Positions 1-63,601 of a stretch of 63,601 nucleotides of DNA are shown here, one piece after another. Within the stretch, counting starts at the first letter, position 1; the number at the start of each line of letters is the position of its first letter. The DNA comes from Leptospiraceae bacterium. GTDB taxonomy: Bacteria > Spirochaetota > Leptospiria > Leptospirales > Leptonemataceae. A program made the translations under genes and the position numbers. Location of the stretch: assembly GCA_026005135.1 (NCBI GenBank), contig BPKM01000010.1, forward strand, positions 1 to 63,601. Reading direction: 5' to 3'. The notes beneath the pieces are model-generated. The model was not told the DNA's origin. It did no database searches and saw only the letters and a program-made list of their open reading frames with translations.

Positions 1-1003
1 ATTAGGAACACTATTAGATGCAGGTCTTCCTCTTGATAAATCATTAAGCAATATTATAGAACAAACAGAAAATATTTATTTAAAAAAGGCTTTAATAGAA
101 ATTAAAAGTGATATATTAGAAGGAGAATCTTTATCAAAAGCAATTTCCAAGCATCCTGCTATATTTCCAGAAATCTATTCAAATCTTATTCAGGTAGGAG
201 AGCAAACAGGTACATATGAAAAAGCTTTAATGAGATTAGCAGACTTAGAAGAAGCAAATTTGCGTTTAAGAAATAAAGTAATTACTGCATTATTTTATCC
301 GTTGATAATGTTATTTTTTCTTGGTGGTATAATGACTTTTTTATTATCTGTTGTAATTCCACAAATCCAGGAAATGTTTGTTCAATTAAATGTAGAATTA
401 CCATTAATTACAAGAATTGTTATTGGAATATCAGAAATTTTTGTTTCTTATAAAATTATTTTCCCCATTATATTTTCTGCAACAGGAATTTATTTTTTTA
501 TTCGATGGTATAATACAGAAGAAGGAAGAATTAAATTTGAAGATTTTACCTTAAAAATTCCAATTCTGGGATCTTTATTACAAAAAGTAGTGCTTGCTCG
601 TTTTTCCCGAAATCTTGGAGTAATGTTAGAAAATCGTGTTCCCCTTATAACAGCTTTACAGATAGCTTCAAAAATTGTTGATCATAAAATATTTGAAAAG
701 GAAATTATAGAAGCTATTGATAAAATTAAAGAAGGTAGTAAAATTTCAGAAGCATTTCAAAATTCACGAATTATGACCTATATGGTAAAAGGTATGATTT
801 CTGCCGGTGAATCTTCTGATAGTTTAGCAAATATGGTTTTAAAAATAGCTGATATTTTAGATGATGAAGTTGATGCTATAATTCAACGTTTTTCTACTTT
901 AATAGAACCTGCAATGATAGTCTTAATGGGAGGTATGATTGCTATAATTATGTCAGCCATATTATTACCTATTTATAACCTTACAAGATACATAGAAATA
1001 TAA
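1..1003 (+). CDS. gspF: Type II secretion inner-membrane protein GspF, C-terminal part
   Basis: The reading frame is open from the first base (codons in frame with position 2) to the stop at 1001-1003, so the gene is cut by the window edge and about 333 residues are visible. GspF is the polytopic platform protein of type II secretion and type IV pilus systems; it couples the cytoplasmic ATPase to pseudopilus assembly. Visible are the end of the first T2SSF domain (a glycine-rich stretch with VGEQTGTYEKAL), two hydrophobic segments, and the second T2SSF domain with GMISAGESSDSLANMVLKIA, the usual second copy of the same motif, then a last membrane helix. Four pseudopilin genes follow on the same strand, so this is one gsp operon. 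An internal ATG at 230 is not the true start. Identification is secure at family level; pilus and secretion versions are separated by the GspG-type neighbour. Confidence 0.9.
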   Translation, partial: LGTLLDAGLPLDKSLSNIIEQTENIYLKKALIEIKSDILEGESLSKAISKHPAIFPEIYSNLIQVGEQTGTYEKALMRLADLEEANLRLRNKVITALFYPLIMLFFLGGIMTFLLSVVIPQIQEMFVQLNVELPLITRIVIGISEIFVSYKIIFPIIFSATGIYFFIRWYNTEEGRIKFEDFTLKIPILGSLLQKVVLARFSRNLGVMLENRVPLITALQIASKIVDHKIFEKEIIEAIDKIKEGSKISEAFQNSRIMTYMVKGMISAGESSDSLANMVLKIADILDDEVDAIIQRFSTLIEPAMIVLMGGMIAIIMSAILLPIYNLTRYIEI

Positions 1004-1027
1004 AAAATTGTTGATCAATGAATCTGT

Positions 1028-1486
1028 ATGATTTTAATTAGAATTATGAAATTAAATAAAAAATTAAGAAAAGGTTTAACATTATTTGAATTGGCTTTGG
1101 TGCTTTTAGTTTTGGGTATAATTATTGGTATAGTTTATGCAAACCTTGATATAGGTGTTGTTGATAAAGCAAAAAAATTAAAAGTAAAGCAGGTACAATC
1201 AAAACAATTACCTATTTTAGTTCAACGATACGAAGAAGAAGTTGGTCCTTTAAATGATGGCGATAGTCTGGAAATTTTAGCTCAAAAACACGAAGGAACC
1301 AATTGGGATCCCGTAGATGAAGAAATGTTAAAAGATCCCTGGAATAATTATTATATTATGTGTTCTGATACAGAAGGGAATTTGCATATTTGTAGTTATG
1401 GAAAAGATGGACAAATTGGTGGAGAGGGAGAAAATCAGGATTTCTTTTTAGATGATAAATCATCCTGGCCAGATTGGTTAAAATAA
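1028..1486 (+). CDS. gspG: Major pseudopilin GspG
   Basis: Encodes 152 residues with a prepilin leader: basic KKLRKG, then LTLFELALVLLVLG, so cleavage is expected between Gly and Leu with methylation of the new N terminus. Glu five residues after the cleavage point is present. The C-terminal half carries the GspG signature (DPWNNYY..., then YGKDGQIGGEGENQD), the calcium-binding end that distinguishes the major pseudopilin from minor ones. It forms the shaft of the type II secretion pseudopilus in the periplasm. It sits 24 bp after gspF and abuts the next pseudopilin. The start is uncertain: ATG at 1028 or ATG at 1046; neither has a clear ribosome site, and the second gives a more usual leader length. 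Confidence 0.9.
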   Translation: MILIRIMKLNKKLRKGLTLFELALVLLVLGIIIGIVYANLDIGVVDKAKKLKVKQVQSKQLPILVQRYEEEVGPLNDGDSLEILAQKHEGTNWDPVDEEMLKDPWNNYYIMCSDTEGNLHICSYGKDGQIGGEGENQDFFLDDKSSWPDWLK

Positions 1487-2032
1487 TTGAAATATTTTGT
1501 TAATTTTCGAAGAGGTGTTACAATAGTCGAAATGGCTATTGTACTTTTTCTAATGTCCTTATTATTGAGTATTATCTTTTCTCTTGTTCAGAGTTTTTCT
1601 ATCTTTAAAACAACGCAGGGAGAAGCCGAAATTTTAAAAGATATGTTTAATTTCGCAAAAAGAACAGCAATTAAATCTGGTCAGATTATTTATATGGATT
1701 TCGATTTAGATGAAGATAAATACATTATCTATAGAAAATTAAGAGAAAAAGAACTGGAAAACAAAATTTTGGTTGAACGAAATCTTTCTACGGATATTGC
1801 TTCGATAAAAACTCATTCAGGAACACAAATAGATAGAGGAAAATTAACCATTCGATTTTATCCTCAGGGTTTTAATGATGAAATATATATATATTTAAGT
1901 TCTAATAATAAAATTGTTAAAACAGTTTTCTTTCCACGTTATAATAAATATGCTATTATAAAAAATGGAGAATATTTTGAAGAAGAATTTTATGATAATA
2001 TTTTACAGGAAGATAAAGGCGAAAATTTTTAA
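1487..2032 (+). CDS. gspH: Minor pseudopilin GspH-like
   Basis: Encodes 181 residues, using TTG at 1487 immediately after the gspG stop, which suggests translational coupling. The prepilin leader is short (MKYFVNFRRG) and followed by VTIVEMAIVLFLMSLLLSI, with the conserved Glu at position 5 of the mature protein. The rest is a globular, beta-rich domain with no strong motif, as usual for GspH, a minor pseudopilin in the pseudopilus. Assignment rests on the order G-H-I-J and on size. The 3' end overlaps the next gene by 68 bp if that gene starts at its first ATG. Confidence 0.78.
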   Translation: MKYFVNFRRGVTIVEMAIVLFLMSLLLSIIFSLVQSFSIFKTTQGEAEILKDMFNFAKRTAIKSGQIIYMDFDLDEDKYIIYRKLREKELENKILVERNLSTDIASIKTHSGTQIDRGKLTIRFYPQGFNDEIYIYLSSNNKIVKTVFFPRYNKYAIIKNGEYFEEEFYDNILQEDKGENF

Positions 2033-2534
2033 AAATAGAAAAGGTGTATCATTAATAGAAGTATCGTTAGCTTTAAGTATTGCTGCAACTATTTCAATTT
2101 CTGTTCTTGGATTGGTATCTTCTGCCTATAGAATGCAATTAAAAGCCCAAAAGTTAGAATTAGCTTCGAATCTTGCAAGAGCGAAAATGACGCAAATTTT
2201 AAGTATGCCCGTTCTGGAACCAACAAATCAAAAAGGTGTTCTGGATATTCCTTTATATAATGGTTTTGAATATGAATTAATCATAAGAGAGGAAAATATA
2301 GATTTAGCAAAAGTTTCGCAAACTGGTTCTTTGGATACTCAAATTAACGTAGATGATCAATTACCAGCAAGTGTACAGAATTATAAGGGAAAAGAAAAAG
2401 CAGTCGAAGATGTTACAGCAACAGGAGCTTTAATTCCAATTTATCGAATTATAGTAAAAATAACCTTCCCTGTAGATAATAAAAATAAAAATACTTATGA
2501 AGTCGTATCAATTAAAGCTGCTAAACAATTGTAA
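1965..2534 (+). CDS. gspI: Minor pseudopilin GspI-like
   Basis: A 189-residue protein with the prepilin cleavage site NRKG/VSLIEVSLALSIAATISISVLG, conserved Glu at mature position 5. GspI belongs to the tip complex (I, J, K) of the type II secretion pseudopilus. The extended start at 1965 overlaps gspH by 68 bp; an in-frame ATG at 1992 would shorten the overlap and the leader, and I cannot decide between them because neither has an obvious ribosome site. Positional identity comes from lying between GspH- and GspJ-like genes. Confidence 0.78.
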   Translation: MENILKKNFMIIFYRKIKAKIFKNRKGVSLIEVSLALSIAATISISVLGLVSSAYRMQLKAQKLELASNLARAKMTQILSMPVLEPTNQKGVLDIPLYNGFEYELIIREENIDLAKVSQTGSLDTQINVDDQLPASVQNYKGKEKAVEDVTATGALIPIYRIIVKITFPVDNKNKNTYEVVSIKAAKQL

Positions 2535-2540
2535 TTTAAA

Positions 2541-3182
2541 ATGAAATTATTAAAATCCTATAGAAGAGGTTTTACTTTAATAGAATTAGCTCTTGTAATA
2601 GCAACGATGTCTATTTTATTTATTGTAATGTTTAGTGTTAATTTTACTGTTTCCAAAATAGCCAAAAAAAATGTTCCAATAAGCAGTACCAGATCTCAGG
2701 CTATGTTAGTTTTAAATTTAATTCAGAATTCTATACGTATGGCATATTTTTTTCCAGAAATTGAAAAAACAGTTTTTTATGGAAAAAGTAATGGTAATGA
2801 AGGAGAAAGAGCAGATCAATTAACGTTAACTTGTGTATCTACGGGTTCTCCATTAGCTGGAGGTGGTATTGTAAAAGAAGTTTCCTTTTATAGAAAAGAT
2901 AATTCTTTATATATACGTGAAGATCAAATCGTTGATGACCAACCATATGTAGGAGGGAATCATTATAAAATTCTTGAAGGGGTGAAATCATTTCAATTAA
3001 GTTATTCTTTAAATGGTGTGGACTGGCAGGATAACTGGAGTTCAAAATCAACCAGAAGAATTCCTCGTTTAGTAAAAATTCGAATTGTTGTAGCAATAAA
3101 TTATAAAGATAAGGAAGAACTAAAAACCATAAAAGAAGAAACATACGAAACCATTGCTATACCTGGATATTATTTAAGATAG
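2541..3182 (+). CDS. gspJ: Minor pseudopilin GspJ-like
   Basis: Encodes 213 residues, starting 6 bp after gspI. The leader MKLLKSYRRG is followed by FTLIELALVIATMSILFIVMF, a textbook type IV prepilin segment. GspJ is the second tip pseudopilin; the length and the position after GspI fit. The mature domain has alternating hydrophobic strands and ends in a GYYLR tail. No gspK or gspL/M follows: the next 335 bp are non-coding and then an unrelated operon starts, so the remaining secretion genes must be elsewhere. Confidence 0.8.
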   Translation: MKLLKSYRRGFTLIELALVIATMSILFIVMFSVNFTVSKIAKKNVPISSTRSQAMLVLNLIQNSIRMAYFFPEIEKTVFYGKSNGNEGERADQLTLTCVSTGSPLAGGGIVKEVSFYRKDNSLYIREDQIVDDQPYVGGNHYKILEGVKSFQLSYSLNGVDWQDNWSSKSTRRIPRLVKIRIVVAINYKDKEELKTIKEETYETIAIPGYYLR

Positions 3183-3204
3183 GTTTTATACTATACCTAA
3201 AAAT

Positions 3205-3362
3205 AGTTCTATTGCATAAAAATAAATTATTTGAAATTTGTAAAAATTTTTTATATATATTGTTAGATAATTTTTTATGATATAAAAAAATCTTGAATTT
3301 TTAAATATATATTAGTAAAATTCGAAGAAAATTTCGCTTTAAAAAAAAATATAAACAAAGCT
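3205..3362 (+). mobile_element. Decayed copy of the ~180-bp MITE (IS5/IS903-like ends)
   Basis: This non-coding block aligns by eye along its length with the intact copies at 30296 and 60472 (same order of ATTGCATAAA, TTATGATATAAAAAAA, TTTTAAA, AATTTCGCTTT). Its left end AGTTCTATTGCATAA differs from the consensus GGCTCTGTTGCATAA at three bases, and its right end is badly decayed (ACAAAGCT). It is shorter (about 158 bp) through small deletions. Flanking 9-mers CCTAAAAAT and GCTAAAATT match at 7 of 9 positions, consistent with an old target duplication. It fills most of the gap between gspJ and the molybdoenzyme operon. Confidence 0.72.
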
Positions 3363-3432
3363 GCTAAAATTGAGATCTTTTCTCAAAATGTAAAAAAAAT
3401 TTGTGGACAATAATACTCTTAAAATTTTTTGC

Positions 3433-3460
3433 TTGCATTTTTTTTGAAAATTATTAAGAT
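3433..3460 (+). promoter_or_regulatory. Possible sigma-70 promoter of the molybdoenzyme operon
   Basis: TTGCAT at 3433-3438 and TAAGAT at 3455-3460 are 16 bp apart and about 57 bp before the start of the alpha gene. In DNA this AT-rich such matches arise easily by chance, so this is only a candidate. The remaining sequence between here and 3518 is AT-rich, with a good ribosome site (TTGGAGG) just before the ATG. Confidence 0.3.
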
Positions 3461-3517
3461 TTTAATGTTTTTAATATTTATTATTTAATAGTATTAAATT
3501 AATTTGGAGGTTTCTGT

Positions 3518-6500
3518 ATGCCACAAAAAAAACAACCTTCCGAAATGGTTTCAAACCATAAAATTACAAGAAAGAGCTTTTTAAAGATTTTAGGCGTTGC
3601 TGGTGCTACCGCAGTAATTGGTTCACTTAAAGATAAGCAATTATTTGCTTTTACAGAACCTTTTAAGCATGATAATCCTTTAAATGGTTATCCTAATAGA
3701 GATTGGGAAAAGCAATATAGAGATTTTTATAATTATGATTCTACATTTCATTTTCTTTGTGCTCCTAATGATACGCATAATTGTTTATTAAAAGTCTATG
3801 TAAAAAATGGTGTTGCAATACGTATTGGACCTTCTTTTGGATATGGAAAAGCAACAGATATTTATGGAAATAAAACAACTCAAAGATGGGATCCACGTTG
3901 TTGTAATAAGGGTTTGGGTTTAATTCGTAGATTTTATGGAGATCGAAGAGTAAAAGATCCAATGATTCGTAAAGGTTATTTAGAATGGATCAAAGCTGGA
4001 TTTCCACGTGATCCGGAAACAGGTAAACCCCCAGAAAAATATTTTAAACGCGGTCAGGATGATTGGGTAAAAATAAGTTGGGAAGAAGCATTTGAATATA
4101 CTGCTAAAGCAATGGAAAATATTGCAAAGACATATTCTGGGGAACAGGGTAAACGATATTTATTAAAACAAGGTTATGATCCCGATATGGTTGAAGCCAT
4201 GAATGGAGCTGGAACACAAACATTTAAATTTCGTGGTGGAATGGCTGCTCTTGGAGCTACACGCATTTTTGCTCAATATCGTTTAGCAAATTCTTTAGCA
4301 TTATTAGATGCAAAAATTCGCGGTGTTTCCTATGATAAAGCACTTGGTGGTCGTGGTTGGGATAATTACAGCTGGCATACTGATTTACCGCCAGGACATC
4401 CAATGGTAACCGGTCAACAAACACATGATTTCGATCTGGCAAATGCTGAATATGGAAAGCTTCTTGTTGTTTGGGGTATGAACTGGTTAACAACGAAAAT
4501 GCCAGATGCCCATTGGTTAACAGAAGCAAGAATGAAAGGTTCAAAGGTTGTTGTAATTGCAGCAGAATATAGTGCAACAATGAATAAAGCAGATTATGGA
4601 TTGGTAGTTCGTCCTGGTACATCACCAGCCTTAATACTTGGTTTTTGTTATTTATTTCTAAAAAATAAAACTTATAGCGAAGAATTTTTAAAACGATATA
4701 CAGATATGCCTTATTTGGTTCGCCTCGATAATTTGCAAATTTTACGAGCTAACGATATTGATCCTAATTATAAGCTTGCAGAATTAAAAGAAAATATTGT
4801 TATTTTAAAACAAGGTGATAAACCACCAAAACCAACATTACAATTTGGACCTATTGTTTCTGAAAGTTTACGAAAAGAATGGGGAGATTATGTTGTGTGG
4901 GATAAAGATTCTAATCAACCAATTATAGTAACAAGAGATCATTATGGTAAAAAATTTAATATCAATGCTGCTTTAGAAGGAACATTTACAATAAAATTAG
5001 CAAATGGTAAAAAAATAAAAGTTCGTCCGGTATTTGATTTATTAAAAGAATATATAATGAATAACTTTGATCCAGATACAGTTTCTGAAATTACCTGGGC
5101 TCCTAAAGAAGGTATATTGGAAATCTATAATGAACTTGTTAAAAATAAAGGTCAAACATTATTTTTCTTTGGAATGGGACCAAATCAATTTTTTAACAAT
5201 GATTTAAAAGATAGAACAGCATTTTTTCTTGCTTCATTAACAGAGAATATTGGTAAACCTGGTGGTAATATAAGTAGTTATGCAGGTAATTATAGAGCTG
5301 CTTTTTTTAGTGGTATTGGAACATATGCATTAGAAGATCCTTTTAATATTACTTTAGAAGAAGATAAACCAGTAAAAATTAAAGGATATTGGAAAGGAGA
5401 ATCTGTACATTATTTTAATCATGGAGATAATTTATTAAGAATGGGTAAAGAAAGAATCACTGGTAAAACCCATATTCCAACACCTACAAAATTTATTCAT
5501 GTATCCAATAGTAATTCTCTTATTGGGAATATTAAAGGACATTATGATCTTATAATGAATACATTACCAAAAGTGGAATATTTAGCTGTTAATGAATGGT
5601 GGTGGACACCATCAACAGAATATGCAGATATCGTTTTTGCCGTTGATAGCTGGGCTGAATTTAAACATCCTGATATGACAATTTCTGTAACCAATCCATT
5701 TTTATATATCTATCCAAGAACACCATTAAAACGGATTTATAATACACGTTCAGATATTGAAGTTGCAGCAGGAATTGGTAAAGCATTAGCAAAATTAACA
5801 GGTGATAAACGTTTTGAAGATTACTGGTATTTTGTATTTCAAGATAAAACTACCGTTTATTTACAACGGATTCTTGATAATAGTAATTCTTTTAAAGGTT
5901 ATAATATTATAGAACTCGAAGAAAAAGCAAAACAAGGAATACCTGCTTTAATGATGACAAGAACAACACCAAAAACAGCTGGTTGGGAACAAATTAATGA
6001 AGACAAACCATTTTATACAAAATCCGGTCGCTTAGAATTTTATCGAGAAGAAAAAGAGTTTATTGATTCTGGTGAAAATATTCCAGTATATAGAGAACCA
6101 ATTGATTCTACTTTTTATGAACCCAATGTGATTGTTGCAAAGCCTCATATTGCATTAAAACCACGTTCTCCAGAAAGTTATGGTGTAAGTTCTTCGAATT
6201 TAGAAGGAGAAATTAGACAGGCAAGACATGTAATAAAAGAGTGGAAAATATTAAAACAAACACAACATCCTTTAATGAAGGATGGTTATCGATTTATTTT
6301 TCATACACCAAAATATAGACATGCAGTACATACAACAGGACATGATACAGATGTCGTAGCAATATGGTTTGGTCCATTTGGAGATATGTATCGTTTTGAT
6401 AAAAGAAAACCATTTATAACAGAAGGATATATAGATATTAATCCACTTGATGCTAAGGAATTGGGATTGAATGATGGAGATTATGTTTACGTAGATGCTG

Positions 6501-7004
6501 ATCCTCATGATAGACCGTTCAAAGGTTGGCAAGATCGAAAAAAAGATTATCAAGTTGCTCGATTATTATGTAGAGTTAGATTTTATCCAGGTACACCAAG
6601 AGGTGTAACAAGAATGTGGCACAATATGTCTCCAGCTACGTATGGAACTGTACTTGGAGCGAAAACAAATCCCAAAGGACTCGCGATGAATCCTAAAACA
6701 GGTTATATTTCTTTATTTAGAAGTGGTTCTCATCAAAGTTGTACAAGAGGATATTTAAAACCAACATGGATGACTGATTCTCTTGTTAGAAAAAATTTAA
6801 TTGGACAGGTTGTAGGAAAGAGGATTTGCTCCTGATGTTCATTGTCCTACTGGTGCTCCAAGAGAAGCATTTGTAAAAATCACAAAAGCAGAAGCTGGTG
6901 GATTAAATGGTGTAGGTGTCTGGAAGCCAGTAGAAAAAGGTTTAACCCCTACAAATGAAAATCCCATTTTTAAACAATATATTTCAGGTAAATTTATCAG
7001 TTAA
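3518..7004 (+). CDS. Type II DMSO-reductase-family molybdoenzyme, catalytic alpha subunit (frameshift near 6821)
   Basis: Catalytic molybdopterin subunit of an exported enzyme in the Ebd/Ser/Ddh/Clr/Pcr/Nxr group. The N terminus has a Tat-like signal ([14 protein letters not shown]) with Arg-Lys instead of Arg-Arg. A [4Fe-4S] site follows with C81-x3-D85-x3-C89 and C128/C129: Asp stands where most relatives have Cys. WHTDLPPG (about residue 285) carries the Asp expected to bind Mo. The first frame stops at 6833-6835 after 1105 residues. The next frame continues from about 6822 to 7004 with 60 more residues ([20 protein letters not shown]...) that complete the family's C terminus. One extra base around 6819-6822 therefore breaks the gene: real mutation, sequencing error or programmed shift. 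A strong ribosome site (TTGGAGG) precedes the ATG. Beta, gamma and chaperone genes follow. The substrate (nitrite/nitrate, selenate, chlorate, perchlorate, hydrocarbon) cannot be decided here. Confidence 0.9.
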
Positions 7005-7021
7005 TATTTTACAAAGATAAA

Positions 7022-7035
7022 GGTGGGTGGGTGGG
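7022..7035 (+). other. G-run cluster (potential quadruplex) before the beta-subunit gene
   Basis: The run GGTGGGTGGGTGGG has four G-runs separated by single T residues, the geometry of a compact two-tetrad quadruplex. It stands alone in very AT-rich DNA between the alpha stop (7004) and the beta start (7082), and would lie in the transcript. It resembles the G-run clusters at 56791-56970. No function is known to me. Confidence 0.6.
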
Positions 7036-7081
7036 ATATTATGTAAATTATTATAATAAAATTTACTAAAAGGAGTCTTAT

Positions 7082-8209
7082 ATGCCCAAGGTAAAAAACT
7101 GGCAAATTAATAGAACAATGGAATATCCTTATGAAGAAAATAGACCCAAAAAGCAAGTAGCATATATATTTGATACAAATAAATGTATTGAGTGTCAAAC
7201 ATGTTCTGTAGCCTGTAAGACTACCTGGACTTCAGGTCGTGGACAGGAAGCAATGTTCTGGAATAATGTAGAAACGAAACCCTATGGATTTTATCCAACT
7301 GCCTGGGACGTTAAAATTCTGGAAAAATTGGGACCACAAAAATGGAATAATAATACTTATACCGGTAAAACAATTTTTGAGGCTGCACCACAAGGCGAAA
7401 GAGTCTTAGGATATTTACCAGAAGATGAAGATTATGCAAGTCCAAATATAGGAGAAGATGAAATAACAGGTATTATAAACAAAGGAGCTTTTTTTAAGAA
7501 TATTCATTCTGCCTGGATGTTTTATTTAGCAAGAATCTGTAATCATTGTACTTATCCAGCATGTCTTGCAGCTTGTCCCAGAAAAGCAATCTATAAAAGA
7601 GAAGAAGATGGAGTTGTGTTAATTGATCAAAGTAGATGTAGAGGTTATAAAGAATGTGTTAAAGCATGTCCTTATAAAAAAACATTTTATAATATTATAA
7701 CCAGGACATCAGAAAAATGTATCGCTTGTTATCCATTATTAGAAAGAGGAGAACAACCAAGATGTGTTCAAACATGTATAGGTAAAATACGATTACAGGG
7801 TTGGCTTTCTAAACCAGAAAAAATTGATCCAGATAATCCTATTGATTATATTGTACATGTTAAAAAGGTTGCATTACCATTATATCCACAATTTGGTTTA
7901 GAACCTAATGTTTATTATATACCACCAGTTCATGTACCAGAAAAATTCTTAAAACAAATGTTTGGTCCTAATGTAAAAAAAGCTATAGAAACATATAGAA
8001 AGGTGCATTCTGATAAAAAACTATTAGCAGCATTATTATTATTTGGAAATACACCTTATATAATTACTAAATTTAAAGTAGAAGGAGAAGAAGCGGTTGG
8101 ATTTAATGAAAAGGGAGAAGAAGTTGTAAGGGTACCATTCCAGGAACCATTTTTTCAAAGACCATTTTTTGATAAAGAAAATGAAGTATATAGAATTAAT
8201 ACCACATAA
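7082..8209 (+). CDS. Molybdoenzyme iron-sulfur beta subunit (NarH/NxrB/EbdB type)
   Basis: A 375-residue electron-transfer subunit without a signal peptide; in this family it is carried across the membrane together with the Tat-tagged alpha subunit. Four Fe-S motifs are visible. The first is [11 protein letters not shown] (about residues 33-43), followed by [21 protein letters not shown], characteristic of the NarH/NxrB/EbdB branch. Next are [14 protein letters not shown] and [15 protein letters not shown], where Tyr takes the place of one Cys as expected for a [3Fe-4S] cluster. The last is [20 protein letters not shown]. The ribosome site AAAGGAG is 7 bp before the ATG. It lies between alpha and gamma and passes electrons from or to the haem of gamma. 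Confidence 0.93.
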
Positions 8210-8220
8210 GGAGTTTAACT

Positions 8221-9021
8221 ATGAAAAAGTTAATACAATTTATAATTTTCCTATGTTTTGTTAAAGGATTACTGGCAGATGGATATACTGTAAAATATAA
8301 AAATATTTCTGATAATTTTTTTCTTAAGCCCAATCCAGAAGAAAAAATATGGGATAATATAAATGAATTTGTAGTAGAATTGATGCCTCAGAATATTACG
8401 ACGCCTTCTTTACAAAAAAGAACTGTTCCTTTTGTTAAAGTAAAAGCTATTCACAATAAAAAGTATATTGCTATATTATTAGAATGGCTGGATCCTACAA
8501 AAAATGATATTACCGATGTGGATAAAGCAAGTGATGCGTGTGCAATACAATTTCCAAGAAAAGATTTTAATTCAACTTCTCCTTTTATGGGGCACGAAGG
8601 GGCACCTGTTGTAATTTTTCATTGGAAAGCAATATGGAACCGTGATATAGAAAAAGGATATGTAAAATTAGAAGATATACATCCAAATGCATTTACAGAA
8701 ACATATATGTTTGGTAAAGAAATAGCAAGAGAAGCCAATAATCCCATATCTAAGGAAAATAGAATTTCACCAGTTGAGGAATTACATGCGGAAGGTTTTG
8801 GCACTTCTACACATGCAGAAGAAGCTGATATTCGTGCATGGGGTATAAAAACGTTAAATGGATGGAAAGTAATGTTTACATATAAATTTGATTCAGAATT
8901 AATACCTACTTTAAAACCTGGTTCTAATACTGGAATAGCATTTGCGATATGGGGAGGTAATAATAAAGACATTGGCGCAAGAAAAAATTATGCTCCATGG
9001 CAACCAATATATATAGAATAG
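8221..9021 (+). CDS. Molybdoenzyme haem-b gamma subunit (EbdC/DdhC-like)
   Basis: Encodes 266 residues with a Sec signal peptide (MKKLIQFIIFLCFVKGLLA, cut after LLA). The mature protein has the beta-sandwich pattern of the ethylbenzene-dehydrogenase-related haem domain (start EEKIWDNIN, ILLEWLDPT, DACAIQFP, MGHEGAPVVIFHWKA). In this family a Met and a Lys bind haem b; the Met in FMGHEGAP is a plausible ligand, the Lys is not pinned down. It would transfer electrons between the beta subunit and a periplasmic cytochrome. It starts 11 bp after beta, with ribosome site TAAGGAG. Confidence 0.85.
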   Translation: MKKLIQFIIFLCFVKGLLADGYTVKYKNISDNFFLKPNPEEKIWDNINEFVVELMPQNITTPSLQKRTVPFVKVKAIHNKKYIAILLEWLDPTKNDITDVDKASDACAIQFPRKDFNSTSPFMGHEGAPVVIFHWKAIWNRDIEKGYVKLEDIHPNAFTETYMFGKEIAREANNPISKENRISPVEELHAEGFGTSTHAEEADIRAWGIKTLNGWKVMFTYKFDSELIPTLKPGSNTGIAFAIWGGNNKDIGARKNYAPWQPIYIE

Positions 9022-9029
9022 GTATTATT

Positions 9030-9674
9030 ATGAAAACAAAAGAAAAATATATTCAGGATTTATTAATTCAAGCAGATTTATATCGTTTAATCGCCCTTGG
9101 CTTTACTGTTATGGACTGGGAAAACCAGTCCATTTTTTTTGATAATTTAAATGATTTTCTTTCATTAGATTTTGATAAACTCTTAATTTTAGAAAATAAT
9201 TTTTATAGAACCGAAATACAATTATTCAAAGAATTATTAAATTATAAAGATCAATCATTAGAAGGAGAATATCATCGTTTATTTGATCTTCAAAGTGGTA
9301 TTCCATTTTCTGAAGCAGCATATGTAAATATAGAAAAAGGGAATGTTTTAGGTGATGTTACTTCATTTTACAAAGCAGTGGATTTTCCCTATTTAACAGA
9401 AAAAGTTGGCTCTCCCGATACTATTGACAAAGAAACTGGTTTTATATCGTACTTATTTTTAAAGGAATTTTCTATTACACAAGATAATACCTTAACAGAT
9501 ACAGAAAAAGAAGAAAAAAAAGATATTATTATTGATTTAAGATATAAATTTTTAAATGATCATTATTTAAGATGGGTTCCAGAATTTATAAATTTATTAA
9601 TGTCTTCAACAGAAAATGGTTTTTATCTAAATTTAGGAAAAAGTTTACAATTATTAATAGAAAAAATTCATTAA
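9030..9674 (+). CDS. Molybdoenzyme assembly chaperone (TorD/DmsD/NarJ-type delta)
   Basis: About 214 residues from ATG at 9030. An earlier ATG at 8997 lies inside the gamma gene and is less likely. The sequence is all-helical, begins MKTKEKYIQDLLIQADLYRLIALGF, and contains EGEYHRLFDLQSGIPFSEAAYV, which matches the substrate-binding region of TorD-family chaperones. These bind the Tat signal of the apo-alpha subunit and assist Moco insertion; the protein is cytoplasmic. It is the last gene of the alpha-beta-gamma-delta operon, the standard order of type II DMSO reductases. Confidence 0.85.
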   Translation: MKTKEKYIQDLLIQADLYRLIALGFTVMDWENQSIFFDNLNDFLSLDFDKLLILENNFYRTEIQLFKELLNYKDQSLEGEYHRLFDLQSGIPFSEAAYVNIEKGNVLGDVTSFYKAVDFPYLTEKVGSPDTIDKETGFISYLFLKEFSITQDNTLTDTEKEEKKDIIIDLRYKFLNDHYLRWVPEFINLLMSSTENGFYLNLGKSLQLLIEKIH

Positions 9675-9735
9675 TTTTTTAATAGACATTAAAAAAACAT
9701 GTTTTATTTTAGTAGAAATAACGTTTAAATTAATA

Positions 9736-9837
9736 AAATCCTCCGATCCACATTACCTAAGGCATAATGCTATGGTATGTGGACGATAGGGTATGGATAG
9801 AAATGTCCATGCCTGCCGGGATTGCAAAGGAGGTTTC
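9736..9837 (+). promoter_or_regulatory. Moco (molybdenum-cofactor) riboswitch controlling moaA
   Basis: The leader folds as the Moco RNA motif. P1 pairs CCTCC (9740-9744) with GGAGG (9829-9833), flanked by AAA/TTT pairs. P2 pairs TCCACAT (from 9747) with ATGTGGA (9777-9783), enclosing a smaller hairpin with GCA/TGC. A second arm pairs GGTATGGA (9790-9797) with TCCATGCC (9806-9813) around an 8-nt loop. The conserved CTCCGA at the 5' side and GCCTGCCGGG...AAAGGAGG at the 3' side are where the family has them. The 3' strand of P1 is the Shine-Dalgarno of moaA, 4 bp before ATG 9838, so ligand binding should hide it and lower translation. It senses Moco, the product of the operon it controls. Confidence 0.88.
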
Positions 9838-10833
9838 ATGTTATTTATAACACCACATATTTATCAGGATTATCCAGAATCAAAAAATACATCCTTTAAT
9901 TCAGTTTATGATTCCTATGGAAGAACATTTCAAACAATACGTTTAAGTCTATTACCAGTATGTAACTTTCAATGTATTTATTGTAAAACAGAAGAAGAAA
10001 ATTATAAATATAAAATTCAAAAACCAGATTATTTTATAAAATTAATATATAAAATAAAAAAAATAATAAATATAAAAAAAATTCATTTAACTGGTGGAGA
10101 GCCCACTTTATATCCATATTTAGAAGAAATTGTAAAAGGATTAAAATCATTAAATATTCCAGAGGTTTCTATAACTACAAATGGAACATTATTATTAAAA
10201 AAATTACATACATTAAAAATGGCTGGCATTGATAGTATTAATTTATCTCTTGATGCAATTGATAATTCTGTTTTAAAAAAAATGGGGACAAAAAAGCAAT
10301 TTGAATTTTATGACAAATTGATAAATGAAATTTTAAACTTAAATATCTCTTTAAAAATTAATACAACTATTTTAAAAGGATTTAATGAAAATCAAATTTT
10401 GCCTTTATTAGAATATTGTGGAAAAAGAAATATTATTATAAGATATTTAGAATATATGTTAATGGGAGTAAGTGAAACCATTCATAAAGAGCGTTTTTTT
10501 AGTATGTTTGATATTTTAAATGAAATACAAAAAAGATATCAAATAAAAGAATTAAAAAGAGAAAAACATTCAACAGCGAATTACTGGCTAACAGATACAA
10601 ATTACAAATTTGGAATTATAGCAAATCATTCTAAACCATTTTGTATGGATTGTGATCGCTTAAGAATTGATTATAATGGTAATCTATATGGATGTATAAC
10701 TCAAAAAAAAGGTATTCCTATGGACTTTTCTGATTCAGAAAACGAAATATATGATAAATTAAATATTGCTATTAAGAATAAACAACTTATTTTTAAAGGT
10801 AGTTCTAATAAAATGCATTATATAGGTGGTTAA
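9838..10833 (+). CDS. moaA: GTP 3',8-cyclase MoaA
   Basis: A radical-SAM enzyme of about 331 residues that converts GTP to the cyclic precursor of molybdopterin. The SAM cluster motif is CNFQCIYC (Cys-x3-Cys-x2-Cys, about residues 42-49), followed by LTGGEPTLYP. The C-terminal cluster is represented by the FCMDCDRLRIDYNGNLYGC segment. I place the start at ATG 9838, directly after the riboswitch-embedded ribosome site AAAGGAGG. A longer frame beginning at 9793 would run through the riboswitch and add residues unlike MoaA. It is the first gene of moaA-moaC/mog-moeA-moeB. Confidence 0.95.
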   Translation: MLFITPHIYQDYPESKNTSFNSVYDSYGRTFQTIRLSLLPVCNFQCIYCKTEEENYKYKIQKPDYFIKLIYKIKKIINIKKIHLTGGEPTLYPYLEEIVKGLKSLNIPEVSITTNGTLLLKKLHTLKMAGIDSINLSLDAIDNSVLKKMGTKKQFEFYDKLINEILNLNISLKINTTILKGFNENQILPLLEYCGKRNIIIRYLEYMLMGVSETIHKERFFSMFDILNEIQKRYQIKELKREKHSTANYWLTDTNYKFGIIANHSKPFCMDCDRLRIDYNGNLYGCITQKKGIPMDFSDSENEIYDKLNIAIKNKQLIFKGSSNKMHYIGG

Positions 10834-10834
10834 T

Positions 10835-11758
10835 ATGATTGATATTACAAATAAATTTAAAACATTACGATATGCAAAAGCACAGGCTATAGTAAAATTT
10901 CCAGAATTTCTTTATGAAAAAATAATAACAAATGATTTACCCAAAAAAGATCCATTAATTTTTGCCAAAGCAGCTGGAATGCTTGGTGTAAAAAAGACAC
11001 CAGATTTAATTCCACATTGTCATCCCATACCAATAGAATATTTTAATATTGATTATGAATTAAATAAAGATCATATTTTAATTATAGCAGAAGCTAAAAC
11101 GATTGCAAGAACAGGTATAGAAATGGAAGTTTTAACAGCTGTTTCTATAACTGCATTAACTATATATGATTTATTAAAACCAGTAACAAAAGAATTGGAA
11201 ATTACAGAAATAAAATTAATTCATAAAGAAGGAGGAAAATCTGATAGATGGAAGCGAGTAAGAGAAGGGTTAAGTTGTGCTGTACTTGTTTGTTCCGATA
11301 CAATATATAAAAAATTTAAAGAAAATCAACCTATACCAGAAGAAAAGTCTGGTAAATTAATCATTGATAAAGTAAAAGAGTATGGAGTAGAATGTAAGGA
11401 TTATAAAATTTTACCAGATGAACCAGAAGAAATAAAAAAATGGATATTAGAAAAATTGGAACAAAAAATTCCTTTTATCTTTATAACAGGTGGTACAGGT
11501 CTTGGACCAAGAGATAATACTGTAGAAGTATTAAAAGAAATAGGAGGTAAAGAAGTTCCAGGTATTTCTGAAGCAATGCGAATTTATGGATACGAAAGAA
11601 CACCACTTGCTATGATGTCTCGTGCTATTTCTGTAATGAAAGATGGTTGTTTAATAATTAGTTTACCTGGAAGTTCAAAAGGAGTAGAAGAAAGTTTACA
11701 GGCAATTTTACCAGCTGTTTTCCATGCAGATCGAATGATGAGAGGAGAAAGACATTAG
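10835..11758 (+). CDS. moaC-mog: MoaC-MogA/MoaB fusion: cPMP synthase plus molybdopterin adenylyltransferase
   Basis: Two Moco enzymes in one 307-residue chain. Residues 1 to about 145 are MoaC, forming cyclic pyranopterin monophosphate: TPDLIPHCHPIPIEYFNI, GIEMEVLTAVSITALTIYD and KEGGKSD carry the family's active-site Lys and His. Residues from about 150 are a MogA/MoaB domain, which adenylates molybdopterin before metal insertion: CSDTIYKKF at the start, SGKLIIDKV, then FITGGTGLGPRDNTVEV and SLPGSSKGVEESLQ. ATG 10835 is one base after the moaA stop, with AGGTGG overlapping the moaA end as ribosome site; an upstream GTG at 10826 is less likely. MoaC and MogA act at different steps, so the fusion couples them in amount rather than as neighbours in the pathway. 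Confidence 0.93.
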   Translation: MIDITNKFKTLRYAKAQAIVKFPEFLYEKIITNDLPKKDPLIFAKAAGMLGVKKTPDLIPHCHPIPIEYFNIDYELNKDHILIIAEAKTIARTGIEMEVLTAVSITALTIYDLLKPVTKELEITEIKLIHKEGGKSDRWKRVREGLSCAVLVCSDTIYKKFKENQPIPEEKSGKLIIDKVKEYGVECKDYKILPDEPEEIKKWILEKLEQKIPFIFITGGTGLGPRDNTVEVLKEIGGKEVPGISEAMRIYGYERTPLAMMSRAISVMKDGCLIISLPGSSKGVEESLQAILPAVFHADRMMRGERH

Positions 11759-11794
11759 TTTGACATTATATAGTATCCTAAAAAAATACATATC

Positions 11795-13015
11795 ATGATA
11801 ACAATTAAGGAAGCAATTGAATTAATAAAAAAAAATTTACCAGAAAGAAAAGAGGAATTAAGAAAAACCTACTCATGTAATCATTTTACTTTAGCAGAAG
11901 ATATATATGCACAATTTCCAAGTCCCTATTTTGATAATTGTGCAATGGATGGTTATGCTATTTCTATTGAAGATGCAGAATTATTATTATCAAATTTTAA
12001 TCAAAATAATGAATTTGAAGTTATAGGAATAAGTCAGGCTGGAAAACCATTTACTGAATCTCTAAGTTCTGGTAAATGCATTCAAATTAATACTGGTGCA
12101 AAAGTTCCTCAAAATACTGGAGCTATAATTCCTGTAGAAGATGTTGAATATATGGATTCTGATAGATTAAAAATAAGAGTTAAAAATATTCATAAAAAAT
12201 TCCAGCATATAAGAAGAAAAGGAGAAGAATTTCAGGAAAATTCTTTTTTATTACCAAAAGGTACAATTTTAAATCCAAGAAATATAGCTTTATTATTACA
12301 ATCTGGGAAAAATGAAATTTTTGTTTATAAAAAACCTAAAATTTTACTTATAACGACAGGAACAGAATTGATTTCTTTTCAGGACGGTATAATCGAAGAA
12401 GATATGGAAAATGGAAAAATTTTAGATACAAATGCTTATTTACTTTCAGCAGTTTTAGAAGATAAAAATTATGAATTTAAATTATATTCTCAAATACAGG
12501 ACGAAGAAGGTCAAATTTATAATATATTGCAAAACAACAATGATTATGATATTATAATTATTACTGGAGGTGTTTCGGTAGGTCCTTATGATTATGTAAA
12601 AAAAGATGTAGAAAAAGCTGGATTTAAACCAGTATTCTGGAAAATAAAGCAAAAACCTGGAAAGCCATTTTATTTTGCTAAAAAAGAAAATACAGTACTA
12701 TTTGGTTTACCTGGTAATCCTGTTTCTTCGTTTATAAATTTTCAACATTATGTATTACCAGCAATTAAATATTTAGAATCCGGACAGTGGTTATATAATC
12801 ATATTTTTCTTAAATCAAAGGTTGATATTTCTAATGAAGGTAATAGAGATATATTTTTTACTATTCGTATTAAAGATAAAGAATATTTTGAATTAGCAGA
12901 ACAGCAGGGTTCTCATAAATTATCATCAATAGCTTATTCTGATGGCTATATTATAGTTCCTGTTGGTTCTAAAATTCAACAAAATGAATCTCTTATTTGT
13001 TATCAATGGATGTAA
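11795..13015 (+). CDS. moeA: Molybdopterin molybdenumtransferase MoeA
   Basis: A 406-residue MoeA, which inserts molybdate into adenylated molybdopterin. Motifs in order: YFDNCAMDGYAI near residue 50, GKCIQINTGAKVPQNTGAIIPVED, then the MPT-binding fold (TTGTELI, IIIITGGVSVGPYDYVKK) and KQKPGKPFYFAKK followed by GLPGNPVSS. The C-terminal domain is short but present. It follows the MoaC-Mog fusion by 36 bp and overlaps the next gene by 10 bp. There is no clear Shine-Dalgarno before the ATG. Confidence 0.95.
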   Translation: MITIKEAIELIKKNLPERKEELRKTYSCNHFTLAEDIYAQFPSPYFDNCAMDGYAISIEDAELLLSNFNQNNEFEVIGISQAGKPFTESLSSGKCIQINTGAKVPQNTGAIIPVEDVEYMDSDRLKIRVKNIHKKFQHIRRKGEEFQENSFLLPKGTILNPRNIALLLQSGKNEIFVYKKPKILLITTGTELISFQDGIIEEDMENGKILDTNAYLLSAVLEDKNYEFKLYSQIQDEEGQIYNILQNNNDYDIIIITGGVSVGPYDYVKKDVEKAGFKPVFWKIKQKPGKPFYFAKKENTVLFGLPGNPVSSFINFQHYVLPAIKYLESGQWLYNHIFLKSKVDISNEGNRDIFFTIRIKDKEYFELAEQQGSHKLSSIAYSDGYIIVPVGSKIQQNESLICYQWM

Positions 13016-14067
13016 AACGATTTAGTAGACAAATTATAATTGAAGAATTTGGAATAGAAGGACAATTATTATTAAATCGATCTAAGGTTTTAATTATTGG
13101 ATTAGGAGGTCTGGGAAGTCCAGTCTCTATATATCTTGCATTAGCTGGTGTGGGAAAATTAGGTCTTTTTGATTTTGATAAAGTAGATTTATCCAATTTA
13201 CAAAGACAGCCATTATTTTTTGAAGAAGATGTTGGTTCTTATAAAGTAGATATAGCTAAAAAGCGATTAAAAGAATATAACAAAAATATTCAATTAGAAA
13301 TCTATAAAGATTACTTTGATATAAAATATAAAGATATTTTTAAAGATTATGATTTAATAGTTGATTGCACAGATAATATACCAACAAGAAAAATGATCAA
13401 CCAAGCTTCTTTAGAAATGGGAAAACCATTTTTATATTGTTCTATTGATCAATTTAGTTTACAAATTTCCTTATTGAACTATAATAATGGTCCATGTTAT
13501 GAATGTTTGTTTCCAGATTTAGAAAATTCTTCTTTAATGAGTTGTGTAGATAGAGGAGTATTAGGACCTGTAGCTGGTATAGCTGGATTATATCAGACCT
13601 TAGAAGCAATTAAATATTTATCAAATATGAATTTTTTAAAAAATCAAATTTTATTTATAGATTTATTAAAATATAAGCAATTAAAATTAGCAATAGAAAA
13701 AAATAAAAATTGTAAGTGTAATCAATATTATAAAAATCAAGAGATTAAAAACACAAAAAAAGAATATAATATATCCTACATAACAATTGATGAATTACCA
13801 TTGAGATCAAATGAATATGTTATATTAGATTTAAGAACAGAAGAACAAAATAATAAAAATTTATATAATAAAATAAATCTAAATAATAAAAAAATATATA
13901 AAATTGATTTAAAAGAACTGCCCTATAAAGCAGGTCAATTGCCATCAGATAAAGATATAATAATTCTATGTTCATCTGGAGCAAGAGCAAGACAAGCTGC
14001 TATTTTATTGCAACAATTAAATTACTCTAGTATTTATTGTTTACAGTTAGATGAATTTTTATTATAA
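13006..14067 (+). CDS. moeB: MoeB/ThiF-type adenylyltransferase with C-terminal rhodanese domain
   Basis: About 353 residues from ATG 13006, overlapping moeA by 10 bp. The E1-like domain has the nucleotide loop GLGGLGSP near residue 30, the DFDKVDLSNLQRQ element, and DCTDNIPTRKMIN. A structural zinc is suggested by C-x2-C (CYECLFP) and a late C-x-C (NCKCNQYY). After about residue 250 a rhodanese domain follows, ending with the persulfide loop CSSGARA. Such proteins activate the C terminus of a sulfur carrier (MoaD or ThiS) and help load sulfur on it, as in MOCS3/Uba4. The Moco context favours MoaD; no moaD or moaE lies in the window. A role in thiamin synthesis or tRNA thiolation cannot be excluded. 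Confidence 0.88.
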   Translation: MDVKRFSRQIIIEEFGIEGQLLLNRSKVLIIGLGGLGSPVSIYLALAGVGKLGLFDFDKVDLSNLQRQPLFFEEDVGSYKVDIAKKRLKEYNKNIQLEIYKDYFDIKYKDIFKDYDLIVDCTDNIPTRKMINQASLEMGKPFLYCSIDQFSLQISLLNYNNGPCYECLFPDLENSSLMSCVDRGVLGPVAGIAGLYQTLEAIKYLSNMNFLKNQILFIDLLKYKQLKLAIEKNKNCKCNQYYKNQEIKNTKKEYNISYITIDELPLRSNEYVILDLRTEEQNNKNLYNKINLNNKKIYKIDLKELPYKAGQLPSDKDIIILCSSGARARQAAILLQQLNYSSIYCLQLDEFLL

Positions 14068-14128
14068 ATTATTTTGATTTTTGTATAAAATATAAAAAGA
14101 TTTTTTTAATTTTTATTAAATAAAGAAA

Positions 14129-14153
14129 GGCTATCCCAATAGTAAGGATAGCC
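14129..14153. terminator. Hairpin between the moco operon and the convergent small gene
   Basis: GGCTATCC (14129-14136) pairs perfectly with GGATAGCC (14146-14153) around a 9-nt loop. It follows the moeB stop at 14067, and also lies just past the 3' end of the minus-strand gene ending at 14178. It has short T tracts on both sides, so it can serve as a two-way terminator. Confidence 0.7.
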
Positions 14154-14177
14154 AAAATTTTATCTAAATGTTTAATT

Positions 14178-14534
14178 CTACATTTTTTTTCGATTTATTC
14201 GTTTAATTGCTTCTTTAATTTTTTCTCTTATCCTTTCTTTTTGTTCTTCAGTTAATATAACTTTTCTAACTTTTTTATGACTTCTTCTTTTTGTTATTTT
14301 AACAGAGTTTTCTTCATAATCATCATAATATATTTCATAAGAATATAATATGTTGATTATAGATTTTAGTTCTTTTATATCTTTTGGTTTTATTACATCA
14401 ATATATTGGATTAGAATAGATTTTAATTTATCTGCTATATGTTCTTTATATTCTTTTTCTCCATTTTTATCTGGATTAATGTTTTTTTCCATTAGTTTTT
14501 CTCCTATCAATTTTTTTAATTCTTTTCTTGTCAT
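14178..14534 (-). CDS. Small charged protein of unknown function
   Basis: Encodes 118 residues; I recognise no family. It is very rich in Lys, Glu and Ile and predicted mostly helical, with a basic block RRSHKKVRKV around residue 85 and a helical, basic C terminus (EEQKERIREKIKEAIKRINRKKM). That composition could suit nucleic-acid or ribosome binding, but this is a guess. It is convergent with the moco operon and shares the terminator at 14129-14153. No good ribosome site precedes the ATG. Confidence 0.5.
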   Translation of the reverse strand: MTRKELKKLIGEKLMEKNINPDKNGEKEYKEHIADKLKSILIQYIDVIKPKDIKELKSIINILYSYEIYYDDYEENSVKITKRRSHKKVRKVILTEEQKERIREKIKEAIKRINRKKM

Positions 14535-14653
14535 ACTATATATATGTCTGGAATCTTACAAAAAGTTTCAATTTTATAAAAAAAATTATTAAAAATAATA
14601 ATTCATCGGATTTTTTGTTTTACTTTCATTATAATATAGATTAAATTGAATTT

Positions 14654-14950
14654 ATGGAAAGATTAGAGGATTCTAAGATTTTAGAAATAATAAAAAATGA
14701 ATTACCTGAATGGAAGTATCAGAATAATAAATTATTACGTGAACTCAGATTTAAAGATTTTAAACAAGCTTTTACTTTTATGACTTTATGTGCACTAAAA
14801 TGCGAACAGATGGATCATCATCCAGAATGGTATAATGTTTATAATCAATTAAAAATAGAATTAAATACTCATTCAGTTAATGGCATAACAAATTTAGATA
14901 TAGAGCTTGCAAGATATATAGAGGAACAATATAAAAATATAAAAATATGA
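14654..14950 (+). CDS. Pterin-4a-carbinolamine dehydratase family protein
   Basis: A complete 98-residue PCD/DCoH protein. The active-site signature is intact: MDHHPEWYNVYNQLKIELNTH (about residues 51-71), with the His-His pair and the later His, followed by GITNLDIELARYIEEQ. The classical enzyme dehydrates the 4a-hydroxy-pterin formed by aromatic amino-acid hydroxylases. No such hydroxylase is visible here, whereas the Moco genes end only 600 bp upstream. Published comparative genomics (Naponelli and colleagues) linked a subgroup of this family to Moco metabolism, and the location fits that. TATAAT at 14630-14635 could be its -10 box. The stop overlaps the next start as ATGA. Confidence 0.92.
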   Translation: MERLEDSKILEIIKNELPEWKYQNNKLLRELRFKDFKQAFTFMTLCALKCEQMDHHPEWYNVYNQLKIELNTHSVNGITNLDIELARYIEEQYKNIKI

Positions 14951-15342
14951 ATCGATGGAAAGATTGGTACGAACAAGGAATTCGAGATTTAGAAAAAGCA
15001 AAATTAGATATCGAATTTAAATATTTTGAATGGGCATGTTTTAGTGCCCAGCAAGCATCTGAAAAAGTAATTAAATCACTTGGATTATTTTTGGGAGTTG
15101 ATTTATGGGGACATTCTTTAACAGAAATGCTAAAGATTTTATCAAAAAATGTTTCTATACCTGAGGAGTTAATTAATAAAGCAAAAATACTTGATTTATA
15201 TTATATCCCTTCTCGTTATCCAAATGGATTTCCAGAAGGGAAACCATCAGATTATTTTACAGAAGAACAGGCAAAAGAGGCAATTGATGCGGCAAATCAT
15301 ATTATCCAATACTGTAAAGGGTATATATTTAGAAAAAAATAA
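14947..15342 (+). CDS. HEPN-domain protein (partner of the MNT nucleotidyltransferase)
   Basis: A 131-residue all-helical HEPN protein, start overlapping the previous stop (ATGA). Characteristic segments are WACFSAQQASEKVIKSLGL near residue 30, GHSLTEMLKIL, and YIPSRYPNGFPEGKPSDYF followed by AKEAIDAANHII. The second half is typical of the HI0074-like HEPN subgroup found with minimal nucleotidyltransferases. I see no clear R-x4-6-H ribonuclease motif, so toxin activity is not assured. Its coding end overlaps the start of the MNT gene. In paired systems the MNT partner modifies and silences the HEPN protein. Confidence 0.87.
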   Translation: MNRWKDWYEQGIRDLEKAKLDIEFKYFEWACFSAQQASEKVIKSLGLFLGVDLWGHSLTEMLKILSKNVSIPEELINKAKILDLYYIPSRYPNGFPEGKPSDYFTEEQAKEAIDAANHIIQYCKGYIFRKK

Positions 15343-15655
15343 AGTAATTAACGAACTAAGAGAAATTGCTAAAAAGGCATTAGAAAAGTTTCCAGAAATT
15401 CTGGAAATTCACTTATTTGGTTCTATTGCAAATAATACTTATACTGGTATAAGTGATATTGATATATTTATTTTAATTGAAAAATCTAATGAAAAAAATC
15501 CAATAGAAAGATTAAAACCATATTATTTTTATTTTTCTGATTTTTTAAATATAAGCTTTGATTTATTAGTCTGTACCAAAAGAGAACTAAATCAAAATGA
15601 TTTTTATAAAAAAATTTTAAAAAATAGTATTATTTTAATAAAACGCTCAATTTAA
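15287..15655 (+). CDS. Minimal nucleotidyltransferase (MNT), MntA-like
   Basis: About 122 residues from ATG 15287, overlapping the HEPN gene by 56 bp in another frame. The nucleotidyltransferase signature is intact: GS, ten residues, then DID (HLFGSIANNTYTGISDIDIF), with a third acidic position in FDLLVCTKRE. This GSx10DxD form is that of MntA antitoxins, which AMPylate the HEPN toxin. The start is not certain: no ATG, GTG or TTG lies in frame between 15287 and the conserved region, so either this overlapping ATG or a rare codon is used. The stop overlaps that of glpD on the other strand by 4 bp. Confidence 0.85.
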   Translation: MRQIILSNTVKGIYLEKNKVINELREIAKKALEKFPEILEIHLFGSIANNTYTGISDIDIFILIEKSNEKNPIERLKPYYFYFSDFLNISFDLLVCTKRELNQNDFYKKILKNSIILIKRSI

Positions 15656-17340
15656 GATTTTAATAATTCAACAGGATAATAACTTATGGTTTTTTCTATT
15701 TCTTCTTGTATCTTATTAGAATTCCATTTTAGATATTTAGCCATAAGCTTAGCGATTTTTTCTAAATCCTTTTTATCTGGTATACCATAAGTACCATATC
15801 CAATTCTTCTTCTAACAACGTCATCTAAGGTTCTAGCTCCTTCATATTGTATTGCAAATACAACTTGTGCTAAAACATCTTTTTCTGGATGTAATTCCGA
15901 AACGGGATTGGATAAAGAAGGATTATCTTTTATAATTTTTAAAATTTCTATATGTTCTGTTCCATATAATTCTATTAAATATTTATGTTGATCTACAGAT
16001 ATTTCATCTATATGGAATTCTTTTAAGGCAAAGTTTTCATAAATAGAATAGGGATTGGAATAACCTGGAGAACCATATAAAGGTAGTTGTGATGTATCTA
16101 TTCTTCGCGATTGTTTTTCTAATTCTGGATATTCTTTATAAATTTCATTAATTACATCTTCTCCTAATTGTCTTGATGTTGTCCATTTTCCACCAGCTAC
16201 ACTAATTAAATTATGGATTCCTTCTCTATTATGATGAAAAATTTCATATTTTCTTGAAGCTTTATAAGTATTTCCTTTTCCAGTAAATATTAAAGGTCTA
16301 ATCCCGATGGGGATATCTATAATCATATCCTCAGTTAAAATATTTTCAGAAAGAGTTTCATTTACATCAGTTAATAATTGTTGTACATCTTCTTCCGTTG
16401 GTCTTAATTTATCTGGATCATCTGTATATGGAGTATCCGTTGGTCCAATTAAAGAATATCCCATCCAGGGAATAACAAAAAAATGCCTATGAGTTTTTGT
16501 TCGAAAAAGTACTGCAACTTTATGATTTAAAATTTGTTTTGTTAATAAATGAATACCTTTAGAACGTAATATTTTTTTTACTGGTTTTCCTGTAATTTTT
16601 GAAAGTAAAATATCAATCCAGGGGCCTGTTGCATTGATAATGATTTTTGCTTTAAAGGTAGCTGATTTTCCAGTAATTTCGTCTTTTACTTCAACTCCTT
16701 TTAGAGTAATTTCTTCTCCTTTTCTTTCTGTTATAAAATTTTCTATAATAGTATGATTATAAAACTTTGCTCCTTTTTCTGCTGCTGATTTTAAAAATGT
16801 CAGGGTTAATCGTTCAGGATGTAAACTTTGACAATCATAATAAAGAAAACCACCTTTTTGGGTTATTTTCTTTAATTCTGGCAAAACATTGATTAGTTCA
16901 TGATGAGATATTTTCCTCGAAGAAGGTATATAAGATTCTTCTGGAACAAATTGATTTCGATCATAAGATAACATATCATATAATTTTAAACCAGTATAGA
17001 TTAATAAAGGATTTGGTTCTGTCCAGGGTAGAATAGGTATAATAAAAGGTAATGGCTTAACAAGATGACATGCTGCTAACATTAAAATTCTTCGTTCTTT
17101 TAAAGATTCTCTAACAAGACCAAAATCAAAATTTTCTAAATATCGTAATCCTCCGTGAATTAACTTAGAGGTGGCGGCACTAGTAGCCCATCCGAAATCA
17201 TTTTTTTCTATAAGTCCAACAGAATGACCTCTTTCTGCGGCTTCTCTTGCTATAGCTATGCCTGTAATGCCACCACCAATAATTAAAATATCAAATTCCT
17301 GAGAATCTTTAATTTCTGTTTGTATTTCTAATGCAAACAT
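15652..17340 (-). CDS. glpD: FAD-dependent glycerol-3-phosphate dehydrogenase
   Basis: A 562-residue flavoprotein that oxidises sn-glycerol 3-phosphate to dihydroxyacetone phosphate and passes electrons to the quinone pool at the inner membrane. The FAD-binding motif DILIIGGGITGIAIAREAAERG starts at about residue 18, followed by ATSAATSKLIHGGLRYLE, a GlpD signature. IINATGPWID and IGPTDTPYTDDPD follow in order, and the C-terminal DUF-type domain with LDDVVRRRIGYGTYG is present, so the protein is full length. It is the last gene of a minus-strand run. Leptospirales are generally able to use glycerol, which fits. Confidence 0.94.
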   Translation of the reverse strand: MFALEIQTEIKDSQEFDILIIGGGITGIAIAREAAERGHSVGLIEKNDFGWATSAATSKLIHGGLRYLENFDFGLVRESLKERRILMLAACHLVKPLPFIIPILPWTEPNPLLIYTGLKLYDMLSYDRNQFVPEESYIPSSRKISHHELINVLPELKKITQKGGFLYYDCQSLHPERLTLTFLKSAAEKGAKFYNHTIIENFITERKGEEITLKGVEVKDEITGKSATFKAKIIINATGPWIDILLSKITGKPVKKILRSKGIHLLTKQILNHKVAVLFRTKTHRHFFVIPWMGYSLIGPTDTPYTDDPDKLRPTEEDVQQLLTDVNETLSENILTEDMIIDIPIGIRPLIFTGKGNTYKASRKYEIFHHNREGIHNLISVAGGKWTTSRQLGEDVINEIYKEYPELEKQSRRIDTSQLPLYGSPGYSNPYSIYENFALKEFHIDEISVDQHKYLIELYGTEHIEILKIIKDNPSLSNPVSELHPEKDVLAQVVFAIQYEGARTLDDVVRRRIGYGTYGIPDKKDLEKIAKLMAKYLKWNSNKIQEEIEKTISYYPVELLKS

Positions 17341-17353
17341 GTTTCCATTTTAC

Positions 17354-18586
17354 TTAATTTGGTCTTTTTTTCAATAAGACTTTTCTTTCAATTTCAAAAA
17401 TTTTATGGGATATTTTTTCTTTTCCCATATCTTTTTTGTCATTTTCTTTTATAAAAAGATCCTCTCCATATTTTTCAATGGCTTCCATTGTTTTAATATT
17501 TTTTACACCAATTAATTGAAAATGTACAATACCAGTACCAGGTATAGGTCCATCTTCTTTTGCTAATACTCTTGATATAGAACCAATTGTGTCTCCAGAA
17601 ATAGATGGTTGAGTATGATATCCTTCTGTATAGCCTAAATCCCATAACATATTTTCTGTAGTATCTCTTGAAGCAAGTCCTACTAACCAGCCGAATACTA
17701 AACCACCATAAACGATTGGTTCACCACTCATAGGACCTGTTAACCCCGTAGAATATAAACGATCATAATGGAGAGGATGTGTATTTCCTACCCGATAAGT
17801 CCATGGTATATGTTCATCTGTAATTGTTCGCATATTTTTATGAACAAAGATCTGTCCTACTTCAAAATCTTCATAATATGTATTCTGCAAGGTATGATTT
17901 AAAATATGAATATCGCTTTTTGAAAATGGTTTATAATCTGGTAGTTCAATTGTAGGATTATCAACTTCCGGAAAATAAGTTTCCTCTTGTGGTATAGAAG
18001 TTCGAGGTTTTTTAGAAGGTGGAACCATAATTTTTCGTTCGTATTGGATTACAACTTCGTTATTTTGATTTAAACCTAAGGTTTTTACATGAACAATACC
18101 AGGTTTATCTCCTCTATCTTTTTTTGATAATACTTTTGTTCTTGCTCTTAATGTATCTCCTGGATAAACTGGTTTTAAGAAATTTACATTATAATAACCA
18201 AGATTAGCTATTGCTTTTTCAGAATTATTCTGTACTCCTAAGGATAAAACAATATTAAATACCATTAATGGGTGGACAACTAAATCTTTAAATCCATGCG
18301 CTTTTGCATAAGGTTCACTTAGAAATAAAGGACATGCTTCATGAAAAGTCGTTGCATATTCTAAAGCAAATCCTTTTGTTATAGTTATTGCTCTTGGATG
18401 AACAAAAATTTCACCTTCTACAAAATCTTCTAAATATCTTCCATATTCTTTTTGAATGATTTTATTTTTATCAAAAGGAACTTCTGCCGATTTTTCTTTT
18501 ATTGGTTGGTTTTGGAATTTAGCCATAGTTACGTATTTTTGGATGTATTTATTGAGTAAAGAATTTTTATATTTTTTATTAAACAA
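17354..18586 (-). CDS. Double-hotdog MaoC-like hydratase, possible mesaconyl-CoA hydratase
   Basis: A 410-residue protein with two MaoC-like hotdog domains. The N-terminal half ([16 protein letters not shown]..., [44 protein letters not shown]) and the C-terminal half ([31 protein letters not shown]) look like tandem copies. The second contains the hydratase-type THPLHYD element. This architecture matches mesaconyl-CoA hydratase (Mcd) and related (R)-enoyl-CoA hydratases. A crotonyl-CoA carboxylase/reductase gene 12 kb away supports a role in the ethylmalonyl-CoA pathway, but this is inference. The start could also be the Met at about residue 21 (MAKFQNQP), giving a more usual N terminus. It lies 13 bp before glpD. 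Confidence 0.78.
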
Positions 18587-18644
18587 AAATAATAAATTTT
18601 AGAATTTATTAAATAATTATTATATTTATTTATAAACTTTTCTT

Positions 18645-19835
18645 TTACGAAGGAATTGCTACTACAACAGCTGTTGTATTATGCCAGCCACTAAGACTAC
18701 CTTTATATTTAGCAATTTCTCCATAAGTTAAAAAACCAGTTATAGGAATATTTCCAAAAACATTTTGAATGGTTTTAATTTCTTCTGGAAATTGATTTTG
18801 TAAAATTGTTTCTCTACATATACAATCAAATACTAATATTCCAGAAAAGGAATCTATACCTGCATTTTTTTTAGCTTCTTCTGCTGCTTTTTTTGATGCT
18901 TCTAAAAGTTTTTCTTTTTCAGAATCTAAGATTGCCACCTGAGAGCCTTCTAAAATAATTCCTGCACAAATAATTCTTCCATCATTTCCTGCATATAGAG
19001 GAGCTCTTGCTTTTACTACTTCTCCATGACGAATAATTCCTAATTCATTTTTTATAAAAAATTCAGAAGCATTATCTTCTGTTAGGGTTATTCCTTTTTT
19101 TTGTGCATATTCTTTATAGACTTCAAATGCTGGTTTATTATTGATTGTAATAATTTCATTGGAAGTTGCTTTTGTCACTGTCATTATTTCGCTATTTTGT
19201 CTTAAACCATGATTTACTCCAATTCCAAATGGTTTTTTACTAAAAATATGGATTAATGCAACTACATCAGAATCACATAAAATATTATCACCGACCAATG
19301 TTCTTTTAAATCTTCCTTCATCACCGGAAGCACCACCAAAAAAATTATGTTGAATATGTGTTCTTGTTTGTAACATACTGATTAATGCTTCGCCATCAGG
19401 ATCCATACCATCAGTTAAAACTAAACTATATCCATTAGAATAACCCCTATTGATACAATTTTCTCTAAATTCTTTAAATCCTTCTGTTAGTTTTCTTAAA
19501 ACATTTAATAAATTAGAAGACATCCCTTTTACAACAATTTTATGTGTAATCATATCATCAGAAAAAACAAGATGTATAACAACGCCATTATGAATATGTT
19601 TTTTGTCTGTAAATTCTCCTGCAGTGGTACATCCTATAATTGTTTCATTATTAACAAGATTCGAAACTTCTTTTATAATATAAGATAAATTATGATCAGG
19701 TCCACAGAAAATAACACCAAAAGCTAAAGGTAAACTAACATTAGAAATTTTATTTTCTATATCGGATAATATTTCTTTTATTGCTTCTTCTGTATTTTTA
19801 TTTTCGGATAAAGCATTAATACAAATTGTTCCCAT
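18645..19835 (-). CDS. FIST-domain sensory protein
   Basis: A 396-residue cytoplasmic protein consisting of a FIST N domain (with IIGCTTAGEFTDKKHIHNGVVIHLVFSD and a FFGGASGDEGRF segment) and a FIST C domain (IINNKPAFEVYKEYA, ITGFLTYGEIAKY, ending GWHNTTAVVVAIP). FIST domains are proposed small-ligand sensors, possibly for amino acids, and often occur beside or fused to signalling domains. No output domain is fused here, so it would have to act through another protein. It is monocistronic or weakly linked to the MaoC gene 58 bp downstream. Confidence 0.88.
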   Translation of the reverse strand: MGTICINALSENKNTEEAIKEILSDIENKISNVSLPLAFGVIFCGPDHNLSYIIKEVSNLVNNETIIGCTTAGEFTDKKHIHNGVVIHLVFSDDMITHKIVVKGMSSNLLNVLRKLTEGFKEFRENCINRGYSNGYSLVLTDGMDPDGEALISMLQTRTHIQHNFFGGASGDEGRFKRTLVGDNILCDSDVVALIHIFSKKPFGIGVNHGLRQNSEIMTVTKATSNEIITINNKPAFEVYKEYAQKKGITLTEDNASEFFIKNELGIIRHGEVVKARAPLYAGNDGRIICAGIILEGSQVAILDSEKEKLLEASKKAAEEAKKNAGIDSFSGILVFDCICRETILQNQFPEEIKTIQNVFGNIPITGFLTYGEIAKYKGSLSGWHNTTAVVVAIPS

Positions 19836-19929
19836 ATGATTATTTTTTAAAACAATATAATTTTTGTCAATAAAATTTTAGAAATTCGTAAGTATTAAAA
19901 AATAGTATTATAAATTATTGATAATTCAA

Positions 19930-22059
19930 TTATTGCTGAATGCATAATAATTTTAATGTTAAATTACATGAATAAATATTATCTGATATAGCATTATATG
20001 TATTCGTATTTATAGGTTTTCCTGCTTTCCCTGAAAGTAGTATACTTGACCATCCTGTACAATTGTTTACAGAATTAGCCCAGTTTTCTGTTACGGAAGG
20101 AATACCATCAATACCTGTCCAAATATAAGTACTACCTGGAATTCCATTAGCATATGGATCACCAAAAATAAAAAATCCATTGGCATCTGTTTTAAATAAT
20201 AATTGATCATCTGTATTTCTAAAATAATATTTATTGGGTTTTAAAATCCAGTCATTTTTTCCAGAACAGCCAGGATAATCAGTTCCCGTACCGCAGGCAC
20301 TACGATTTGTACCATCAACAAGTAATGCTTTAAAAGTTCCCGTTAATCCAGGATTTTGCTGAGTACAGAAATCATCGGCTTTTTGGATAGCATTTGTTCC
20401 AGATAAGGTAGCATCATTGGCAAAATCTCCATTATGTCCTGTAGTTGTTACAAAACTATAATAATCTAAATCATCCTGTACAGTTCCAGAAGGAGTTGCT
20501 GTATAAGGATTGTTATTGGTATGGTAATATATTTGTTCATTACTATTACAACCAGGACAATATGTATAAATTTGAATAGAAAATGATTTATTACCATCTG
20601 GATAGGGTGGATTACAGGGATTTCCATCTTCTGTGGATAATCCTCCACTTCTATAATCCCAATCATGTCTTGCTTTTATTGTTATGGCTTTATTAGAATT
20701 CCAGTTTAAATTATCAAAAATTATATATGGAACATCTAAGCCAGTTATAGATATACAGGTACCATCGGGTGGATTGATCCCAATAGTATCCACAGTAGCT
20801 TCGCAATAATTATTACTTTTTAAACATACGATAACATTAGAACTTGGTTCACTTTGTAATCGTATTGTAAAAGAAGAAGTATTTCCACTTTCTAATAATG
20901 TACCAAGTGCAATACTACCATTATTATTTAATATAATACCTGCATTAAGATAATCATATATTTCGCCTTTTATATCCTGAGTTAAACCATTATAATCTAA
21001 ATCCGCAGATGTACTTGTAATAGTAACACTGCAATTGGTAGGACTTTCTGTAATATTATCGATATTATCTAAGGGTTTTGCCTGTATGGTAAAACTTTGA
21101 TCTATATTATAATTTACTGGTGTAAATGTTAAGGAATTACCAGCACTTATACTACATAAAGAAGAAGGATTAGCTGTTATAGTTATATTTACATTATTAG
21201 AAGGAGCTGTATTCAAATGAATATTAGCAACCTGAGAACTTCCTTCCTGTATAGAAAAAGAAGAAATATTTACTGTAAAGCCGGGAATATCATTATCATA
21301 AATAGAAATAGGTACAGTTAAAGATAAATTATCATAATCCTTATCGCTACTGGAAGAAGAGATTTCAATATTAAAATTTTCTGTATATTCTGTTAATGTA
21401 TCATTGATTGCTGTTATTGTTATAGATTGAGGCATATTCCAGTTCGAAGGTGTAAAAGTAAGAGATGTATTAGAAAAACTTAAATCTAATGGAGAAGGAT
21501 TCATAATATTAAGAATAACATTACCTTTTGGTTTTGATTGTAAAGATAAATTCAAAATACCATTAGCGCCACCTTCTGTAGGATTTGAAATACTAATATT
21601 TATACCCTTACTATCATTATTGATATAAAAAATAGAAGTAGAATTCGTTTTCCCATCATAAAAAAAATCAGAACTAATAAAAGGACCAAAATAAATATAT
21701 TCATCGTGATTATTTATATAATTAAAATCTTCTATTGCATTAAGTTGAATTTCTTGATATTCATTCCAATTCGAAGAAGTAAAGGTTAATTGATTTTTAT
21801 TAATTTGTATTAAATTAGAATTTACATTAATAGGAACGGTTACATTACTAAAAGGTTCATTTTTTAATTTGATATAAATTTTTATTATTTGACCTTCATT
21901 TATTTTATTACTTTGTTTTTTTATTTCAATATTAGAATAACTTAAAATAAGAAATTGAAATAATCTAATTTGCTCTTTACTAATATCTAATTCTGGAAGA
22001 CAGGAATTAAAAAATAATACTACTATAATAATAGCAGTTCTAAAAGTAGAGTGTAGCAT
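19930..22059 (-). CDS. Surface lipoprotein with Calx-beta-like repeats and C-terminal DUF1554
   Basis: A 709-residue predicted lipoprotein. The N terminus is a signal peptide ending LFFNSC (lipidated Cys about residue 19). Four repeats of about 100 residues follow, each with a version of LTFTPSNWN...QSITITA, a pattern of tandem beta-sandwich (Calx-beta/cadherin-like) modules. The last 140 residues (FKALLVDGTNRSACGTG, NDWILKPNKYYFRN, YIWTGIDG, CTGWSS, LLCIQQ) form a DUF1554 domain, known mainly from Leptospira lipoproteins and resembling C-type-lectin-like folds, with paired cysteines. Probably an outer-surface binding protein. It is the best lineage marker besides LipL41. Confidence 0.85.
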   Translation of the reverse strand: MLHSTFRTAIIIVVLFFNSCLPELDISKEQIRLFQFLILSYSNIEIKKQSNKINEGQIIKIYIKLKNEPFSNVTVPINVNSNLIQINKNQLTFTSSNWNEYQEIQLNAIEDFNYINNHDEYIYFGPFISSDFFYDGKTNSTSIFYINNDSKGINISISNPTEGGANGILNLSLQSKPKGNVILNIMNPSPLDLSFSNTSLTFTPSNWNMPQSITITAINDTLTEYTENFNIEISSSSSDKDYDNLSLTVPISIYDNDIPGFTVNISSFSIQEGSSQVANIHLNTAPSNNVNITITANPSSLCSISAGNSLTFTPVNYNIDQSFTIQAKPLDNIDNITESPTNCSVTITSTSADLDYNGLTQDIKGEIYDYLNAGIILNNNGSIALGTLLESGNTSSFTIRLQSEPSSNVIVCLKSNNYCEATVDTIGINPPDGTCISITGLDVPYIIFDNLNWNSNKAITIKARHDWDYRSGGLSTEDGNPCNPPYPDGNKSFSIQIYTYCPGCNSNEQIYYHTNNNPYTATPSGTVQDDLDYYSFVTTTGHNGDFANDATLSGTNAIQKADDFCTQQNPGLTGTFKALLVDGTNRSACGTGTDYPGCSGKNDWILKPNKYYFRNTDDQLLFKTDANGFFIFGDPYANGIPGSTYIWTGIDGIPSVTENWANSVNNCTGWSSILLSGKAGKPINTNTYNAISDNIYSCNLTLKLLCIQQ

Positions 22060-22078
22060 ATACTTAAATATAAAATAG

Positions 22079-23161
22079 TTAAATATTTAATTTAGTCAAT
22101 TTCTTTTTAACGGCAAATTCAATTCCTTTACCACGAGCAATTAAAAAATCTTCTTGCGTAGCAGGTAATAATCCCATAAATTTTATTTTAGGTAAACTTT
22201 GTTCTATCTTTGAAAAAGAAGATATAGGAAATAACTGAAAGAGTTGTTTTAATGGAATGGTAAAAAAACCGTCATATTTGTTGTCATAAATGTATTCAAA
22301 GGAATGATAAAAACCAATAAAATTAAGTGTTCTCCACGGAAAAGTTGCAAACATACCCAAAACATTTAATAATTTTTGATTTATTCTTTCTGGTAAAATC
22401 AACAACATTTCTATAAATCGATTTGATTCTATTTCTTCTGGAGATTTATAAAAAAATTCAACTTTTGGTAATGGTTGACGAGATAATCCAATTGTAATAT
22501 AGGTATAATAATTCTCATTATTAAATTCAGCAATTTCTACTTTGGGTAAAAAATCCATTGGTACTTCGTATATTTCTAATGGTTCTCCAAAAATATTTTT
22601 GTATTGATTTAATAATTTATTTTTATAATTTAGCCATTGAAAATTCGGATTTTCTTTTAAATTAGCCCAGAAATCCATCTCTTCTTGAATTCTTAAATAA
22701 AAAGGAGAGCTTAATTCTGGTAATGGTAGAAAAGGAGTATCAAATCCAATTGATTCTTTAGAATATCCAGCTATATTATCTAAGGAAGACCATGGAGGAA
22801 TAATTGCTTCTATTTTATTTTGATTTAATAAAATAGCACCACATCCATCAGAGAACCAGATAATTTTTAATTCTTCTGGATTATATTCAGAATGACCATT
22901 TTTATGTTTACAATTTTTTTCTGGCATTAAAGGAGGTTTTTCTCTTGAAATATTAAGATGTTCTGGTGCAGGAACAAGATTTCTTAACCATAAAGCAGAT
23001 GGTTTAAAATTGATATTATAACTTTTATTACTTACTGGAACAAGATAGAAATAACATGTTTCATCATTTGATTCTACGTAAGCAACTAAATTACCATAAG
23101 GGCTTAATTCTTCAATGAGTATTTTTGAATATATTTCATCATTTAAAATATGTTTATTCAT
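22079..23161 (-). CDS. SUFU-like domain protein with unknown N-terminal half
   Basis: A 360-residue cytoplasmic protein. The C-terminal half (EVPMDFLPKVEIAEFNNENYYTYITIGLSRQ..., EMLLILPERI, FATFPWRTLNFIGFYHSF) resembles the bacterial Suppressor-of-Fused (SUFU) domain, which often occurs in immunity proteins. The N-terminal half (LAYVESNDETCYFYLVP, PEELKIIWFSDGCGAILLNQ) I do not recognise. No toxin gene is adjacent, so an immunity role is unsupported. It begins 7 bp after the DUF151 gene stop and is likely co-transcribed with it and with the DUF1554 lipoprotein downstream. Confidence 0.65.
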   Translation of the reverse strand: MNKHILNDEIYSKILIEELSPYGNLVAYVESNDETCYFYLVPVSNKSYNINFKPSALWLRNLVPAPEHLNISREKPPLMPEKNCKHKNGHSEYNPEELKIIWFSDGCGAILLNQNKIEAIIPPWSSLDNIAGYSKESIGFDTPFLPLPELSSPFYLRIQEEMDFWANLKENPNFQWLNYKNKLLNQYKNIFGEPLEIYEVPMDFLPKVEIAEFNNENYYTYITIGLSRQPLPKVEFFYKSPEEIESNRFIEMLLILPERINQKLLNVLGMFATFPWRTLNFIGFYHSFEYIYDNKYDGFFTIPLKQLFQLFPISSFSKIEQSLPKIKFMGLLPATQEDFLIARGKGIEFAVKKKLTKLNI

Positions 23162-23168
23162 ATAGAAA

Positions 23169-23756
23169 TTAATTATCTTTTTGTTTTAATTGTTTTATTT
23201 CATCTCGGATTCTGGCAGCTTCTTCGTAATTTTCTTCTTCGATAGCTTTTTGTAATTGTTCCTGTAATATTTCTAATCTTGATTTTTGCTTTAAGGGATT
23301 TTCTTTTTCTTCCAGTGGTGAAGTCTCTTCTTCTTCACTGGATATAATTACCGCACTTTCTCTAAAAACCTTTTTATGCATAAAAATAGGACATCCTGTA
23401 CGAATTGCTAAGGCAACAGAATCTGATGGTCTTGCATCAATTTCTAAAATTCTATCTTCATATTGTAATACTATTGTTGCATAAAAAATATTCCCTACAA
23501 GATCATTAATAATAACACGTAATATTCTGGCACCCAACTGGTTTAATATATTAATCATTAAATCATGTGTATTTGGCCTTGGATTTTTTATCCCTTGCAA
23601 TTCATTAGAAATAGAATATGCTTCTAAGGGACCAATAAAAATGGGTACAGCTTCCTTAGTAGAAAAATGAACTGGTTTAAAAATTAGTGCAAATCCAACT
23701 GTTGTAACAGAAATATCAGATATTTTTACTTCAAATATTTCATCATCCCTCATCAT
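23169..23756 (-). CDS. Bifunctional-nuclease (DUF151) protein with C-terminal UVR motif
   Basis: A 195-residue protein in two parts. Residues 1 to about 130 are a DUF151/BFN domain (VPIFIGPLEAYSISNEL, RPNTHDLMINILNQLGA, EIDARPSDSVALAIRTGCPI). The last 40 residues are a UVR helix pair (EILQEQLQKAIEEENYEEAARIRDEIKQLK), the element by which UvrB contacts UvrC. The combination is widespread in bacteria, with no firm function in this lineage. The start is Met-Met; the second Met is as likely. Confidence 0.9.
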   Translation of the reverse strand: MMRDDEIFEVKISDISVTTVGFALIFKPVHFSTKEAVPIFIGPLEAYSISNELQGIKNPRPNTHDLMINILNQLGARILRVIINDLVGNIFYATIVLQYEDRILEIDARPSDSVALAIRTGCPIFMHKKVFRESAVIISSEEEETSPLEEKENPLKQKSRLEILQEQLQKAIEEENYEEAARIRDEIKQLKQKDN

Positions 23757-23788
23757 ATATTACAATATATTTAAACTTTTTAGATTTT

Positions 23789-24301
23789 TCAATAAAGATT
23801 TTGAATAATAATCCTTCTTTTTAAATTTTTTTTCCATTTGTTATTTTCTATTAAAAGAAGTTCTATATCTAATTGAATCTTTTTTTTGTTGATATCGAGT
23901 AGTCTTTTATTTTCTTTATGATGTTTTTTATAATAATTTAATATCATACTTCCTAAATAATCAAAACACCAGAAGGAATGATTTATAATACGACTTCCTT
24001 CTAGTTCTTCTTCAAACTCATAGGTATTATCAGAATAAATTTTATAGTAGCATTGATATTGATAAGATTGATTATAATATTTTTGAAGAATTCCCAGTGT
24101 TATTTTTTGATGAAAATAAAGATCATAAGACAAATGTTTTATAGTTTGATCAAAAGCAGTATTTATAATAATAGGATTATTATAATTGATACATTTTTTT
24201 AAAGAGTAATCATAATTATCACAAAGGATTATATTTTGTTTTATACAAGATAATGGAATAACAAAAAAATGTAATAAAAGAAATTTACGAACTACTAACA
24301 T
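23789..24301 (-). CDS. Possible lipoprotein of unknown function
   Basis: A 170-residue protein I do not recognise. It begins with a hydrophobic leader MLVVRKFLLLHFFVIPLSC; the Cys at about residue 19 could be lipidated under the loose spirochaetal lipobox, though Pro at -3 is unusual. The rest is rich in Tyr, Lys and Asn, with a Cys-containing QYQCYYKIYSDNTYEFEEEL stretch and a basic C terminus. It overlaps the 3' end of the DUF4416 gene by 17 bp, so the two are probably translated from one message. Confidence 0.55.
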   Translation of the reverse strand: MLVVRKFLLLHFFVIPLSCIKQNIILCDNYDYSLKKCINYNNPIIINTAFDQTIKHLSYDLYFHQKITLGILQKYYNQSYQYQCYYKIYSDNTYEFEEELEGSRIINHSFWCFDYLGSMILNYYKKHHKENKRLLDINKKKIQLDIELLLIENNKWKKNLKRRIIIQNLY

Positions 24302-24824
24302 AAATTAAACGTAAATCATTAAATGTAGTAATTATATCTGGGCTACGAAAAAATTTAGGGGTATGAATAAATGGTTTAAAACTACCTTTATCAAAATAAT
24401 ATAAAGTTTCTGCAAAAACCTTTTTATATAGATAAATTTTGTGATTTTCTTCGTAAAGAGATGTTCTTATAACTTGATTTTCTGTAACATAACCAGAATC
24501 TATTTCAATAATAGGAAAGCCATCTTTCTGATATCGTAATTCAATACTGAGTGTTTTTATTTTAATATCAACTAATTCTTCTCTGCCAACGGGACGTTCA
24601 AAACTGATTAAATGATAAACATCAAATTCTTTATTAGCAGCATAAATTGATGGAACTGGTAGTAAAGAATTAAAATGAATTTCAAAATCAATTTTACCAA
24701 AAAATCCTTCTAATTTTTTTTTTACTTTTTCTATATAAGAAATATGTTCAGAATCATATGCACAGATTGTAAACAATCGAGCCTGTTTATCTTTTTCAAA
24801 AGGTGGTTTCCATCTTTTAGACAC
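24285..24824 (-). CDS. DUF4416 family protein
   Basis: A 179-residue cytoplasmic protein with the DUF4416 pattern: an N-terminal LFTICAYDSEHISYIEKVKKKLEGFFG region, FNSLLPVPSIYAANKEFDVYHL, and the conserved EIDSGYVTENQVIRTSLYEENHKIYLYKKVFAETLYYFDKG. The family occurs in spirochaetes, deltaproteobacteria and Thermotogae-like genomes; its biochemical role is unknown. It is divergent from the AAA+ gene with a 104-bp AT-rich gap. Confidence 0.82.
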   Translation of the reverse strand: MSKRWKPPFEKDKQARLFTICAYDSEHISYIEKVKKKLEGFFGKIDFEIHFNSLLPVPSIYAANKEFDVYHLISFERPVGREELVDIKIKTLSIELRYQKDGFPIIEIDSGYVTENQVIRTSLYEENHKIYLYKKVFAETLYYFDKGSFKPFIHTPKFFRSPDIITTFNDLRLIYVSSS

Positions 24825-24928
24825 AAAAAATCATAAAATTATTAGAATTTATTTAGTCAAATATTTCTTTTTATAAATCACTTGATCGTATTTATTAAAA
24901 AAAAATATTAGATTAAAGAAAAATAATT

Positions 24929-26227
24929 ATGTTAGAATTAGATTTTCAGACATCTAAAAATCAAATCGAATCTGAAATAGAAAAGTTTATTTCTAACTCT
25001 TCGATTGAATTACCAGTAATAAGCTTTGAAAAAGGAGAGTTTAAAACCTATTTTTATCCAGAAAGTTTAACAAAAGAACAGATCTTAGATGCTTTAGGAA
25101 TAATAAAACAATATATAGAAAATGTTCGGATTCATACCTTTGATCCTAATTATATTGTATTTCAGTCTATGGGATCAAATATCTATGAAACCAAAAATTT
25201 TTTACAGGGTATAAAATATAAATTTATCTCTATTGGTGTAAATCGAGTAGAAATTACAAAATCTGGCAATCTTTTACAGGAAGAAGTCCAATCTATTATA
25301 GAAATAATTAAATATTTTTATGGAAAAAAACAAAAGTTTAATTTTTGTGAACGATTAGTTCAACTCGGTACTAAACTTTTCTGTCATCCTTCTTATATTA
25401 AAAATAAAGAAGATGAAAAATACTTTAATCTTATAGAAGAAGATTGGAATTCCTTAGGAGGATATGATGATATAAAAACAGAAATTCAGGAAACAGTTAT
25501 ATTACCTTTATTACATCCTGAAGTATTTGAAAAAGTTAGTGAACTGGCAAGAGGGAAAAAAATTCCTAATTATCCATCAGCAATTTTATTCGAAGGTCCA
25601 CCGGGAGTAGGTAAAACTTCAATGGCTAGAATTATTGCTTCTGAATCAAAGATTCCGATGGTTTATATACCCATAGAAAATATATTAAGTAAATATTATG
25701 GCGAATCTGCAAAAAACTTATCAGAAATTTTTGACTGTGCGGAAAAATTTGAACGTGTAATATTATTTTTAGATGAAATTGACTCGCTTGCGGTTTCAAG
25801 AGAGCAGGGTATAATAGAGGCAACAAGGAGAGTCCTTTCTGTTCTTTTAAGAAAAATAGATGGTTTCGAAAATAAATTTAATGTATTAACAATAGGAGCA
25901 ACCAATAGAGCAAAAGATTTAGATCATGCATTGCTTTCTCGTTTTGATGTAATTATTAGATTTCCTTTACCTGATATTAAAGAGAGATATAAGATTTTTA
26001 AAAAATATATTAAACATTTATCAAAAGAAGAATTAGTTGAACTTGCCAAAATCAGTAGTGGTTTTTCTGGAAGAAATATTAAAGATATATGCGAAATGGC
26101 TGAACGCAAATGGTCTCGTGTTATTATAATGGAAAATAAAGAAGTAATGCCACCTCCCAAAAACATTTACGAAGAAATCATTCATAAGAAGAAATTAGAA
26201 ATGGAATTATGGAATCAATCGGGCTGA
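24929..26227 (+). CDS. Classic AAA+ ATPase (spastin/FtsH-like module) with unknown N domain
   Basis: A 432-residue ATPase. Residues 1 to about 170 are an unrecognised N-terminal domain. The AAA module starts near WNSLGGYDDIKTEIQE. It has Walker A (GPPGVGKTSMAR), Walker B (VILFLDEIDSLA), the sensor-1/second-region-of-homology part (TIGATNRAKDLDHALLSRFD) and a C-terminal lid (SGFSGRNIKDICEMAERKW). There is no peptidase or membrane segment, so it is not FtsH; a substrate-remodelling role is likely but the client is unknown. The last codons (26220-26227) overlap the 3' end of the tRNA-Pro gene on the other strand. Confidence 0.88.
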   Translation: MLELDFQTSKNQIESEIEKFISNSSIELPVISFEKGEFKTYFYPESLTKEQILDALGIIKQYIENVRIHTFDPNYIVFQSMGSNIYETKNFLQGIKYKFISIGVNRVEITKSGNLLQEEVQSIIEIIKYFYGKKQKFNFCERLVQLGTKLFCHPSYIKNKEDEKYFNLIEEDWNSLGGYDDIKTEIQETVILPLLHPEVFEKVSELARGKKIPNYPSAILFEGPPGVGKTSMARIIASESKIPMVYIPIENILSKYYGESAKNLSEIFDCAEKFERVILFLDEIDSLAVSREQGIIEATRRVLSVLLRKIDGFENKFNVLTIGATNRAKDLDHALLSRFDVIIRFPLPDIKERYKIFKKYIKHLSKEELVELAKISSGFSGRNIKDICEMAERKWSRVIIMENKEVMPPPKNIYEEIIHKKKLEMELWNQSG

Positions 26228-26290
26228 CTGGATTCGAACCAGCGACCGCACGCCCCCCAGACGTGTGCGCTACCCCTGCGCTACAGCCCG
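26220..26290 (-). tRNA. tRNA-Pro (anticodon GGG)
   Basis: Read on the minus strand the 71 nt fold as a complete cloverleaf: acceptor CGGGCTG/CAGCCCG (7 bp), D arm GCGC/GCGC, anticodon stem CACGT/GCGTG with loop CTGGGGG (anticodon GGG), and T arm with loop TTCGAAT. Discriminator is A; no CCA is encoded, so the tail must be added by the CCA enzyme (54045-55403). Its local G+C is far above the surroundings. The 3' acceptor strand shares 8 bp with the end of the AAA+ coding region. Confidence 0.95.
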
Positions 26291-26368
26291 ATTCATAATA
26301 ACATTCCTTACTTTAAGTATTTATCGTCAACAAAAAAATAATATATATGATATTCTAAAAATTTTTTA

Positions 26369-28684
26369 TTATCGAATTAATTCTAAAAATTTTTTATTGT
26401 ATTGTTCAATAATATTTTGTGCTTTAATACGAATTTCTTTTCTATTTTCTTTATCTATCAAAAAAATACTTTGTATATCTAAATTTTCAAAAAACCATTT
26501 ATAAAGTTCTGGTATTTTAGTCTGGATATGTAAACCACCTGTTAGATTTTCCATAACAAGGAGAGAATAATAAATAGCAAATTGAAATTTTATTTCTTCT
26601 TTCGAAAAGAGTCTTATTTTTTTTAGTTCTTTTTCTGAGTAGTTTTGATTTTTATAAATTTTTAATAATATTTCTCGAAATGTTAGTTTCGTTGTTTTGT
26701 AATATAAAATTGTATCTGGTAAACAATCAAAAACAAATTGTCCAATAGCAAAAAAGAAAGCTGGTATTGTATTAACACGAATTCCAAGATAAATTTTCTT
26801 TAAAAGTTCAGCATTATCACCTCCAATCGGATAATAGAGTGTGTGATTTTTTTTATTATACCATGCACCTGTTAATATATAATGGGTTTCTTTAATTCCG
26901 ACTTCATTAATAAATCTTTTTTCTCCTATAATTTTATTTTTATACTGAGGAAAATGAGATGAAGGAATTTCTTTTAGTGGATAGCAGGAACCTGGAATTA
27001 AAAGAATTGTCATATTTAATAAATTTTCTGAACCTTTAATTTGTTTTAAAATATTTCCACGCTGTATTTCTCTTTTTAATAGATTTTTATCTACAAGTTG
27101 TAATAAATCCAATAAACATTCTATAGTAATTGATGTATTTAATTCTAATTGAGTTATTTCTGGTAAATCTTTTTGAAAATGGATTTGATGTTTCCATAAT
27201 TTTAAAACGGGATTTAATGTTAATATACCATGTTTTTCATTATATAATAAAGAATAATCATTCGAAGCCATACGAATTGGTTTTAATCGTTCTTTAATAA
27301 GATTTTTAAAATATTCAAGAATTTCTTTTTCGTGAAATGGATTACCTGTGATTAAATTCTTAGGAAAATTATTATTATTAATATATTTAGGATTGGGTAT
27401 AAATTCTCTATAAGTAAAAGATAGACTTTTTTTATAAAATCCAATAATTTTATAATTTATTTCTGAAAATTGTTTAATACTATCTAAAATCTGTTTTTTT
27501 AGTATATTTTCTTGAATATCTTTTAGATCCTTAAAATATATAGGGAAATCAAAAATATTCTTTATTTTTTTATTTTCGTATAATGTAATAAAATAGTATA
27601 AATATAAATTATGTTTTAAATTTAAAAATTCTGTTAATTGAAAAATAAGATTGATTTTTTCTTGCTGTAAAAGATTTTCTTTTTCTGTGTTTTTAATTTG
27701 TTCTAATATTTTATCTGAGATATTTATATTTTCTTTCTTTATTCTATTATAGAGGATTTTTATTTGATGGATTTTTTCTTTATGAATTTGATTTTCTAAA
27801 TATAAAATTTTACGAATAAATCGCTCTATTTCCTGCGGAAAGATTGTATATTCATTTAATAAAAAAAAGTATTTATATTCATTATTTATCATTTGATGAT
27901 TAAATAAATATTCTAAAATTATTTTTCTTTCGAAATAGCTTAAATCGTAGAATATATCATTTTGTGTTATTTTAAAATAAATATTATTAAGTATAATATT
28001 TTCTAATGAAATTTTCTCTTTTTTAATGATTTCTATTAAATATTGATTTAAGTTTTTTTTTATAAAATCAAAAAATTCATTTTTATATAAATTCTTTACA
28101 AAATTATTAATATTTTCATAAAATTCTAATTTTGTATTTTCATATTCCCATAATTCTTTATAAGGAGATAGAAAATGATTTATATCTTCCGTTAAATCTG
28201 TTAAATATTCACTTAAATAAAAGATTCTAAATTTTGTTTTATAGTTTTTACTAATTTCGTATTCATTTATAATTTTATTATGAATTGGAGCAGGTACATT
28301 CGTCCATTCTGGATTTTCAGGTATTCCTAAATCAAGAAAAATAGAAGATTTTATAAATTTTTTTATATATAAGTTTTTATCATTTAATGATAAACTTCTG
28401 GCTAACATTATATCAATATATTTATACCATAAATAATGAAAGCGATAAGAACATTCTAAAGAAAATTCTGTTAGTTGTTTATCTAATTCTTCTAACGGTA
28501 GATACCAGTCTATAGGTTTTAATGGTTTTTGAAAGATACTCCATTTTTGAGAAAATATATATTCTGGATTAAAATCTATTGTTTGAAAATTGACTTTTCT
28601 CTGAATATAATATAATTTACCATCACTTCGCTTATGGACACCAGCAAGTTTATCTTTCTCTACTGCATCAAATAGTTCTTTCAT
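26369..28684 (-). CDS. Large protein of unknown function, paired with the HD-GYP-like gene
   Basis: A 771-residue protein with no domain I recognise. It has no signal peptide. It opens with LAGVHKRSDGKLYYIQRKVNF and is highly charged, Tyr/Phe/Ile/Lys-rich and probably mostly helical in the first 400 residues. More conserved-looking blocks occur late (TILLIPGSCYPLKEIPSSHFPQ, ILTGAWYNKKNHTLYYPIGGDNAELLKKIYLG, FAIGQFVFDCLPDTILYYKT). Its start follows the stop of the degenerate HD-GYP gene by only 4 bp, so the two are one transcription unit and probably act together. Confidence 0.7.
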   Translation of the reverse strand: MKELFDAVEKDKLAGVHKRSDGKLYYIQRKVNFQTIDFNPEYIFSQKWSIFQKPLKPIDWYLPLEELDKQLTEFSLECSYRFHYLWYKYIDIMLARSLSLNDKNLYIKKFIKSSIFLDLGIPENPEWTNVPAPIHNKIINEYEISKNYKTKFRIFYLSEYLTDLTEDINHFLSPYKELWEYENTKLEFYENINNFVKNLYKNEFFDFIKKNLNQYLIEIIKKEKISLENIILNNIYFKITQNDIFYDLSYFERKIILEYLFNHQMINNEYKYFFLLNEYTIFPQEIERFIRKILYLENQIHKEKIHQIKILYNRIKKENINISDKILEQIKNTEKENLLQQEKINLIFQLTEFLNLKHNLYLYYFITLYENKKIKNIFDFPIYFKDLKDIQENILKKQILDSIKQFSEINYKIIGFYKKSLSFTYREFIPNPKYINNNNFPKNLITGNPFHEKEILEYFKNLIKERLKPIRMASNDYSLLYNEKHGILTLNPVLKLWKHQIHFQKDLPEITQLELNTSITIECLLDLLQLVDKNLLKREIQRGNILKQIKGSENLLNMTILLIPGSCYPLKEIPSSHFPQYKNKIIGEKRFINEVGIKETHYILTGAWYNKKNHTLYYPIGGDNAELLKKIYLGIRVNTIPAFFFAIGQFVFDCLPDTILYYKTTKLTFREILLKIYKNQNYSEKELKKIRLFSKEEIKFQFAIYYSLLVMENLTGGLHIQTKIPELYKWFFENLDIQSIFLIDKENRKEIRIKAQNIIEQYNKKFLELIR

Positions 28685-28688
28685 TTTT

Positions 28689-30176
28689 TTAAATGTTTAC
28701 TTTACCTATATGGATTGTATCCTTAGTATATTTTCCTTTCATTAATTTATATAATATTTCGTATAATTCTTCATCATACTCTGGATTTACAATATATATA
28801 ATTTTTCTTGTATCGTCCTGTAATAATTCAAAATGCGCATATCGCTTATCTATTTGCATTTGATTAAAATCAAAACCAGCTATATGTAATTTGGGAGTAT
28901 TTTTAAATATAGGTTTTACTGTTGCAATTCTATCTACACCAGGTTTACTTTGGTATCTTGATGTATTCGTTACCTGACCTGCTTCAAAATAAATTTTTCC
29001 ACTAGGTGTCATACAGGTCATAATAACAAAATCCCCTTCGCGAATTGCTTTTTTATTATCACATAAGCTAATTGCAGTATGATCTAAGAATTCACGTATT
29101 ACTCTATCAGGATATGTAAAATAAGAATTATTGACAATCATTTGAACAGCTCTTATAGGAGAAAAAGCATTACGCCATGGAACTTTGGAAGTAAGAGAAG
29201 CAAATTCTGATGCAATACATAGAATTGCTGCATCTTCATCATAGGGTAAATCTTCTTTTAATAGTTTTAATTGTGTATCAATATCATCAACTATTACTTT
29301 TTTCTTAGGATCTTCAAAAAATTTTAATTGAATTTCTTTCAGTTTTTTTAATAAAAAATCCTTAGTGGGATAATTATTCGTATTAATATCATATCTCATT
29401 GGTCTATGATGAACTAATATATTTCTTTTGATATTTGGATGGATAGAAGGTTCATGTGCAATTAAGAGATATGATAGTAATGGATGACTTTTAATATAAT
29501 TCATTTCTTTAATATCTAAAAAAGCTTTATCTGGAATATTCATTTTTGCATAGCTAATATCACATAATAATGCACTCATCATTAGATGGTTTACTCTTCT
29601 ATAAAAAGAACCATCTTCTTTGTAATATTGGGCAGAAATTCCTCTTGTTTTCATAGCCATTGCGACAACAACTCGTTTTGTTGCTAATTCAATTTCATAT
29701 TCATGCTTTTTACCTGCTAATAATTCTATAATATTAATTAATCCAGTTAAAGAATCTGGATTACTTTCAAAATCTTTAAAAACCTGTGTTAATTTTTCAC
29801 TTGTTTTTCGAGCATGAATCGATGTAATTGCTGTTTTTTTTAGTGTTGAAAAAATTTGTTTTGTTTCTTGTGTTAAATCTTTTGCATTTTTTTCTGTTAA
29901 TAATTTTGTATCAGTAAAACCTTCTGGAATATCTCTTTGTTTTTCTTCTTTAATACCTAAGGTTTCACTATCTTCAACATCGTAATATAAGGTCCCTTGT
30001 TGTGTATAGCGAAATAATCGATCAATCTCCACTTCTGTAGCATTTTTTTTCTTATAAATTACAATCTGACCTTCTTTATTGTAAAAGTGAACTGGAATTT
30101 CTTTTGTTTCTGCAATTTGTTGCATGATTTCTGGTGTAAACGTAAATAATCTAAATTCTTTTTTTTTCTGTTCCAT
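28689..30176 (-). CDS. Degenerate HD-GYP-like protein
   Basis: About 495 residues from the ATG at 30176, which has ribosome site AGAAGGAA; an in-frame ATG at 30197 lacks one. From about residue 195 the pattern follows HD-GYP phosphodiesterases: MMSALLCDISYAKMNIPDKAFL, KSHPLLSYLLIAHE, NILVHHRPMRYD and TNNYP. However the HD dyad is CD, the HHE is HHR and the GYP is NYP. Several metal or substrate residues are therefore changed, and the protein is probably inactive against cyclic di-GMP or a sensor. The N-terminal 190 residues are not recognised. The C-terminal part (VRIREGDFVIM-like segment, GKIYFEAGQV) looks beta-rich and may be a further small domain. It is followed after 4 bp by the 771-residue gene. 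Confidence 0.7.
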   Translation of the reverse strand: MEQKKKEFRLFTFTPEIMQQIAETKEIPVHFYNKEGQIVIYKKKNATEVEIDRLFRYTQQGTLYYDVEDSETLGIKEEKQRDIPEGFTDTKLLTEKNAKDLTQETKQIFSTLKKTAITSIHARKTSEKLTQVFKDFESNPDSLTGLINIIELLAGKKHEYEIELATKRVVVAMAMKTRGISAQYYKEDGSFYRRVNHLMMSALLCDISYAKMNIPDKAFLDIKEMNYIKSHPLLSYLLIAHEPSIHPNIKRNILVHHRPMRYDINTNNYPTKDFLLKKLKEIQLKFFEDPKKKVIVDDIDTQLKLLKEDLPYDEDAAILCIASEFASLTSKVPWRNAFSPIRAVQMIVNNSYFTYPDRVIREFLDHTAISLCDNKKAIREGDFVIMTCMTPSGKIYFEAGQVTNTSRYQSKPGVDRIATVKPIFKNTPKLHIAGFDFNQMQIDKRYAHFELLQDDTRKIIYIVNPEYDEELYEILYKLMKGKYTKDTIHIGKVNI

Positions 30177-30295
30177 AGTTCCTTCTCTAAAATACAATTT
30201 AATTCAATAAGTTTTTATGAAAAACAAAATTTATTTTTAACAACAGACGTTATATTTCCAAAAATTAGAAAAAAATATTTTTTTTATCTTGAATT

Positions 30296-30473
30296 GGCTC
30301 TGTTGCATAAAAGTTAATTATCTTCTATTTATAAAAATATTTATCAACATTTTTAGACAATTATTCGTGATATAAAAAAAGTATTAAATTTTTAAAGGTA
30401 TGTTTGTAATATTTGAAAAAATTTCGCTTTTATAAAAGATTTTGGTTTAAAATAGTAGTTATGCAACAAAGCC
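30296..30473 (+). mobile_element. 178-bp MITE, intact copy with 9-bp target duplication
   Basis: The left end GGCTCTGTTGCATAA and right end TTATGCAACAAAGCC are inverted repeats differing at one base. The perfect direct repeat TCTTGAATT flanks the element (30287-30295 and 30474-30482). The interior is AT-rich and has no reading frame. Ends of the GGCTTTGTTG type plus a 9-bp duplication are those of the IS903 branch of the IS5 family, so an element of that kind probably moved it; no transposase gene is in the window. It sits between the divergent HD-GYP-like and ccr genes. The remaining gap, 30177-30286 and 30483-30587, is AT-rich and shows no further gene; a weak AATACT/AGTATT hairpin is near 30489. 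Confidence 0.93.
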
Positions 30474-30587
30474 TCTTGAATTCAAAACAATACTATTTTA
30501 AAAGTATTAAAAACTAATAAAAAATCTAACTTGAATTTGTGCTAAAAAAAAGTGGTAAATAAACTTTAACATTAAAATTTGGTTTTT

Positions 30588-31838
30588 ATGGAAAATAGAC
30601 CAGAAATTGTACCAATTGGGGAATTACCTCCTGTAGGTGTAGTTCCTAAGAAGATGTATGCACAGGTAATTCGTGCAGAACGTTTTGGAGATCCCATAAA
30701 GGCTTTTCAAATAGAGGAAATTCCAGTACCAGAACCGGGACCAAGAGAAGTTCTCGTTGCAGTTATGGCTGCTGGGGTTAATTATAATAATGTTTGGGCA
30801 GCACTTGGTTATCCTGTTAATGTAATAGCAGCACGTCAAAAGAAAGGCGAAAAAGAAGACTTTCATATTGGTGGTTCCGATGCATCTGGAATAGTCTATA
30901 AAGTTGGTAGTGAAGTAAAAAATGTCAAAGTAGGTGATCATGTAGTAATTCATTGTGGTCAATGGGATCATGATGACCCATGGGTTAAGGCTGGTAAAGA
31001 TCCTATGCTTGCACCATCTCAAAGAATATGGGGATATGAAACGAATTGGGGTTCATTTGCTCAATTTACCTTAGTTCAGGATCATCAATGTTTACCAAAA
31101 CCAAAACATTTAACATGGGAACAGGCAGCTGCTTATATGTTAGTTGGAGCTACTGCTTATAGAATGCTTCATCATTGGGAACCTAATACCGTAAAAGAAG
31201 ATGATGTAGTTTTAGTATGGGGTGGTGCAGGTGGTTTAGGTAGTATGGCTATCCAGATTGCAAAAGCAGCTGGTGCAACTGTTGTAGCAGTTGTTTCTGA
31301 TGATTCTAAGATAGAATGGTGTAAAAAACTTGGTGCTGATGGAGTAATTAATCGAAAGAAATTTAATCATTGGGGAGCATTAACCAGTGATATAAATAAA
31401 CCAGAAGTTTTCGCAGAATGGGTAAAAAAAGCAAGAGAATTTGGAAAAGCAATCTGGGAATTTACTAATAAAAGAAATCCAACGATTGTTTTTGAACATC
31501 CAGGCGAATCTACTATTCCAACATCTATATTTGTTTGTGAGACTGGTGGAATGGTTGTAATTTGTGCTGGAACAACAGGATATAATGCAACTGTTGATTT
31601 AAGATACTTATGGATGAGGCAAAAACGATTACAGGGTTCCCATTTTGCTAATGATGAAGATTGTAAAAATTTTAATGATTTAGTAATACAGAAAAAGGTT
31701 GATCCCTGTTTGACTAAGGTTTTTAAATTCGAAGAAACAGGATTATGCCATCAAATTATGAAGGAAAATAAACATCCACCAGGAAACATGGCAATACTTG
31801 TTGGAGCACCAAAAGAAGGATTAGGAATAGAAGAATAA
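30588..31838 (+). CDS. ccr: Crotonyl-CoA carboxylase/reductase
   Basis: A 416-residue medium-chain dehydrogenase/reductase. It reductively carboxylates crotonyl-CoA to ethylmalonyl-CoA with NADPH and CO2, the key step of the ethylmalonyl-CoA pathway, or makes extender units. Family features: [17 protein letters not shown] near residue 65 (the Asn of the CO2 pocket), [14 protein letters not shown], the nucleotide loop [20 protein letters not shown], and [14 protein letters not shown] (the His of the CO2 pocket). Those elements separate it from ordinary enoyl-CoA reductases. ATG 30588 is preferred to the upstream TTG at 30579. The next gene starts 6 bp after its stop. A double MaoC hydratase at 17354-18586 may belong to the same pathway. 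Confidence 0.92.
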
Positions 31839-31844
31839 AACTAA

Positions 31845-33884
31845 ATGTATAAAAATTTTTTGTGGTTACTTCAGCATGTTTTAAGATACCGATCCCAATT
31901 TTTTTTGGGATTGGTACTTGCTTTTTTTGTTGCTATTTTTAATGGAATAAGTTTAACATTATTTATTCCTTTATTTGATGCTTTAGGGGATAAAGATACA
32001 GAATTTGTAATTCAATTTTCTGAACAGGAAAGAAAGATTATACAAAAATCAATTTTTTTGTATATTACTTCAAGTTCGCATATTTTAGAATTTTATGAGT
32101 TTACACAAAATTTAAATAAAAATCCAGAATTTTATATAGTTCCCGAAGCACCTAAAAAAATTAATAAAATTTTAGCAAATAAATATTTATATTATTTAAA
32201 TAAACTTTCAAAAGAGAAATTTAAAGATTTTACTACTATTGAAAGACTACAAATCAATTATATTATAAGACCTAAATTAAATATTAATGCTTCTGGTTAT
32301 TCTGCATTAAAAATTGTTTATTTGTCTTGTTTGATTTTATTTATTGTGTATTTAATTAAGTTAATTTTGCATTTAATTTCAATTCGATTTATTGCTGGAG
32401 CAGGTTATAAAGCAATTAGAGATATTAGAAAAAAATTATATAAAAAACTTAGAGAATTACCATTAAATTATTTTTATAAAGAAAAAACAGGATATTTAAT
32501 GAGTCGATTAGTAAATGATGTAGAATTTATAGCCCCAGTTATTTCAAGTAATTTAAGAGATTCTATAACTAATATTTTTTATTTAATTACGCATTTAGCT
32601 TTGTTGATTTATTTAAATTATAAATTATTTTTAATTTCTTCTTTTACTGTACCATTGATTCTAATTCCTATGATTTTTATTTTACGAAAAATAGGTAAAT
32701 CTTCTCATAGAACACAAAATTTATTAGCAGAATTATCTTCTATTTTACAGGAATTCTTAGGAGGGATAAAAACTATACGTTCATTTGTAATCGAAGACAA
32801 AATATTAAAACAATTAAAAGAAAAAAATCATCGATTTAGCTGGCGCAGTTTTAAAGAAATTTTCTATTTAAGAATGGGACCAAATATTATAGAATTAACA
32901 TCAACATTATATACATTGGCAATTATTGTTCTTGGCGTATATTATATTGATCATACAAATTTTACGGGTGGTGAATTTTTTGCTTTTTTGCTTACAACTT
33001 TATTTATAATTAGACCAGTTATTCAGCTTTCAAGTATGATAGGGAAAATCCAACAAGCATCGGTTGCTGCCAATCGCATTATTGAATTTTTGAATATACC
33101 CTCAGATATAAAAAATCCAGTTAAACCAAAACAAAAAAAACCTTTAAAAGATTCAATTGTTTTTGAAAATATATCATTTATATATCCAGAAACTACCAAA
33201 AAGGTATTAGATAATATTTCTTTTAAAGTAAAAATAGGACAAACAGTAGCAATTGTTGGAGAAAGTGGTAGTGGTAAATCGACCTTAATGGATTTACTTG
33301 CGCGTTTCTTTGATCCAACAGATGGAAGAATTTTATTTGATGGTATAGATATTCGAGATTTTGATATTCATGATCATAGAAGTAGAATTGGAATTGTACA
33401 GCAAGAAACATTTCTTTTTCATGGTACTATTAAAGAAAATATTGCTTATGGTTCACCCAATTATTCTATGAAAGATATAGAACGTGCTGCACGTTTAGCC
33501 TTTGCACATGATTTTATAATGCAATTACCAGAAGGCTACGATACGATTATTGGAGAAAGAGGAGTGAATCTATCTGGAGGACAAAGACAACGGATTGCTA
33601 TTGCAAGGGCAATTTATTATAATCCAGAAATATTAATTTTTGATGAAGCAACATCTGCTTTAGATACAAAAAGCGAAAAACTTTTACAAAAAGCATTAGA
33701 ACGATTATTAGTTAATCGAACTACCTTTATAATTGCTCACCGTTTATCAACTATTGAAAAGGCAGATTTAATTGTTGTTTTAAGTCAGGGAAGGATTGTA
33801 GATATAGGAACACATGAAACACTTATTAAAAAAGATGGTCTTTATGCAAAGCTTCAAAAAATTAGTCGTGAAGTCTTAGAATAA
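31845..33884 (+). CDS. ABC exporter, MsbA-like (fused membrane and ATPase domains)
   Basis: A 679-residue half transporter. The membrane domain spans about residues 15-400, with an unusual charged insertion of about 120 residues between the first helix (FFLGLVLAFFVAIFNGISL) and the second (YLSCLILFIVYLIKLIL). The ATPase domain has Walker A GESGSGKST, Q loop, signature LSGGQRQRIAIARAI, Walker B ILIFDEATSALD and the switch His in IAHRLST. This is the arrangement of lipid-A/lipid or drug exporters such as MsbA; Leptospirales make lipopolysaccharide, so MsbA is plausible but unproven. It follows ccr by 6 bp. Confidence 0.88.
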   Translation: MYKNFLWLLQHVLRYRSQFFLGLVLAFFVAIFNGISLTLFIPLFDALGDKDTEFVIQFSEQERKIIQKSIFLYITSSSHILEFYEFTQNLNKNPEFYIVPEAPKKINKILANKYLYYLNKLSKEKFKDFTTIERLQINYIIRPKLNINASGYSALKIVYLSCLILFIVYLIKLILHLISIRFIAGAGYKAIRDIRKKLYKKLRELPLNYFYKEKTGYLMSRLVNDVEFIAPVISSNLRDSITNIFYLITHLALLIYLNYKLFLISSFTVPLILIPMIFILRKIGKSSHRTQNLLAELSSILQEFLGGIKTIRSFVIEDKILKQLKEKNHRFSWRSFKEIFYLRMGPNIIELTSTLYTLAIIVLGVYYIDHTNFTGGEFFAFLLTTLFIIRPVIQLSSMIGKIQQASVAANRIIEFLNIPSDIKNPVKPKQKKPLKDSIVFENISFIYPETTKKVLDNISFKVKIGQTVAIVGESGSGKSTLMDLLARFFDPTDGRILFDGIDIRDFDIHDHRSRIGIVQQETFLFHGTIKENIAYGSPNYSMKDIERAARLAFAHDFIMQLPEGYDTIIGERGVNLSGGQRQRIAIARAIYYNPEILIFDEATSALDTKSEKLLQKALERLLVNRTTFIIAHRLSTIEKADLIVVLSQGRIVDIGTHETLIKKDGLYAKLQKISREVLE

Positions 33885-33909
33885 ATTAATATAATATTAA
33901 GGATAGATT

Positions 33910-34329
33910 ATGCAAAAGGAAAAACATTTATTATTAGTAGATGATAATGACAAATATGCTAAAATTCTAACAGAATATTTTCAAAAAAAAAGTTATATAA
34001 TTGATAGGGCTTATGATGGAAAAGAAGCCTTAGAAATTTTACAAAGTAAAGACTTAAAATATTATGATATAATACTTACAGATATTACAATGGAATCTCA
34101 ATTAGCAGGTTTAACATTTTTAAAAAAAGCTCGCCAAATTGGTTATAAAGGAAAAATTATAATAGCAAGTACTGGATTCAATTATAGTATAGCAATGTTT
34201 TTGGCTCCATTGTTTTTGAATCATTTAAAAGTTGATTATTTAATTCCAAAAACATCTGTTTTAAAAAATCAAATAGAATTTTATCCCTGTAAATTTTTAG
34301 CAAATAAGGAAAAAGAAATTGTATTATAA
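33910..34329 (+). CDS. Stand-alone response-regulator receiver protein
   Basis: A 139-residue CheY-like domain without an output domain. Visible are the acidic pair LLVDDNDKYAK, the phosphorylation Asp in YDIILTDITMES, and a late Lys in LIPKTS. The C-terminal part is slightly irregular (FNYSIAMFLAPLFLNH instead of the usual beta4-alpha4 pattern). The start has ribosome site TAAGGA. No histidine kinase lies in the window. It sits between the ABC exporter and the LipL41 homologue. Confidence 0.85.
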   Translation: MQKEKHLLLVDDNDKYAKILTEYFQKKSYIIDRAYDGKEALEILQSKDLKYYDIILTDITMESQLAGLTFLKKARQIGYKGKIIIASTGFNYSIAMFLAPLFLNHLKVDYLIPKTSVLKNQIEFYPCKFLANKEKEIVL

Positions 34330-34400
34330 AATCGATTATATTCTAAATCGTTAAAACAAAAAAATCATAATTATATAAAAAAAAACTTGCATAAAATTAG

Positions 34401-34406
34401 TATAAT
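34401..34406 (+). promoter_or_regulatory. Possible -10 box of the LipL41-like gene
   Basis: A perfect TATAAT in the 107-bp gap before the abundant-lipoprotein candidate gene. No good -35 box lies 16-18 bp upstream; a TTGCAT is present but only 8 bp away. The match may be chance in this AT-rich DNA. Confidence 0.25.
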
Positions 34407-34457
34407 ATTAAATTATTACTATAGAGATTTAAAATTTTGTTATTTAAGGAAACTATT

Positions 34458-35546
34458 ATGAATTTATTACAGAAACGCTTTTTGATATTTTGGTTTTTAA
34501 GCTTATTGATTGGATGTGGTGCTACTGTCCCCATTAAATTTCCTAAATTTCCTGATGATACTGGTAAAAAATTAAGACAGGTTCTCGAAGGAAAAAAAAA
34601 GGTTGCTGTAATTGCAAAAGAATTACCACCTGCTGTAAAAAGGGGATTAGATCAATATGGTTTAGCAAGTGAATGGTCAGAAACCATTCGTGCAGCAATG
34701 AAAACAACCTTAGAAGAATATGGATATTATGCAGTTGTGGATATTGATAGTCGAAATGATCGTTATAATGAATTAGCTCGAAGTCAAACAGGTATAACTC
34801 GTATACAAAAATCCTTAGGACAGGAACTTAATGTTGATCATTTATTTTATGTAAATATGACGGCTGTGCCACGAGTAGAATGTAAAGTTGAACTTCTTAA
34901 AGATGCAACCGCTGCAGCGGCAGCAGCATTACAATTAGCAATGGCTGCAAGTGGGGCAGATGTAAAAACAGATAATACAACAATATCTAAACCAACGGGT
35001 GTATTATATTTAACAGTTTTTGTAGAAGGAACCTTAGTCAATATAGAAACAGGACGTTCTATTAGCTATTCCGTACAGGAACCTTATCGATTGGAAAATC
35101 AAGTAGGAAATCCTCAATGTCCTTCTGAATTAATGGCATTTAGTGAAGCATTAAAAGCAGCAACAAAAAAAATTGCAGATAAATTATCTCCTCGTGTTGT
35201 TGCAGTTCCATTGCCCTTAGAAGATGAGGATGATACAATTAAAGTTGGTGATGAAAAGACTATTAATCAATTATTACAAGATGGTATAAAATGGATTGAA
35301 GCAGGTGATGTAGAACAGGCAATTCAATCCTGGGAAGCAGCATTGGAAGAATCTGGTGGTACTTCTAAATCAGCATTATGGAATTTAGCAGCTGCTAAAT
35401 GGTATCAGGGAGATTTGGATCAAGCACAAAAATATTTTGATCAAGCAATAAAGTTAGGTGGCTCAGACTTCATGGATACTTCGAAAAGAAAAATTTATGC
35501 AATATTTAAACAGGAGAAAAAACGTATAGAAGAAGAGGAAGAATAA
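34458..35546 (+). CDS. LipL41-like outer-membrane lipoprotein with TPR end
   Basis: About 362 residues from ATG 34458 (ribosome site TAAGGA 7 bp upstream); an ATG at 34437 is less likely. The signal peptide MNLLQKRFLIFWFLSLLIGC ends in a lipobox and is followed by GATVPIKFPKFPDD. The body follows Leptospira LipL41 throughout: a DHLFYVNMTAVPRVEC region, VSKPTGV-type SKPTGVLYLTVFVEGTLVNIETG, NPQCPSELM, DKLSPRVVAV. It ends in a tetratricopeptide-like stretch (ALWNLAAAKWYQGDLDQAQKYFDQAIKLG). LipL41 is a major lipoprotein of Leptospira membranes, reported to oligomerise and bind haemin. In Leptospira it is linked to the small chaperone gene lep, which I do not see here. Confidence 0.88.
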   Translation: MNLLQKRFLIFWFLSLLIGCGATVPIKFPKFPDDTGKKLRQVLEGKKKVAVIAKELPPAVKRGLDQYGLASEWSETIRAAMKTTLEEYGYYAVVDIDSRNDRYNELARSQTGITRIQKSLGQELNVDHLFYVNMTAVPRVECKVELLKDATAAAAAALQLAMAASGADVKTDNTTISKPTGVLYLTVFVEGTLVNIETGRSISYSVQEPYRLENQVGNPQCPSELMAFSEALKAATKKIADKLSPRVVAVPLPLEDEDDTIKVGDEKTINQLLQDGIKWIEAGDVEQAIQSWEAALEESGGTSKSALWNLAAAKWYQGDLDQAQKYFDQAIKLGGSDFMDTSKRKIYAIFKQEKKRIEEEEE

Positions 35547-35547
35547 A

Positions 35548-35578
35548 CTAAAAGGTTATTTTTGCCTTTTAGTCTTTT
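35548..35578. terminator. Bidirectional terminator between the LipL41-like gene and its convergent neighbour
   Basis: CTAAAAGG (35548-35555) pairs with CCTTTTAG (35565-35572), followed by TCTTTT. It begins one base after the LipL41-like stop, and the stop of the minus-strand gene (35569) lies in it. Confidence 0.75.
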
Positions 35579-35991
35579 AATAAATTGTAAATAAAATTAT
35601 TTTGATCATAAATAGCACATTTGGTTAAAGGATAACATATTTCTTGTATCATTTTATTGTTGTTTTGGTTTGGTTTTTTTATTACAGCAATCATTCCATT
35701 CATTAATGCCATACAATATATATCATTATCAAAATCCATATAATATAAGGAACCATAAAGAATAGGACTTTGACTATCTTTAAAATAAATAAGGTTTGTT
35801 ATCCCGTAATTTTGTATTAATTCTTTTTCACTATACGATAATATAACTTTTTCTTTTTTTAAACCTTTAATCTTATTACAAGTTTTGGGGATTTCTTTAT
35901 AGATTTCTACAATTCCTAATATTTGGTATTTTTTTTTATAAAAAGAAAGACAGGAAATAAATATAAAAACTATGAATATTTTAAGTTTCAT
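35569..35991 (-). CDS. Small predicted lipoprotein or exported protein, unknown
   Basis: A 140-residue protein with a hydrophobic leader MKLKIFIVFIFISC; the Cys at residue 14 could be lipidated. The mature part has YKEIPKTCNKIKGLKKEKVIL and a C-terminal CYPLTKCAIYDQNN; three or four Cys could form disulfides. I do not recognise a family. It converges on the LipL41-like gene. Confidence 0.55.
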   Translation of the reverse strand: MKLKIFIVFIFISCLSFYKKKYQILGIVEIYKEIPKTCNKIKGLKKEKVILSYSEKELIQNYGITNLIYFKDSQSPILYGSLYYMDFDNDIYCMALMNGMIAVIKKPNQNNNKMIQEICYPLTKCAIYDQNNFIYNLLKD

Positions 35992-36077
35992 AATAATTAA
36001 TATAATGATTTTTTTATTGCCTTCTTTTTCAATAAAATTTTGTTTTTAAATGATACTGGAATAAAAAATAGACAATA

Positions 36078-37250
36078 ATGATGAATAGTATAAATACAAT
36101 AGAAGAATACGAAGATCAGTTTTTAGCTCCTTATGCATTAAAGAATAAAGAAAATGAAGGAAGAATTCATAAAGAAGATGATGATCCTTATAGAACAAAT
36201 TTTCAAAGAGATAGAGATAGGATTATTCATAGTAAAGCATTTCGAAGGTTAGGTTATAAAACACAGGTTTTTGTCAATACAGAAGGTGATAATTATAGAA
36301 CACGATTAACACATAGTTTAGAAGTAAGTCAGCTTTCTCGTTCTATTGCCAATGTATTAAAATTAAATAAGGATTTTTCCGAAACAATAGCATTAGCACA
36401 TGATTTAGGGCATACACCATTTGGACATGCTGGACAGGATGTTTTGCATAATTTAATGAAGCATCATGGAGGCTTTGAACATAATAAGCAAAGTTTAAGA
36501 ATTGTTACTCTTTTAGAAGAACGTTATCCTTACTGGAAAGGATTAAATTTAACAAAAGCTACATTAAAAGCATTGATGAAATATGGAGAAGTCTATGAAG
36601 ATGATATACATTTAAAAGAATTAAGTAATGAAAAAAAAGAACAATTTCCTCCTTTAGAATGTGTTCTTGTTGATCAATGTGATCGTATTGCATACATTCA
36701 CCACGATATTGAAGATGGAATTGATTCTGGTTTTTTAGAATTAGAACAAATTCTGGAATTAACATATTGGAAAGAACTTAATAAAAAATTAGAAAAAGAA
36801 TATAAAGAATATTTTATTAGAGCCAGGATACCTCATAAAGTTAGAATGTTAATTCGATATTCATTAAATTTATTTATAAAAGATTTTATCGAAAATTCAT
36901 TAAAAAATATAAATAAACTACATTTACTTTCAATTAAAGATGTTTATAAATTATCCATGGAAATAAATCCAATTAAAAGTTCTTCAGAATTTCAAGAAAT
37001 AACTTATGTAACCTATCAATTTCTTAGAGAAAATTTGTATAATCATCCAGAAGTTTTAACAATGTCAAGAAGAGGGGAAAGAATTATAACATTTTTATTC
37101 AATGAATATATTAATTATCCCGAAATGATGCCTAGGCATATTCAGGAAAGGATAAAAGAATATGGATTACATAGAACAGTTTCTGATTATATTTCTGGTA
37201 TGACAGATCGATATGCCCTTAAAAAATATAAAGAATTAATGGAAGGATAA
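36078..37250 (+). CDS. dgt: dGTP triphosphohydrolase (HD superfamily)
   Basis: A 390-residue HD hydrolase converting dGTP or other dNTPs to deoxynucleoside and triphosphate. The signature is complete: DRDRIIHSKAFRRLGYKTQVFV, YRTRLTHSLEVSQLSRSIA (His), AHDLGHTPFGHAGQDVL (His-Asp pair), then DQCDRIAYIHHDIEDGID. The length fits the short bacterial branch (dGTPase-like type 2). ATG at 36078 or 36081. It converges with the met genes with only 2 bp between stops, so termination there must be tight or read-through occurs. Confidence 0.93.
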   Translation: MMNSINTIEEYEDQFLAPYALKNKENEGRIHKEDDDPYRTNFQRDRDRIIHSKAFRRLGYKTQVFVNTEGDNYRTRLTHSLEVSQLSRSIANVLKLNKDFSETIALAHDLGHTPFGHAGQDVLHNLMKHHGGFEHNKQSLRIVTLLEERYPYWKGLNLTKATLKALMKYGEVYEDDIHLKELSNEKKEQFPPLECVLVDQCDRIAYIHHDIEDGIDSGFLELEQILELTYWKELNKKLEKEYKEYFIRARIPHKVRMLIRYSLNLFIKDFIENSLKNINKLHLLSIKDVYKLSMEINPIKSSSEFQEITYVTYQFLRENLYNHPEVLTMSRRGERIITFLFNEYINYPEMMPRHIQERIKEYGLHRTVSDYISGMTDRYALKKYKELMEG

Positions 37251-37252
37251 TA

Positions 37253-37840
37253 TTATTTTTTAATCACATGAGCTAATGCTTGTTCTGCAAATAGATTAGG
37301 AAATAGATAAACTTCTCCTAATTTATGAAAAAAAGCTTCTTTTATAATTTTTAATTGTTTAGAATTACAGAATTCATGAAAATCTTGGATAGAAAAATAC
37401 TGCAAATTAGGACTTTTATACCATGGATATGGCATAGAGGGGGTGACGGGAGTTCTTCCTAAGAACATAATCTGAAAACGTATATTCCAATGAGCAAAAT
37501 TATTATAAGCTATAATTAAATTTTTTCCTACACGAAAAACTTCATCTAAAACTTTATTAGGATCATATAATTCTTGAAAAGTTCCTAATAGTAAAATGTA
37601 ATCAAATGAACCCTGACCATATTGATCTAAACCATCCATAATATCACCCTGGTGTACAACTAATCCTTTTTGAATACATTTAGAAACAAGTTCTGGGTTG
37701 ATTTCTACACCTTCGCCAATAATATTTTTTTCTTCTATAAGTTCTTTTAAAAATGTACCATCCCCGGTACCAAGATCTAAAACCTTAGCACCATAAGGGA
37801 TCCATTCTTTAACTTTATCGTAGACATTCTTATATAGCAT
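37253..37840 (-). CDS. metW: Methionine biosynthesis protein MetW
   Basis: A 195-residue class-I methyltransferase fold, with the SAM loop VLDLGTGDGTFLKEL near residue 20 and GEGVEINPE. The YDYILLLGTFQELYDPNKVLDEVFRVGKN segment and the FAHWNIRFQIMFLGRTPVTPSMPYPWYKSPNLQYFSIQDF region are specific to MetW. MetW partners MetX in homoserine acylation. The start overlaps metX by 11 bp, as in other metXW pairs. Confidence 0.92.
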   Translation of the reverse strand: MLYKNVYDKVKEWIPYGAKVLDLGTGDGTFLKELIEEKNIIGEGVEINPELVSKCIQKGLVVHQGDIMDGLDQYGQGSFDYILLLGTFQELYDPNKVLDEVFRVGKNLIIAYNNFAHWNIRFQIMFLGRTPVTPSMPYPWYKSPNLQYFSIQDFHEFCNSKQLKIIKEAFFHKLGEVYLFPNLFAEQALAHVIKK

Positions 37841-38990
37841 TTAGATTTACTCCATTTTTCGTTAATTGATTAAATTCCAGATCTAAAAAAGAATCTATAA
37901 TAGTTGATAGTTCTTTATTTGGTATTAAAAATGAATCATGTCCATATGGAGTATTTAAATTCATATAAGTAACAGATTTATTTGCTCTTTTTAATAATTT
38001 TACAATTTGTCGCGATTGTTCTGGTGGATATAACCAATCGGATTGAAAACTTATAACAAGAAATTTAGATTTGATATTTCTTATCGCTACATCTGGATTT
38101 TCTATATTCTGAAACCAATCAAACATATCAAGAGCCTTTGTTATATAAAGATAAGAATTTGGATCAAATCGTTTAACAAAACTTTCTCCCTGATATTGTA
38201 AATAACTTTCGACAGAAAAAAAGATAGGAAAGATATCTGATGGTTCAGGGTTTCTTTGTGGCTTTCTTCCAAATTTTTTTTCCATAATTTCTGCACTTAA
38301 ATAGGTTATATGGCCTATCATACGAGCTACTGCTAATCCATGTTCTGGTCTTTTATCAGGTGTATAATTTCCCTGATTCCAATTTGGATCAGACATAATT
38401 GCCTGTCTTCCAACCTCATTAAATGCAATTTGCATCGCTGAATGTGCCATACAGGTTGCAATAGGTATACAAAGATGTACTTTTTCTGGATAATGTAATG
38501 CCCATGTTAATGCCTGCATTCCCCCCATAGAACCACCAATTACCGCAAAAATCTTTTCTATACCAAGATATTCTAATAATAGTGATTGGGCTTTAACCAT
38601 ATCCTGAATAGTAATAGGTGGGAATTCCATATTATAAGGTCGATTTGTTTTAGGATTAATAGAAGTTGGTCCCGTAGAACCATTACAGCCACCTATAACA
38701 TTAGAGCAAATAACAAAAAATCGGTTTGTATCTATTGCTTTATTTGGACCAACATAATCATCCCACCAGCCAATTGCTCCAGTTTCTTTATCCTGTCCAG
38801 CAACTAAAGCATTACCAGATAATGCATGTGTAACAAGAATAACATTGTTTTTTTCTTTATTTAAATTCCCCAATGTTAAATAATTTATATCAACATAGGG
38901 GAATTGATAACCAAAGGTCGTTTCAAATCCAGGTAAACGAACAGTTTGAGTCGAAACAAATCCAACATCAGAATAATATTTTTTAACCAT
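37830..38990 (-). CDS. metX: Homoserine O-acetyltransferase MetX
   Basis: A 386-residue alpha/beta hydrolase-fold acyltransferase. Motifs: FGYQFPYVDINYLTLG, the oxyanion region LVTHALSGNALVAG-like NVILVTHALSGN, WWDDYVGPNKAIDTNRFFVICSNVIGGCNGSTGP, nucleophile Ser in VIGGSMGGMQAL, Asp in SDWLYPPEQ and His in PYGHDSFL. It acylates homoserine for the sulfhydrylation route. Acetyl versus succinyl specificity cannot be read with certainty. It forms an operon metY-metX-metW on the minus strand. Confidence 0.93.
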   Translation of the reverse strand: MVKKYYSDVGFVSTQTVRLPGFETTFGYQFPYVDINYLTLGNLNKEKNNVILVTHALSGNALVAGQDKETGAIGWWDDYVGPNKAIDTNRFFVICSNVIGGCNGSTGPTSINPKTNRPYNMEFPPITIQDMVKAQSLLLEYLGIEKIFAVIGGSMGGMQALTWALHYPEKVHLCIPIATCMAHSAMQIAFNEVGRQAIMSDPNWNQGNYTPDKRPEHGLAVARMIGHITYLSAEIMEKKFGRKPQRNPEPSDIFPIFFSVESYLQYQGESFVKRFDPNSYLYITKALDMFDWFQNIENPDVAIRNIKSKFLVISFQSDWLYPPEQSRQIVKLLKRANKSVTYMNLNTPYGHDSFLIPNKELSTIIDSFLDLEFNQLTKNGVNLNAI

Positions 38991-39012
38991 TTTTTATAAG
39001 TTTATTTGAATA

Positions 39013-40308
<1,296 letters not shown>

Positions 40309-40384
40309 TTACTCCTATTTATATTTTATTGATTTAGAACTTAAATGTAAAGAAATCGAATTCAAAGGTTATTGTCAAACATTA

Positions 40385-40846
40385 TTATTTATTTGATAAG
40401 AATAGTATGATATTTAATAAAAAAACTTCTAAAAATTTAAGGCTAAAATGAGAATCATCAAAGGAATCATTAAAATGGAATAAAATAACAATACCAATAA
40501 AAAATAAAAAATTAAAAATAATAATTTCTTTATTTGTATAATATTTATATAAAAGAATCAATAAAGTTGTAAAAAATAAAAAGAAAGAATAAGGATAATA
40601 AAATAAAATTATAATAAGTGGTAAATAAAAGATATAAATTAAATATCGATTAACGATAAAAAATTGTTCTTTGTCTGAATGATAATAAAAAAAAATATAA
40701 ATTAAAAATGGAATAAGTAAATACAATATATAAAACTTAAACACTTCGAATTTGAAAATATATAATAAAACAAATAAAAATAAATTAGCAGTAATAAAAA
40801 AAATAAATAAAAGAATAGCTTTATTTTGATGTTCCCACATAGACAT
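40385..40846 (-). CDS. Polytopic membrane protein of unknown function
   Basis: A 153-residue, extremely hydrophobic protein with about five membrane helices rich in Phe, Leu, Ile and Tyr (AILLFIFFITANLFLFVLLYIF, LYILYLLIPFLIYIFFYY, and others). No family recognised. It overlaps the exbD-like gene by 26 bp and ends that three-gene unit, so it may be an accessory of the ExbB/ExbD motor. Confidence 0.6.
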   Translation of the reverse strand: MSMWEHQNKAILLFIFFITANLFLFVLLYIFKFEVFKFYILYLLIPFLIYIFFYYHSDKEQFFIVNRYLIYIFYLPLIIILFYYPYSFFLFFTTLLILLYKYYTNKEIIIFNFLFFIGIVILFHFNDSFDDSHFSLKFLEVFLLNIILFLSNK

Positions 40847-41219
40847 TTTTATAATCTAAACGATTTAAAAGATTAATTAATTCTATTACATCACCATGTT
40901 TAGTTTCTTTATCTGCATTAATTAAAATATGCAATTTCTTTTTATCTTCTAAGGTTTTATTTTTAAAAATATTTTGAATTTCGCTTTTATCTATACGTTT
41001 ATTTTTATAATATATATTTCCCTGTTTATCGATGCCAATGATTTCATTATATTGAATTTGCGAATTTTTATTTGAGCCTTTGGGTAGTTGAATTTCTATA
41101 GATGTTAAATAAATACTTGGGGCAGAAATCATAAAAATAATTAATAAAACTAAAATTACATCTGTAAATGGTGTTATATTAATATTACTAATAATATCTT
41201 TATTTTTTTTATTCTTCAT
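40821..41219 (-). CDS. exbD: ExbD/TolR-type energy transducer
   Basis: A 132-residue protein with one N-terminal membrane helix: INITPFTDVILVLLIIFMISAPSIY carries the conserved Asp that conducts protons. The periplasmic domain (IQLPKGSNKNSQ, GIDKQGNIYYKNKRID, HILINADKETKHGDVIELINLLN) is typical. With ExbB it uses the proton gradient to energise an envelope process, classically TonB-dependent uptake or Tol-Pal. No tonB or tolA is adjacent. Confidence 0.9.
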   Translation of the reverse strand: MKNKKNKDIISNINITPFTDVILVLLIIFMISAPSIYLTSIEIQLPKGSNKNSQIQYNEIIGIDKQGNIYYKNKRIDKSEIQNIFKNKTLEDKKKLHILINADKETKHGDVIELINLLNRLDYKNVYVGTSK

Positions 41220-41805
41220 TTTTTATTTTTGTCATTAACAGATTTTGAATTGTTTCTAATTGTATTTCGATTTCTTCGACTGTTTTTCGAAAAAGATTAT
41301 AACCAAAAGAAGAGGGAATAGCAACAATTAAACCAATTGCGGTTGCTATCAGGGCTTCTGCAATTCCTCTATTGATTTCTACCATATTGGTTTCTCCTAA
41401 ATGCATAAAGGAACGTATTATACCAAAAACAGTTCCTAATAAACCTATAAAAGGACTTAAATTACCTAAGGTTGCTAAATAGATAAGATATTTTTCTAAT
41501 AGTAAAATTTCTTTATTATAAAATTGTAAAAAACATTCATCGATTTCTTTCTTTTCTTCTAATTGATTTAATAAAAAAAACCAATTTGAGGAAATAATTT
41601 TATTATTATCATATAAAAATTTTGAAAGATCCTGAATCCTAATAGATTGTTGGGAATTTAGTTTTTCTTCTAAGTTAGATAAAAATTTTTTATAATTATT
41701 ATAAAAAAATATACGTTCAACTATAATAATTAAAACTATAATTAATAAAAGAAACAATATTAAAACAATTGGTCCACCAGAGAAAATAATAAATTTCCAA
41801 TCCAT
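41209..41805 (-). CDS. exbB: MotA/TolQ/ExbB proton-channel protein
   Basis: A 198-residue protein with an N-terminal helix (PIVLILFLLLIIVLIIIVERIFFY) and the conserved channel block LGNLSPFIGLLGTVFGIIRSFMHLG followed by NRGIAEALIATAIGLIVAIPSSFGYNLF. It overlaps exbD by 11 bp. TolQ and ExbB cannot be told apart with certainty; the downstream membrane protein instead of tolA argues for an Exb-like role. Confidence 0.9.
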   Translation of the reverse strand: MDWKFIIFSGGPIVLILFLLLIIVLIIIVERIFFYNNYKKFLSNLEEKLNSQQSIRIQDLSKFLYDNNKIISSNWFFLLNQLEEKKEIDECFLQFYNKEILLLEKYLIYLATLGNLSPFIGLLGTVFGIIRSFMHLGETNMVEINRGIAEALIATAIGLIVAIPSSFGYNLFRKTVEEIEIQLETIQNLLMTKIKNEE

Positions 41806-41947
41806 AAGAATCTAAAATCAAATATTTTTTATATATATGAAGTGCAATTGATTTTTTATTTTTATATATAAATAATTATTAAGAATATGTATTGATTTTT
41901 AATGGATTTATTTTTTAAAATTAATCTAATATTTTAACTTTTAAATA

Positions 41948-42166
41948 TTATGATGCAGAAGATTTTTTTATGTATTGGTTTAAAAATTTTTTTATTTCAT
42001 TTTCACATGTACCACAATTGGTAGAACATTTTGTTACTTTTTGCAATTCTTCGAAAGTAGTGATTTGATTTTCATCAATTGCTTTTTTTAAATCTTCTTC
42101 TGAAAGTCCTAAACATAAACATATTTTTCTTGGACGTAACAATTGATTTAATTCATATATATCCAT
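41948..42166 (-). CDS. BFD-like [2Fe-2S] protein
   Basis: A 72-residue protein with four Cys in BFD spacing: CLC near residue 17 and CSTNCGTC near residue 47, separated by a helical linker (SEEDLKKAIDENQITTFEELQK). Such small domains occur as bacterioferritin-associated ferredoxin or as pieces of NifU and nitrite reductase. The protein is alone here, so its partner is not known. Confidence 0.85.
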   Translation of the reverse strand: MDIYELNQLLRPRKICLCLGLSEEDLKKAIDENQITTFEELQKVTKCSTNCGTCENEIKKFLNQYIKKSSAS

Positions 42167-42182
42167 AACAATTAAAAATTAA

Positions 42183-42198
42183 AGCGCCAGCAGGCGCT
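42183..42198 (-). terminator. Rho-independent terminator of the FecR lipoprotein gene
   Basis: Read on the minus strand, AGCGCC, a TGCT loop and GGCGCT make a strong 6-bp stem, followed by TTTAATTTTTAATTG. It is 15 bp past the stop of the FecR lipoprotein gene and is one of the few GC-rich hairpins in the region. Confidence 0.85.
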
Positions 42199-42212
42199 CT
42201 TTAAGAAAATTT

Positions 42213-43361
42213 TTATTTAAATTCTTGAGATTCTACTTCGTTTTTATTTACTCTGATAATACCTTTAGGTGTATGGATTACCATTATATTTCCTGTTTGT
42301 GCAATTACAGCACCACTAATCTTTTTACCATTTCTTAGAGTAATAATTTCTAACTTGTTATAATATTGTTTAATCTCTTTTTCTGATTTTAATTTTTTCT
42401 TAGAAGCAGATTCTTCTATTTTTTTTAGAATTTGTTCTTCTTTTATTTTTCTTTCTTCTTGTTTTTTTGCAAAAATTTGATCTATATCTTTACCTTCTTC
42501 AATTTGCTTCATTTCTTCTGGATTTAATATGATCATAGTTTCTTTTTCGATTAATAACTCTGGTGCAGGTTCTATTTTTTCTGTTTTTAGAACTTGTGGT
42601 TTTTCTTTTACTTCTTCCACTAATGTCTGAATATCTTCTGTTTGTATTGCACTTTCTAAATTATCAGATTTTTCTGCTTTTTCATTGATTTCAGCTAATT
42701 TCTTTTCTATAGAAGGATCTAATTTTGCAGATTGGTTTTCTTCTATAATAACTTCTTTTTTTTCTAATTCTTTTAATGGCTTTAGAGCTGGATCTTTTTC
42801 GATTTCTTCCTTAGATGCTTTTTCTAATGGAATAACACGTGGCTTTACAGCAACTTTTCCATCCAATACTTTAATAGAACTTGTTTTTTCGAAGGGATCA
42901 ACTTCTACTGTAAATGTTGTACCACGAACACCAGCAATTGCTGTTGGTGTAGCAACTTTAAAATCTTCTTTAGAAGTAGCCTTTTTAATATTAGCTATTA
43001 TATTTCCATTTTCCATTTCTAAATTGGTTTCTCCACCTGCTTCATTAGATAAACTTTTTACACTTAAATAAGTCATTTCTTTAATTCTAATGGCAGATCC
43101 ACTTTTTGTTTGTAGATCAATTTTACCTTTTTCTGTTCTTATAGAATCATCTTCATAGACAAACATTCCCATTTTTGCTGGTATTTCCTGAATATTTCCT
43201 TGTTCATCTTTTCGAATGATTTTAACATCTCCTGATACAAATGTTATTACCATTTTGTTTTTTTCTTGTGTTGTACTTATATCTTTTTGTTCTTTACAAA
43301 ATGGTAATAAACTTATTACTACTATTAATAGTAGTAGTTTGTTATATTTTATTATTTTCAT
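42213..43361 (-). CDS. FecR-domain lipoprotein
   Basis: A 382-residue protein with signal peptide and lipobox (LLLLIVVISLLPFC, Cys about residue 22), then a FecR domain (SGDVKIIRKDEQG, YEDDSIRTEKGKIDLQTKSGSAIRI, TPTAIAGVRGTTFTVEV). A Lys/Glu-rich, probably coiled-coil stretch follows (about residues 190-330). The last 60 residues (LEIITLRNGKKISGAVIAQTGNIMVIHTPKGIIRVNK) match the C terminus of the neighbouring FecR protein. Ribosome site TAGGAGG. It is the third gene of sigma-FecR-FecR; FecR domains relay envelope signals or bind peptidoglycan-related ligands. Confidence 0.85.
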   Translation of the reverse strand: MKIIKYNKLLLLIVVISLLPFCKEQKDISTTQEKNKMVITFVSGDVKIIRKDEQGNIQEIPAKMGMFVYEDDSIRTEKGKIDLQTKSGSAIRIKEMTYLSVKSLSNEAGGETNLEMENGNIIANIKKATSKEDFKVATPTAIAGVRGTTFTVEVDPFEKTSSIKVLDGKVAVKPRVIPLEKASKEEIEKDPALKPLKELEKKEVIIEENQSAKLDPSIEKKLAEINEKAEKSDNLESAIQTEDIQTLVEEVKEKPQVLKTEKIEPAPELLIEKETMIILNPEEMKQIEEGKDIDQIFAKKQEERKIKEEQILKKIEESASKKKLKSEKEIKQYYNKLEIITLRNGKKISGAVIAQTGNIMVIHTPKGIIRVNKNEVESQEFK

Positions 43362-43370
43362 ATAAACCTC

Positions 43371-44462
43371 CTAATGAGTACTTTGATTTGTTTCATAAGT
43401 AATTTCTTTAATTTCTTTAACATTAATTATTAAAATTCCTTGTGTTGTATGTAAAATTACCTGATCTTTTATCTGGGAAGCAATTACACCTTCTAAAATT
43501 CTTCCATCATATAAATGAATTTTTTCAATTCTTCTATTATAGACCTTTTCAATCTCTTTTTTGTTCATTGTATTGGGTATTTTTTTTATTTCTTCCCATA
43601 TTTCTTTATTTTCAATTAATGTTAGATGTTCTTTCATCTCATTAATAATAACATCTATTTCTGAATTTTTTGCATCTTTTTTTTCTATTTTTTTATTTTT
43701 TTTATTATAAAGATACTTTTGATTTGGATTTAATATTCCTATATTTTTTATCTGGATATAATTTGCATTTTTTTCTTTTAGATAAATGGCAACTTTTCCA
43801 TTATGTACATAAATTTCTTCAATATTTTGCGTATTCTTTACAATAAAACATGTTCCACGAACACCAGCAATTGTGGTAGGGGTCTCTACAAAATATTGTT
43901 CTTCCTGGGATAATTTTTCTATATTATGATAACTTTCTCCTTTTTCCTGATGAATAGTCAATATATTATCATTTTTTGCAAGTGTTATAAATGTATTTTC
44001 ATTAATTCTTATATGAGCTTTTTTCTCTAGAAGAATTTCTATATAACTATCTTTATAAGTTTTAATTGATGTATGATTGGTCAATATTGTACCTGGATAA
44101 ACTTTGGATTTTGTTTGTAATGCATTAGGGGAAATAATTTCTGCATTTCCTTTTGTAAATAAAATAATTCCAATTTTTTCTTGATTATTATTATCTATAT
44201 TAGCTTTTGATAGTTTATTTTTATTTTGATTAACTATATCGAATTTAATATTTTGCTCATAAAATAAAAAAGAAATAGTGAAAATAAAAAAAATTGTTGC
44301 TGCAATTTTGATAAAGCTATCTGTATTAAATTGCTTTTTTATATGAAATTCTGGTTCATTTTCTTTGTTAAAATAAATATTTGGATTAAAATATGGAGCT
44401 TTTATATTGGGCCTTGTTTTTAATATTTCTTCTAATATGCTATTTTTTATTTCGTTTTTCAT
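43371..44462 (-). CDS. Membrane-anchored FecR-domain protein, candidate anti-sigma factor
   Basis: A 363-residue protein. The cytoplasmic N terminus has about 50 residues, then one membrane helix (FIKIAATIFFIFTISFLFY). The periplasmic part has a FecR domain (KGNAEIISPNALQTKSKVYPGTILTNH, TPTTIAGVRGTCFIVKN) and ends with KIHLYDGRILEGVIASQIKDQVILHTTQGILIINVKEI, related to the end of the next gene. It lies directly after an ECF sigma factor gene (47 bp), where anti-sigma factors are normally found, and its topology fits that job. Confidence 0.82.
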   Translation of the reverse strand: MKNEIKNSILEEILKTRPNIKAPYFNPNIYFNKENEPEFHIKKQFNTDSFIKIAATIFFIFTISFLFYEQNIKFDIVNQNKNKLSKANIDNNNQEKIGIILFTKGNAEIISPNALQTKSKVYPGTILTNHTSIKTYKDSYIEILLEKKAHIRINENTFITLAKNDNILTIHQEKGESYHNIEKLSQEEQYFVETPTTIAGVRGTCFIVKNTQNIEEIYVHNGKVAIYLKEKNANYIQIKNIGILNPNQKYLYNKKNKKIEKKDAKNSEIDVIINEMKEHLTLIENKEIWEEIKKIPNTMNKKEIEKVYNRRIEKIHLYDGRILEGVIASQIKDQVILHTTQGILIINVKEIKEITYETNQSTH

Positions 44463-44509
44463 ATCTTTTATCTATATTAACAATCTTATTTTAAATTTTT
44501 GCATACAAA

Positions 44510-45076
44510 TTATAAAAATTTTTTATTTTGTGCTATTTTTAATAATTTTTTTTGTATTTTTTGAATTCTTCTTGATATAGAAGAAATACTTTTATTCATA
44601 ATTTCTGCAATTTCTTCTAATTTTAGATCTAAATTATATCTTAAAATGATAATAGTCTTTTCTTCTTGATCTAAATGTTCTAATAATTCATTTAGCATTT
44701 TTTCTTTTATTTTTTGATCTTCAATATTTAAAACTTGTTCTTCTGGGTTTATCTGTGTAGAAGTGTTTTGTTTTGTTTCTATTTCGTCGTTATAACTTAA
44801 TATAACTTGCTTTTTTATTTTACGATAATTATTAATAAATAAATTTTTTGCTGTTTGGAATAAATAAATTTTTGCTTTAGATTCTTCTATAAGTTCTTTA
44901 TCAGAAAAAATTCTTATAAAATTTAAAAATGTATCTTGTAACAGATCACAGGCTAAATGATAATTATTAGTACAACGATATAAATATATTAAAATATCAT
45001 TTGCATATTTTTCGTATATTTCCTTAATTATTTTATTTTTAGATTCGTTTTCTGATTCCGGAACTTTATTTTTCAT
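44510..45076 (-). CDS. ECF-type RNA polymerase sigma factor
   Basis: A 188-residue sigma factor. Region 2 is IYEKYANDILIYLYRCTNNYHLACDLLQDTFLNFIRI, with KAKIYLFQTAKNLFINNYRK after it. Region 4 is EEKTIIILRYNLDLKLEEIAEIMNKSISSISRRIQKIQKKL, with its helix-turn-helix. There is a linker of about 40 residues and no extra domain, as in group-4 sigma factors. It is the first gene of the sigma-FecR-FecR unit and divergent from the outer-membrane protein candidate, which may be a target. Confidence 0.92.
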   Translation of the reverse strand: MKNKVPESENESKNKIIKEIYEKYANDILIYLYRCTNNYHLACDLLQDTFLNFIRIFSDKELIEESKAKIYLFQTAKNLFINNYRKIKKQVILSYNDEIETKQNTSTQINPEEQVLNIEDQKIKEKMLNELLEHLDQEEKTIIILRYNLDLKLEEIAEIMNKSISSISRRIQKIQKKLLKIAQNKKFL

Positions 45077-45178
45077 AGATTGATTTATATCTGTTTTTGT
45101 TCATATTATTAGTATTTATATTTTGTCTACTATTTTATTTTTTTTATGTATTTATTTTTCTATAGATATAGATAATAT

Positions 45179-46432
45179 ATGAGGTTATTAATTTTACTAT
45201 TTATTTTTCTTTATTCTTCAATAGTATTATATGCTGAAAGTAGTATTATGTCTTATTATAATAAAGATTTGATGCTTAATAGTGATAATAATCCTTCATA
45301 TTTGTATTATTATAAATCTAACTTAGAACAATATAATTTTTCTTTATTATCTATGTATAAAAATAAAAATAATTATTCTATTAATTTTAATACAGAAATA
45401 TTTTTTAATTTTTATAAATTTCAGATTTTTGGTGGTAATTTTTATTTAAATACATTATGGAATCGTTCCGTTTTTTTAAGAGATGATTTTTCCAATGAAC
45501 ATGAATTTTTTCAAATTAGAAAGAAAAAGGGAGTCTTTACTTCTCTTTGGCTTTATAGATATTTAGTAGCAATTGGTTATTTTTATTTAGAAGATTTAAG
45601 TAAAGGAATCTATTTTAATACAAAAAATACAATCATTTTGTGGGATTTTTACAAAAAAAAGTATATAATATATAATATCATCAATACAAAAAAATTTTAC
45701 TCGTTTATCAATATTGCAGGTGAAAAAAAACAAATTTATGGTTATTATTCATTTAATTATAATGATAAAATTAATCACTTTAGTTTTTTTATTTTACGTA
45801 AAATTTATTGGGATCAATATGAATTTTTTACAGATCAATATATAAATACAAATAGATTAAAAAAATTTTCTTATTATACAAATTTAAATTATGAACGTAG
45901 TATATTTTGCATAGATATAAATTTTTTTCTTAAAGGGAATATTATTTATAATAAAAATCAACTTTCTTTTAAAGTATTTGATAGTTCTATATTTAAAATT
46001 TTCACTGGTTTTTCTTATTTAGAAAAACAACTTGAAAATAAAGATAAAAATGTATTAATTCGTTATAATTTAACATTTCTTTTAATAAAAAATTTAATCT
46101 ATCGATTTAATTTCGAAATGGATAAAAATCAAACGATATTTAAATTAAAGTCTGGTTGGGACAAGAAACAACGTTTTTATATTGGTATTTTTTATCAAAA
46201 TTACAATATAAAGAAAATTCAGAATAGTTTTGATTTTTTTAATGTAAATATTGATACTAATTTTATTCAAAATATTTTAATCGATAGAGTATATACGGGA
46301 ATATATTTAGAAACACAAATTAAATTAAATAATATTTTATTTTATTCAAACTATATTTATCAGATTCGTTATATACAATCCAATAAGAAAGAAAATCAAA
46401 TTCTGGATATAAAATTTGCTCTACATTTATAA
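45179..46432 (+). CDS. Exported, probably outer-membrane beta-barrel protein, unknown family
   Basis: A 417-residue protein with signal peptide MRLLILLFIFLYSSIVLYA. The mature part alternates short aromatic/polar strands with turns (YNFSLLSMYKNKNNYSINFNTEIFF, YKFQIFGGNFYLN, ...) and ends in a strand with final aromatic/hydrophobic residues (ILDIKFALHL), as outer-membrane barrels do. I recognise no family. It is divergent from the ECF sigma gene (102-bp gap) and overlaps the pssA stop by 6 bp. Confidence 0.7.
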   Translation: MRLLILLFIFLYSSIVLYAESSIMSYYNKDLMLNSDNNPSYLYYYKSNLEQYNFSLLSMYKNKNNYSINFNTEIFFNFYKFQIFGGNFYLNTLWNRSVFLRDDFSNEHEFFQIRKKKGVFTSLWLYRYLVAIGYFYLEDLSKGIYFNTKNTIILWDFYKKKYIIYNIINTKKFYSFINIAGEKKQIYGYYSFNYNDKINHFSFFILRKIYWDQYEFFTDQYINTNRLKKFSYYTNLNYERSIFCIDINFFLKGNIIYNKNQLSFKVFDSSIFKIFTGFSYLEKQLENKDKNVLIRYNLTFLLIKNLIYRFNFEMDKNQTIFKLKSGWDKKQRFYIGIFYQNYNIKKIQNSFDFFNVNIDTNFIQNILIDRVYTGIYLETQIKLNNILFYSNYIYQIRYIQSNKKENQILDIKFALHL

Positions 46433-47194
46433 TCGATAAATTTGTATTAAATGTATTACAAAAGCAATAATACCAGAAATAATATATAACAATAATAAAA
46501 TAAAAATTGCTGTAGCTGTTGCATCTAAACCAAACTTAATATAAATTCCTATTAAGACTAAAAATATAAACGATAATAAAATTATAACGCGAATTGTACT
46601 AAATTTTCTAAATAAAGAAACTTGAACTTTACTATATTTTATGGTACTTACCATTAAATAAGCAGAAAAAATATAAATAATAATAAATATAAAATCTGGA
46701 ACTTTTATTTGAACTTCGTAAAGAATTAAAGGCATAAGCGCTACAATTAAACCACCAATAGGAGAGGGTAAACCATCAAAGCTATCATCACTATGGGATA
46801 CATTAAAACGAGCTAAACGAAAAGCAACTGCGGCAGGATATAAACCTGCTAATATCATACCTAAGGGGATTCTTATATTAAGCCATTCCCAGTAAAGATC
46901 CTGTAAAAATATCATATAAAAAAGTGCACCAGGAGCAATACCAAAAGTAGTTAAATCTGCTAAGCTATCTAATTGAGCTCCAATTTCTGATGTTGCGTTT
47001 AATAATCTTGCAATAAATCCATCTAATCCATCTAATAAGGCAGCTAAAATAATTAATATACTGCTAATTTTTATATATTCTGAATTGGAATGGGATTGTA
47101 AGGCAATTAATGTTGCATAAAATCCCAACCATAAATTTCCTAAAGTAAATAAGTTGGGAATCCATTTTAAACTATTTTTTAAAGCATCTATCAT
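46427..47194 (-). CDS. pssA: CDP-diacylglycerol-serine O-phosphatidyltransferase
   Basis: A 255-residue inner-membrane enzyme making phosphatidylserine, precursor of phosphatidylethanolamine. The CDP-alcohol phosphotransferase motif is complete: DGFIAR, eight residues, GAQLDSLAD (D-G-x2-A-R-x8-G-x3-D-x3-D). NLFTLGNLWLGFYA at the start and IAPGALFYMIFL after the motif are typical of PssA, and there are about eight membrane helices. It could in principle be another CDP-alcohol transferase, but length and flanks fit PssA. Confidence 0.88.
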   Translation of the reverse strand: MIDALKNSLKWIPNLFTLGNLWLGFYATLIALQSHSNSEYIKISSILIILAALLDGLDGFIARLLNATSEIGAQLDSLADLTTFGIAPGALFYMIFLQDLYWEWLNIRIPLGMILAGLYPAAVAFRLARFNVSHSDDSFDGLPSPIGGLIVALMPLILYEVQIKVPDFIFIIIYIFSAYLMVSTIKYSKVQVSLFRKFSTIRVIILLSFIFLVLIGIYIKFGLDATATAIFILLLLYIISGIIAFVIHLIQIYRL

Positions 47195-47300
47195 AGAAAT
47201 AAATTTTTTAAATAAATATTATTCAGCAATCTTTTTTTATTATTTGATCGGTTTATTATAATTAAAATTATTGATAAAATGAAGTTTATTATAAATGGAT

Positions 47301-48305
47301 TTAAATAACAGTAGAAGAAACAGGAAATTCAAGATTTGTTTTATAACCATTTTTAAAATAATAATACCCAAGAGTTGCAACCATAGCACCATTATCGGTA
47401 CATAATATTTTCTGGGTAGGATAGTAAATTTTAATATTAAGTTCTTGTGCTAAATTATCTAATAATTCTCTTAATCTTTGATTGGCTAAAACACCTCCAC
47501 CAGCTTCTATATGATTTATTTTCGTTTTATAAATTGCTTTTTTTAACATACGGATGATCAATTCAAAACATGTTTCTTGAAAATCATAGCAGATTTTATA
47601 AAGATCAATATTTGAATTTTGTTTTACAAGATATAATAAAGCGGTTTTTATCCCAGAATAAGAAAAGGTTATTTCATCTTTTTTACTATCTTTTAATATT
47701 TTGGAAAAATAAGAATTAGAAGAAATTTTTTTGTATTTTTTAGCATATTTTTCAATTATTGGTCCACCTGGATATCCAATTTTTAGAATAGAAGCTGCTT
47801 TATCAAATGCTTCTCCAATTGCATCATCTTGAGTATTGCCAATAATTTCTAATTGATTTAGTCCCGAAACTTTATAGATTATTGTATTACCACCTGATAA
47901 TAATAGTCCTAAAAAAGGATAGGTAGGAGAGACTTTTCTATCAAGAAAATTAGCATAGAAATGTGCTTCTAAATGATTAATATCAATAATTGGTTTATTA
48001 GTTATACAATGTAATACCTTGGCAAATTGTGCTCCAATCATTAAAGAACCAATTAATCCCGGTCGGGTTGTTACTGCAATATAATCTATATCATTTAATG
48101 TTAAACTGGTATTTGCAAAAGCTTTTTCAAATACTTCATTTATTTTTATTAAATGAGATCTACTGGCTATTTCTGGTACTACACCGTAAAATTTTTCATG
48201 TTCTTTTATTTGAGAATAGACAATATTAGAAATAATTTCTTTTCCATCTTTTACAAGAGCTATACTTGTTTCATCACAGGAAGTTTCGATTCCTAATCCA
48301 ATCAT
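47301..48305 (-). CDS. tsaD: tRNA threonylcarbamoyladenosine synthase subunit TsaD
   Basis: A 334-residue universal protein that transfers threonylcarbamoyl to A37 of ANN-decoding tRNAs, with TsaB and TsaE. Motifs: GLGIETSCDETSIALV at the N terminus, the metal His pair in INHLEAHFYANFL, GLLLSGGNTIIY, IGEAFDKAASILKIGYPGGP and CTDNGAMVA at the end. It is full length. It starts 2 bp after the small lipoprotein gene, in the radA cluster. Confidence 0.95.
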   Translation of the reverse strand: MIGLGIETSCDETSIALVKDGKEIISNIVYSQIKEHEKFYGVVPEIASRSHLIKINEVFEKAFANTSLTLNDIDYIAVTTRPGLIGSLMIGAQFAKVLHCITNKPIIDINHLEAHFYANFLDRKVSPTYPFLGLLLSGGNTIIYKVSGLNQLEIIGNTQDDAIGEAFDKAASILKIGYPGGPIIEKYAKKYKKISSNSYFSKILKDSKKDEITFSYSGIKTALLYLVKQNSNIDLYKICYDFQETCFELIIRMLKKAIYKTKINHIEAGGGVLANQRLRELLDNLAQELNIKIYYPTQKILCTDNGAMVATLGYYYFKNGYKTNLEFPVSSTVI

Positions 48306-48307
48306 AA

Positions 48308-48571
48308 TTAATTTTTTGATTCTAAGAGTTTTTTATAAAATTCTGGATTATCTTTTTCCAGCATTTTAAGTACTTTATCGCATTTTACCCTATTATTTTT
48401 ACAACTTAATTGAAATAGTTCATAATCTGTATATTGTTTTAAATTTTTATCCAATTCTGATTGAAATCTTAATTGTAAAAAATTTTTTACAACCCTTTCC
48501 AGATCTGTTTTATTTGGTTCTGCACTGCAACTTAAAAAAAGGAAAATACAAAATATTATAATTTTACGCAT
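48308..48571 (-). CDS. Small lipoprotein, unknown
   Basis: About 87 residues from the ATG at 48571, which overlaps the radA stop as ATGCGTAA; this coupling favours it over the in-frame ATG at 48586. The leader MRKIIIFCIFLFLSC is followed by SAEPNKTDLERVVKNFLQLRFQSELD. The lipid Cys is about residue 15; the mature part is a short helical domain with CKNNRVKCDKVL. I recognise no family. It sits between radA and tsaD in one unit. Confidence 0.7.
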   Translation of the reverse strand: MRKIIIFCIFLFLSCSAEPNKTDLERVVKNFLQLRFQSELDKNLKQYTDYELFQLSCKNNRVKCDKVLKMLEKDNPEFYKKLLESKN

Positions 48572-49916
48572 TTTTAAATACCTCAATTAATTCTTTTATA
48601 TGTCCAATTTCTATAATGTCTATTCCTAATGAATCAATTTCTTTTTTTTGAGATAAAGGAATATAAATTTTTTGAAATCCTAAATTTAATAATTCTTTAA
48701 TTCGAGCATTAATGCGAGGTGTTGGTCTAATTTCCCCTGTTAATCCTATTTCGCCAATGAAGGCATAATGTTTATTAACTGGTTTTTCTAAATATGATGA
48801 TAGGATAGCTGTACAGATAGCAAGATCTAAAGCAGGTTCATGGGCTATTAAGCCCCCTGCTAAGTTAGTGAATATATCCTGTTCACTTAAATTTAATTTT
48901 AAAAACTTTTCTAATACAGCAGTTAATAAGATTACTCTTCTAATATCTAATCCTTCTGCCATTCTTTTGGCTTGATAATTTGTTCTGGAAACAAGAGCCT
49001 GAACTTCTACTGCTATGGCTCTACTTCCTTCTAAAATTACAGAATAAACACATCCAGGTGAATTTTCTTTATGAATTTCCTGTGGAATAGTTTGTATAAT
49101 CCTTAAACCTTCTGGTATCATTTCAAAAATAGCAACTTCTCCTATATTTCCAAATCGATTTTTTATAGCACGTAATATTCTATAATGATTTAATCTGTCA
49201 CTTTCAAAATATAAAACTGTATCGACCATATGTTCCAGCAATTTAGGTCCAGCTATGGTTCCTTCTCTTGTTATGTGACCTATAAGAATAATTGGAATAT
49301 GAGTTTTTTTTGCAAGTTCCATTAATTTAAATGCAGTGTATTTTAATTGAGAAACTGTACCTGGTAAGTTTGCATCTTCTAATTGTATTGTTTGGACAGA
49401 ATCAATTATTATTAAATGAGGTTTTTCAGTAAGAATGGTATAACAAATCTGATTTAATTCTGTTTCTTTAGAAATTAATATGTTTTCTCCTGTTATGTTC
49501 ATTCTATTAGCTCTTAATCGAATTTGTTCTGGAGATTCTTCGCCAGAAAAATATAGTACTTTTTTATTATCTTTTGAAAAGTTTTCTGCTAAACTTAACA
49601 TTAAGGTTGATTTACCAACGCCAGGTTCCCCACCAATCAATATAAATGAACCAGGAACAAATCCACCACCTAAAACAATATCTAAATCATTTATACCGCT
49701 AGATATTCTGATATTATCTTTTGTATCAATTTGAGATAGTTTTTTAACGATAAATGTTCTATTTCTTTTAGGAGCAATCATTAAATCTTCTTCTGTTAGT
49801 TCTTCTATACTATTCCAACTTCCACATTTATTACATTTTCCAGCCCAATGGCTATAAATTTCATGACAATTATTACAAATATATTGAATTTTATTTTTTT
49901 TGGTTTGTTGTTTCAT
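48564..49916 (-). CDS. radA: DNA repair protein RadA (Sms)
   Basis: A 450-residue ATPase that promotes branch migration during recombination. The N-terminal zinc finger is C-x2-C...C-x2-C (YICNNCHEIYSHWAGKCNKCGSW). The Walker A is GGEPGVGKSTL, followed by a RecA-like core, the RadA-specific KNRFG motif, and a C-terminal Lon-like domain (AGGLIAHEPALDLAICTAILSSYL, GEIGLTGEIRPTPRINARIKEL). Upstream is dnaB, downstream a small lipoprotein. Confidence 0.95.
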   Translation of the reverse strand: MKQQTKKNKIQYICNNCHEIYSHWAGKCNKCGSWNSIEELTEEDLMIAPKRNRTFIVKKLSQIDTKDNIRISSGINDLDIVLGGGFVPGSFILIGGEPGVGKSTLMLSLAENFSKDNKKVLYFSGEESPEQIRLRANRMNITGENILISKETELNQICYTILTEKPHLIIIDSVQTIQLEDANLPGTVSQLKYTAFKLMELAKKTHIPIILIGHITREGTIAGPKLLEHMVDTVLYFESDRLNHYRILRAIKNRFGNIGEVAIFEMIPEGLRIIQTIPQEIHKENSPGCVYSVILEGSRAIAVEVQALVSRTNYQAKRMAEGLDIRRVILLTAVLEKFLKLNLSEQDIFTNLAGGLIAHEPALDLAICTAILSSYLEKPVNKHYAFIGEIGLTGEIRPTPRINARIKELLNLGFQKIYIPLSQKKEIDSLGIDIIEIGHIKELIEVFKNA

Positions 49917-49960
49917 TATATATATTATATATCAAATTGAGAAAAAGCTAACTAATTTTT

Positions 49961-51355
49961 TTAAAAAACATCTGATGCTTCAAAGGTTTCTAAATTATCA
50001 AATCGAAACATTTCTGGTCTATAAGCTAATTTAAAACTTCCTAAGGGTCCATTTCTATGTTTTGCTATTATGATTTCTGCTCTACCGCGGTTCTCTATAG
50101 CTTCTGGGCTTTCTGGATCTATAAAATGTTCTCTATGTATGAACATAACAATATCTGCATCTTGTTCAAGAGCACCGGATTCTCTTAAATCAGAAAGTTG
50201 TGGTCTTGCATAATCACCTCGTCTTTGTTCTACAGAGCGATTCATCTGAGAAAGGGCTAAAATAGGTAAATCAGTTTTTTTTGCTAATAATTTTAAACTT
50301 CTGGAAATACTTGCAACTTCTACCTGTCTTCCAAATTTTCTGGATTCTGGATCTGATAATAATTGTAAATAATCAATTACAACCAGACCTGGCTCTTTTC
50401 CCTGTCTTCTTAATTCAATTTCCAATTTTCTAGTTCGTGCAATACAATCCCATATATCTAAGGTTCCAGAATCATCAATATAAATGGGGGAAGAAAAAAT
50501 TCTTGCAATAGAATCTTTAATGGCTTCTTGTTTATTTGGAGGTATATGTCCTTTTTTTAGATCGCTATGATTTATTTGTGCATCTGCACTTAACATTCTC
50601 ATTACTAATTCCATTCTACTCATTTCTAAAGAATAAATAATAACTGGTTTTTGATAATACATTGCAATATTCATTGCAATATTTAACGCAAAAGTAGATT
50701 TTCCCATACCAGGACGTGCTGCTAAAATAATTAATTCTCCTCCACGAATACCAGAAGTCATTTTATCCAATTCAAAAAAACGGGTAGGTTGTCCAGTTAG
50801 ACCACCTTTTGCTTCCAGTAATTTCGAAATATAATCAATAAATTCCTCTTTTATATCTTCTATAGGAACAATACCTGGTGTTATACTTTCTCCAGTGATT
50901 TTTAATAATTCTTCTTCGACATATTTTAAAAAACTACCTTCGTTTTCCTGTGGTTCTGATGCTTTTTGTTCTAATTCTTTTAGTTTTAATATTAATTTTC
51001 TTCTTGTGGAAAAATTATGTATTCTTACTGCATGATGTAGAGCATTAGTAGGAGAAATAACTTTATCATTAATTTGAAATATATATTCTGGTCCACCAGC
51101 TTCTTCTAATAGTTTATGATCATCTAAGTACTGTATTAATCTTACTGGTTCTATTTCAAGATTTGTATCGCTTTCTTTTGTTAATTTTTCTAATGCTTCA
51201 AAAATAATTTGATGTGCTTTTAAATAAAAATCATTTTTTTTTATAATATTAGATATCTGGAAAATCAGGTCCGGGCGAAGCATAATAGAACCCAGAACCT
51301 GAATTTCTGCTTCGATATCCTTGGGTAATTCTGTTTGATCAATTGGAGCTGTCAG
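49961..51355 (-). CDS. dnaB: Replicative DNA helicase DnaB, probable CTG start
   Basis: The frame continues upstream of the first ATG (51283) through codons for PKDIEAEIQVLGSIMLRPD, the conserved DnaB N terminus, so the true start is earlier. The only codon well placed after the strong ribosome site AAGGAGG (51363-51369) is CTG at 51353-51355, 7 nt away. No ATG, GTG or TTG is in frame between. This gives about 464 residues, the usual length. The helicase domain has Walker A (ILAARPGMGKSTFALNIA), GLVVIDYLQLL and the LSDLRESGALEQDADIVMFIHRE motif. DnaB unwinds DNA at the fork. No intein is present. It follows rplI by 21 bp. Confidence 0.93.
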   Translation of the reverse strand: MTAPIDQTELPKDIEAEIQVLGSIMLRPDLIFQISNIIKKNDFYLKAHQIIFEALEKLTKESDTNLEIEPVRLIQYLDDHKLLEEAGGPEYIFQINDKVISPTNALHHAVRIHNFSTRRKLILKLKELEQKASEPQENEGSFLKYVEEELLKITGESITPGIVPIEDIKEEFIDYISKLLEAKGGLTGQPTRFFELDKMTSGIRGGELIILAARPGMGKSTFALNIAMNIAMYYQKPVIIYSLEMSRMELVMRMLSADAQINHSDLKKGHIPPNKQEAIKDSIARIFSSPIYIDDSGTLDIWDCIARTRKLEIELRRQGKEPGLVVIDYLQLLSDPESRKFGRQVEVASISRSLKLLAKKTDLPILALSQMNRSVEQRRGDYARPQLSDLRESGALEQDADIVMFIHREHFIDPESPEAIENRGRAEIIIAKHRNGPLGSFKLAYRPEMFRFDNLETFEASDVF

Positions 51356-51362
51356 AAAAGCT

Positions 51363-51369
51363 CCTCCTT
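51363..51369 (-). promoter_or_regulatory. Ribosome-binding site that decides the dnaB start
   Basis: AAGGAGG on the minus strand, 7 nt before the CTG at 51355. A near-perfect Shine-Dalgarno at normal spacing from a CTG, and far (about 80 nt) from the first ATG, is the argument for non-canonical initiation. Confidence 0.75.
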
Positions 51370-51376
51370 AAATAGT

Positions 51377-51928
51377 TTATTTTTCTTCTTGATTTTCTAT
51401 ATTTTCTGTTCTCAGGGATTGATTCTGATTTGTTTCTTCTTTTTTATTATTTTCTTCTGTTTCTTCTATTTTGCTATCTGGATGTGGTACTACTTTAATG
51501 ATTAATGGAATTTGAACTTCTTCAGAGAGATGTAATTTAATTTTAAATTCTCCTAATTGTTTAATAGGTTCATTTAATTGAATTTTTCTTTTATCTATAG
51601 GTTTTCCAGTTTTTTCTTCTATAATCTTAGCAATCATTGCATTTGTTACAGAACCAAATAATTTATTTTTTGCTCCAACTCTTACCTGTACTTCTAAAGT
51701 GCCAAGGGATTCATAAGATTTTGCCAATTCCTGAACCATCTTTTTTCTTTTAAGTTTTTTTATTTCGATAACCCTTTTTTGATGTTCTAATGCTTTTCTA
51801 CTGGAAGTTGTATAAGGAATTACAAGCTTTTTAGGAATTAAGTAATTTCTTGCATAACCATCTGCAACATCTTTAATTTCCCCAGCTTCTCCTAAATTTG
51901 GTATGTCTTGTTTTAATATTACTTTCAT
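51377..51928 (-). CDS. rplI: Ribosomal protein bL9 with acidic C-terminal tail
   Basis: The first 150 residues are a normal L9: MKVILKQDIPNLGEAGEIKDVADGYARNYLIPKKLVIPYT, a basic connecting helix, and a C-terminal domain with GSVTNAMIAKIIEEKTG. About 33 further residues follow (acidic, Asn/Gln-rich, EETEENNKKEETNQNQ...), which are probably disordered. It follows ssb by 24 bp; no rpsR lies between them. Ribosome site GAGGAG. Confidence 0.94.
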   Translation of the reverse strand: MKVILKQDIPNLGEAGEIKDVADGYARNYLIPKKLVIPYTTSSRKALEHQKRVIEIKKLKRKKMVQELAKSYESLGTLEVQVRVGAKNKLFGSVTNAMIAKIIEEKTGKPIDKRKIQLNEPIKQLGEFKIKLHLSEEVQIPLIIKVVPHPDSKIEETEENNKKEETNQNQSLRTENIENQEEK

Positions 51929-51952
51929 AATCTTCTCCTCTAATAATTAAAT

Positions 51953-52384
51953 TTAAAATGGAATATCATCTTCTGTATCATCTAAAATTGGATTTTCTAA
52001 TTCGGGTGTTTCTTCTATGTTATTTATAGTTTGTTCTGATTCCTGGGAAGTTTGTTTTGGTGTTAAAATTTGTATATTGTTTACTACAACGTTAATACTG
52101 CTTTGTGTTTTTCCTTCTTCGTTTTGCCAGCTATTTTGTCGTAATCTTCCTTCAATTGCTATTAGCATTCCTTTTTTTAGATAGTTTCTTGTAAATTCAG
52201 AAAGTTTTCCCCATGTAATACAATTAATAAAATTCGTTTCTTCTGCAAGTTCACCATTTTGTTTTTTATAACGTCTATTATTGGCAATACTAAAAGTACA
52301 AAATCCATTTCCAGTTTGAGCTACTTTGTAAACTGGATCGGCTGTTAACCTACCAATTAAGATTACGTAGTTTAAATCACTCAT
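51953..52384 (-). CDS. ssb: Single-stranded DNA-binding protein
   Basis: A 143-residue SSB with the OB fold (NYVILIGRLTADPVYKVAQTG, FSIANNRRYKKQNGELAEETNFINCITWGKLSEF, YLKKGMLIAIEGRLR) and the acidic tail ending DDTEDDIPF, which binds partner proteins. Located between rpsF and rplI, as in many bacteria. Confidence 0.95.
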   Translation of the reverse strand: MSDLNYVILIGRLTADPVYKVAQTGNGFCTFSIANNRRYKKQNGELAEETNFINCITWGKLSEFTRNYLKKGMLIAIEGRLRQNSWQNEEGKTQSSINVVVNNIQILTPKQTSQESEQTINNIEETPELENPILDDTEDDIPF

Positions 52385-52386
52385 TT

Positions 52387-52677
52387 TTATTTTTTAGCTA
52401 AGTTTTTTAAGAAGTATTGTAATACGTTATTAGTAATATTAAATCGATATTGTAATTCAAAGGCTTTTTCTTTATTTAATAAGATTCTATATTCCAAATA
52501 TAGACCAGAATTATATTTTTTTCTTTCGTATTGTAAATCTTTTCTTCCTAATACTTCTGATGCTTTAATTTCTGCATTAAATTCTTTTAAAATTGTTTCT
52601 ACTTCTTCTTTTGCCTGTTCTAAAGCCAATTCTGGATTCATTATAATAATTAAGTCATATTCTCTTTTTGTTTCCAT
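52387..52677 (-). CDS. rpsF: Ribosomal protein bS6
   Basis: A 96-residue S6 (REYDLIIIMNPELALEQAKEEVETI, then YERKKYNSGLYLEYRI and FNITNNVLQYF). It is the first gene of the rpsF-ssb-rplI-dnaB-radA run. S6 binds S18 in the ribosome; the S18 gene, usually in this operon, is absent. A candidate promoter (TTGACC at 52714-52719, TATTTG at 52691-52696, 17 bp spacer) lies close upstream, leaving a very short leader without a Shine-Dalgarno. Confidence 0.93.
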   Translation of the reverse strand: METKREYDLIIIMNPELALEQAKEEVETILKEFNAEIKASEVLGRKDLQYERKKYNSGLYLEYRILLNKEKAFELQYRFNITNNVLQYFLKNLAKK

Positions 52678-52907
52678 ATTGCCAAATTACCAAATAATTT
52701 TTGATTTTAATAAGGTCAAGGGGTTTGTTTCTTATCTTAAAAAATTTTTATTGTTTTCTTTAATTTTATGTGAATTTAGTATAAAAATAATAAAAATGTA
52801 ATTAAAAAATTAGAAATTATTATTGATAATAGATTCAAAAAAATTATTATGATAAGTAAATGTTATTTACTTTATATTTTATCATTTAATAATAAGAGGA
52901 GAATATT

Positions 52908-54056
52908 ATGTTTAAAAAGTTTAATATTATTTTTTTTGTAATTTTAATACTTTCTTTTTGTAATTATCCAGAAAAGCAAAAACCTAAAAATATTATAATT
53001 ATGATTGGTGATGGAATGGGTATTGGACAAATTACAGCTGCAATGTATTCTTCTAATAAACCATTAAATTTTACACGTTTTAAATATATTGGTTTAATGA
53101 CAAATCATTCATATGATAAAATTGTAACAGATTCAGCAGCATCAGCAACAGCTATTGCAACAGGTTATAAAAGTTATAATCATGCAATTTCTGTTGATCC
53201 AGATAAAAAACCATTAAAAACCATTATGGAATATGCAAAAGAAAAAGGCTATAGTTTTGGGGTTATTGTGACTTGTTCTCTTACCCATGCAACGCCAGCA
53301 GCATTTTTATCCCATGCGGAAGATAGAGAAGACCAATACGAGATTGCCTTAGATATTGTGGGCATAGAACCTGATATTGCCTTAGGTGGCGGTTTAAAAT
53401 ATTTTAAAAATAGACCTGATCAAAGAAATTTAATCCAAGAATTAAATAATAAAAATTATGAAATTTATTATCAATGGCAAAACTTATTAAATGCAAAATT
53501 AGATAACAATAAAAAAATTATTGGTTTATTTGCTGATGATGGACTTCCACCTGTCATTAAAACAAAACCTAATCCTGATTCTAAATATTATGACTATTTA
53601 AATAATATAACCGATTTTAATAAAGTACGTTCACAAGAATATTTATTACAAATGACACGAGTAGCATTGAAAATTTTAAAATCAAAAGAAAACCCCTTTA
53701 TTCTTTTAATAGAAGGATCTCAAATCGATTGGGGTGGGCATAATATGGATTCTAATTACATTATTGGGGAAGTGCTGGATTTTGATAAAGCAATTGGAGA
53801 AGTTTTAGATTTTGCCGAAAGAGAACAAAATACACTTGTTATAGTTACTGCTGATCATGAAACAGGTGGTTATTCAATAACCAAAGGGAATATAGAAAAA
53901 TATAAACCTTTGTTAAATTTCGAAACAAAATTTATTCATTCCAAACATACTTCTACAATAGTGCCTGTTTTTTCTTATGGACCTGGTGCAAAAGAATTCT
54001 TAGGGATATATGATAATACAGATATATTTCATAAAATAAAAAAATTATGGTTTTAG
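52908..54056 (+). CDS. Alkaline phosphatase-family lipoprotein
   Basis: A 382-residue metal-dependent phosphatase. The leader MFKKFNIIFFVILILSFC ends in a lipobox, so it is membrane-anchored, probably facing the periplasm. The core has MIGDGMGIGQITAAM (metal Asp), TDSAASATAIATGYKSYN (nucleophile Ser), EGSQIDWGGHNMDSN and VTADHETGGYS (metal His/Asp). It releases phosphate from monoesters, which is useful under phosphate limitation, though I see no Pho box. It has ribosome site GAGGAG and overlaps the convergent cca gene by 12 bp. Confidence 0.92.
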   Translation: MFKKFNIIFFVILILSFCNYPEKQKPKNIIIMIGDGMGIGQITAAMYSSNKPLNFTRFKYIGLMTNHSYDKIVTDSAASATAIATGYKSYNHAISVDPDKKPLKTIMEYAKEKGYSFGVIVTCSLTHATPAAFLSHAEDREDQYEIALDIVGIEPDIALGGGLKYFKNRPDQRNLIQELNNKNYEIYYQWQNLLNAKLDNNKKIIGLFADDGLPPVIKTKPNPDSKYYDYLNNITDFNKVRSQEYLLQMTRVALKILKSKENPFILLIEGSQIDWGGHNMDSNYIIGEVLDFDKAIGEVLDFAEREQNTLVIVTADHETGGYSITKGNIEKYKPLLNFETKFIHSKHTSTIVPVFSYGPGAKEFLGIYDNTDIFHKIKKLWF

Positions 54057-55403
54057 GAATTTTTTTAATTGTTCTTTTGTATTAAGAGAGGGATTTTCTA
54101 AAACAAATTCTAATAATTCATTAAGTTTTAAACCAATTTCTTTACCAGAATAACCTAATTGTTTTAGATCTTCTCCATTAATAGATAAATCATTTATAAT
54201 AATAGGTTCTTTCTCTAATACATATTTAAGCCATTCAAAAAATTGATTTAATAAAAAATAAAATTCTAATTGAAGATTTTTTATATTATAAGAACTCTGT
54301 ATTATAAAAATTTTCAAATAATTCAATAGTTCTTTTGATTCGTTTGGGATTTCTTTTTTTAATTTTCCTAAATATTTTTTATATTTTTTTAATAGTTTTA
54401 TTTTATCATATTGTAATACTATAAAATTTTTATTTATTAGTAAATTCATATCATTTTGATTTAAAAAAACAAATGGGTGTAAAGAAGTATAAAGATTAAT
54501 AAATTCTATGTAAATATTACAAATTTTAGTTAATTTATTAGAAAATTTTAATTGTTTTGCAGCATTATTTATGTTAAAATCCTGATACCAGAACCAATAA
54601 GATAATTTTAAATATTCATTTTCTAAACAATCTAAATAAGAAAAAAAACCCTGGGAAATTTTTGAAAAGACTTTTTCTTTTATAAAAAGTTCTATGAGTT
54701 TTAATTCATATAAACTTACTAACATTAGAGAAGTTTTTTTAGCTTTTAAACCTTTTTTTAATTCTTCTGTAAATCTTTCTATAGATATACTTTGAATAGC
54801 ATTTCTAACGTCTGGATCTAATATTGCATTTTTGGTATTTATTTCCAATTGAAATTCTAAGGTTGCCATAAATCGACATGCTCTAATAGGCCTTAAACCA
54901 TCTTCTAAAAATCGCTCTTTTGGATTACCAATACAGCGAATCAATTTATTTTTTAAATCTTCTAAGCCATTGAATTCATCTATCAAAATTTCTTGAATAA
55001 TATCATAGGCAAAAGCATTGATTGTAAAATCTCTTCTTGTAAGATCTTCATAAATTGATTTAGCAAATTCAATTTCATCTGGATGTCTATAGTCTGAATA
55101 TTTTTTTTCTGTTCTATAAGTAGTACATTCAAATTTTAACCCTTTATATAAAATAGTAACTGTTCCATGTTTTATACCGGTAGGAATTACTTTTTTAAAT
55201 AACTTCATTACTTCATCTGGTTTCGCGTTTGTTGCTATGTCAATATCTTCGAAATTTTTATTTTTCTCTAAAAGGATGTCTCTAATAAATCCACCGACAA
55301 AATAACATTCATAATGGTTATAATTAAAAATATTTGCTACTTCCAGAAGTTTTTGATAAATCTCCGAAGGAATTTTATTCTTTAAAGAAAAATGAATTTG
55401 CAT
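54045..55403 (-). CDS. cca: CCA tRNA nucleotidyltransferase / poly(A) polymerase family
   Basis: A 452-residue class-II nucleotidyltransferase. The active-site motif is YFVGGFIRDILLEKNKNFEDIDIATNA (G-G-x-x-R-D and D-x-D), followed by GTVTILYKGLKFECTTYR, TRRDFTINAFAYD and GLRPIRACRFMATLEF. The helical C-terminal half has no HD domain. The one tRNA gene in the window lacks an encoded CCA, so this activity is needed, but A-adding or poly(A) specificity cannot be excluded. Confidence 0.88.
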   Translation of the reverse strand: MQIHFSLKNKIPSEIYQKLLEVANIFNYNHYECYFVGGFIRDILLEKNKNFEDIDIATNAKPDEVMKLFKKVIPTGIKHGTVTILYKGLKFECTTYRTEKKYSDYRHPDEIEFAKSIYEDLTRRDFTINAFAYDIIQEILIDEFNGLEDLKNKLIRCIGNPKERFLEDGLRPIRACRFMATLEFQLEINTKNAILDPDVRNAIQSISIERFTEELKKGLKAKKTSLMLVSLYELKLIELFIKEKVFSKISQGFFSYLDCLENEYLKLSYWFWYQDFNINNAAKQLKFSNKLTKICNIYIEFINLYTSLHPFVFLNQNDMNLLINKNFIVLQYDKIKLLKKYKKYLGKLKKEIPNESKELLNYLKIFIIQSSYNIKNLQLEFYFLLNQFFEWLKYVLEKEPIIINDLSINGEDLKQLGYSGKEIGLKLNELLEFVLENPSLNTKEQLKKFLKP

Positions 55404-55518
55404 AAAAGTTTAAAAAAAATAGTATCTCGAAGAGTCAATTTATATTATATAAATGATTTCTTGCATATAAGATTAAAAAAAAAGAATTGGTAATATAAAA
55501 ATTCTTAAAGGAGATTAT

Positions 55519-56631
55519 ATGAAAATTACGCGATCACATTTAATAAAAAGTGTTATCCCCGCTACGTTAACTTCAACATTACTTTATTGTAATAAGAATA
55601 ATAATAATTCAAATAATGAGAAAAACGATAATCCTAAAATAATGTGGAAATGTGTATCAAGTTATCCAAGAAGCTTAGATACAATTTTTGGTGGTGCGGA
55701 ACTTCTTTCTAAGATTGTTAGAGAAATGACAAATGGAAATTTTAATATACGAGTTTATCCAGCAGGAGAGATTGTACCGGGTCTTCAGGCGATGGATGCT
55801 GTTCAAAATGGTTCTGTAGAAATGGCTCATACTGCTTCTTATTATTTTACTGGAAAAAGCGAAGCTTTAGCATTCGATACAAGTGTTCCTTTTGGTCTTA
55901 CATCAAGACAGCAGAATGCCTGGTTATATCATGGAGGGGGTTTGGAACTAATAAGATCTATCTATAGTGATTTTAATATAATAAATTTTCCTGGAGGTAA
56001 TACAGGATGTCAGATGGGTGGTTGGTTTCGCAAGGAGGTAAATAGTGTAAATGATTTAAAAGGTTTAAAGATGCGGATACCTGGATTAGGAGGTAAGGTG
56101 ATGAGTGCTTTAGGGGTAAATGTTCAGGTATTAGCAGGTGGAGATATATATCCGGCATTAGAGAGGGGAGCGATAGATGCGACAGAGTGGGTAGGACCTT
56201 ATGATGATGAGAAACTTGGATTTTATAAAGTAGCGAAGAATTATTATTATCCAGGTTGGTGGGAACCAGGTGCTAATTTAACATTTCTTGTAAATAAAGA
56301 TGCTTGGAATAAATTACCAGAACATTATAAAATTATTTTAGAATCTGCTTTTAGATATGTTACGTTAGATATGCAGGCAAAATATGATGTTCAAAATCCA
56401 CAAGCATTACAACGATTAGTACAAAAGGGGGTTAAGTTAAAAAAATTCTCAGATGATATAATGAAAGCAGCATATAAAATTTCGAAAGATATTATGGAAG
56501 AATTAGCTTCTAAGGATAAGACATATAAAAAAGTATATGAATCCTGGAAAAAATTTCGTGGTGATGAAAGTGAATGGTTTAAAACAGCAGAGCTAACATA
56601 CGCAAATTTTAGTTTTCTAATAAAAGAATAA
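55519..56631 (+). CDS. dctP: TRAP transporter substrate-binding protein, copy 1
   Basis: A 370-residue DctP-type binding protein close to the TakP/FcbT1 (COG4663) branch that carries keto acids, lactate or aromatic acids. The leader MKITRSHLIKSVIPATLTSTLLYC could be lipidated at Cys 24 and has a weak Tat-like start (TRSHLIK). The core contains MWKCVSSYPRSLDTIFGGAE, GEIVPGLQAMDAVQNG and the ligand region GLKMRIPGLGGKVMSALG with DATEWVGPYDD. Bases 55734-56270 and 56494-56618 are almost identical to the second copy, while the rest is diverged. Ribosome site AAAGGAG. No permease follows directly; the permease genes are after copy 2. Confidence 0.92.
   Translation: MKITRSHLIKSVIPATLTSTLLYCNKNNNNSNNEKNDNPKIMWKCVSSYPRSLDTIFGGAELLSKIVREMTNGNFNIRVYPAGEIVPGLQAMDAVQNGSVEMAHTASYYFTGKSEALAFDTSVPFGLTSRQQNAWLYHGGGLELIRSIYSDFNIINFPGGNTGCQMGGWFRKEVNSVNDLKGLKMRIPGLGGKVMSALGVNVQVLAGGDIYPALERGAIDATEWVGPYDDEKLGFYKVAKNYYYPGWWEPGANLTFLVNKDAWNKLPEHYKIILESAFRYVTLDMQAKYDVQNPQALQRLVQKGVKLKKFSDDIMKAAYKISKDIMEELASKDKTYKKVYESWKKFRGDESEWFKTAELTYANFSFLIKE
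55734..56270 (+). repeat. Near-identical 537-bp segment shared by the two dctP genes (copy at 57210-57746)
   Basis: By direct reading the two segments differ at only 2 bases (around 55912-55920) with no gap, offset 1476 bp. The boundary is sharp: sequence before and after is clearly diverged. A second block of 125 bp, 56494-56618 matching 57970-58094, is identical at the same offset. The segments are also more G-rich than neighbouring coding DNA. Confidence 0.95.
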
Positions 56632-56751
56632 ATAAATGAAATTCAATTATTATAACATTAAAACTTTTTTTATTGCAAATATTTATGAATAAATTTATAT
56701 GGAATTAATTTAATTTCGAATTTAATAACATTAATAATCAGAAAGTAAAGC

Positions 56752-56980
56752 GTCGTCAAGGATTATTTGACGACAAACAAAAATAGTTCGGTTGGGAGGT
56801 AGAAATCTGTCATTAGGTTAACCTGACGATAACTCTAAAAATGGCGGGTGGGACTAAATAATCGTTGGGTTTGCACAACGGCAACAGGAGGGTGGGCGGG
56901 ATAACAATAACCTTCGTCGGGCTTTGCACGACGACAACTCTTAAAGAAAAATATTAGGGAGGTGGGAGGGACGACAACTT
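56752..56980 (+). repeat. Array of small hairpins, GACGACAAC boxes and G-run clusters
   Basis: Four hairpin units follow one another: GTCGTCAA/TTGACGAC (56752-56774), GTCA/TGAC with inner GG/CC (56809-56827), CGTTG/CAACG with loop GGTTTGCA (56863-56880), CGTCG/CGACG with loop GGCTTTGCA (56915-56933). Each ends in a GACGACAAC-like box, with a fifth box at 56970. The units alternate with G-run clusters: GGTTGGGAGG, GGCGGGTGGG, GGAGGGTGGGCGGG and GGGAGGTGGGAGGG, the last two with four G-runs. Box spacing is about 40-56 bp. Local G+C is far above the surroundings. It occupies the leader of the second dctP gene and ends about 15 bp before its start. The rest of the 363-bp gap (56632-56750) is plain AT-rich DNA. 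Confidence 0.8.
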
Positions 56981-56994
56981 TAAAGGAGAGAGGT

Positions 56995-58104
56995 ATGAAA
57001 ATTAAAAGAAAAGATTTATTAACAAAAGTTTTACCAGTATCCGCTGGTATGGTAGGTTTGGCGTATTGTAAGCCAGCCCAACAGGGTGGGGGAGAAAATA
57101 CCAATAATCCTAAAATAATGTGGAAATTAACTTCTAGTTTTCCAAGGAGCTTAGATACAATCTATGGTGGTGCAGAAGTTATGGCTGAATATGTAAAAAA
57201 AATGACAGGTGGAAATTTTAATATACGAGTTTATCCAGCAGGAGAGATTGTACCGGGTCTTCAGGCGATGGATGCTGTTCAAAATGGTTCTGTAGAAATG
57301 GCTCATACTGCTTCTTATTATTTTACTGGAAAAAGCGAAGCTTTAGCATTCGATACAAGTGTTCCTTTTGGTCTTACATCAAGACAGCAAAATGCGTGGT
57401 TATATCATGGAGGGGGTTTGGAACTAATAAGATCTATCTATAGTGATTTTAATATAATAAATTTTCCTGGAGGTAATACAGGATGTCAGATGGGTGGTTG
57501 GTTTCGCAAGGAGGTAAATAGTGTAAATGATTTAAAAGGTTTAAAGATGCGGATACCTGGATTAGGAGGTAAGGTGATGAGTGCTTTAGGGGTAAATGTT
57601 CAGGTATTAGCAGGTGGAGATATATATCCGGCATTAGAGAGGGGAGCGATAGATGCGACAGAGTGGGTAGGACCTTATGATGATGAGAAACTTGGATTTT
57701 ATAAAGTAGCGAAGAATTATTATTATCCAGGTTGGTGGGAACCAGGAACAACATTAAGTTTCTTAATCAATAAAGATGCTTGGAATAAATTACCAGAACA
57801 TTATAAAGCAATTTTAGAAGCAGCCTGTGCATATGCAAACATTGATATGCAAGCAAAATATGATGCAAAAAATCCAGCTGCCTTACAAAGAATGGTAAAA
57901 CAAGGAGTCAAATTAAGAAAATTTTCTGATGATATAATGAAAGCAGCATATAAAGCATCAACAGAAATGATGGAAGAATTAGCTTCTAAGGATAAGACAT
58001 ATAAAAAAGTATATGAATCCTGGAAAAAATTTCGTGGTGATGAAAGTGAATGGTTTAAAACAGCAGAGCTAACATACGCAAATTTTAGTTTTCTTGCAAA
58101 ATAA
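56995..58104 (+). CDS. dctP: TRAP transporter substrate-binding protein, copy 2
   Basis: About 369 residues from ATG 56995, which has the strong ribosome site AAAGGAGAGAGG. A GTG at 56962 in the repeat array is not the start. The leader MKIKRKDLLTKVLPVSAGMVGLAYC has a Tat-like KRKDLL (Arg-Lys, not Arg-Arg) and a possible lipid Cys. The core equals copy 1, including GEIVPGLQAMDAVQNG and the GLKMRIPGLGGKVM ligand region. The diverged parts (residues 1 to 70 and 250 to 325) include part of the second lobe, so substrate or partner may differ. It is followed by a terminator and then the permease genes. Confidence 0.93.
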   Translation: MKIKRKDLLTKVLPVSAGMVGLAYCKPAQQGGGENTNNPKIMWKLTSSFPRSLDTIYGGAEVMAEYVKKMTGGNFNIRVYPAGEIVPGLQAMDAVQNGSVEMAHTASYYFTGKSEALAFDTSVPFGLTSRQQNAWLYHGGGLELIRSIYSDFNIINFPGGNTGCQMGGWFRKEVNSVNDLKGLKMRIPGLGGKVMSALGVNVQVLAGGDIYPALERGAIDATEWVGPYDDEKLGFYKVAKNYYYPGWWEPGTTLSFLINKDAWNKLPEHYKAILEAACAYANIDMQAKYDAKNPAALQRMVKQGVKLRKFSDDIMKAAYKASTEMMEELASKDKTYKKVYESWKKFRGDESEWFKTAELTYANFSFLAK

Positions 58105-58120
58105 TAGAAAAAAAGTGTTA

Positions 58121-58150
58121 TAGAGCAGAATTTTTACTGCTCTATTTTTT
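58121..58150 (+). terminator. Terminator between the binding-protein and permease genes
   Basis: TAGAGCAG (58121-58128) pairs with CTGCTCTA (58137-58144) around an 8-nt loop, followed by TTTTTT. It comes 17 bp after the dctP stop and 33 bp before dctQ, and would make binding protein more abundant than permease, as transport systems usually need. Confidence 0.85.
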
Positions 58151-58182
58151 ACGTAAAATTATTTTTGTTTTAGGATGTTTTT

Positions 58183-58752
58183 ATGGATCCTATAGAAAAA
58201 TGGATTATTTTTTCAGAAAAAATTGATAAAATTACAGAAAAAATAGGTACACTGATATACTGGTTAACGTTATTTATGGTAATAATTTCTGCTTATAATG
58301 CTATTGCTAGATATTTGGGTAAATATATTGGTATTGATGCAACTTCTAATGCTTTAATTGAGTTACAATGGTATACCTTTAGTGTAATTTTTTTATTAGG
58401 TGCAGCATATGGGCTAAAGCATAATGCCCATGTTAAAGTAGATGTAATTTATAATTTATGGTCAGACAAAGTCAAAACATATATTAATATTATAGGAACA
58501 ATTTTTTTCTTATTTCCTTTTTGTATATTGATGATATATGTTTCTATACCTGCTGTTATAAATTCATGGAAAGTGTTAGAAATGTCTCCTGATCCCGGTG
58601 GTCTTCCACGTTATCCTTTAAAAACTTTAAAACCTATAGCATTTATATTATTATTTTTACAGGGAATATCATATTTAATTAAAAATATTGCTCATCTAAA
58701 AAAAGGTTATCAAATTGAAGAAGAAGAACAAATTACGGAGAAAACAGTATGA
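58183..58752 (+). CDS. dctQ: TRAP transporter small permease (DctQ)
   Basis: A 189-residue, four-helix membrane protein. Characteristic are YWLTLFMVIISAYNAIARYLG, ALIELQWYTFSVIFLLGAAYGLKHNAHVKVDVIY and SPDPGGLPRYPLKTLKPIAFILL, all typical of the mannitol/chloroaromatic (FcbT2) branch. It overlaps dctM by 4 bp (ATGA). Confidence 0.9.
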   Translation: MDPIEKWIIFSEKIDKITEKIGTLIYWLTLFMVIISAYNAIARYLGKYIGIDATSNALIELQWYTFSVIFLLGAAYGLKHNAHVKVDVIYNLWSDKVKTYINIIGTIFFLFPFCILMIYVSIPAVINSWKVLEMSPDPGGLPRYPLKTLKPIAFILLFLQGISYLIKNIAHLKKGYQIEEEEQITEKTV

Positions 58753-60062
58753 CAGAATCTATTTTAGGTCCTTTAATGTTTTTAGGACTTTTGATATTTG
58801 TTTTTAGTGGTTATCCTGTTGCGTTTTCATTAGCAGGTACAGGTTTATTTTTTTCTATTTTTGGCATATTATATGGATATTTTGATATAACTTTTTTTAA
58901 TACATTACCAGAACGTATATTTGGGGTAATGTCTAATTATGTTTTATTAGCCGTACCGTTTTTTATTTTTATGGGAACACTTTTAGAAAAATCTCGTTTA
59001 GCTGAAGATTTATTAACAACAATAGGAATGTTATTTGGACCAATACGAGGTGGAGTTGCTATAGCGGTTGTACTTGTTGGAACATTATTAGCAGCGGCAA
59101 CGGGAGTAGTTGGGGCATCTGTTGTTGCTATGGGGCTTATATCTTTACCTGTAATGTTAAGATATGGATATTCTAAAGAATTAGCATCAGGCGTAATTTG
59201 TGCTTCGGGAACCTTAGGGCAAATTATACCGCCTAGTGTAGTATTAGTTGTATTAGGAGATCAATTAGGTGTATCTGTTGGCGATTTATTTATAGGAGCA
59301 CTTTTTCCTGGTCTTTTAATTTCTGGAATGTATATTTTGTATGTGATAGGTATTGCAATTTTTAAACCACGAATGGCACCAGCATTACCAAAAGAAATTA
59401 GAAATATACCATTAAATAAATTACTAAAGAGAGTTGTATTTGTAATGCTTCCTCCTTTATTCTTAATTTTATTAGTTTTGGGAAGTATATTTGCTGGAAT
59501 TGCAACACCAACAGAAGCAGGTGCATTAGGTGCAGTAGGAGCGATGATTTTAGCAGCTTTAAATAAACGATTAACAATACAAAATCTTAAAGAAACAATG
59601 GACGATACAGCAAAATTAACTGTTATGGTAGTATTTTTATTAATTGGTTCTACTGTTTTTTCTTTAGTTTTTCGAGGTGTATATGGAGATGTTTGGATTG
59701 ATGAATTATTATTAAATTTACCAGGTGGTAAGTGGGGACTTATCATCATAGCAAATTTAGTTGTATTTATATTGGGTTTCTTTATAGACTTCTTTGAAAT
59801 TGTCTTTATTGTTATTCCAATGATAGCACCTGCAGCAGCAAAATTAGGTATTGATATGGTCTGGTTTGGCGTAATGATAGGAATGAATTTACAAACATCA
59901 TTTTTAACACCACCATTTGGATTTTCAATATTTTATTTAAAAGGTGTATCGCCACCAGAACTTAAAACTATTGATATATATAGAGGAGTTATTCCATTTA
60001 TAATAATTCAATTAATTAGTTTAATAATTATGATAATGTATCCAGACATAGTACAATATTAA
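58749..60062 (+). CDS. dctM: TRAP transporter large permease (DctM)
   Basis: A 437-residue membrane protein with about 12 helices, the Na+-coupled transport subunit. Segments: FSGYPVAFSLAGTGLFFSI, VLLAVPFFIFMGTLLEKS, ATGVVGASVVAMGLISLPVML, CASGTLGQIIPPSVVLVVLGDQLG, and GSIFAGIATPTEAGALGAVGA. It lies directly after dctQ. With dctP it takes up a carboxylate, driven by sodium. Confidence 0.94.
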   Translation: MTESILGPLMFLGLLIFVFSGYPVAFSLAGTGLFFSIFGILYGYFDITFFNTLPERIFGVMSNYVLLAVPFFIFMGTLLEKSRLAEDLLTTIGMLFGPIRGGVAIAVVLVGTLLAAATGVVGASVVAMGLISLPVMLRYGYSKELASGVICASGTLGQIIPPSVVLVVLGDQLGVSVGDLFIGALFPGLLISGMYILYVIGIAIFKPRMAPALPKEIRNIPLNKLLKRVVFVMLPPLFLILLVLGSIFAGIATPTEAGALGAVGAMILAALNKRLTIQNLKETMDDTAKLTVMVVFLLIGSTVFSLVFRGVYGDVWIDELLLNLPGGKWGLIIIANLVVFILGFFIDFFEIVFIVIPMIAPAAAKLGIDMVWFGVMIGMNLQTSFLTPPFGFSIFYLKGVSPPELKTIDIYRGVIPFIIIQLISLIIMIMYPDIVQY

Positions 60063-60088
60063 AAATATGCAAAATAGGAGAAATACAT

Positions 60089-60298
60089 ATGAAAATGGAA
60101 ATACAAGTTGATGGTATGACTTGTAGACATTGTGAAATGGCGGTAGAAAAAGCAATAAAAGAATTAAAAGGGGTAAAAGAAGTACATGCTAATCATAAAG
60201 AAAAGAAAGTAGAAATCATTTACGAAAATCCCGAATTAACGAAAGATGATTTTTTTAAAGTTGTAGAAGAAATAGGTTATATTTCTATTAAAAATTAA
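60089..60298 (+). CDS. Heavy-metal-binding (HMA) protein, CopZ-like
   Basis: A 69-residue single HMA domain with the metal site GMTCRHC (Cys-x2-Cys, residues 9-15) and the ferredoxin-like fold pattern (VEKAIKELKGVKEVHANHKEKKVEI). Proteins like this carry Cu(I) to a P-type ATPase. No copper ATPase is adjacent. Ribosome site TAGGAG; 26 bp after dctM, so possibly read through from that operon. Confidence 0.92.
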   Translation: MKMEIQVDGMTCRHCEMAVEKAIKELKGVKEVHANHKEKKVEIIYENPELTKDDFFKVVEEIGYISIKN

Positions 60299-60471
60299 TT
60301 TTTATTTAGACTTTGATAATTGTTTAATAACATTTTTAAATATAAAAAATATATAAATTTACTCTTTATAAAAATATCATAATTATAATTCAATTAATCC
60401 GGATATTATATATATATTTTAAAATTCTCAATAAGTTTCTTTTTGAATAAGTTAAATTTATTACGAAATAG

Positions 60472-60650
60472 GGCTTTGTTGCATAACTCCCATTTTAAAG
60501 CAAAATTTTTTATAAAAGCGAAATTTTTTTCAATTAATACTAACATATGTTTAAAAATTTAATACTTTTTTCATATCATGAAAAATTGTCTAAGAATGTT
60601 GATAAATATTTTTATAAATAGCAAATCATTAACTTTTATGCAACAGAGCC
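60472..60650 (-). mobile_element. 179-bp MITE, intact copy in reverse orientation with 9-bp target duplication
   Basis: This is the reverse complement of the copy at 30296, with roughly 88 % identity by eye. Ends are GGCTTTGTTGCATAA and TTATGCAACAGAGCC. The direct repeat ACGAAATAG flanks it perfectly (60463-60471 and 60651-60659). It has no reading frame. It fills most of the 444-bp gap between the HMA gene and the DUF5618-like gene; the rest of the gap (60299-60462, 60660-60742) is AT-rich without a gene, and TAAGGTTGG is a ribosome site for the next start. Confidence 0.93.
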
Positions 60651-60742
60651 ACGAAATAGTACAATTTTATAACTGGAATGATTTTTTTATTTACAATAAG
60701 ATTTATTTTTAGTATAATAAAATTATATTATAAGGTTGGTTT

Positions 60743-61297
60743 ATGAGTGAACAAATTACATTAAAATTAAATATAAGAAACTTTAATTTATCGGAAATAA
60801 AGACAACAGAGGAAGCCATAGAAACAGCAAAACGATTTATAGAAAATGCCAAAGAAATTTTAGCAAATAACATAGACAAAAAAATTCCAGAATACTATAA
60901 AGATTCTAAATATGTGATAAAAGCGTGTGGTTTATTATATGTTTCTTTTAAAATTATATTAAAAGGTTTTTATTTGTTAAATCCAGAGATTATAGAACAA
61001 GAATTAAAGAATAATTTACGACCAAAGAAAAAAGAAAAATTAGATAGAGTATTAAAATTTTATAATCTTGAACATATAACATATTTTGGTAATGTGTTAA
61101 GAAATTTATATGGTAAAAAATATATTTATATGTTCAGATGTAATAAAGCATTTTCAATTATTTATGAAATTATCCACGAAAAAGGCTATTATGAAGGTTT
61201 ATTAGGAAGACCTATTATTGAATATTCCATTTCTTTAATAGAAAAATTATTACAAATATTAGAACAGGAATATAGAAATCAGGAGGGTAAAAGATGA
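60743..61297 (+). CDS. DUF5618-like protein
   Basis: A 184-residue, helical, charged cytoplasmic protein. The part TTEEAIETAKRFIENAKEILANN...DSKYVIKACGLLYVSFKIIL resembles DUF5618, a HEPN-related helical family; the similarity is from memory and moderate. The last third (YMFRCNKAFSIIYEIIHEKGYYEGLLGRPIIEYS) is less familiar. The stop overlaps the start of the next, frameshifted gene (ATGA). It opens the accessory tail of the window. Confidence 0.6.
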   Translation: MSEQITLKLNIRNFNLSEIKTTEEAIETAKRFIENAKEILANNIDKKIPEYYKDSKYVIKACGLLYVSFKIILKGFYLLNPEIIEQELKNNLRPKKKEKLDRVLKFYNLEHITYFGNVLRNLYGKKYIYMFRCNKAFSIIYEIIHEKGYYEGLLGRPIIEYSISLIEKLLQILEQEYRNQEGKR

Positions 61298-61646
61298 CTT
61301 TAACAAAATTATTAAAATTTGAGGATACGGCGGATATGATAAGGAAGTTGCATTTGTTCAAAAATTACTACAACAATTAGGATATTATGCGGGTAAAATA
61401 GATGGACAATTTGGAAGTAAAACCTTACAGGCAGTAAAAAATTTTCAACGAGATTATGGTCTGGTAGTAGATGGAATAGTTGGACGAAATACATTTAATA
61501 AATTATTAGAAGTAGTAAATAGAAATATACCAAAACCAGCAAATAACGTTAATATACCAGTACAACCGACATCTAATCAATCTAATAATAATATTTTGTT
61601 ATTTTTATTATTAGGATTAGGTGCTTATTTTCTCTTAAAAAAATAA
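61294..61646 (+). pseudogene. Peptidoglycan-binding-domain membrane protein, frameshifted
   Basis: From ATG 61294 (ribosome site AGGAGGG) the frame gives MTLTKLLKF, then leaves the family pattern and stops early. From about 61323 another frame continues: GYGGYDKEVAFVQKLLQQLG, then GKIDGQFGSKTLQAVKNFQRDYGLVVDGIVGRNTF, a complete PG_binding_1 domain. After it come a Pro/Asn linker (IPKPANNVNIPVQPTSNQ) and a C-terminal membrane helix (ILLFLLLGLGAYFLL), stop at 61644-61646. No start codon lies in frame before the domain, so two extra bases or one missing base near 61320 break it. It may be a sequencing error. The protein would attach to the cell wall; such modules are common in phage lysis and secretion genes. 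Confidence 0.75.
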
Positions 61647-61680
61647 TTGAAAATACTCTTAAATAAAATATATTAGAGAT

Positions 61681-61956
61681 ATGAAAACAAAACAAACCAA
61701 AAAGAAAAAAACAACAGACGAGATAATCAAGGAATGGGTAGAAAATGAATTAAAGTATAAAAAACCAAAAGTATATCAGGAAATTATGGAATTAAGAGAA
61801 AAATCCAAAGATAAGAATTTTTTAATAGAGCGGTATAAAGATTTTGCAGATTTTTTGAGAAGTCGAGGAAGAACAGAAGAACAAATAAAAAATAATATTA
61901 AAAGATTAATTGAAAAGGATGGAGTAAATATAGATGTGGAGGATATTTTTAGATAG
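61681..61956 (+). CDS. Small protein, probable antitoxin of the PIN pair
   Basis: A 91-residue, very basic and helical protein (MKTKQTKKKKTTDEIIKEWVENELKY..., FADFLRSRGRTEEQIKNNIKRLIEKDG). It overlaps the following PIN gene by 23 bp. No DNA-binding fold is recognisable, but the position, size and overlap are those of an antitoxin. Confidence 0.6.
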   Translation: MKTKQTKKKKTTDEIIKEWVENELKYKKPKVYQEIMELREKSKDKNFLIERYKDFADFLRSRGRTEEQIKNNIKRLIEKDGVNIDVEDIFR

Positions 61957-62437
61957 TTCTGTATTGGTTAATTATAAAAAATATGAAAAATACAAAGAAA
62001 AATTAGAATATTTAATTGAACGAAAGAAAAAAGATATAAATTTTATATCATCTAAATTATTAGAATTAGAGGTTTTGCCATTAGAGAGGCATAAAGAAAC
62101 AAAAAAATTTTATCAAATCTTTTTTAAAGAAATAGCAAAAACTCAAACTCATATTGATGATGGAACTGTAAGAAAAGCATTAGAATTAAGAGAAAATTAT
62201 ATATTACAACCAATGGATTCTTTACATATTGCTGGATTATTAAATAAACAAATTAAAGAGTCATCTTATAAAAAACCAAATTATTTATTCTTAACGTTAG
62301 ATGATGGTATTTTAACAGAGGGAGAGGTTTTAGAAAAACGAGTTTTAAAAGATAGAAAGAATAAAGTTATAGCCGTAGATTTTGATTATTTTATGGATTT
62401 ATATGTCGAAAATGATTTAAAAAATTTATTGAACTAA
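61934..62437 (+). CDS. PIN-domain protein, probable toxin
   Basis: A 167-residue PIN-like nuclease. The acidic positions are in order: FLDSSVLVNY (Asp), SKLLELEVLP (Glu), YILQPMDSLHIAGLL (Asp) and FLTLDDGI (Asp). It probably cleaves RNA, as VapC-type toxins do. It is longer than most VapC proteins, with an insertion around residues 25-50 rich in Lys. The start lies inside the preceding gene, consistent with a toxin-antitoxin operon. Confidence 0.75.
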   Translation: MWRIFLDSSVLVNYKKYEKYKEKLEYLIERKKKDINFISSKLLELEVLPLERHKETKKFYQIFFKEIAKTQTHIDDGTVRKALELRENYILQPMDSLHIAGLLNKQIKESSYKKPNYLFLTLDDGILTEGEVLEKRVLKDRKNKVIAVDFDYFMDLYVENDLKNLLN

Positions 62438-62464
62438 AAAAAAGAAAAAGAGGTCCAATATAAT

Positions 62465-62758
62465 ATGAAGCCAATAAAAATGAACTTAACAATCCAACCA
62501 GAAAACTTAATAAAAACAGGTTTATTTTTGATAATTGCAATTTTGATTTTTACAGCAGGTTTTTACTTCGGACGCTTGCACTACGAAAAAACCGAATTAA
62601 CTACATTAGATCAATGTAAGCCAGAACCACACGAAAAAATAATTATTCAGTTTGAATGGGAAGATTTAAAAGAAATAGAAGTAAAAAAAGAAGACTATTT
62701 AGATTTATGTTTATTTTTTAAGTCTTATATATATCCAAGTATATCAGTTAATAATTAA
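62465..62758 (+). CDS. Small single-helix membrane protein, unknown
   Basis: A 97-residue protein with one membrane helix (LIKTGLFLIIAILIFTAGFYFG, about residues 16-37) and a short acidic exterior or cytoplasmic domain (IIIQFEWEDLKEIEVKKEDYLDLCLFF). No family recognised. Ribosome site AAGAGG. It is followed 2 bp later by the last gene. Confidence 0.55.
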   Translation: MKPIKMNLTIQPENLIKTGLFLIIAILIFTAGFYFGRLHYEKTELTTLDQCKPEPHEKIIIQFEWEDLKEIEVKKEDYLDLCLFFKSYIYPSISVNN

Positions 62759-62760
62759 AT

Positions 62761-63601
62761 ATGAGTATAATATTATATAATATAAAATTATTTTTAGATT
62801 CTTATCAAATAGATGATTTAAAAGATAAAGTAAATATTGATTTTTTGAATAATATTTGGAAAACAGAATTTACAAAAAATCAAAGATTAGCTACAATTAT
62901 ATTAATTCAAGCCATTAAAGATTTGGCAAAAAAAATATATAAAATTGATTTTGACGCATTACAACAAAAAGTTATAGAATATAAAAAAAATAATATTACG
63001 TCTGGATTATATAATCCAGTTTTAAATAACTATATAGAAAAAGTAAAAGAAATATTTGGAAAATTTAAAATTACATCAACGACCAGATATATTTTAGATA
63101 AACCAGAGCATAAAAACGCAATAGATATTTCTTATTGTAATACAGACGACGCTTTATTTTTATTAGAGATTTTTTTATATTTATACAATAATGGCAATCA
63201 TAGATATAATTTAGATTACTGGGTAGGGATAGCATATCCTAATAATATACATTTACATTTGGAAATAAACACAAAACGAGGCTATGACTTTATAGAATAT
63301 TGGACAGGAAATTATACACAAAATAAATCAAATTTAACAAAACTAATAAAATCAACAGATTACAATTTTCGTAATGAATTAAACAAAGTAGAGCTATATT
63401 TTAGAAAAATGTCTTATGGCAAATACTATAAAGTTTTTGAATTAACAAAAGAATTAGAAGATAAAGAAAATCAAAAAATATTATTACCAGCTTTATTTTC
63501 AATTGGTGGTTTGATTATAACAGAAGATAATGACAAAAAAATTCAAAATGCCTTTTATGGTGCAGGTATAGGATTATTATTTTATTTTTTAACTACCAGA
63601 G
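62761..63601 (+). CDS. Protein of unknown function, cut by the window edge
   Basis: The frame from ATG 62761 is open to the last base (at least 280 residues). The first 90 residues are helical (FLNNIWKTEFTKNQRLATIILIQAIKDLAKKIYKIDF). Then KPEHKNAIDISYCNTDDALFL and NIHLHLEINTKRGYDFI give H-x4-D and H-x-H patterns that vaguely recall M15-type peptidases, and a hydrophobic C terminus follows (LPALFSIGGLIITEDND, FYGAGIGLLFYFL). The peptidase idea is weak. With the frameshifted wall-binding gene upstream it may belong to a phage-like or secretion cluster. Confidence 0.5.
   Translation, partial: MSIILYNIKLFLDSYQIDDLKDKVNIDFLNNIWKTEFTKNQRLATIILIQAIKDLAKKIYKIDFDALQQKVIEYKKNNITSGLYNPVLNNYIEKVKEIFGKFKITSTTRYILDKPEHKNAIDISYCNTDDALFLLEIFLYLYNNGNHRYNLDYWVGIAYPNNIHLHLEINTKRGYDFIEYWTGNYTQNKSNLTKLIKSTDYNFRNELNKVELYFRKMSYGKYYKVFELTKELEDKENQKILLPALFSIGGLIITEDNDKKIQNAFYGAGIGLLFYFLTTR

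Follow-up and report, generated by a model that had tools for sequence, protein, structure and literature searches.

The stretch of DNA analysed here (the window, 63,601 nucleotides) carries on its forward strand a Moco RNA, preceded by an operon for a nitrite-oxidoreductase-like enzyme and followed by moaA, moaC-moaB, moeA and moeB, in this order (Table 1). The covariance model RF01055 (Rfam Moco RNA) aligns with the leader of moaA over its entire length, positions 1-135 of 135, scoring 82.6 bits where the gathering score is 36, with an E-value of 1.6e-18 for the whole window (cmscan). The membership in the Moco RNA class proposed in the original prediction is thereby borne out. No second copy was detected in the window, nor elsewhere in the 3.4-Mb genome to which it belongs (G000, 94% complete), probably that of a relative of Leptospira.

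Table 1. Features of the moaA leader and of the adjoining genes
Feature	Position	Strand	Basis or remark
Enzyme operon: nitrite-oxidoreductase-like alpha, Fe-S beta, heme-b-type gamma, chaperone	3518..9674	+	7b04; TIGR03478, TIGR03477 and TIGR03482 best hits, under curated cut-offs
Moco RNA aptamer, entire RF01055 match	9729..9848	+	cmscan, 82.6 bits
P1, 5' strand CCTCC	9740..9744	+	Paired with GGAGG 9829-9833 (model and folds)
P2 arm	9747..9783	+	9747-9753 and 9755-9757 paired with 9774-9783 (model and fold)
Inner hairpin of the P2 arm	9761-9764/9768-9771	+	Model and fold
Linker CGATA, 5 nt, at the place of P3 in P3-bearing members	9784..9788	+	P3 absent
P4, GAAA tetraloop 9800-9803	9789..9814	+	Model and fold; stem 9789-9799/9804-9814
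P5 and loop	9815..9825	+	2 bp, 9815-9816/9824-9825; loop bases 9818-9823 predicted to pair alternatively with 9737-9742
Shine-Dalgarno AAAGGAGGT	9826..9834	+	Sequence and model; includes P1 3' strand 9829-9833
moaA, start moved to 9838	9838..10833	+	TIGR02666 best hit, E 1.2e-67, under curated cut-off; Radical_SAM and Mob_synth_C; congeners
moaC-moaB fusion	10835..11758	+	NF002947, 357 bits, cut-off 285
moeA	11795..13015	+	MoeA_N, MoCF_biosynth and MoeA_C above Pfam cut-offs
moeB/ThiF-type adenylyltransferase with rhodanese domain	13006..14067	+	

The core stems of the family, P1, P2, P4 and P5, are all present in the model alignment and in the fold. Both recovered the arms initially drawn as P1 (CCTCC/GGAGG) and P2, the outer part of the latter being TCCACAT (9747-9753) paired with ATGTGGA (9777-9783). 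The third arm then proposed, GGTATGGA/TCCATGCC, is indeed paired, but its identity had to be corrected: it is part of the longer P4 stem of the published model, while the optional P3 stem is absent. The 98-nt core (9739-9836) folds with -39.2 kcal/mol (z -3.86), and none of 200 shuffled sequences folded as well. In an alignment of 11 P3-less relatives, for 20 of the 30 consensus pairs at least one sequence has changed both bases and still pairs, a count uncorrected for kinship. This alignment comprised ten members of the bacterial class of the window, including one under the cut-off (G022), and one sequence from outside it (G059); the P3-bearing G038 was excluded. The window RNA is an ordinary member of RF01055 that lacks P3.

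The 3' strand of P1 lies within the Shine-Dalgarno sequence of moaA, as had been anticipated and as sequence and model alignment agree, with GGAGG ending 4 nt 5' of the ATG at 9838. This overlap is of an already known kind, a ribosome site within P1 having been published in 2008 for E. coli moaA (PMC2408646). In one congener (G001) a stop codon immediately 5' of the equivalent ATG opens the moaA frame, and in another (G003) no in-frame start codon precedes that ATG. Therefore moaA starts at 9838, the position to which the original prediction had already shifted it, and a start at 9793 is rejected. The MoaA of the window is 70% identical to that of G003 and 61% identical to that of G001. A gene for pterin-4a-carbinolamine dehydratase (14654-14950, NF002018) lies on the same strand, downstream of the moa-moe genes.

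The adjoining operon, expected to encode a Moco enzyme, does so according to its alpha subunit, whose best solved relative is subunit A of nitrite oxidoreductase (PDB 7b04, E 4.1e-255), the next structural match being an enzyme of the perchlorate-reductase type (E 8e-54). TIGR03478, TIGR03477 and TIGR03482 are the best hits in the operon, all under their curated cut-offs. Inspection by eye indicated that G003 keeps the last two genes of the operon just before the RNA and that G001 does not. No report of a nitrite-oxidoreductase-like enzyme in spirochaetes was found in the accessible text of the literature searched. Elsewhere in the window, positions 55519-58104 hold two adjacent, near-identical reading frames of 370 and 380 aa, which look like duplicated solute-binding proteins of a TRAP-type transporter.

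P3 and target genes across the phylum

The use of P3 as a discriminator between molybdenum and tungsten rests on a correlation drawn in 2008 (PMC2408646). In that paper, 58 of 176 Moco RNAs lacked P3 and P3-less RNAs were read as likely sensors of the tungsten cofactor (Tuco), Tuco genes being present in 17 of 19 organisms with such RNAs. The P3-bearing RNAs occurred 'exclusively' with MPT or Moco genes. Homologues of tupA/tupB and wtpA served as tungsten markers, and direct ligand binding could not be shown. No later test of the rule was found in open-licence literature, as far as its text was accessible. The missing P3, overlooked when the leader was first described, makes the locus a test case for the 2008 rule.

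Within the phylum, RF01055 was found in at least 53 of 392 genomes (at least 51 over the cut-off), at no fewer than 80 places (at least 77 over the cut-off), and aldehyde ferredoxin oxidoreductase (AOR, PF01314) in at least 108; these counts are lower bounds, with at most eight RF01055 and four AOR candidates scored per genome. The state of P3 was called from the distance that separates P2 from P4; over the 80 places this is bimodal, measuring either 0-7 or 18-63 nt. Eight places for which the script gave a wrong value or none of use were set by eye (L028, L058, L059, L062, L074, L076, L079 and L086), of which L062 is ambiguous and was counted as P3-less. In the Rfam alignment the P3 region is filled with bases at L010 and at the 10 P3-bearing places shown, with one pair only in L074, and P3 was called by folding alone in L039, L060, L064, L068 and L087. 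Places under the cut-off, L013 (before moaA), L088 and L089 (before tupA), were excluded from the counts.

The target was defined as the longest reading frame starting up to 900 nt downstream, or as a tblastn match there. NF041772 was the best model for all six TupA proteins searched and for L065, always under its curated cut-off of 400, with 3lr1, a tungstate-binding protein, among the nearest solved structures (L025, E 8e-85; L026, E 8.9e-40); the remaining tupA labels came from clustering or tblastn. All six MoeA labels were given by Pfam, and those of MoaA by Pfam (window, L006 and L009) or by alignment (L002 and L004). For formate dehydrogenase the representative L029 was searched and the other 11 were labelled by clustering, and the AOR labels stem from NCBIfam (L068) or from clustering or tblastn (the others).

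The results showed that P3 is present in 16 of the 77 RNAs, ten of them before tupA, four before AOR, one before moeA and one before a BtuC-like permease; in L060 a ferredoxin-like gene lies between the RNA and AOR. The 61 P3-less RNAs precede tupA (7), AOR (7), formate-dehydrogenase-like genes (12), moaA (5), moeA (5) and other or unassigned genes (25). A tungsten target (tupA or AOR) follows 14 of 16 RNAs with P3 against 14 of 61 without it (Fisher p 3.6e-6, the related genomes not being independent). Should the formate dehydrogenases be tungsten enzymes, this contrast narrows, with 26 of 61 among the P3-less RNAs, but the point that P3-bearing RNAs stand before tungsten genes holds even then. 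The P3-bearing tupA leaders span five families (f34, f43, f50, f52 and f55), and in f34 the tupA leaders over the cut-off are divided into four with P3 and four without.

Within one genus, the moeA leader of G038 (L010) has P3 and that of G036 (L011) does not, which suggests that P3 was recently gained or lost in front of moeA and rejects P3 as a fixed trait of lineages; both genomes have modA and neither has AOR. Presence of AOR fails as a predictor of the P3 type across 51 genomes: AOR is found in 28 and missing from 10 of those with P3-less RNAs only, found in 10 and missing from 2 of those with P3-bearing RNAs only, and found in the single genome with both types. Since P3-bearing RNAs precede tungsten genes to such an extent, P3 is no guide to the metal in this phylum, to which the claim that the 2008 rule fails is limited.

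Five RNAs of the survey (L056, L067, L069, L077 and L079, the last assigned by NCBIfam) lie before members of an L-glutamate gamma-semialdehyde dehydrogenase cluster, and another five (L040, L041, L045, L048 and L070, the last by Pfam) before members of a TonB-dependent-receptor-like cluster; the genes of both clusters have no known link to Moco.

Outside the phylum, RF01055 was found in 48 of 398 Pseudomonadota genomes (47 over the cut-off), and each of the 30 places examined out of 48 had a MoaA match within 200 nt. A linker of P3 size was seen at 18 of these 30, where the fold recognised P2, and the other 12 gave no call; GGAAAGG stands shortly before the start codon in most of the 30 leaders, as a further case of the known ribosome-site arrangement. 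These findings fit the 2008 rule for Pseudomonadota. A leader from SAR324 (L184) is P3-less and precedes moaA.

Metal use and the probable ligand

Because the P3-less subtype was tied to the tungsten cofactor, molybdenum as the metal of the ligand has to be argued from genome content. The window's genome has modA and modB over the cut-off and gave no AOR match. No AOR over the cut-off was present in 48 genomes, from its own up to class rank, and G018 had one match under it; TupA had no match in 12 genomes of the class (16 genomes searched) and WtpA none in 14, G000 being included in both sets. ModA was over the cut-off in 6 of the 16 genomes searched (G000, G001, G003, G034, G036 and G038). 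It is for these that molybdate use is best shown, because modA had no match in five genomes of the class that carry the RNA and lack AOR (G006, G010, G015, G022 and G040). PF00384 occurs at six places in G000, the nxrA-like gene among them; one of the proteins is nearest to periplasmic nitrate reductase, and others weakly resemble either ArrA or thiosulfate reductase, or formate dehydrogenase or thiosulfate reductase. Judged by its genes, the organism that harbours this P3-less RNA looks like a molybdenum user. Marker genes alone are a limited guide to tungsten use, and absence of TupA is a weak argument against it, as G053 carries AOR genes but gave no match to TupA. A congener of the window, G002, had no match to RF01055, modA, TupA or WtpA and has possibly lost the use of molybdenum.

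A further reading, to which we give slightly less than even odds, is that P3 is not the metal discriminator, so that the P3-less RNAs of the window's lineage would sense Moco and the P3-bearing RNAs of other spirochaetes, those in the leaders of tupA and AOR, would sense Tuco. If true, the 2008 rule would be broken in both directions, and the choice of metal would reside elsewhere in the aptamer or would not exist. The contrast within one phylum, between a P3-less leader in a genome where molybdate transport but no tungsten genes were detected and P3-bearing leaders of tupA, makes the relation of P3 to the metal testable.

Variation of P3 before one and the same gene, as with moeA in a single genus and tupA in family f34, would also be expected of an aptamer blind to the metal, or of one whose ligand is molybdopterin still lacking its metal, with the role of P3 restricted to tuning stability or kinetics. 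This seems unlikely, as the RNA of E. coli reacts to molybdate and loses its repression under tungstate, which shows that at least one member discriminates (PMC2408646). Still more doubtful is that the window RNA is a Tuco riboswitch repressing moaA when the tungsten cofactor accumulates. Its missing P3, the 17 of 19 organisms cited above and the P3-less RNAs of the phylum that stand before AOR, tupA or formate dehydrogenases that could be tungsten enzymes agree with such a sensor, but G000 shows no AOR, TupA or WtpA match and yet has modA and modB, and P3-bearing RNAs precede tungsten genes too.

A candidate translational switch

The P3-less Moco RNA of the window is probably a translational OFF switch for moaA that senses the molybdenum cofactor. 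This logic follows the precedent of the E. coli moaA leader, which represses when Moco is made (PMC2408646). The RNA would bind the cofactor, presumably in its molybdenum rather than its tungsten form. With abundant molybdenum cofactor, P1 would close and bury the Shine-Dalgarno sequence, switching translation of moaA off; under a shortage of cofactor, some of that P1 strand would take another pairing partner, so that the ribosome site stays accessible. If moaC-moaB, moeA and moeB share the moaA transcript, as we infer, the switch would affect these genes as well. The absence of terminator-like sites at 9600-9900 fits a translational platform, and a terminator platform was dropped. A promoter scan gave one site against 2.3 expected.

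Folding predictions for three leader lengths give P1 a pair probability of 0.79-0.96 without ligand at equilibrium, with GGAGG mostly paired, and a cost of 1.8-5.0 kcal/mol for opening the Shine-Dalgarno sequence. With P1 predicted to be closed without ligand, switching would depend on folding during transcription or on some other aid. When the leader is ended just 5' of the Shine-Dalgarno sequence, the 5' side of P1 (9737-9742) is predicted to pair with the P5 loop (9818-9823) with a probability of up to 0.95, and this helix is a candidate for the ligand-free state. An alternative helix is predicted in all three RNA-bearing congeners, the window included, reaching 0.66 in G001 and 0.83 in G003. 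The helix of G003 uses different bases from those of the window, and its full leader is still predicted to favour the alternative helix, P1 having 0.02. No such helix was predicted in five other relatives; these include G015, whose P1 was set wrongly by the script. That the fold is a relic, kept as a leader after moaA translation escaped control by a ligand, would accord with a P1 predicted to be closed without ligand, but is very improbable in view of the 82.6 bits, the intact core stems and the compensatory changes among relatives.

Comparison with known Moco RNAs

The probable riboswitch of the window extends a known class to a further bacterial lineage, and with it one gene start is corrected. 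No report of a Moco riboswitch in spirochaetes was found in the accessible open-licence literature, and the available text of PMC9495176 mentions neither Spirochaet nor Leptospir. The closest described system is the Moco RNA of E. coli moaA (Regulski et al. 2008, PMC2408646), with which the window RNA shares the family RF01055, the stems P1, P2 and P5 and the GAAA-capped P4, as well as the location before moaA and the ribosome site in P1. The GAAA tetraloop on P4, with a receptor in the P2 bulge, was described there as a feature of the class. The E. coli RNA differs from that of the window in having P3, which is required for its control; it is also the RNA in which tungstate derepresses and molybdate elicits a response (PMC2408646). 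The Tuco subtype proposed in the same paper lacks P3, as does the window RNA, but was tied to tungsten markers, and of the markers sought here (tupA and wtpA from that paper, and AOR as an addition) none had a match in G000. Finally, the Moco RNAs with P3 that precede tupA and AOR in the same phylum belong to the same Rfam family, and differ from the window RNA by the presence of P3 and by their tungsten-gene targets.
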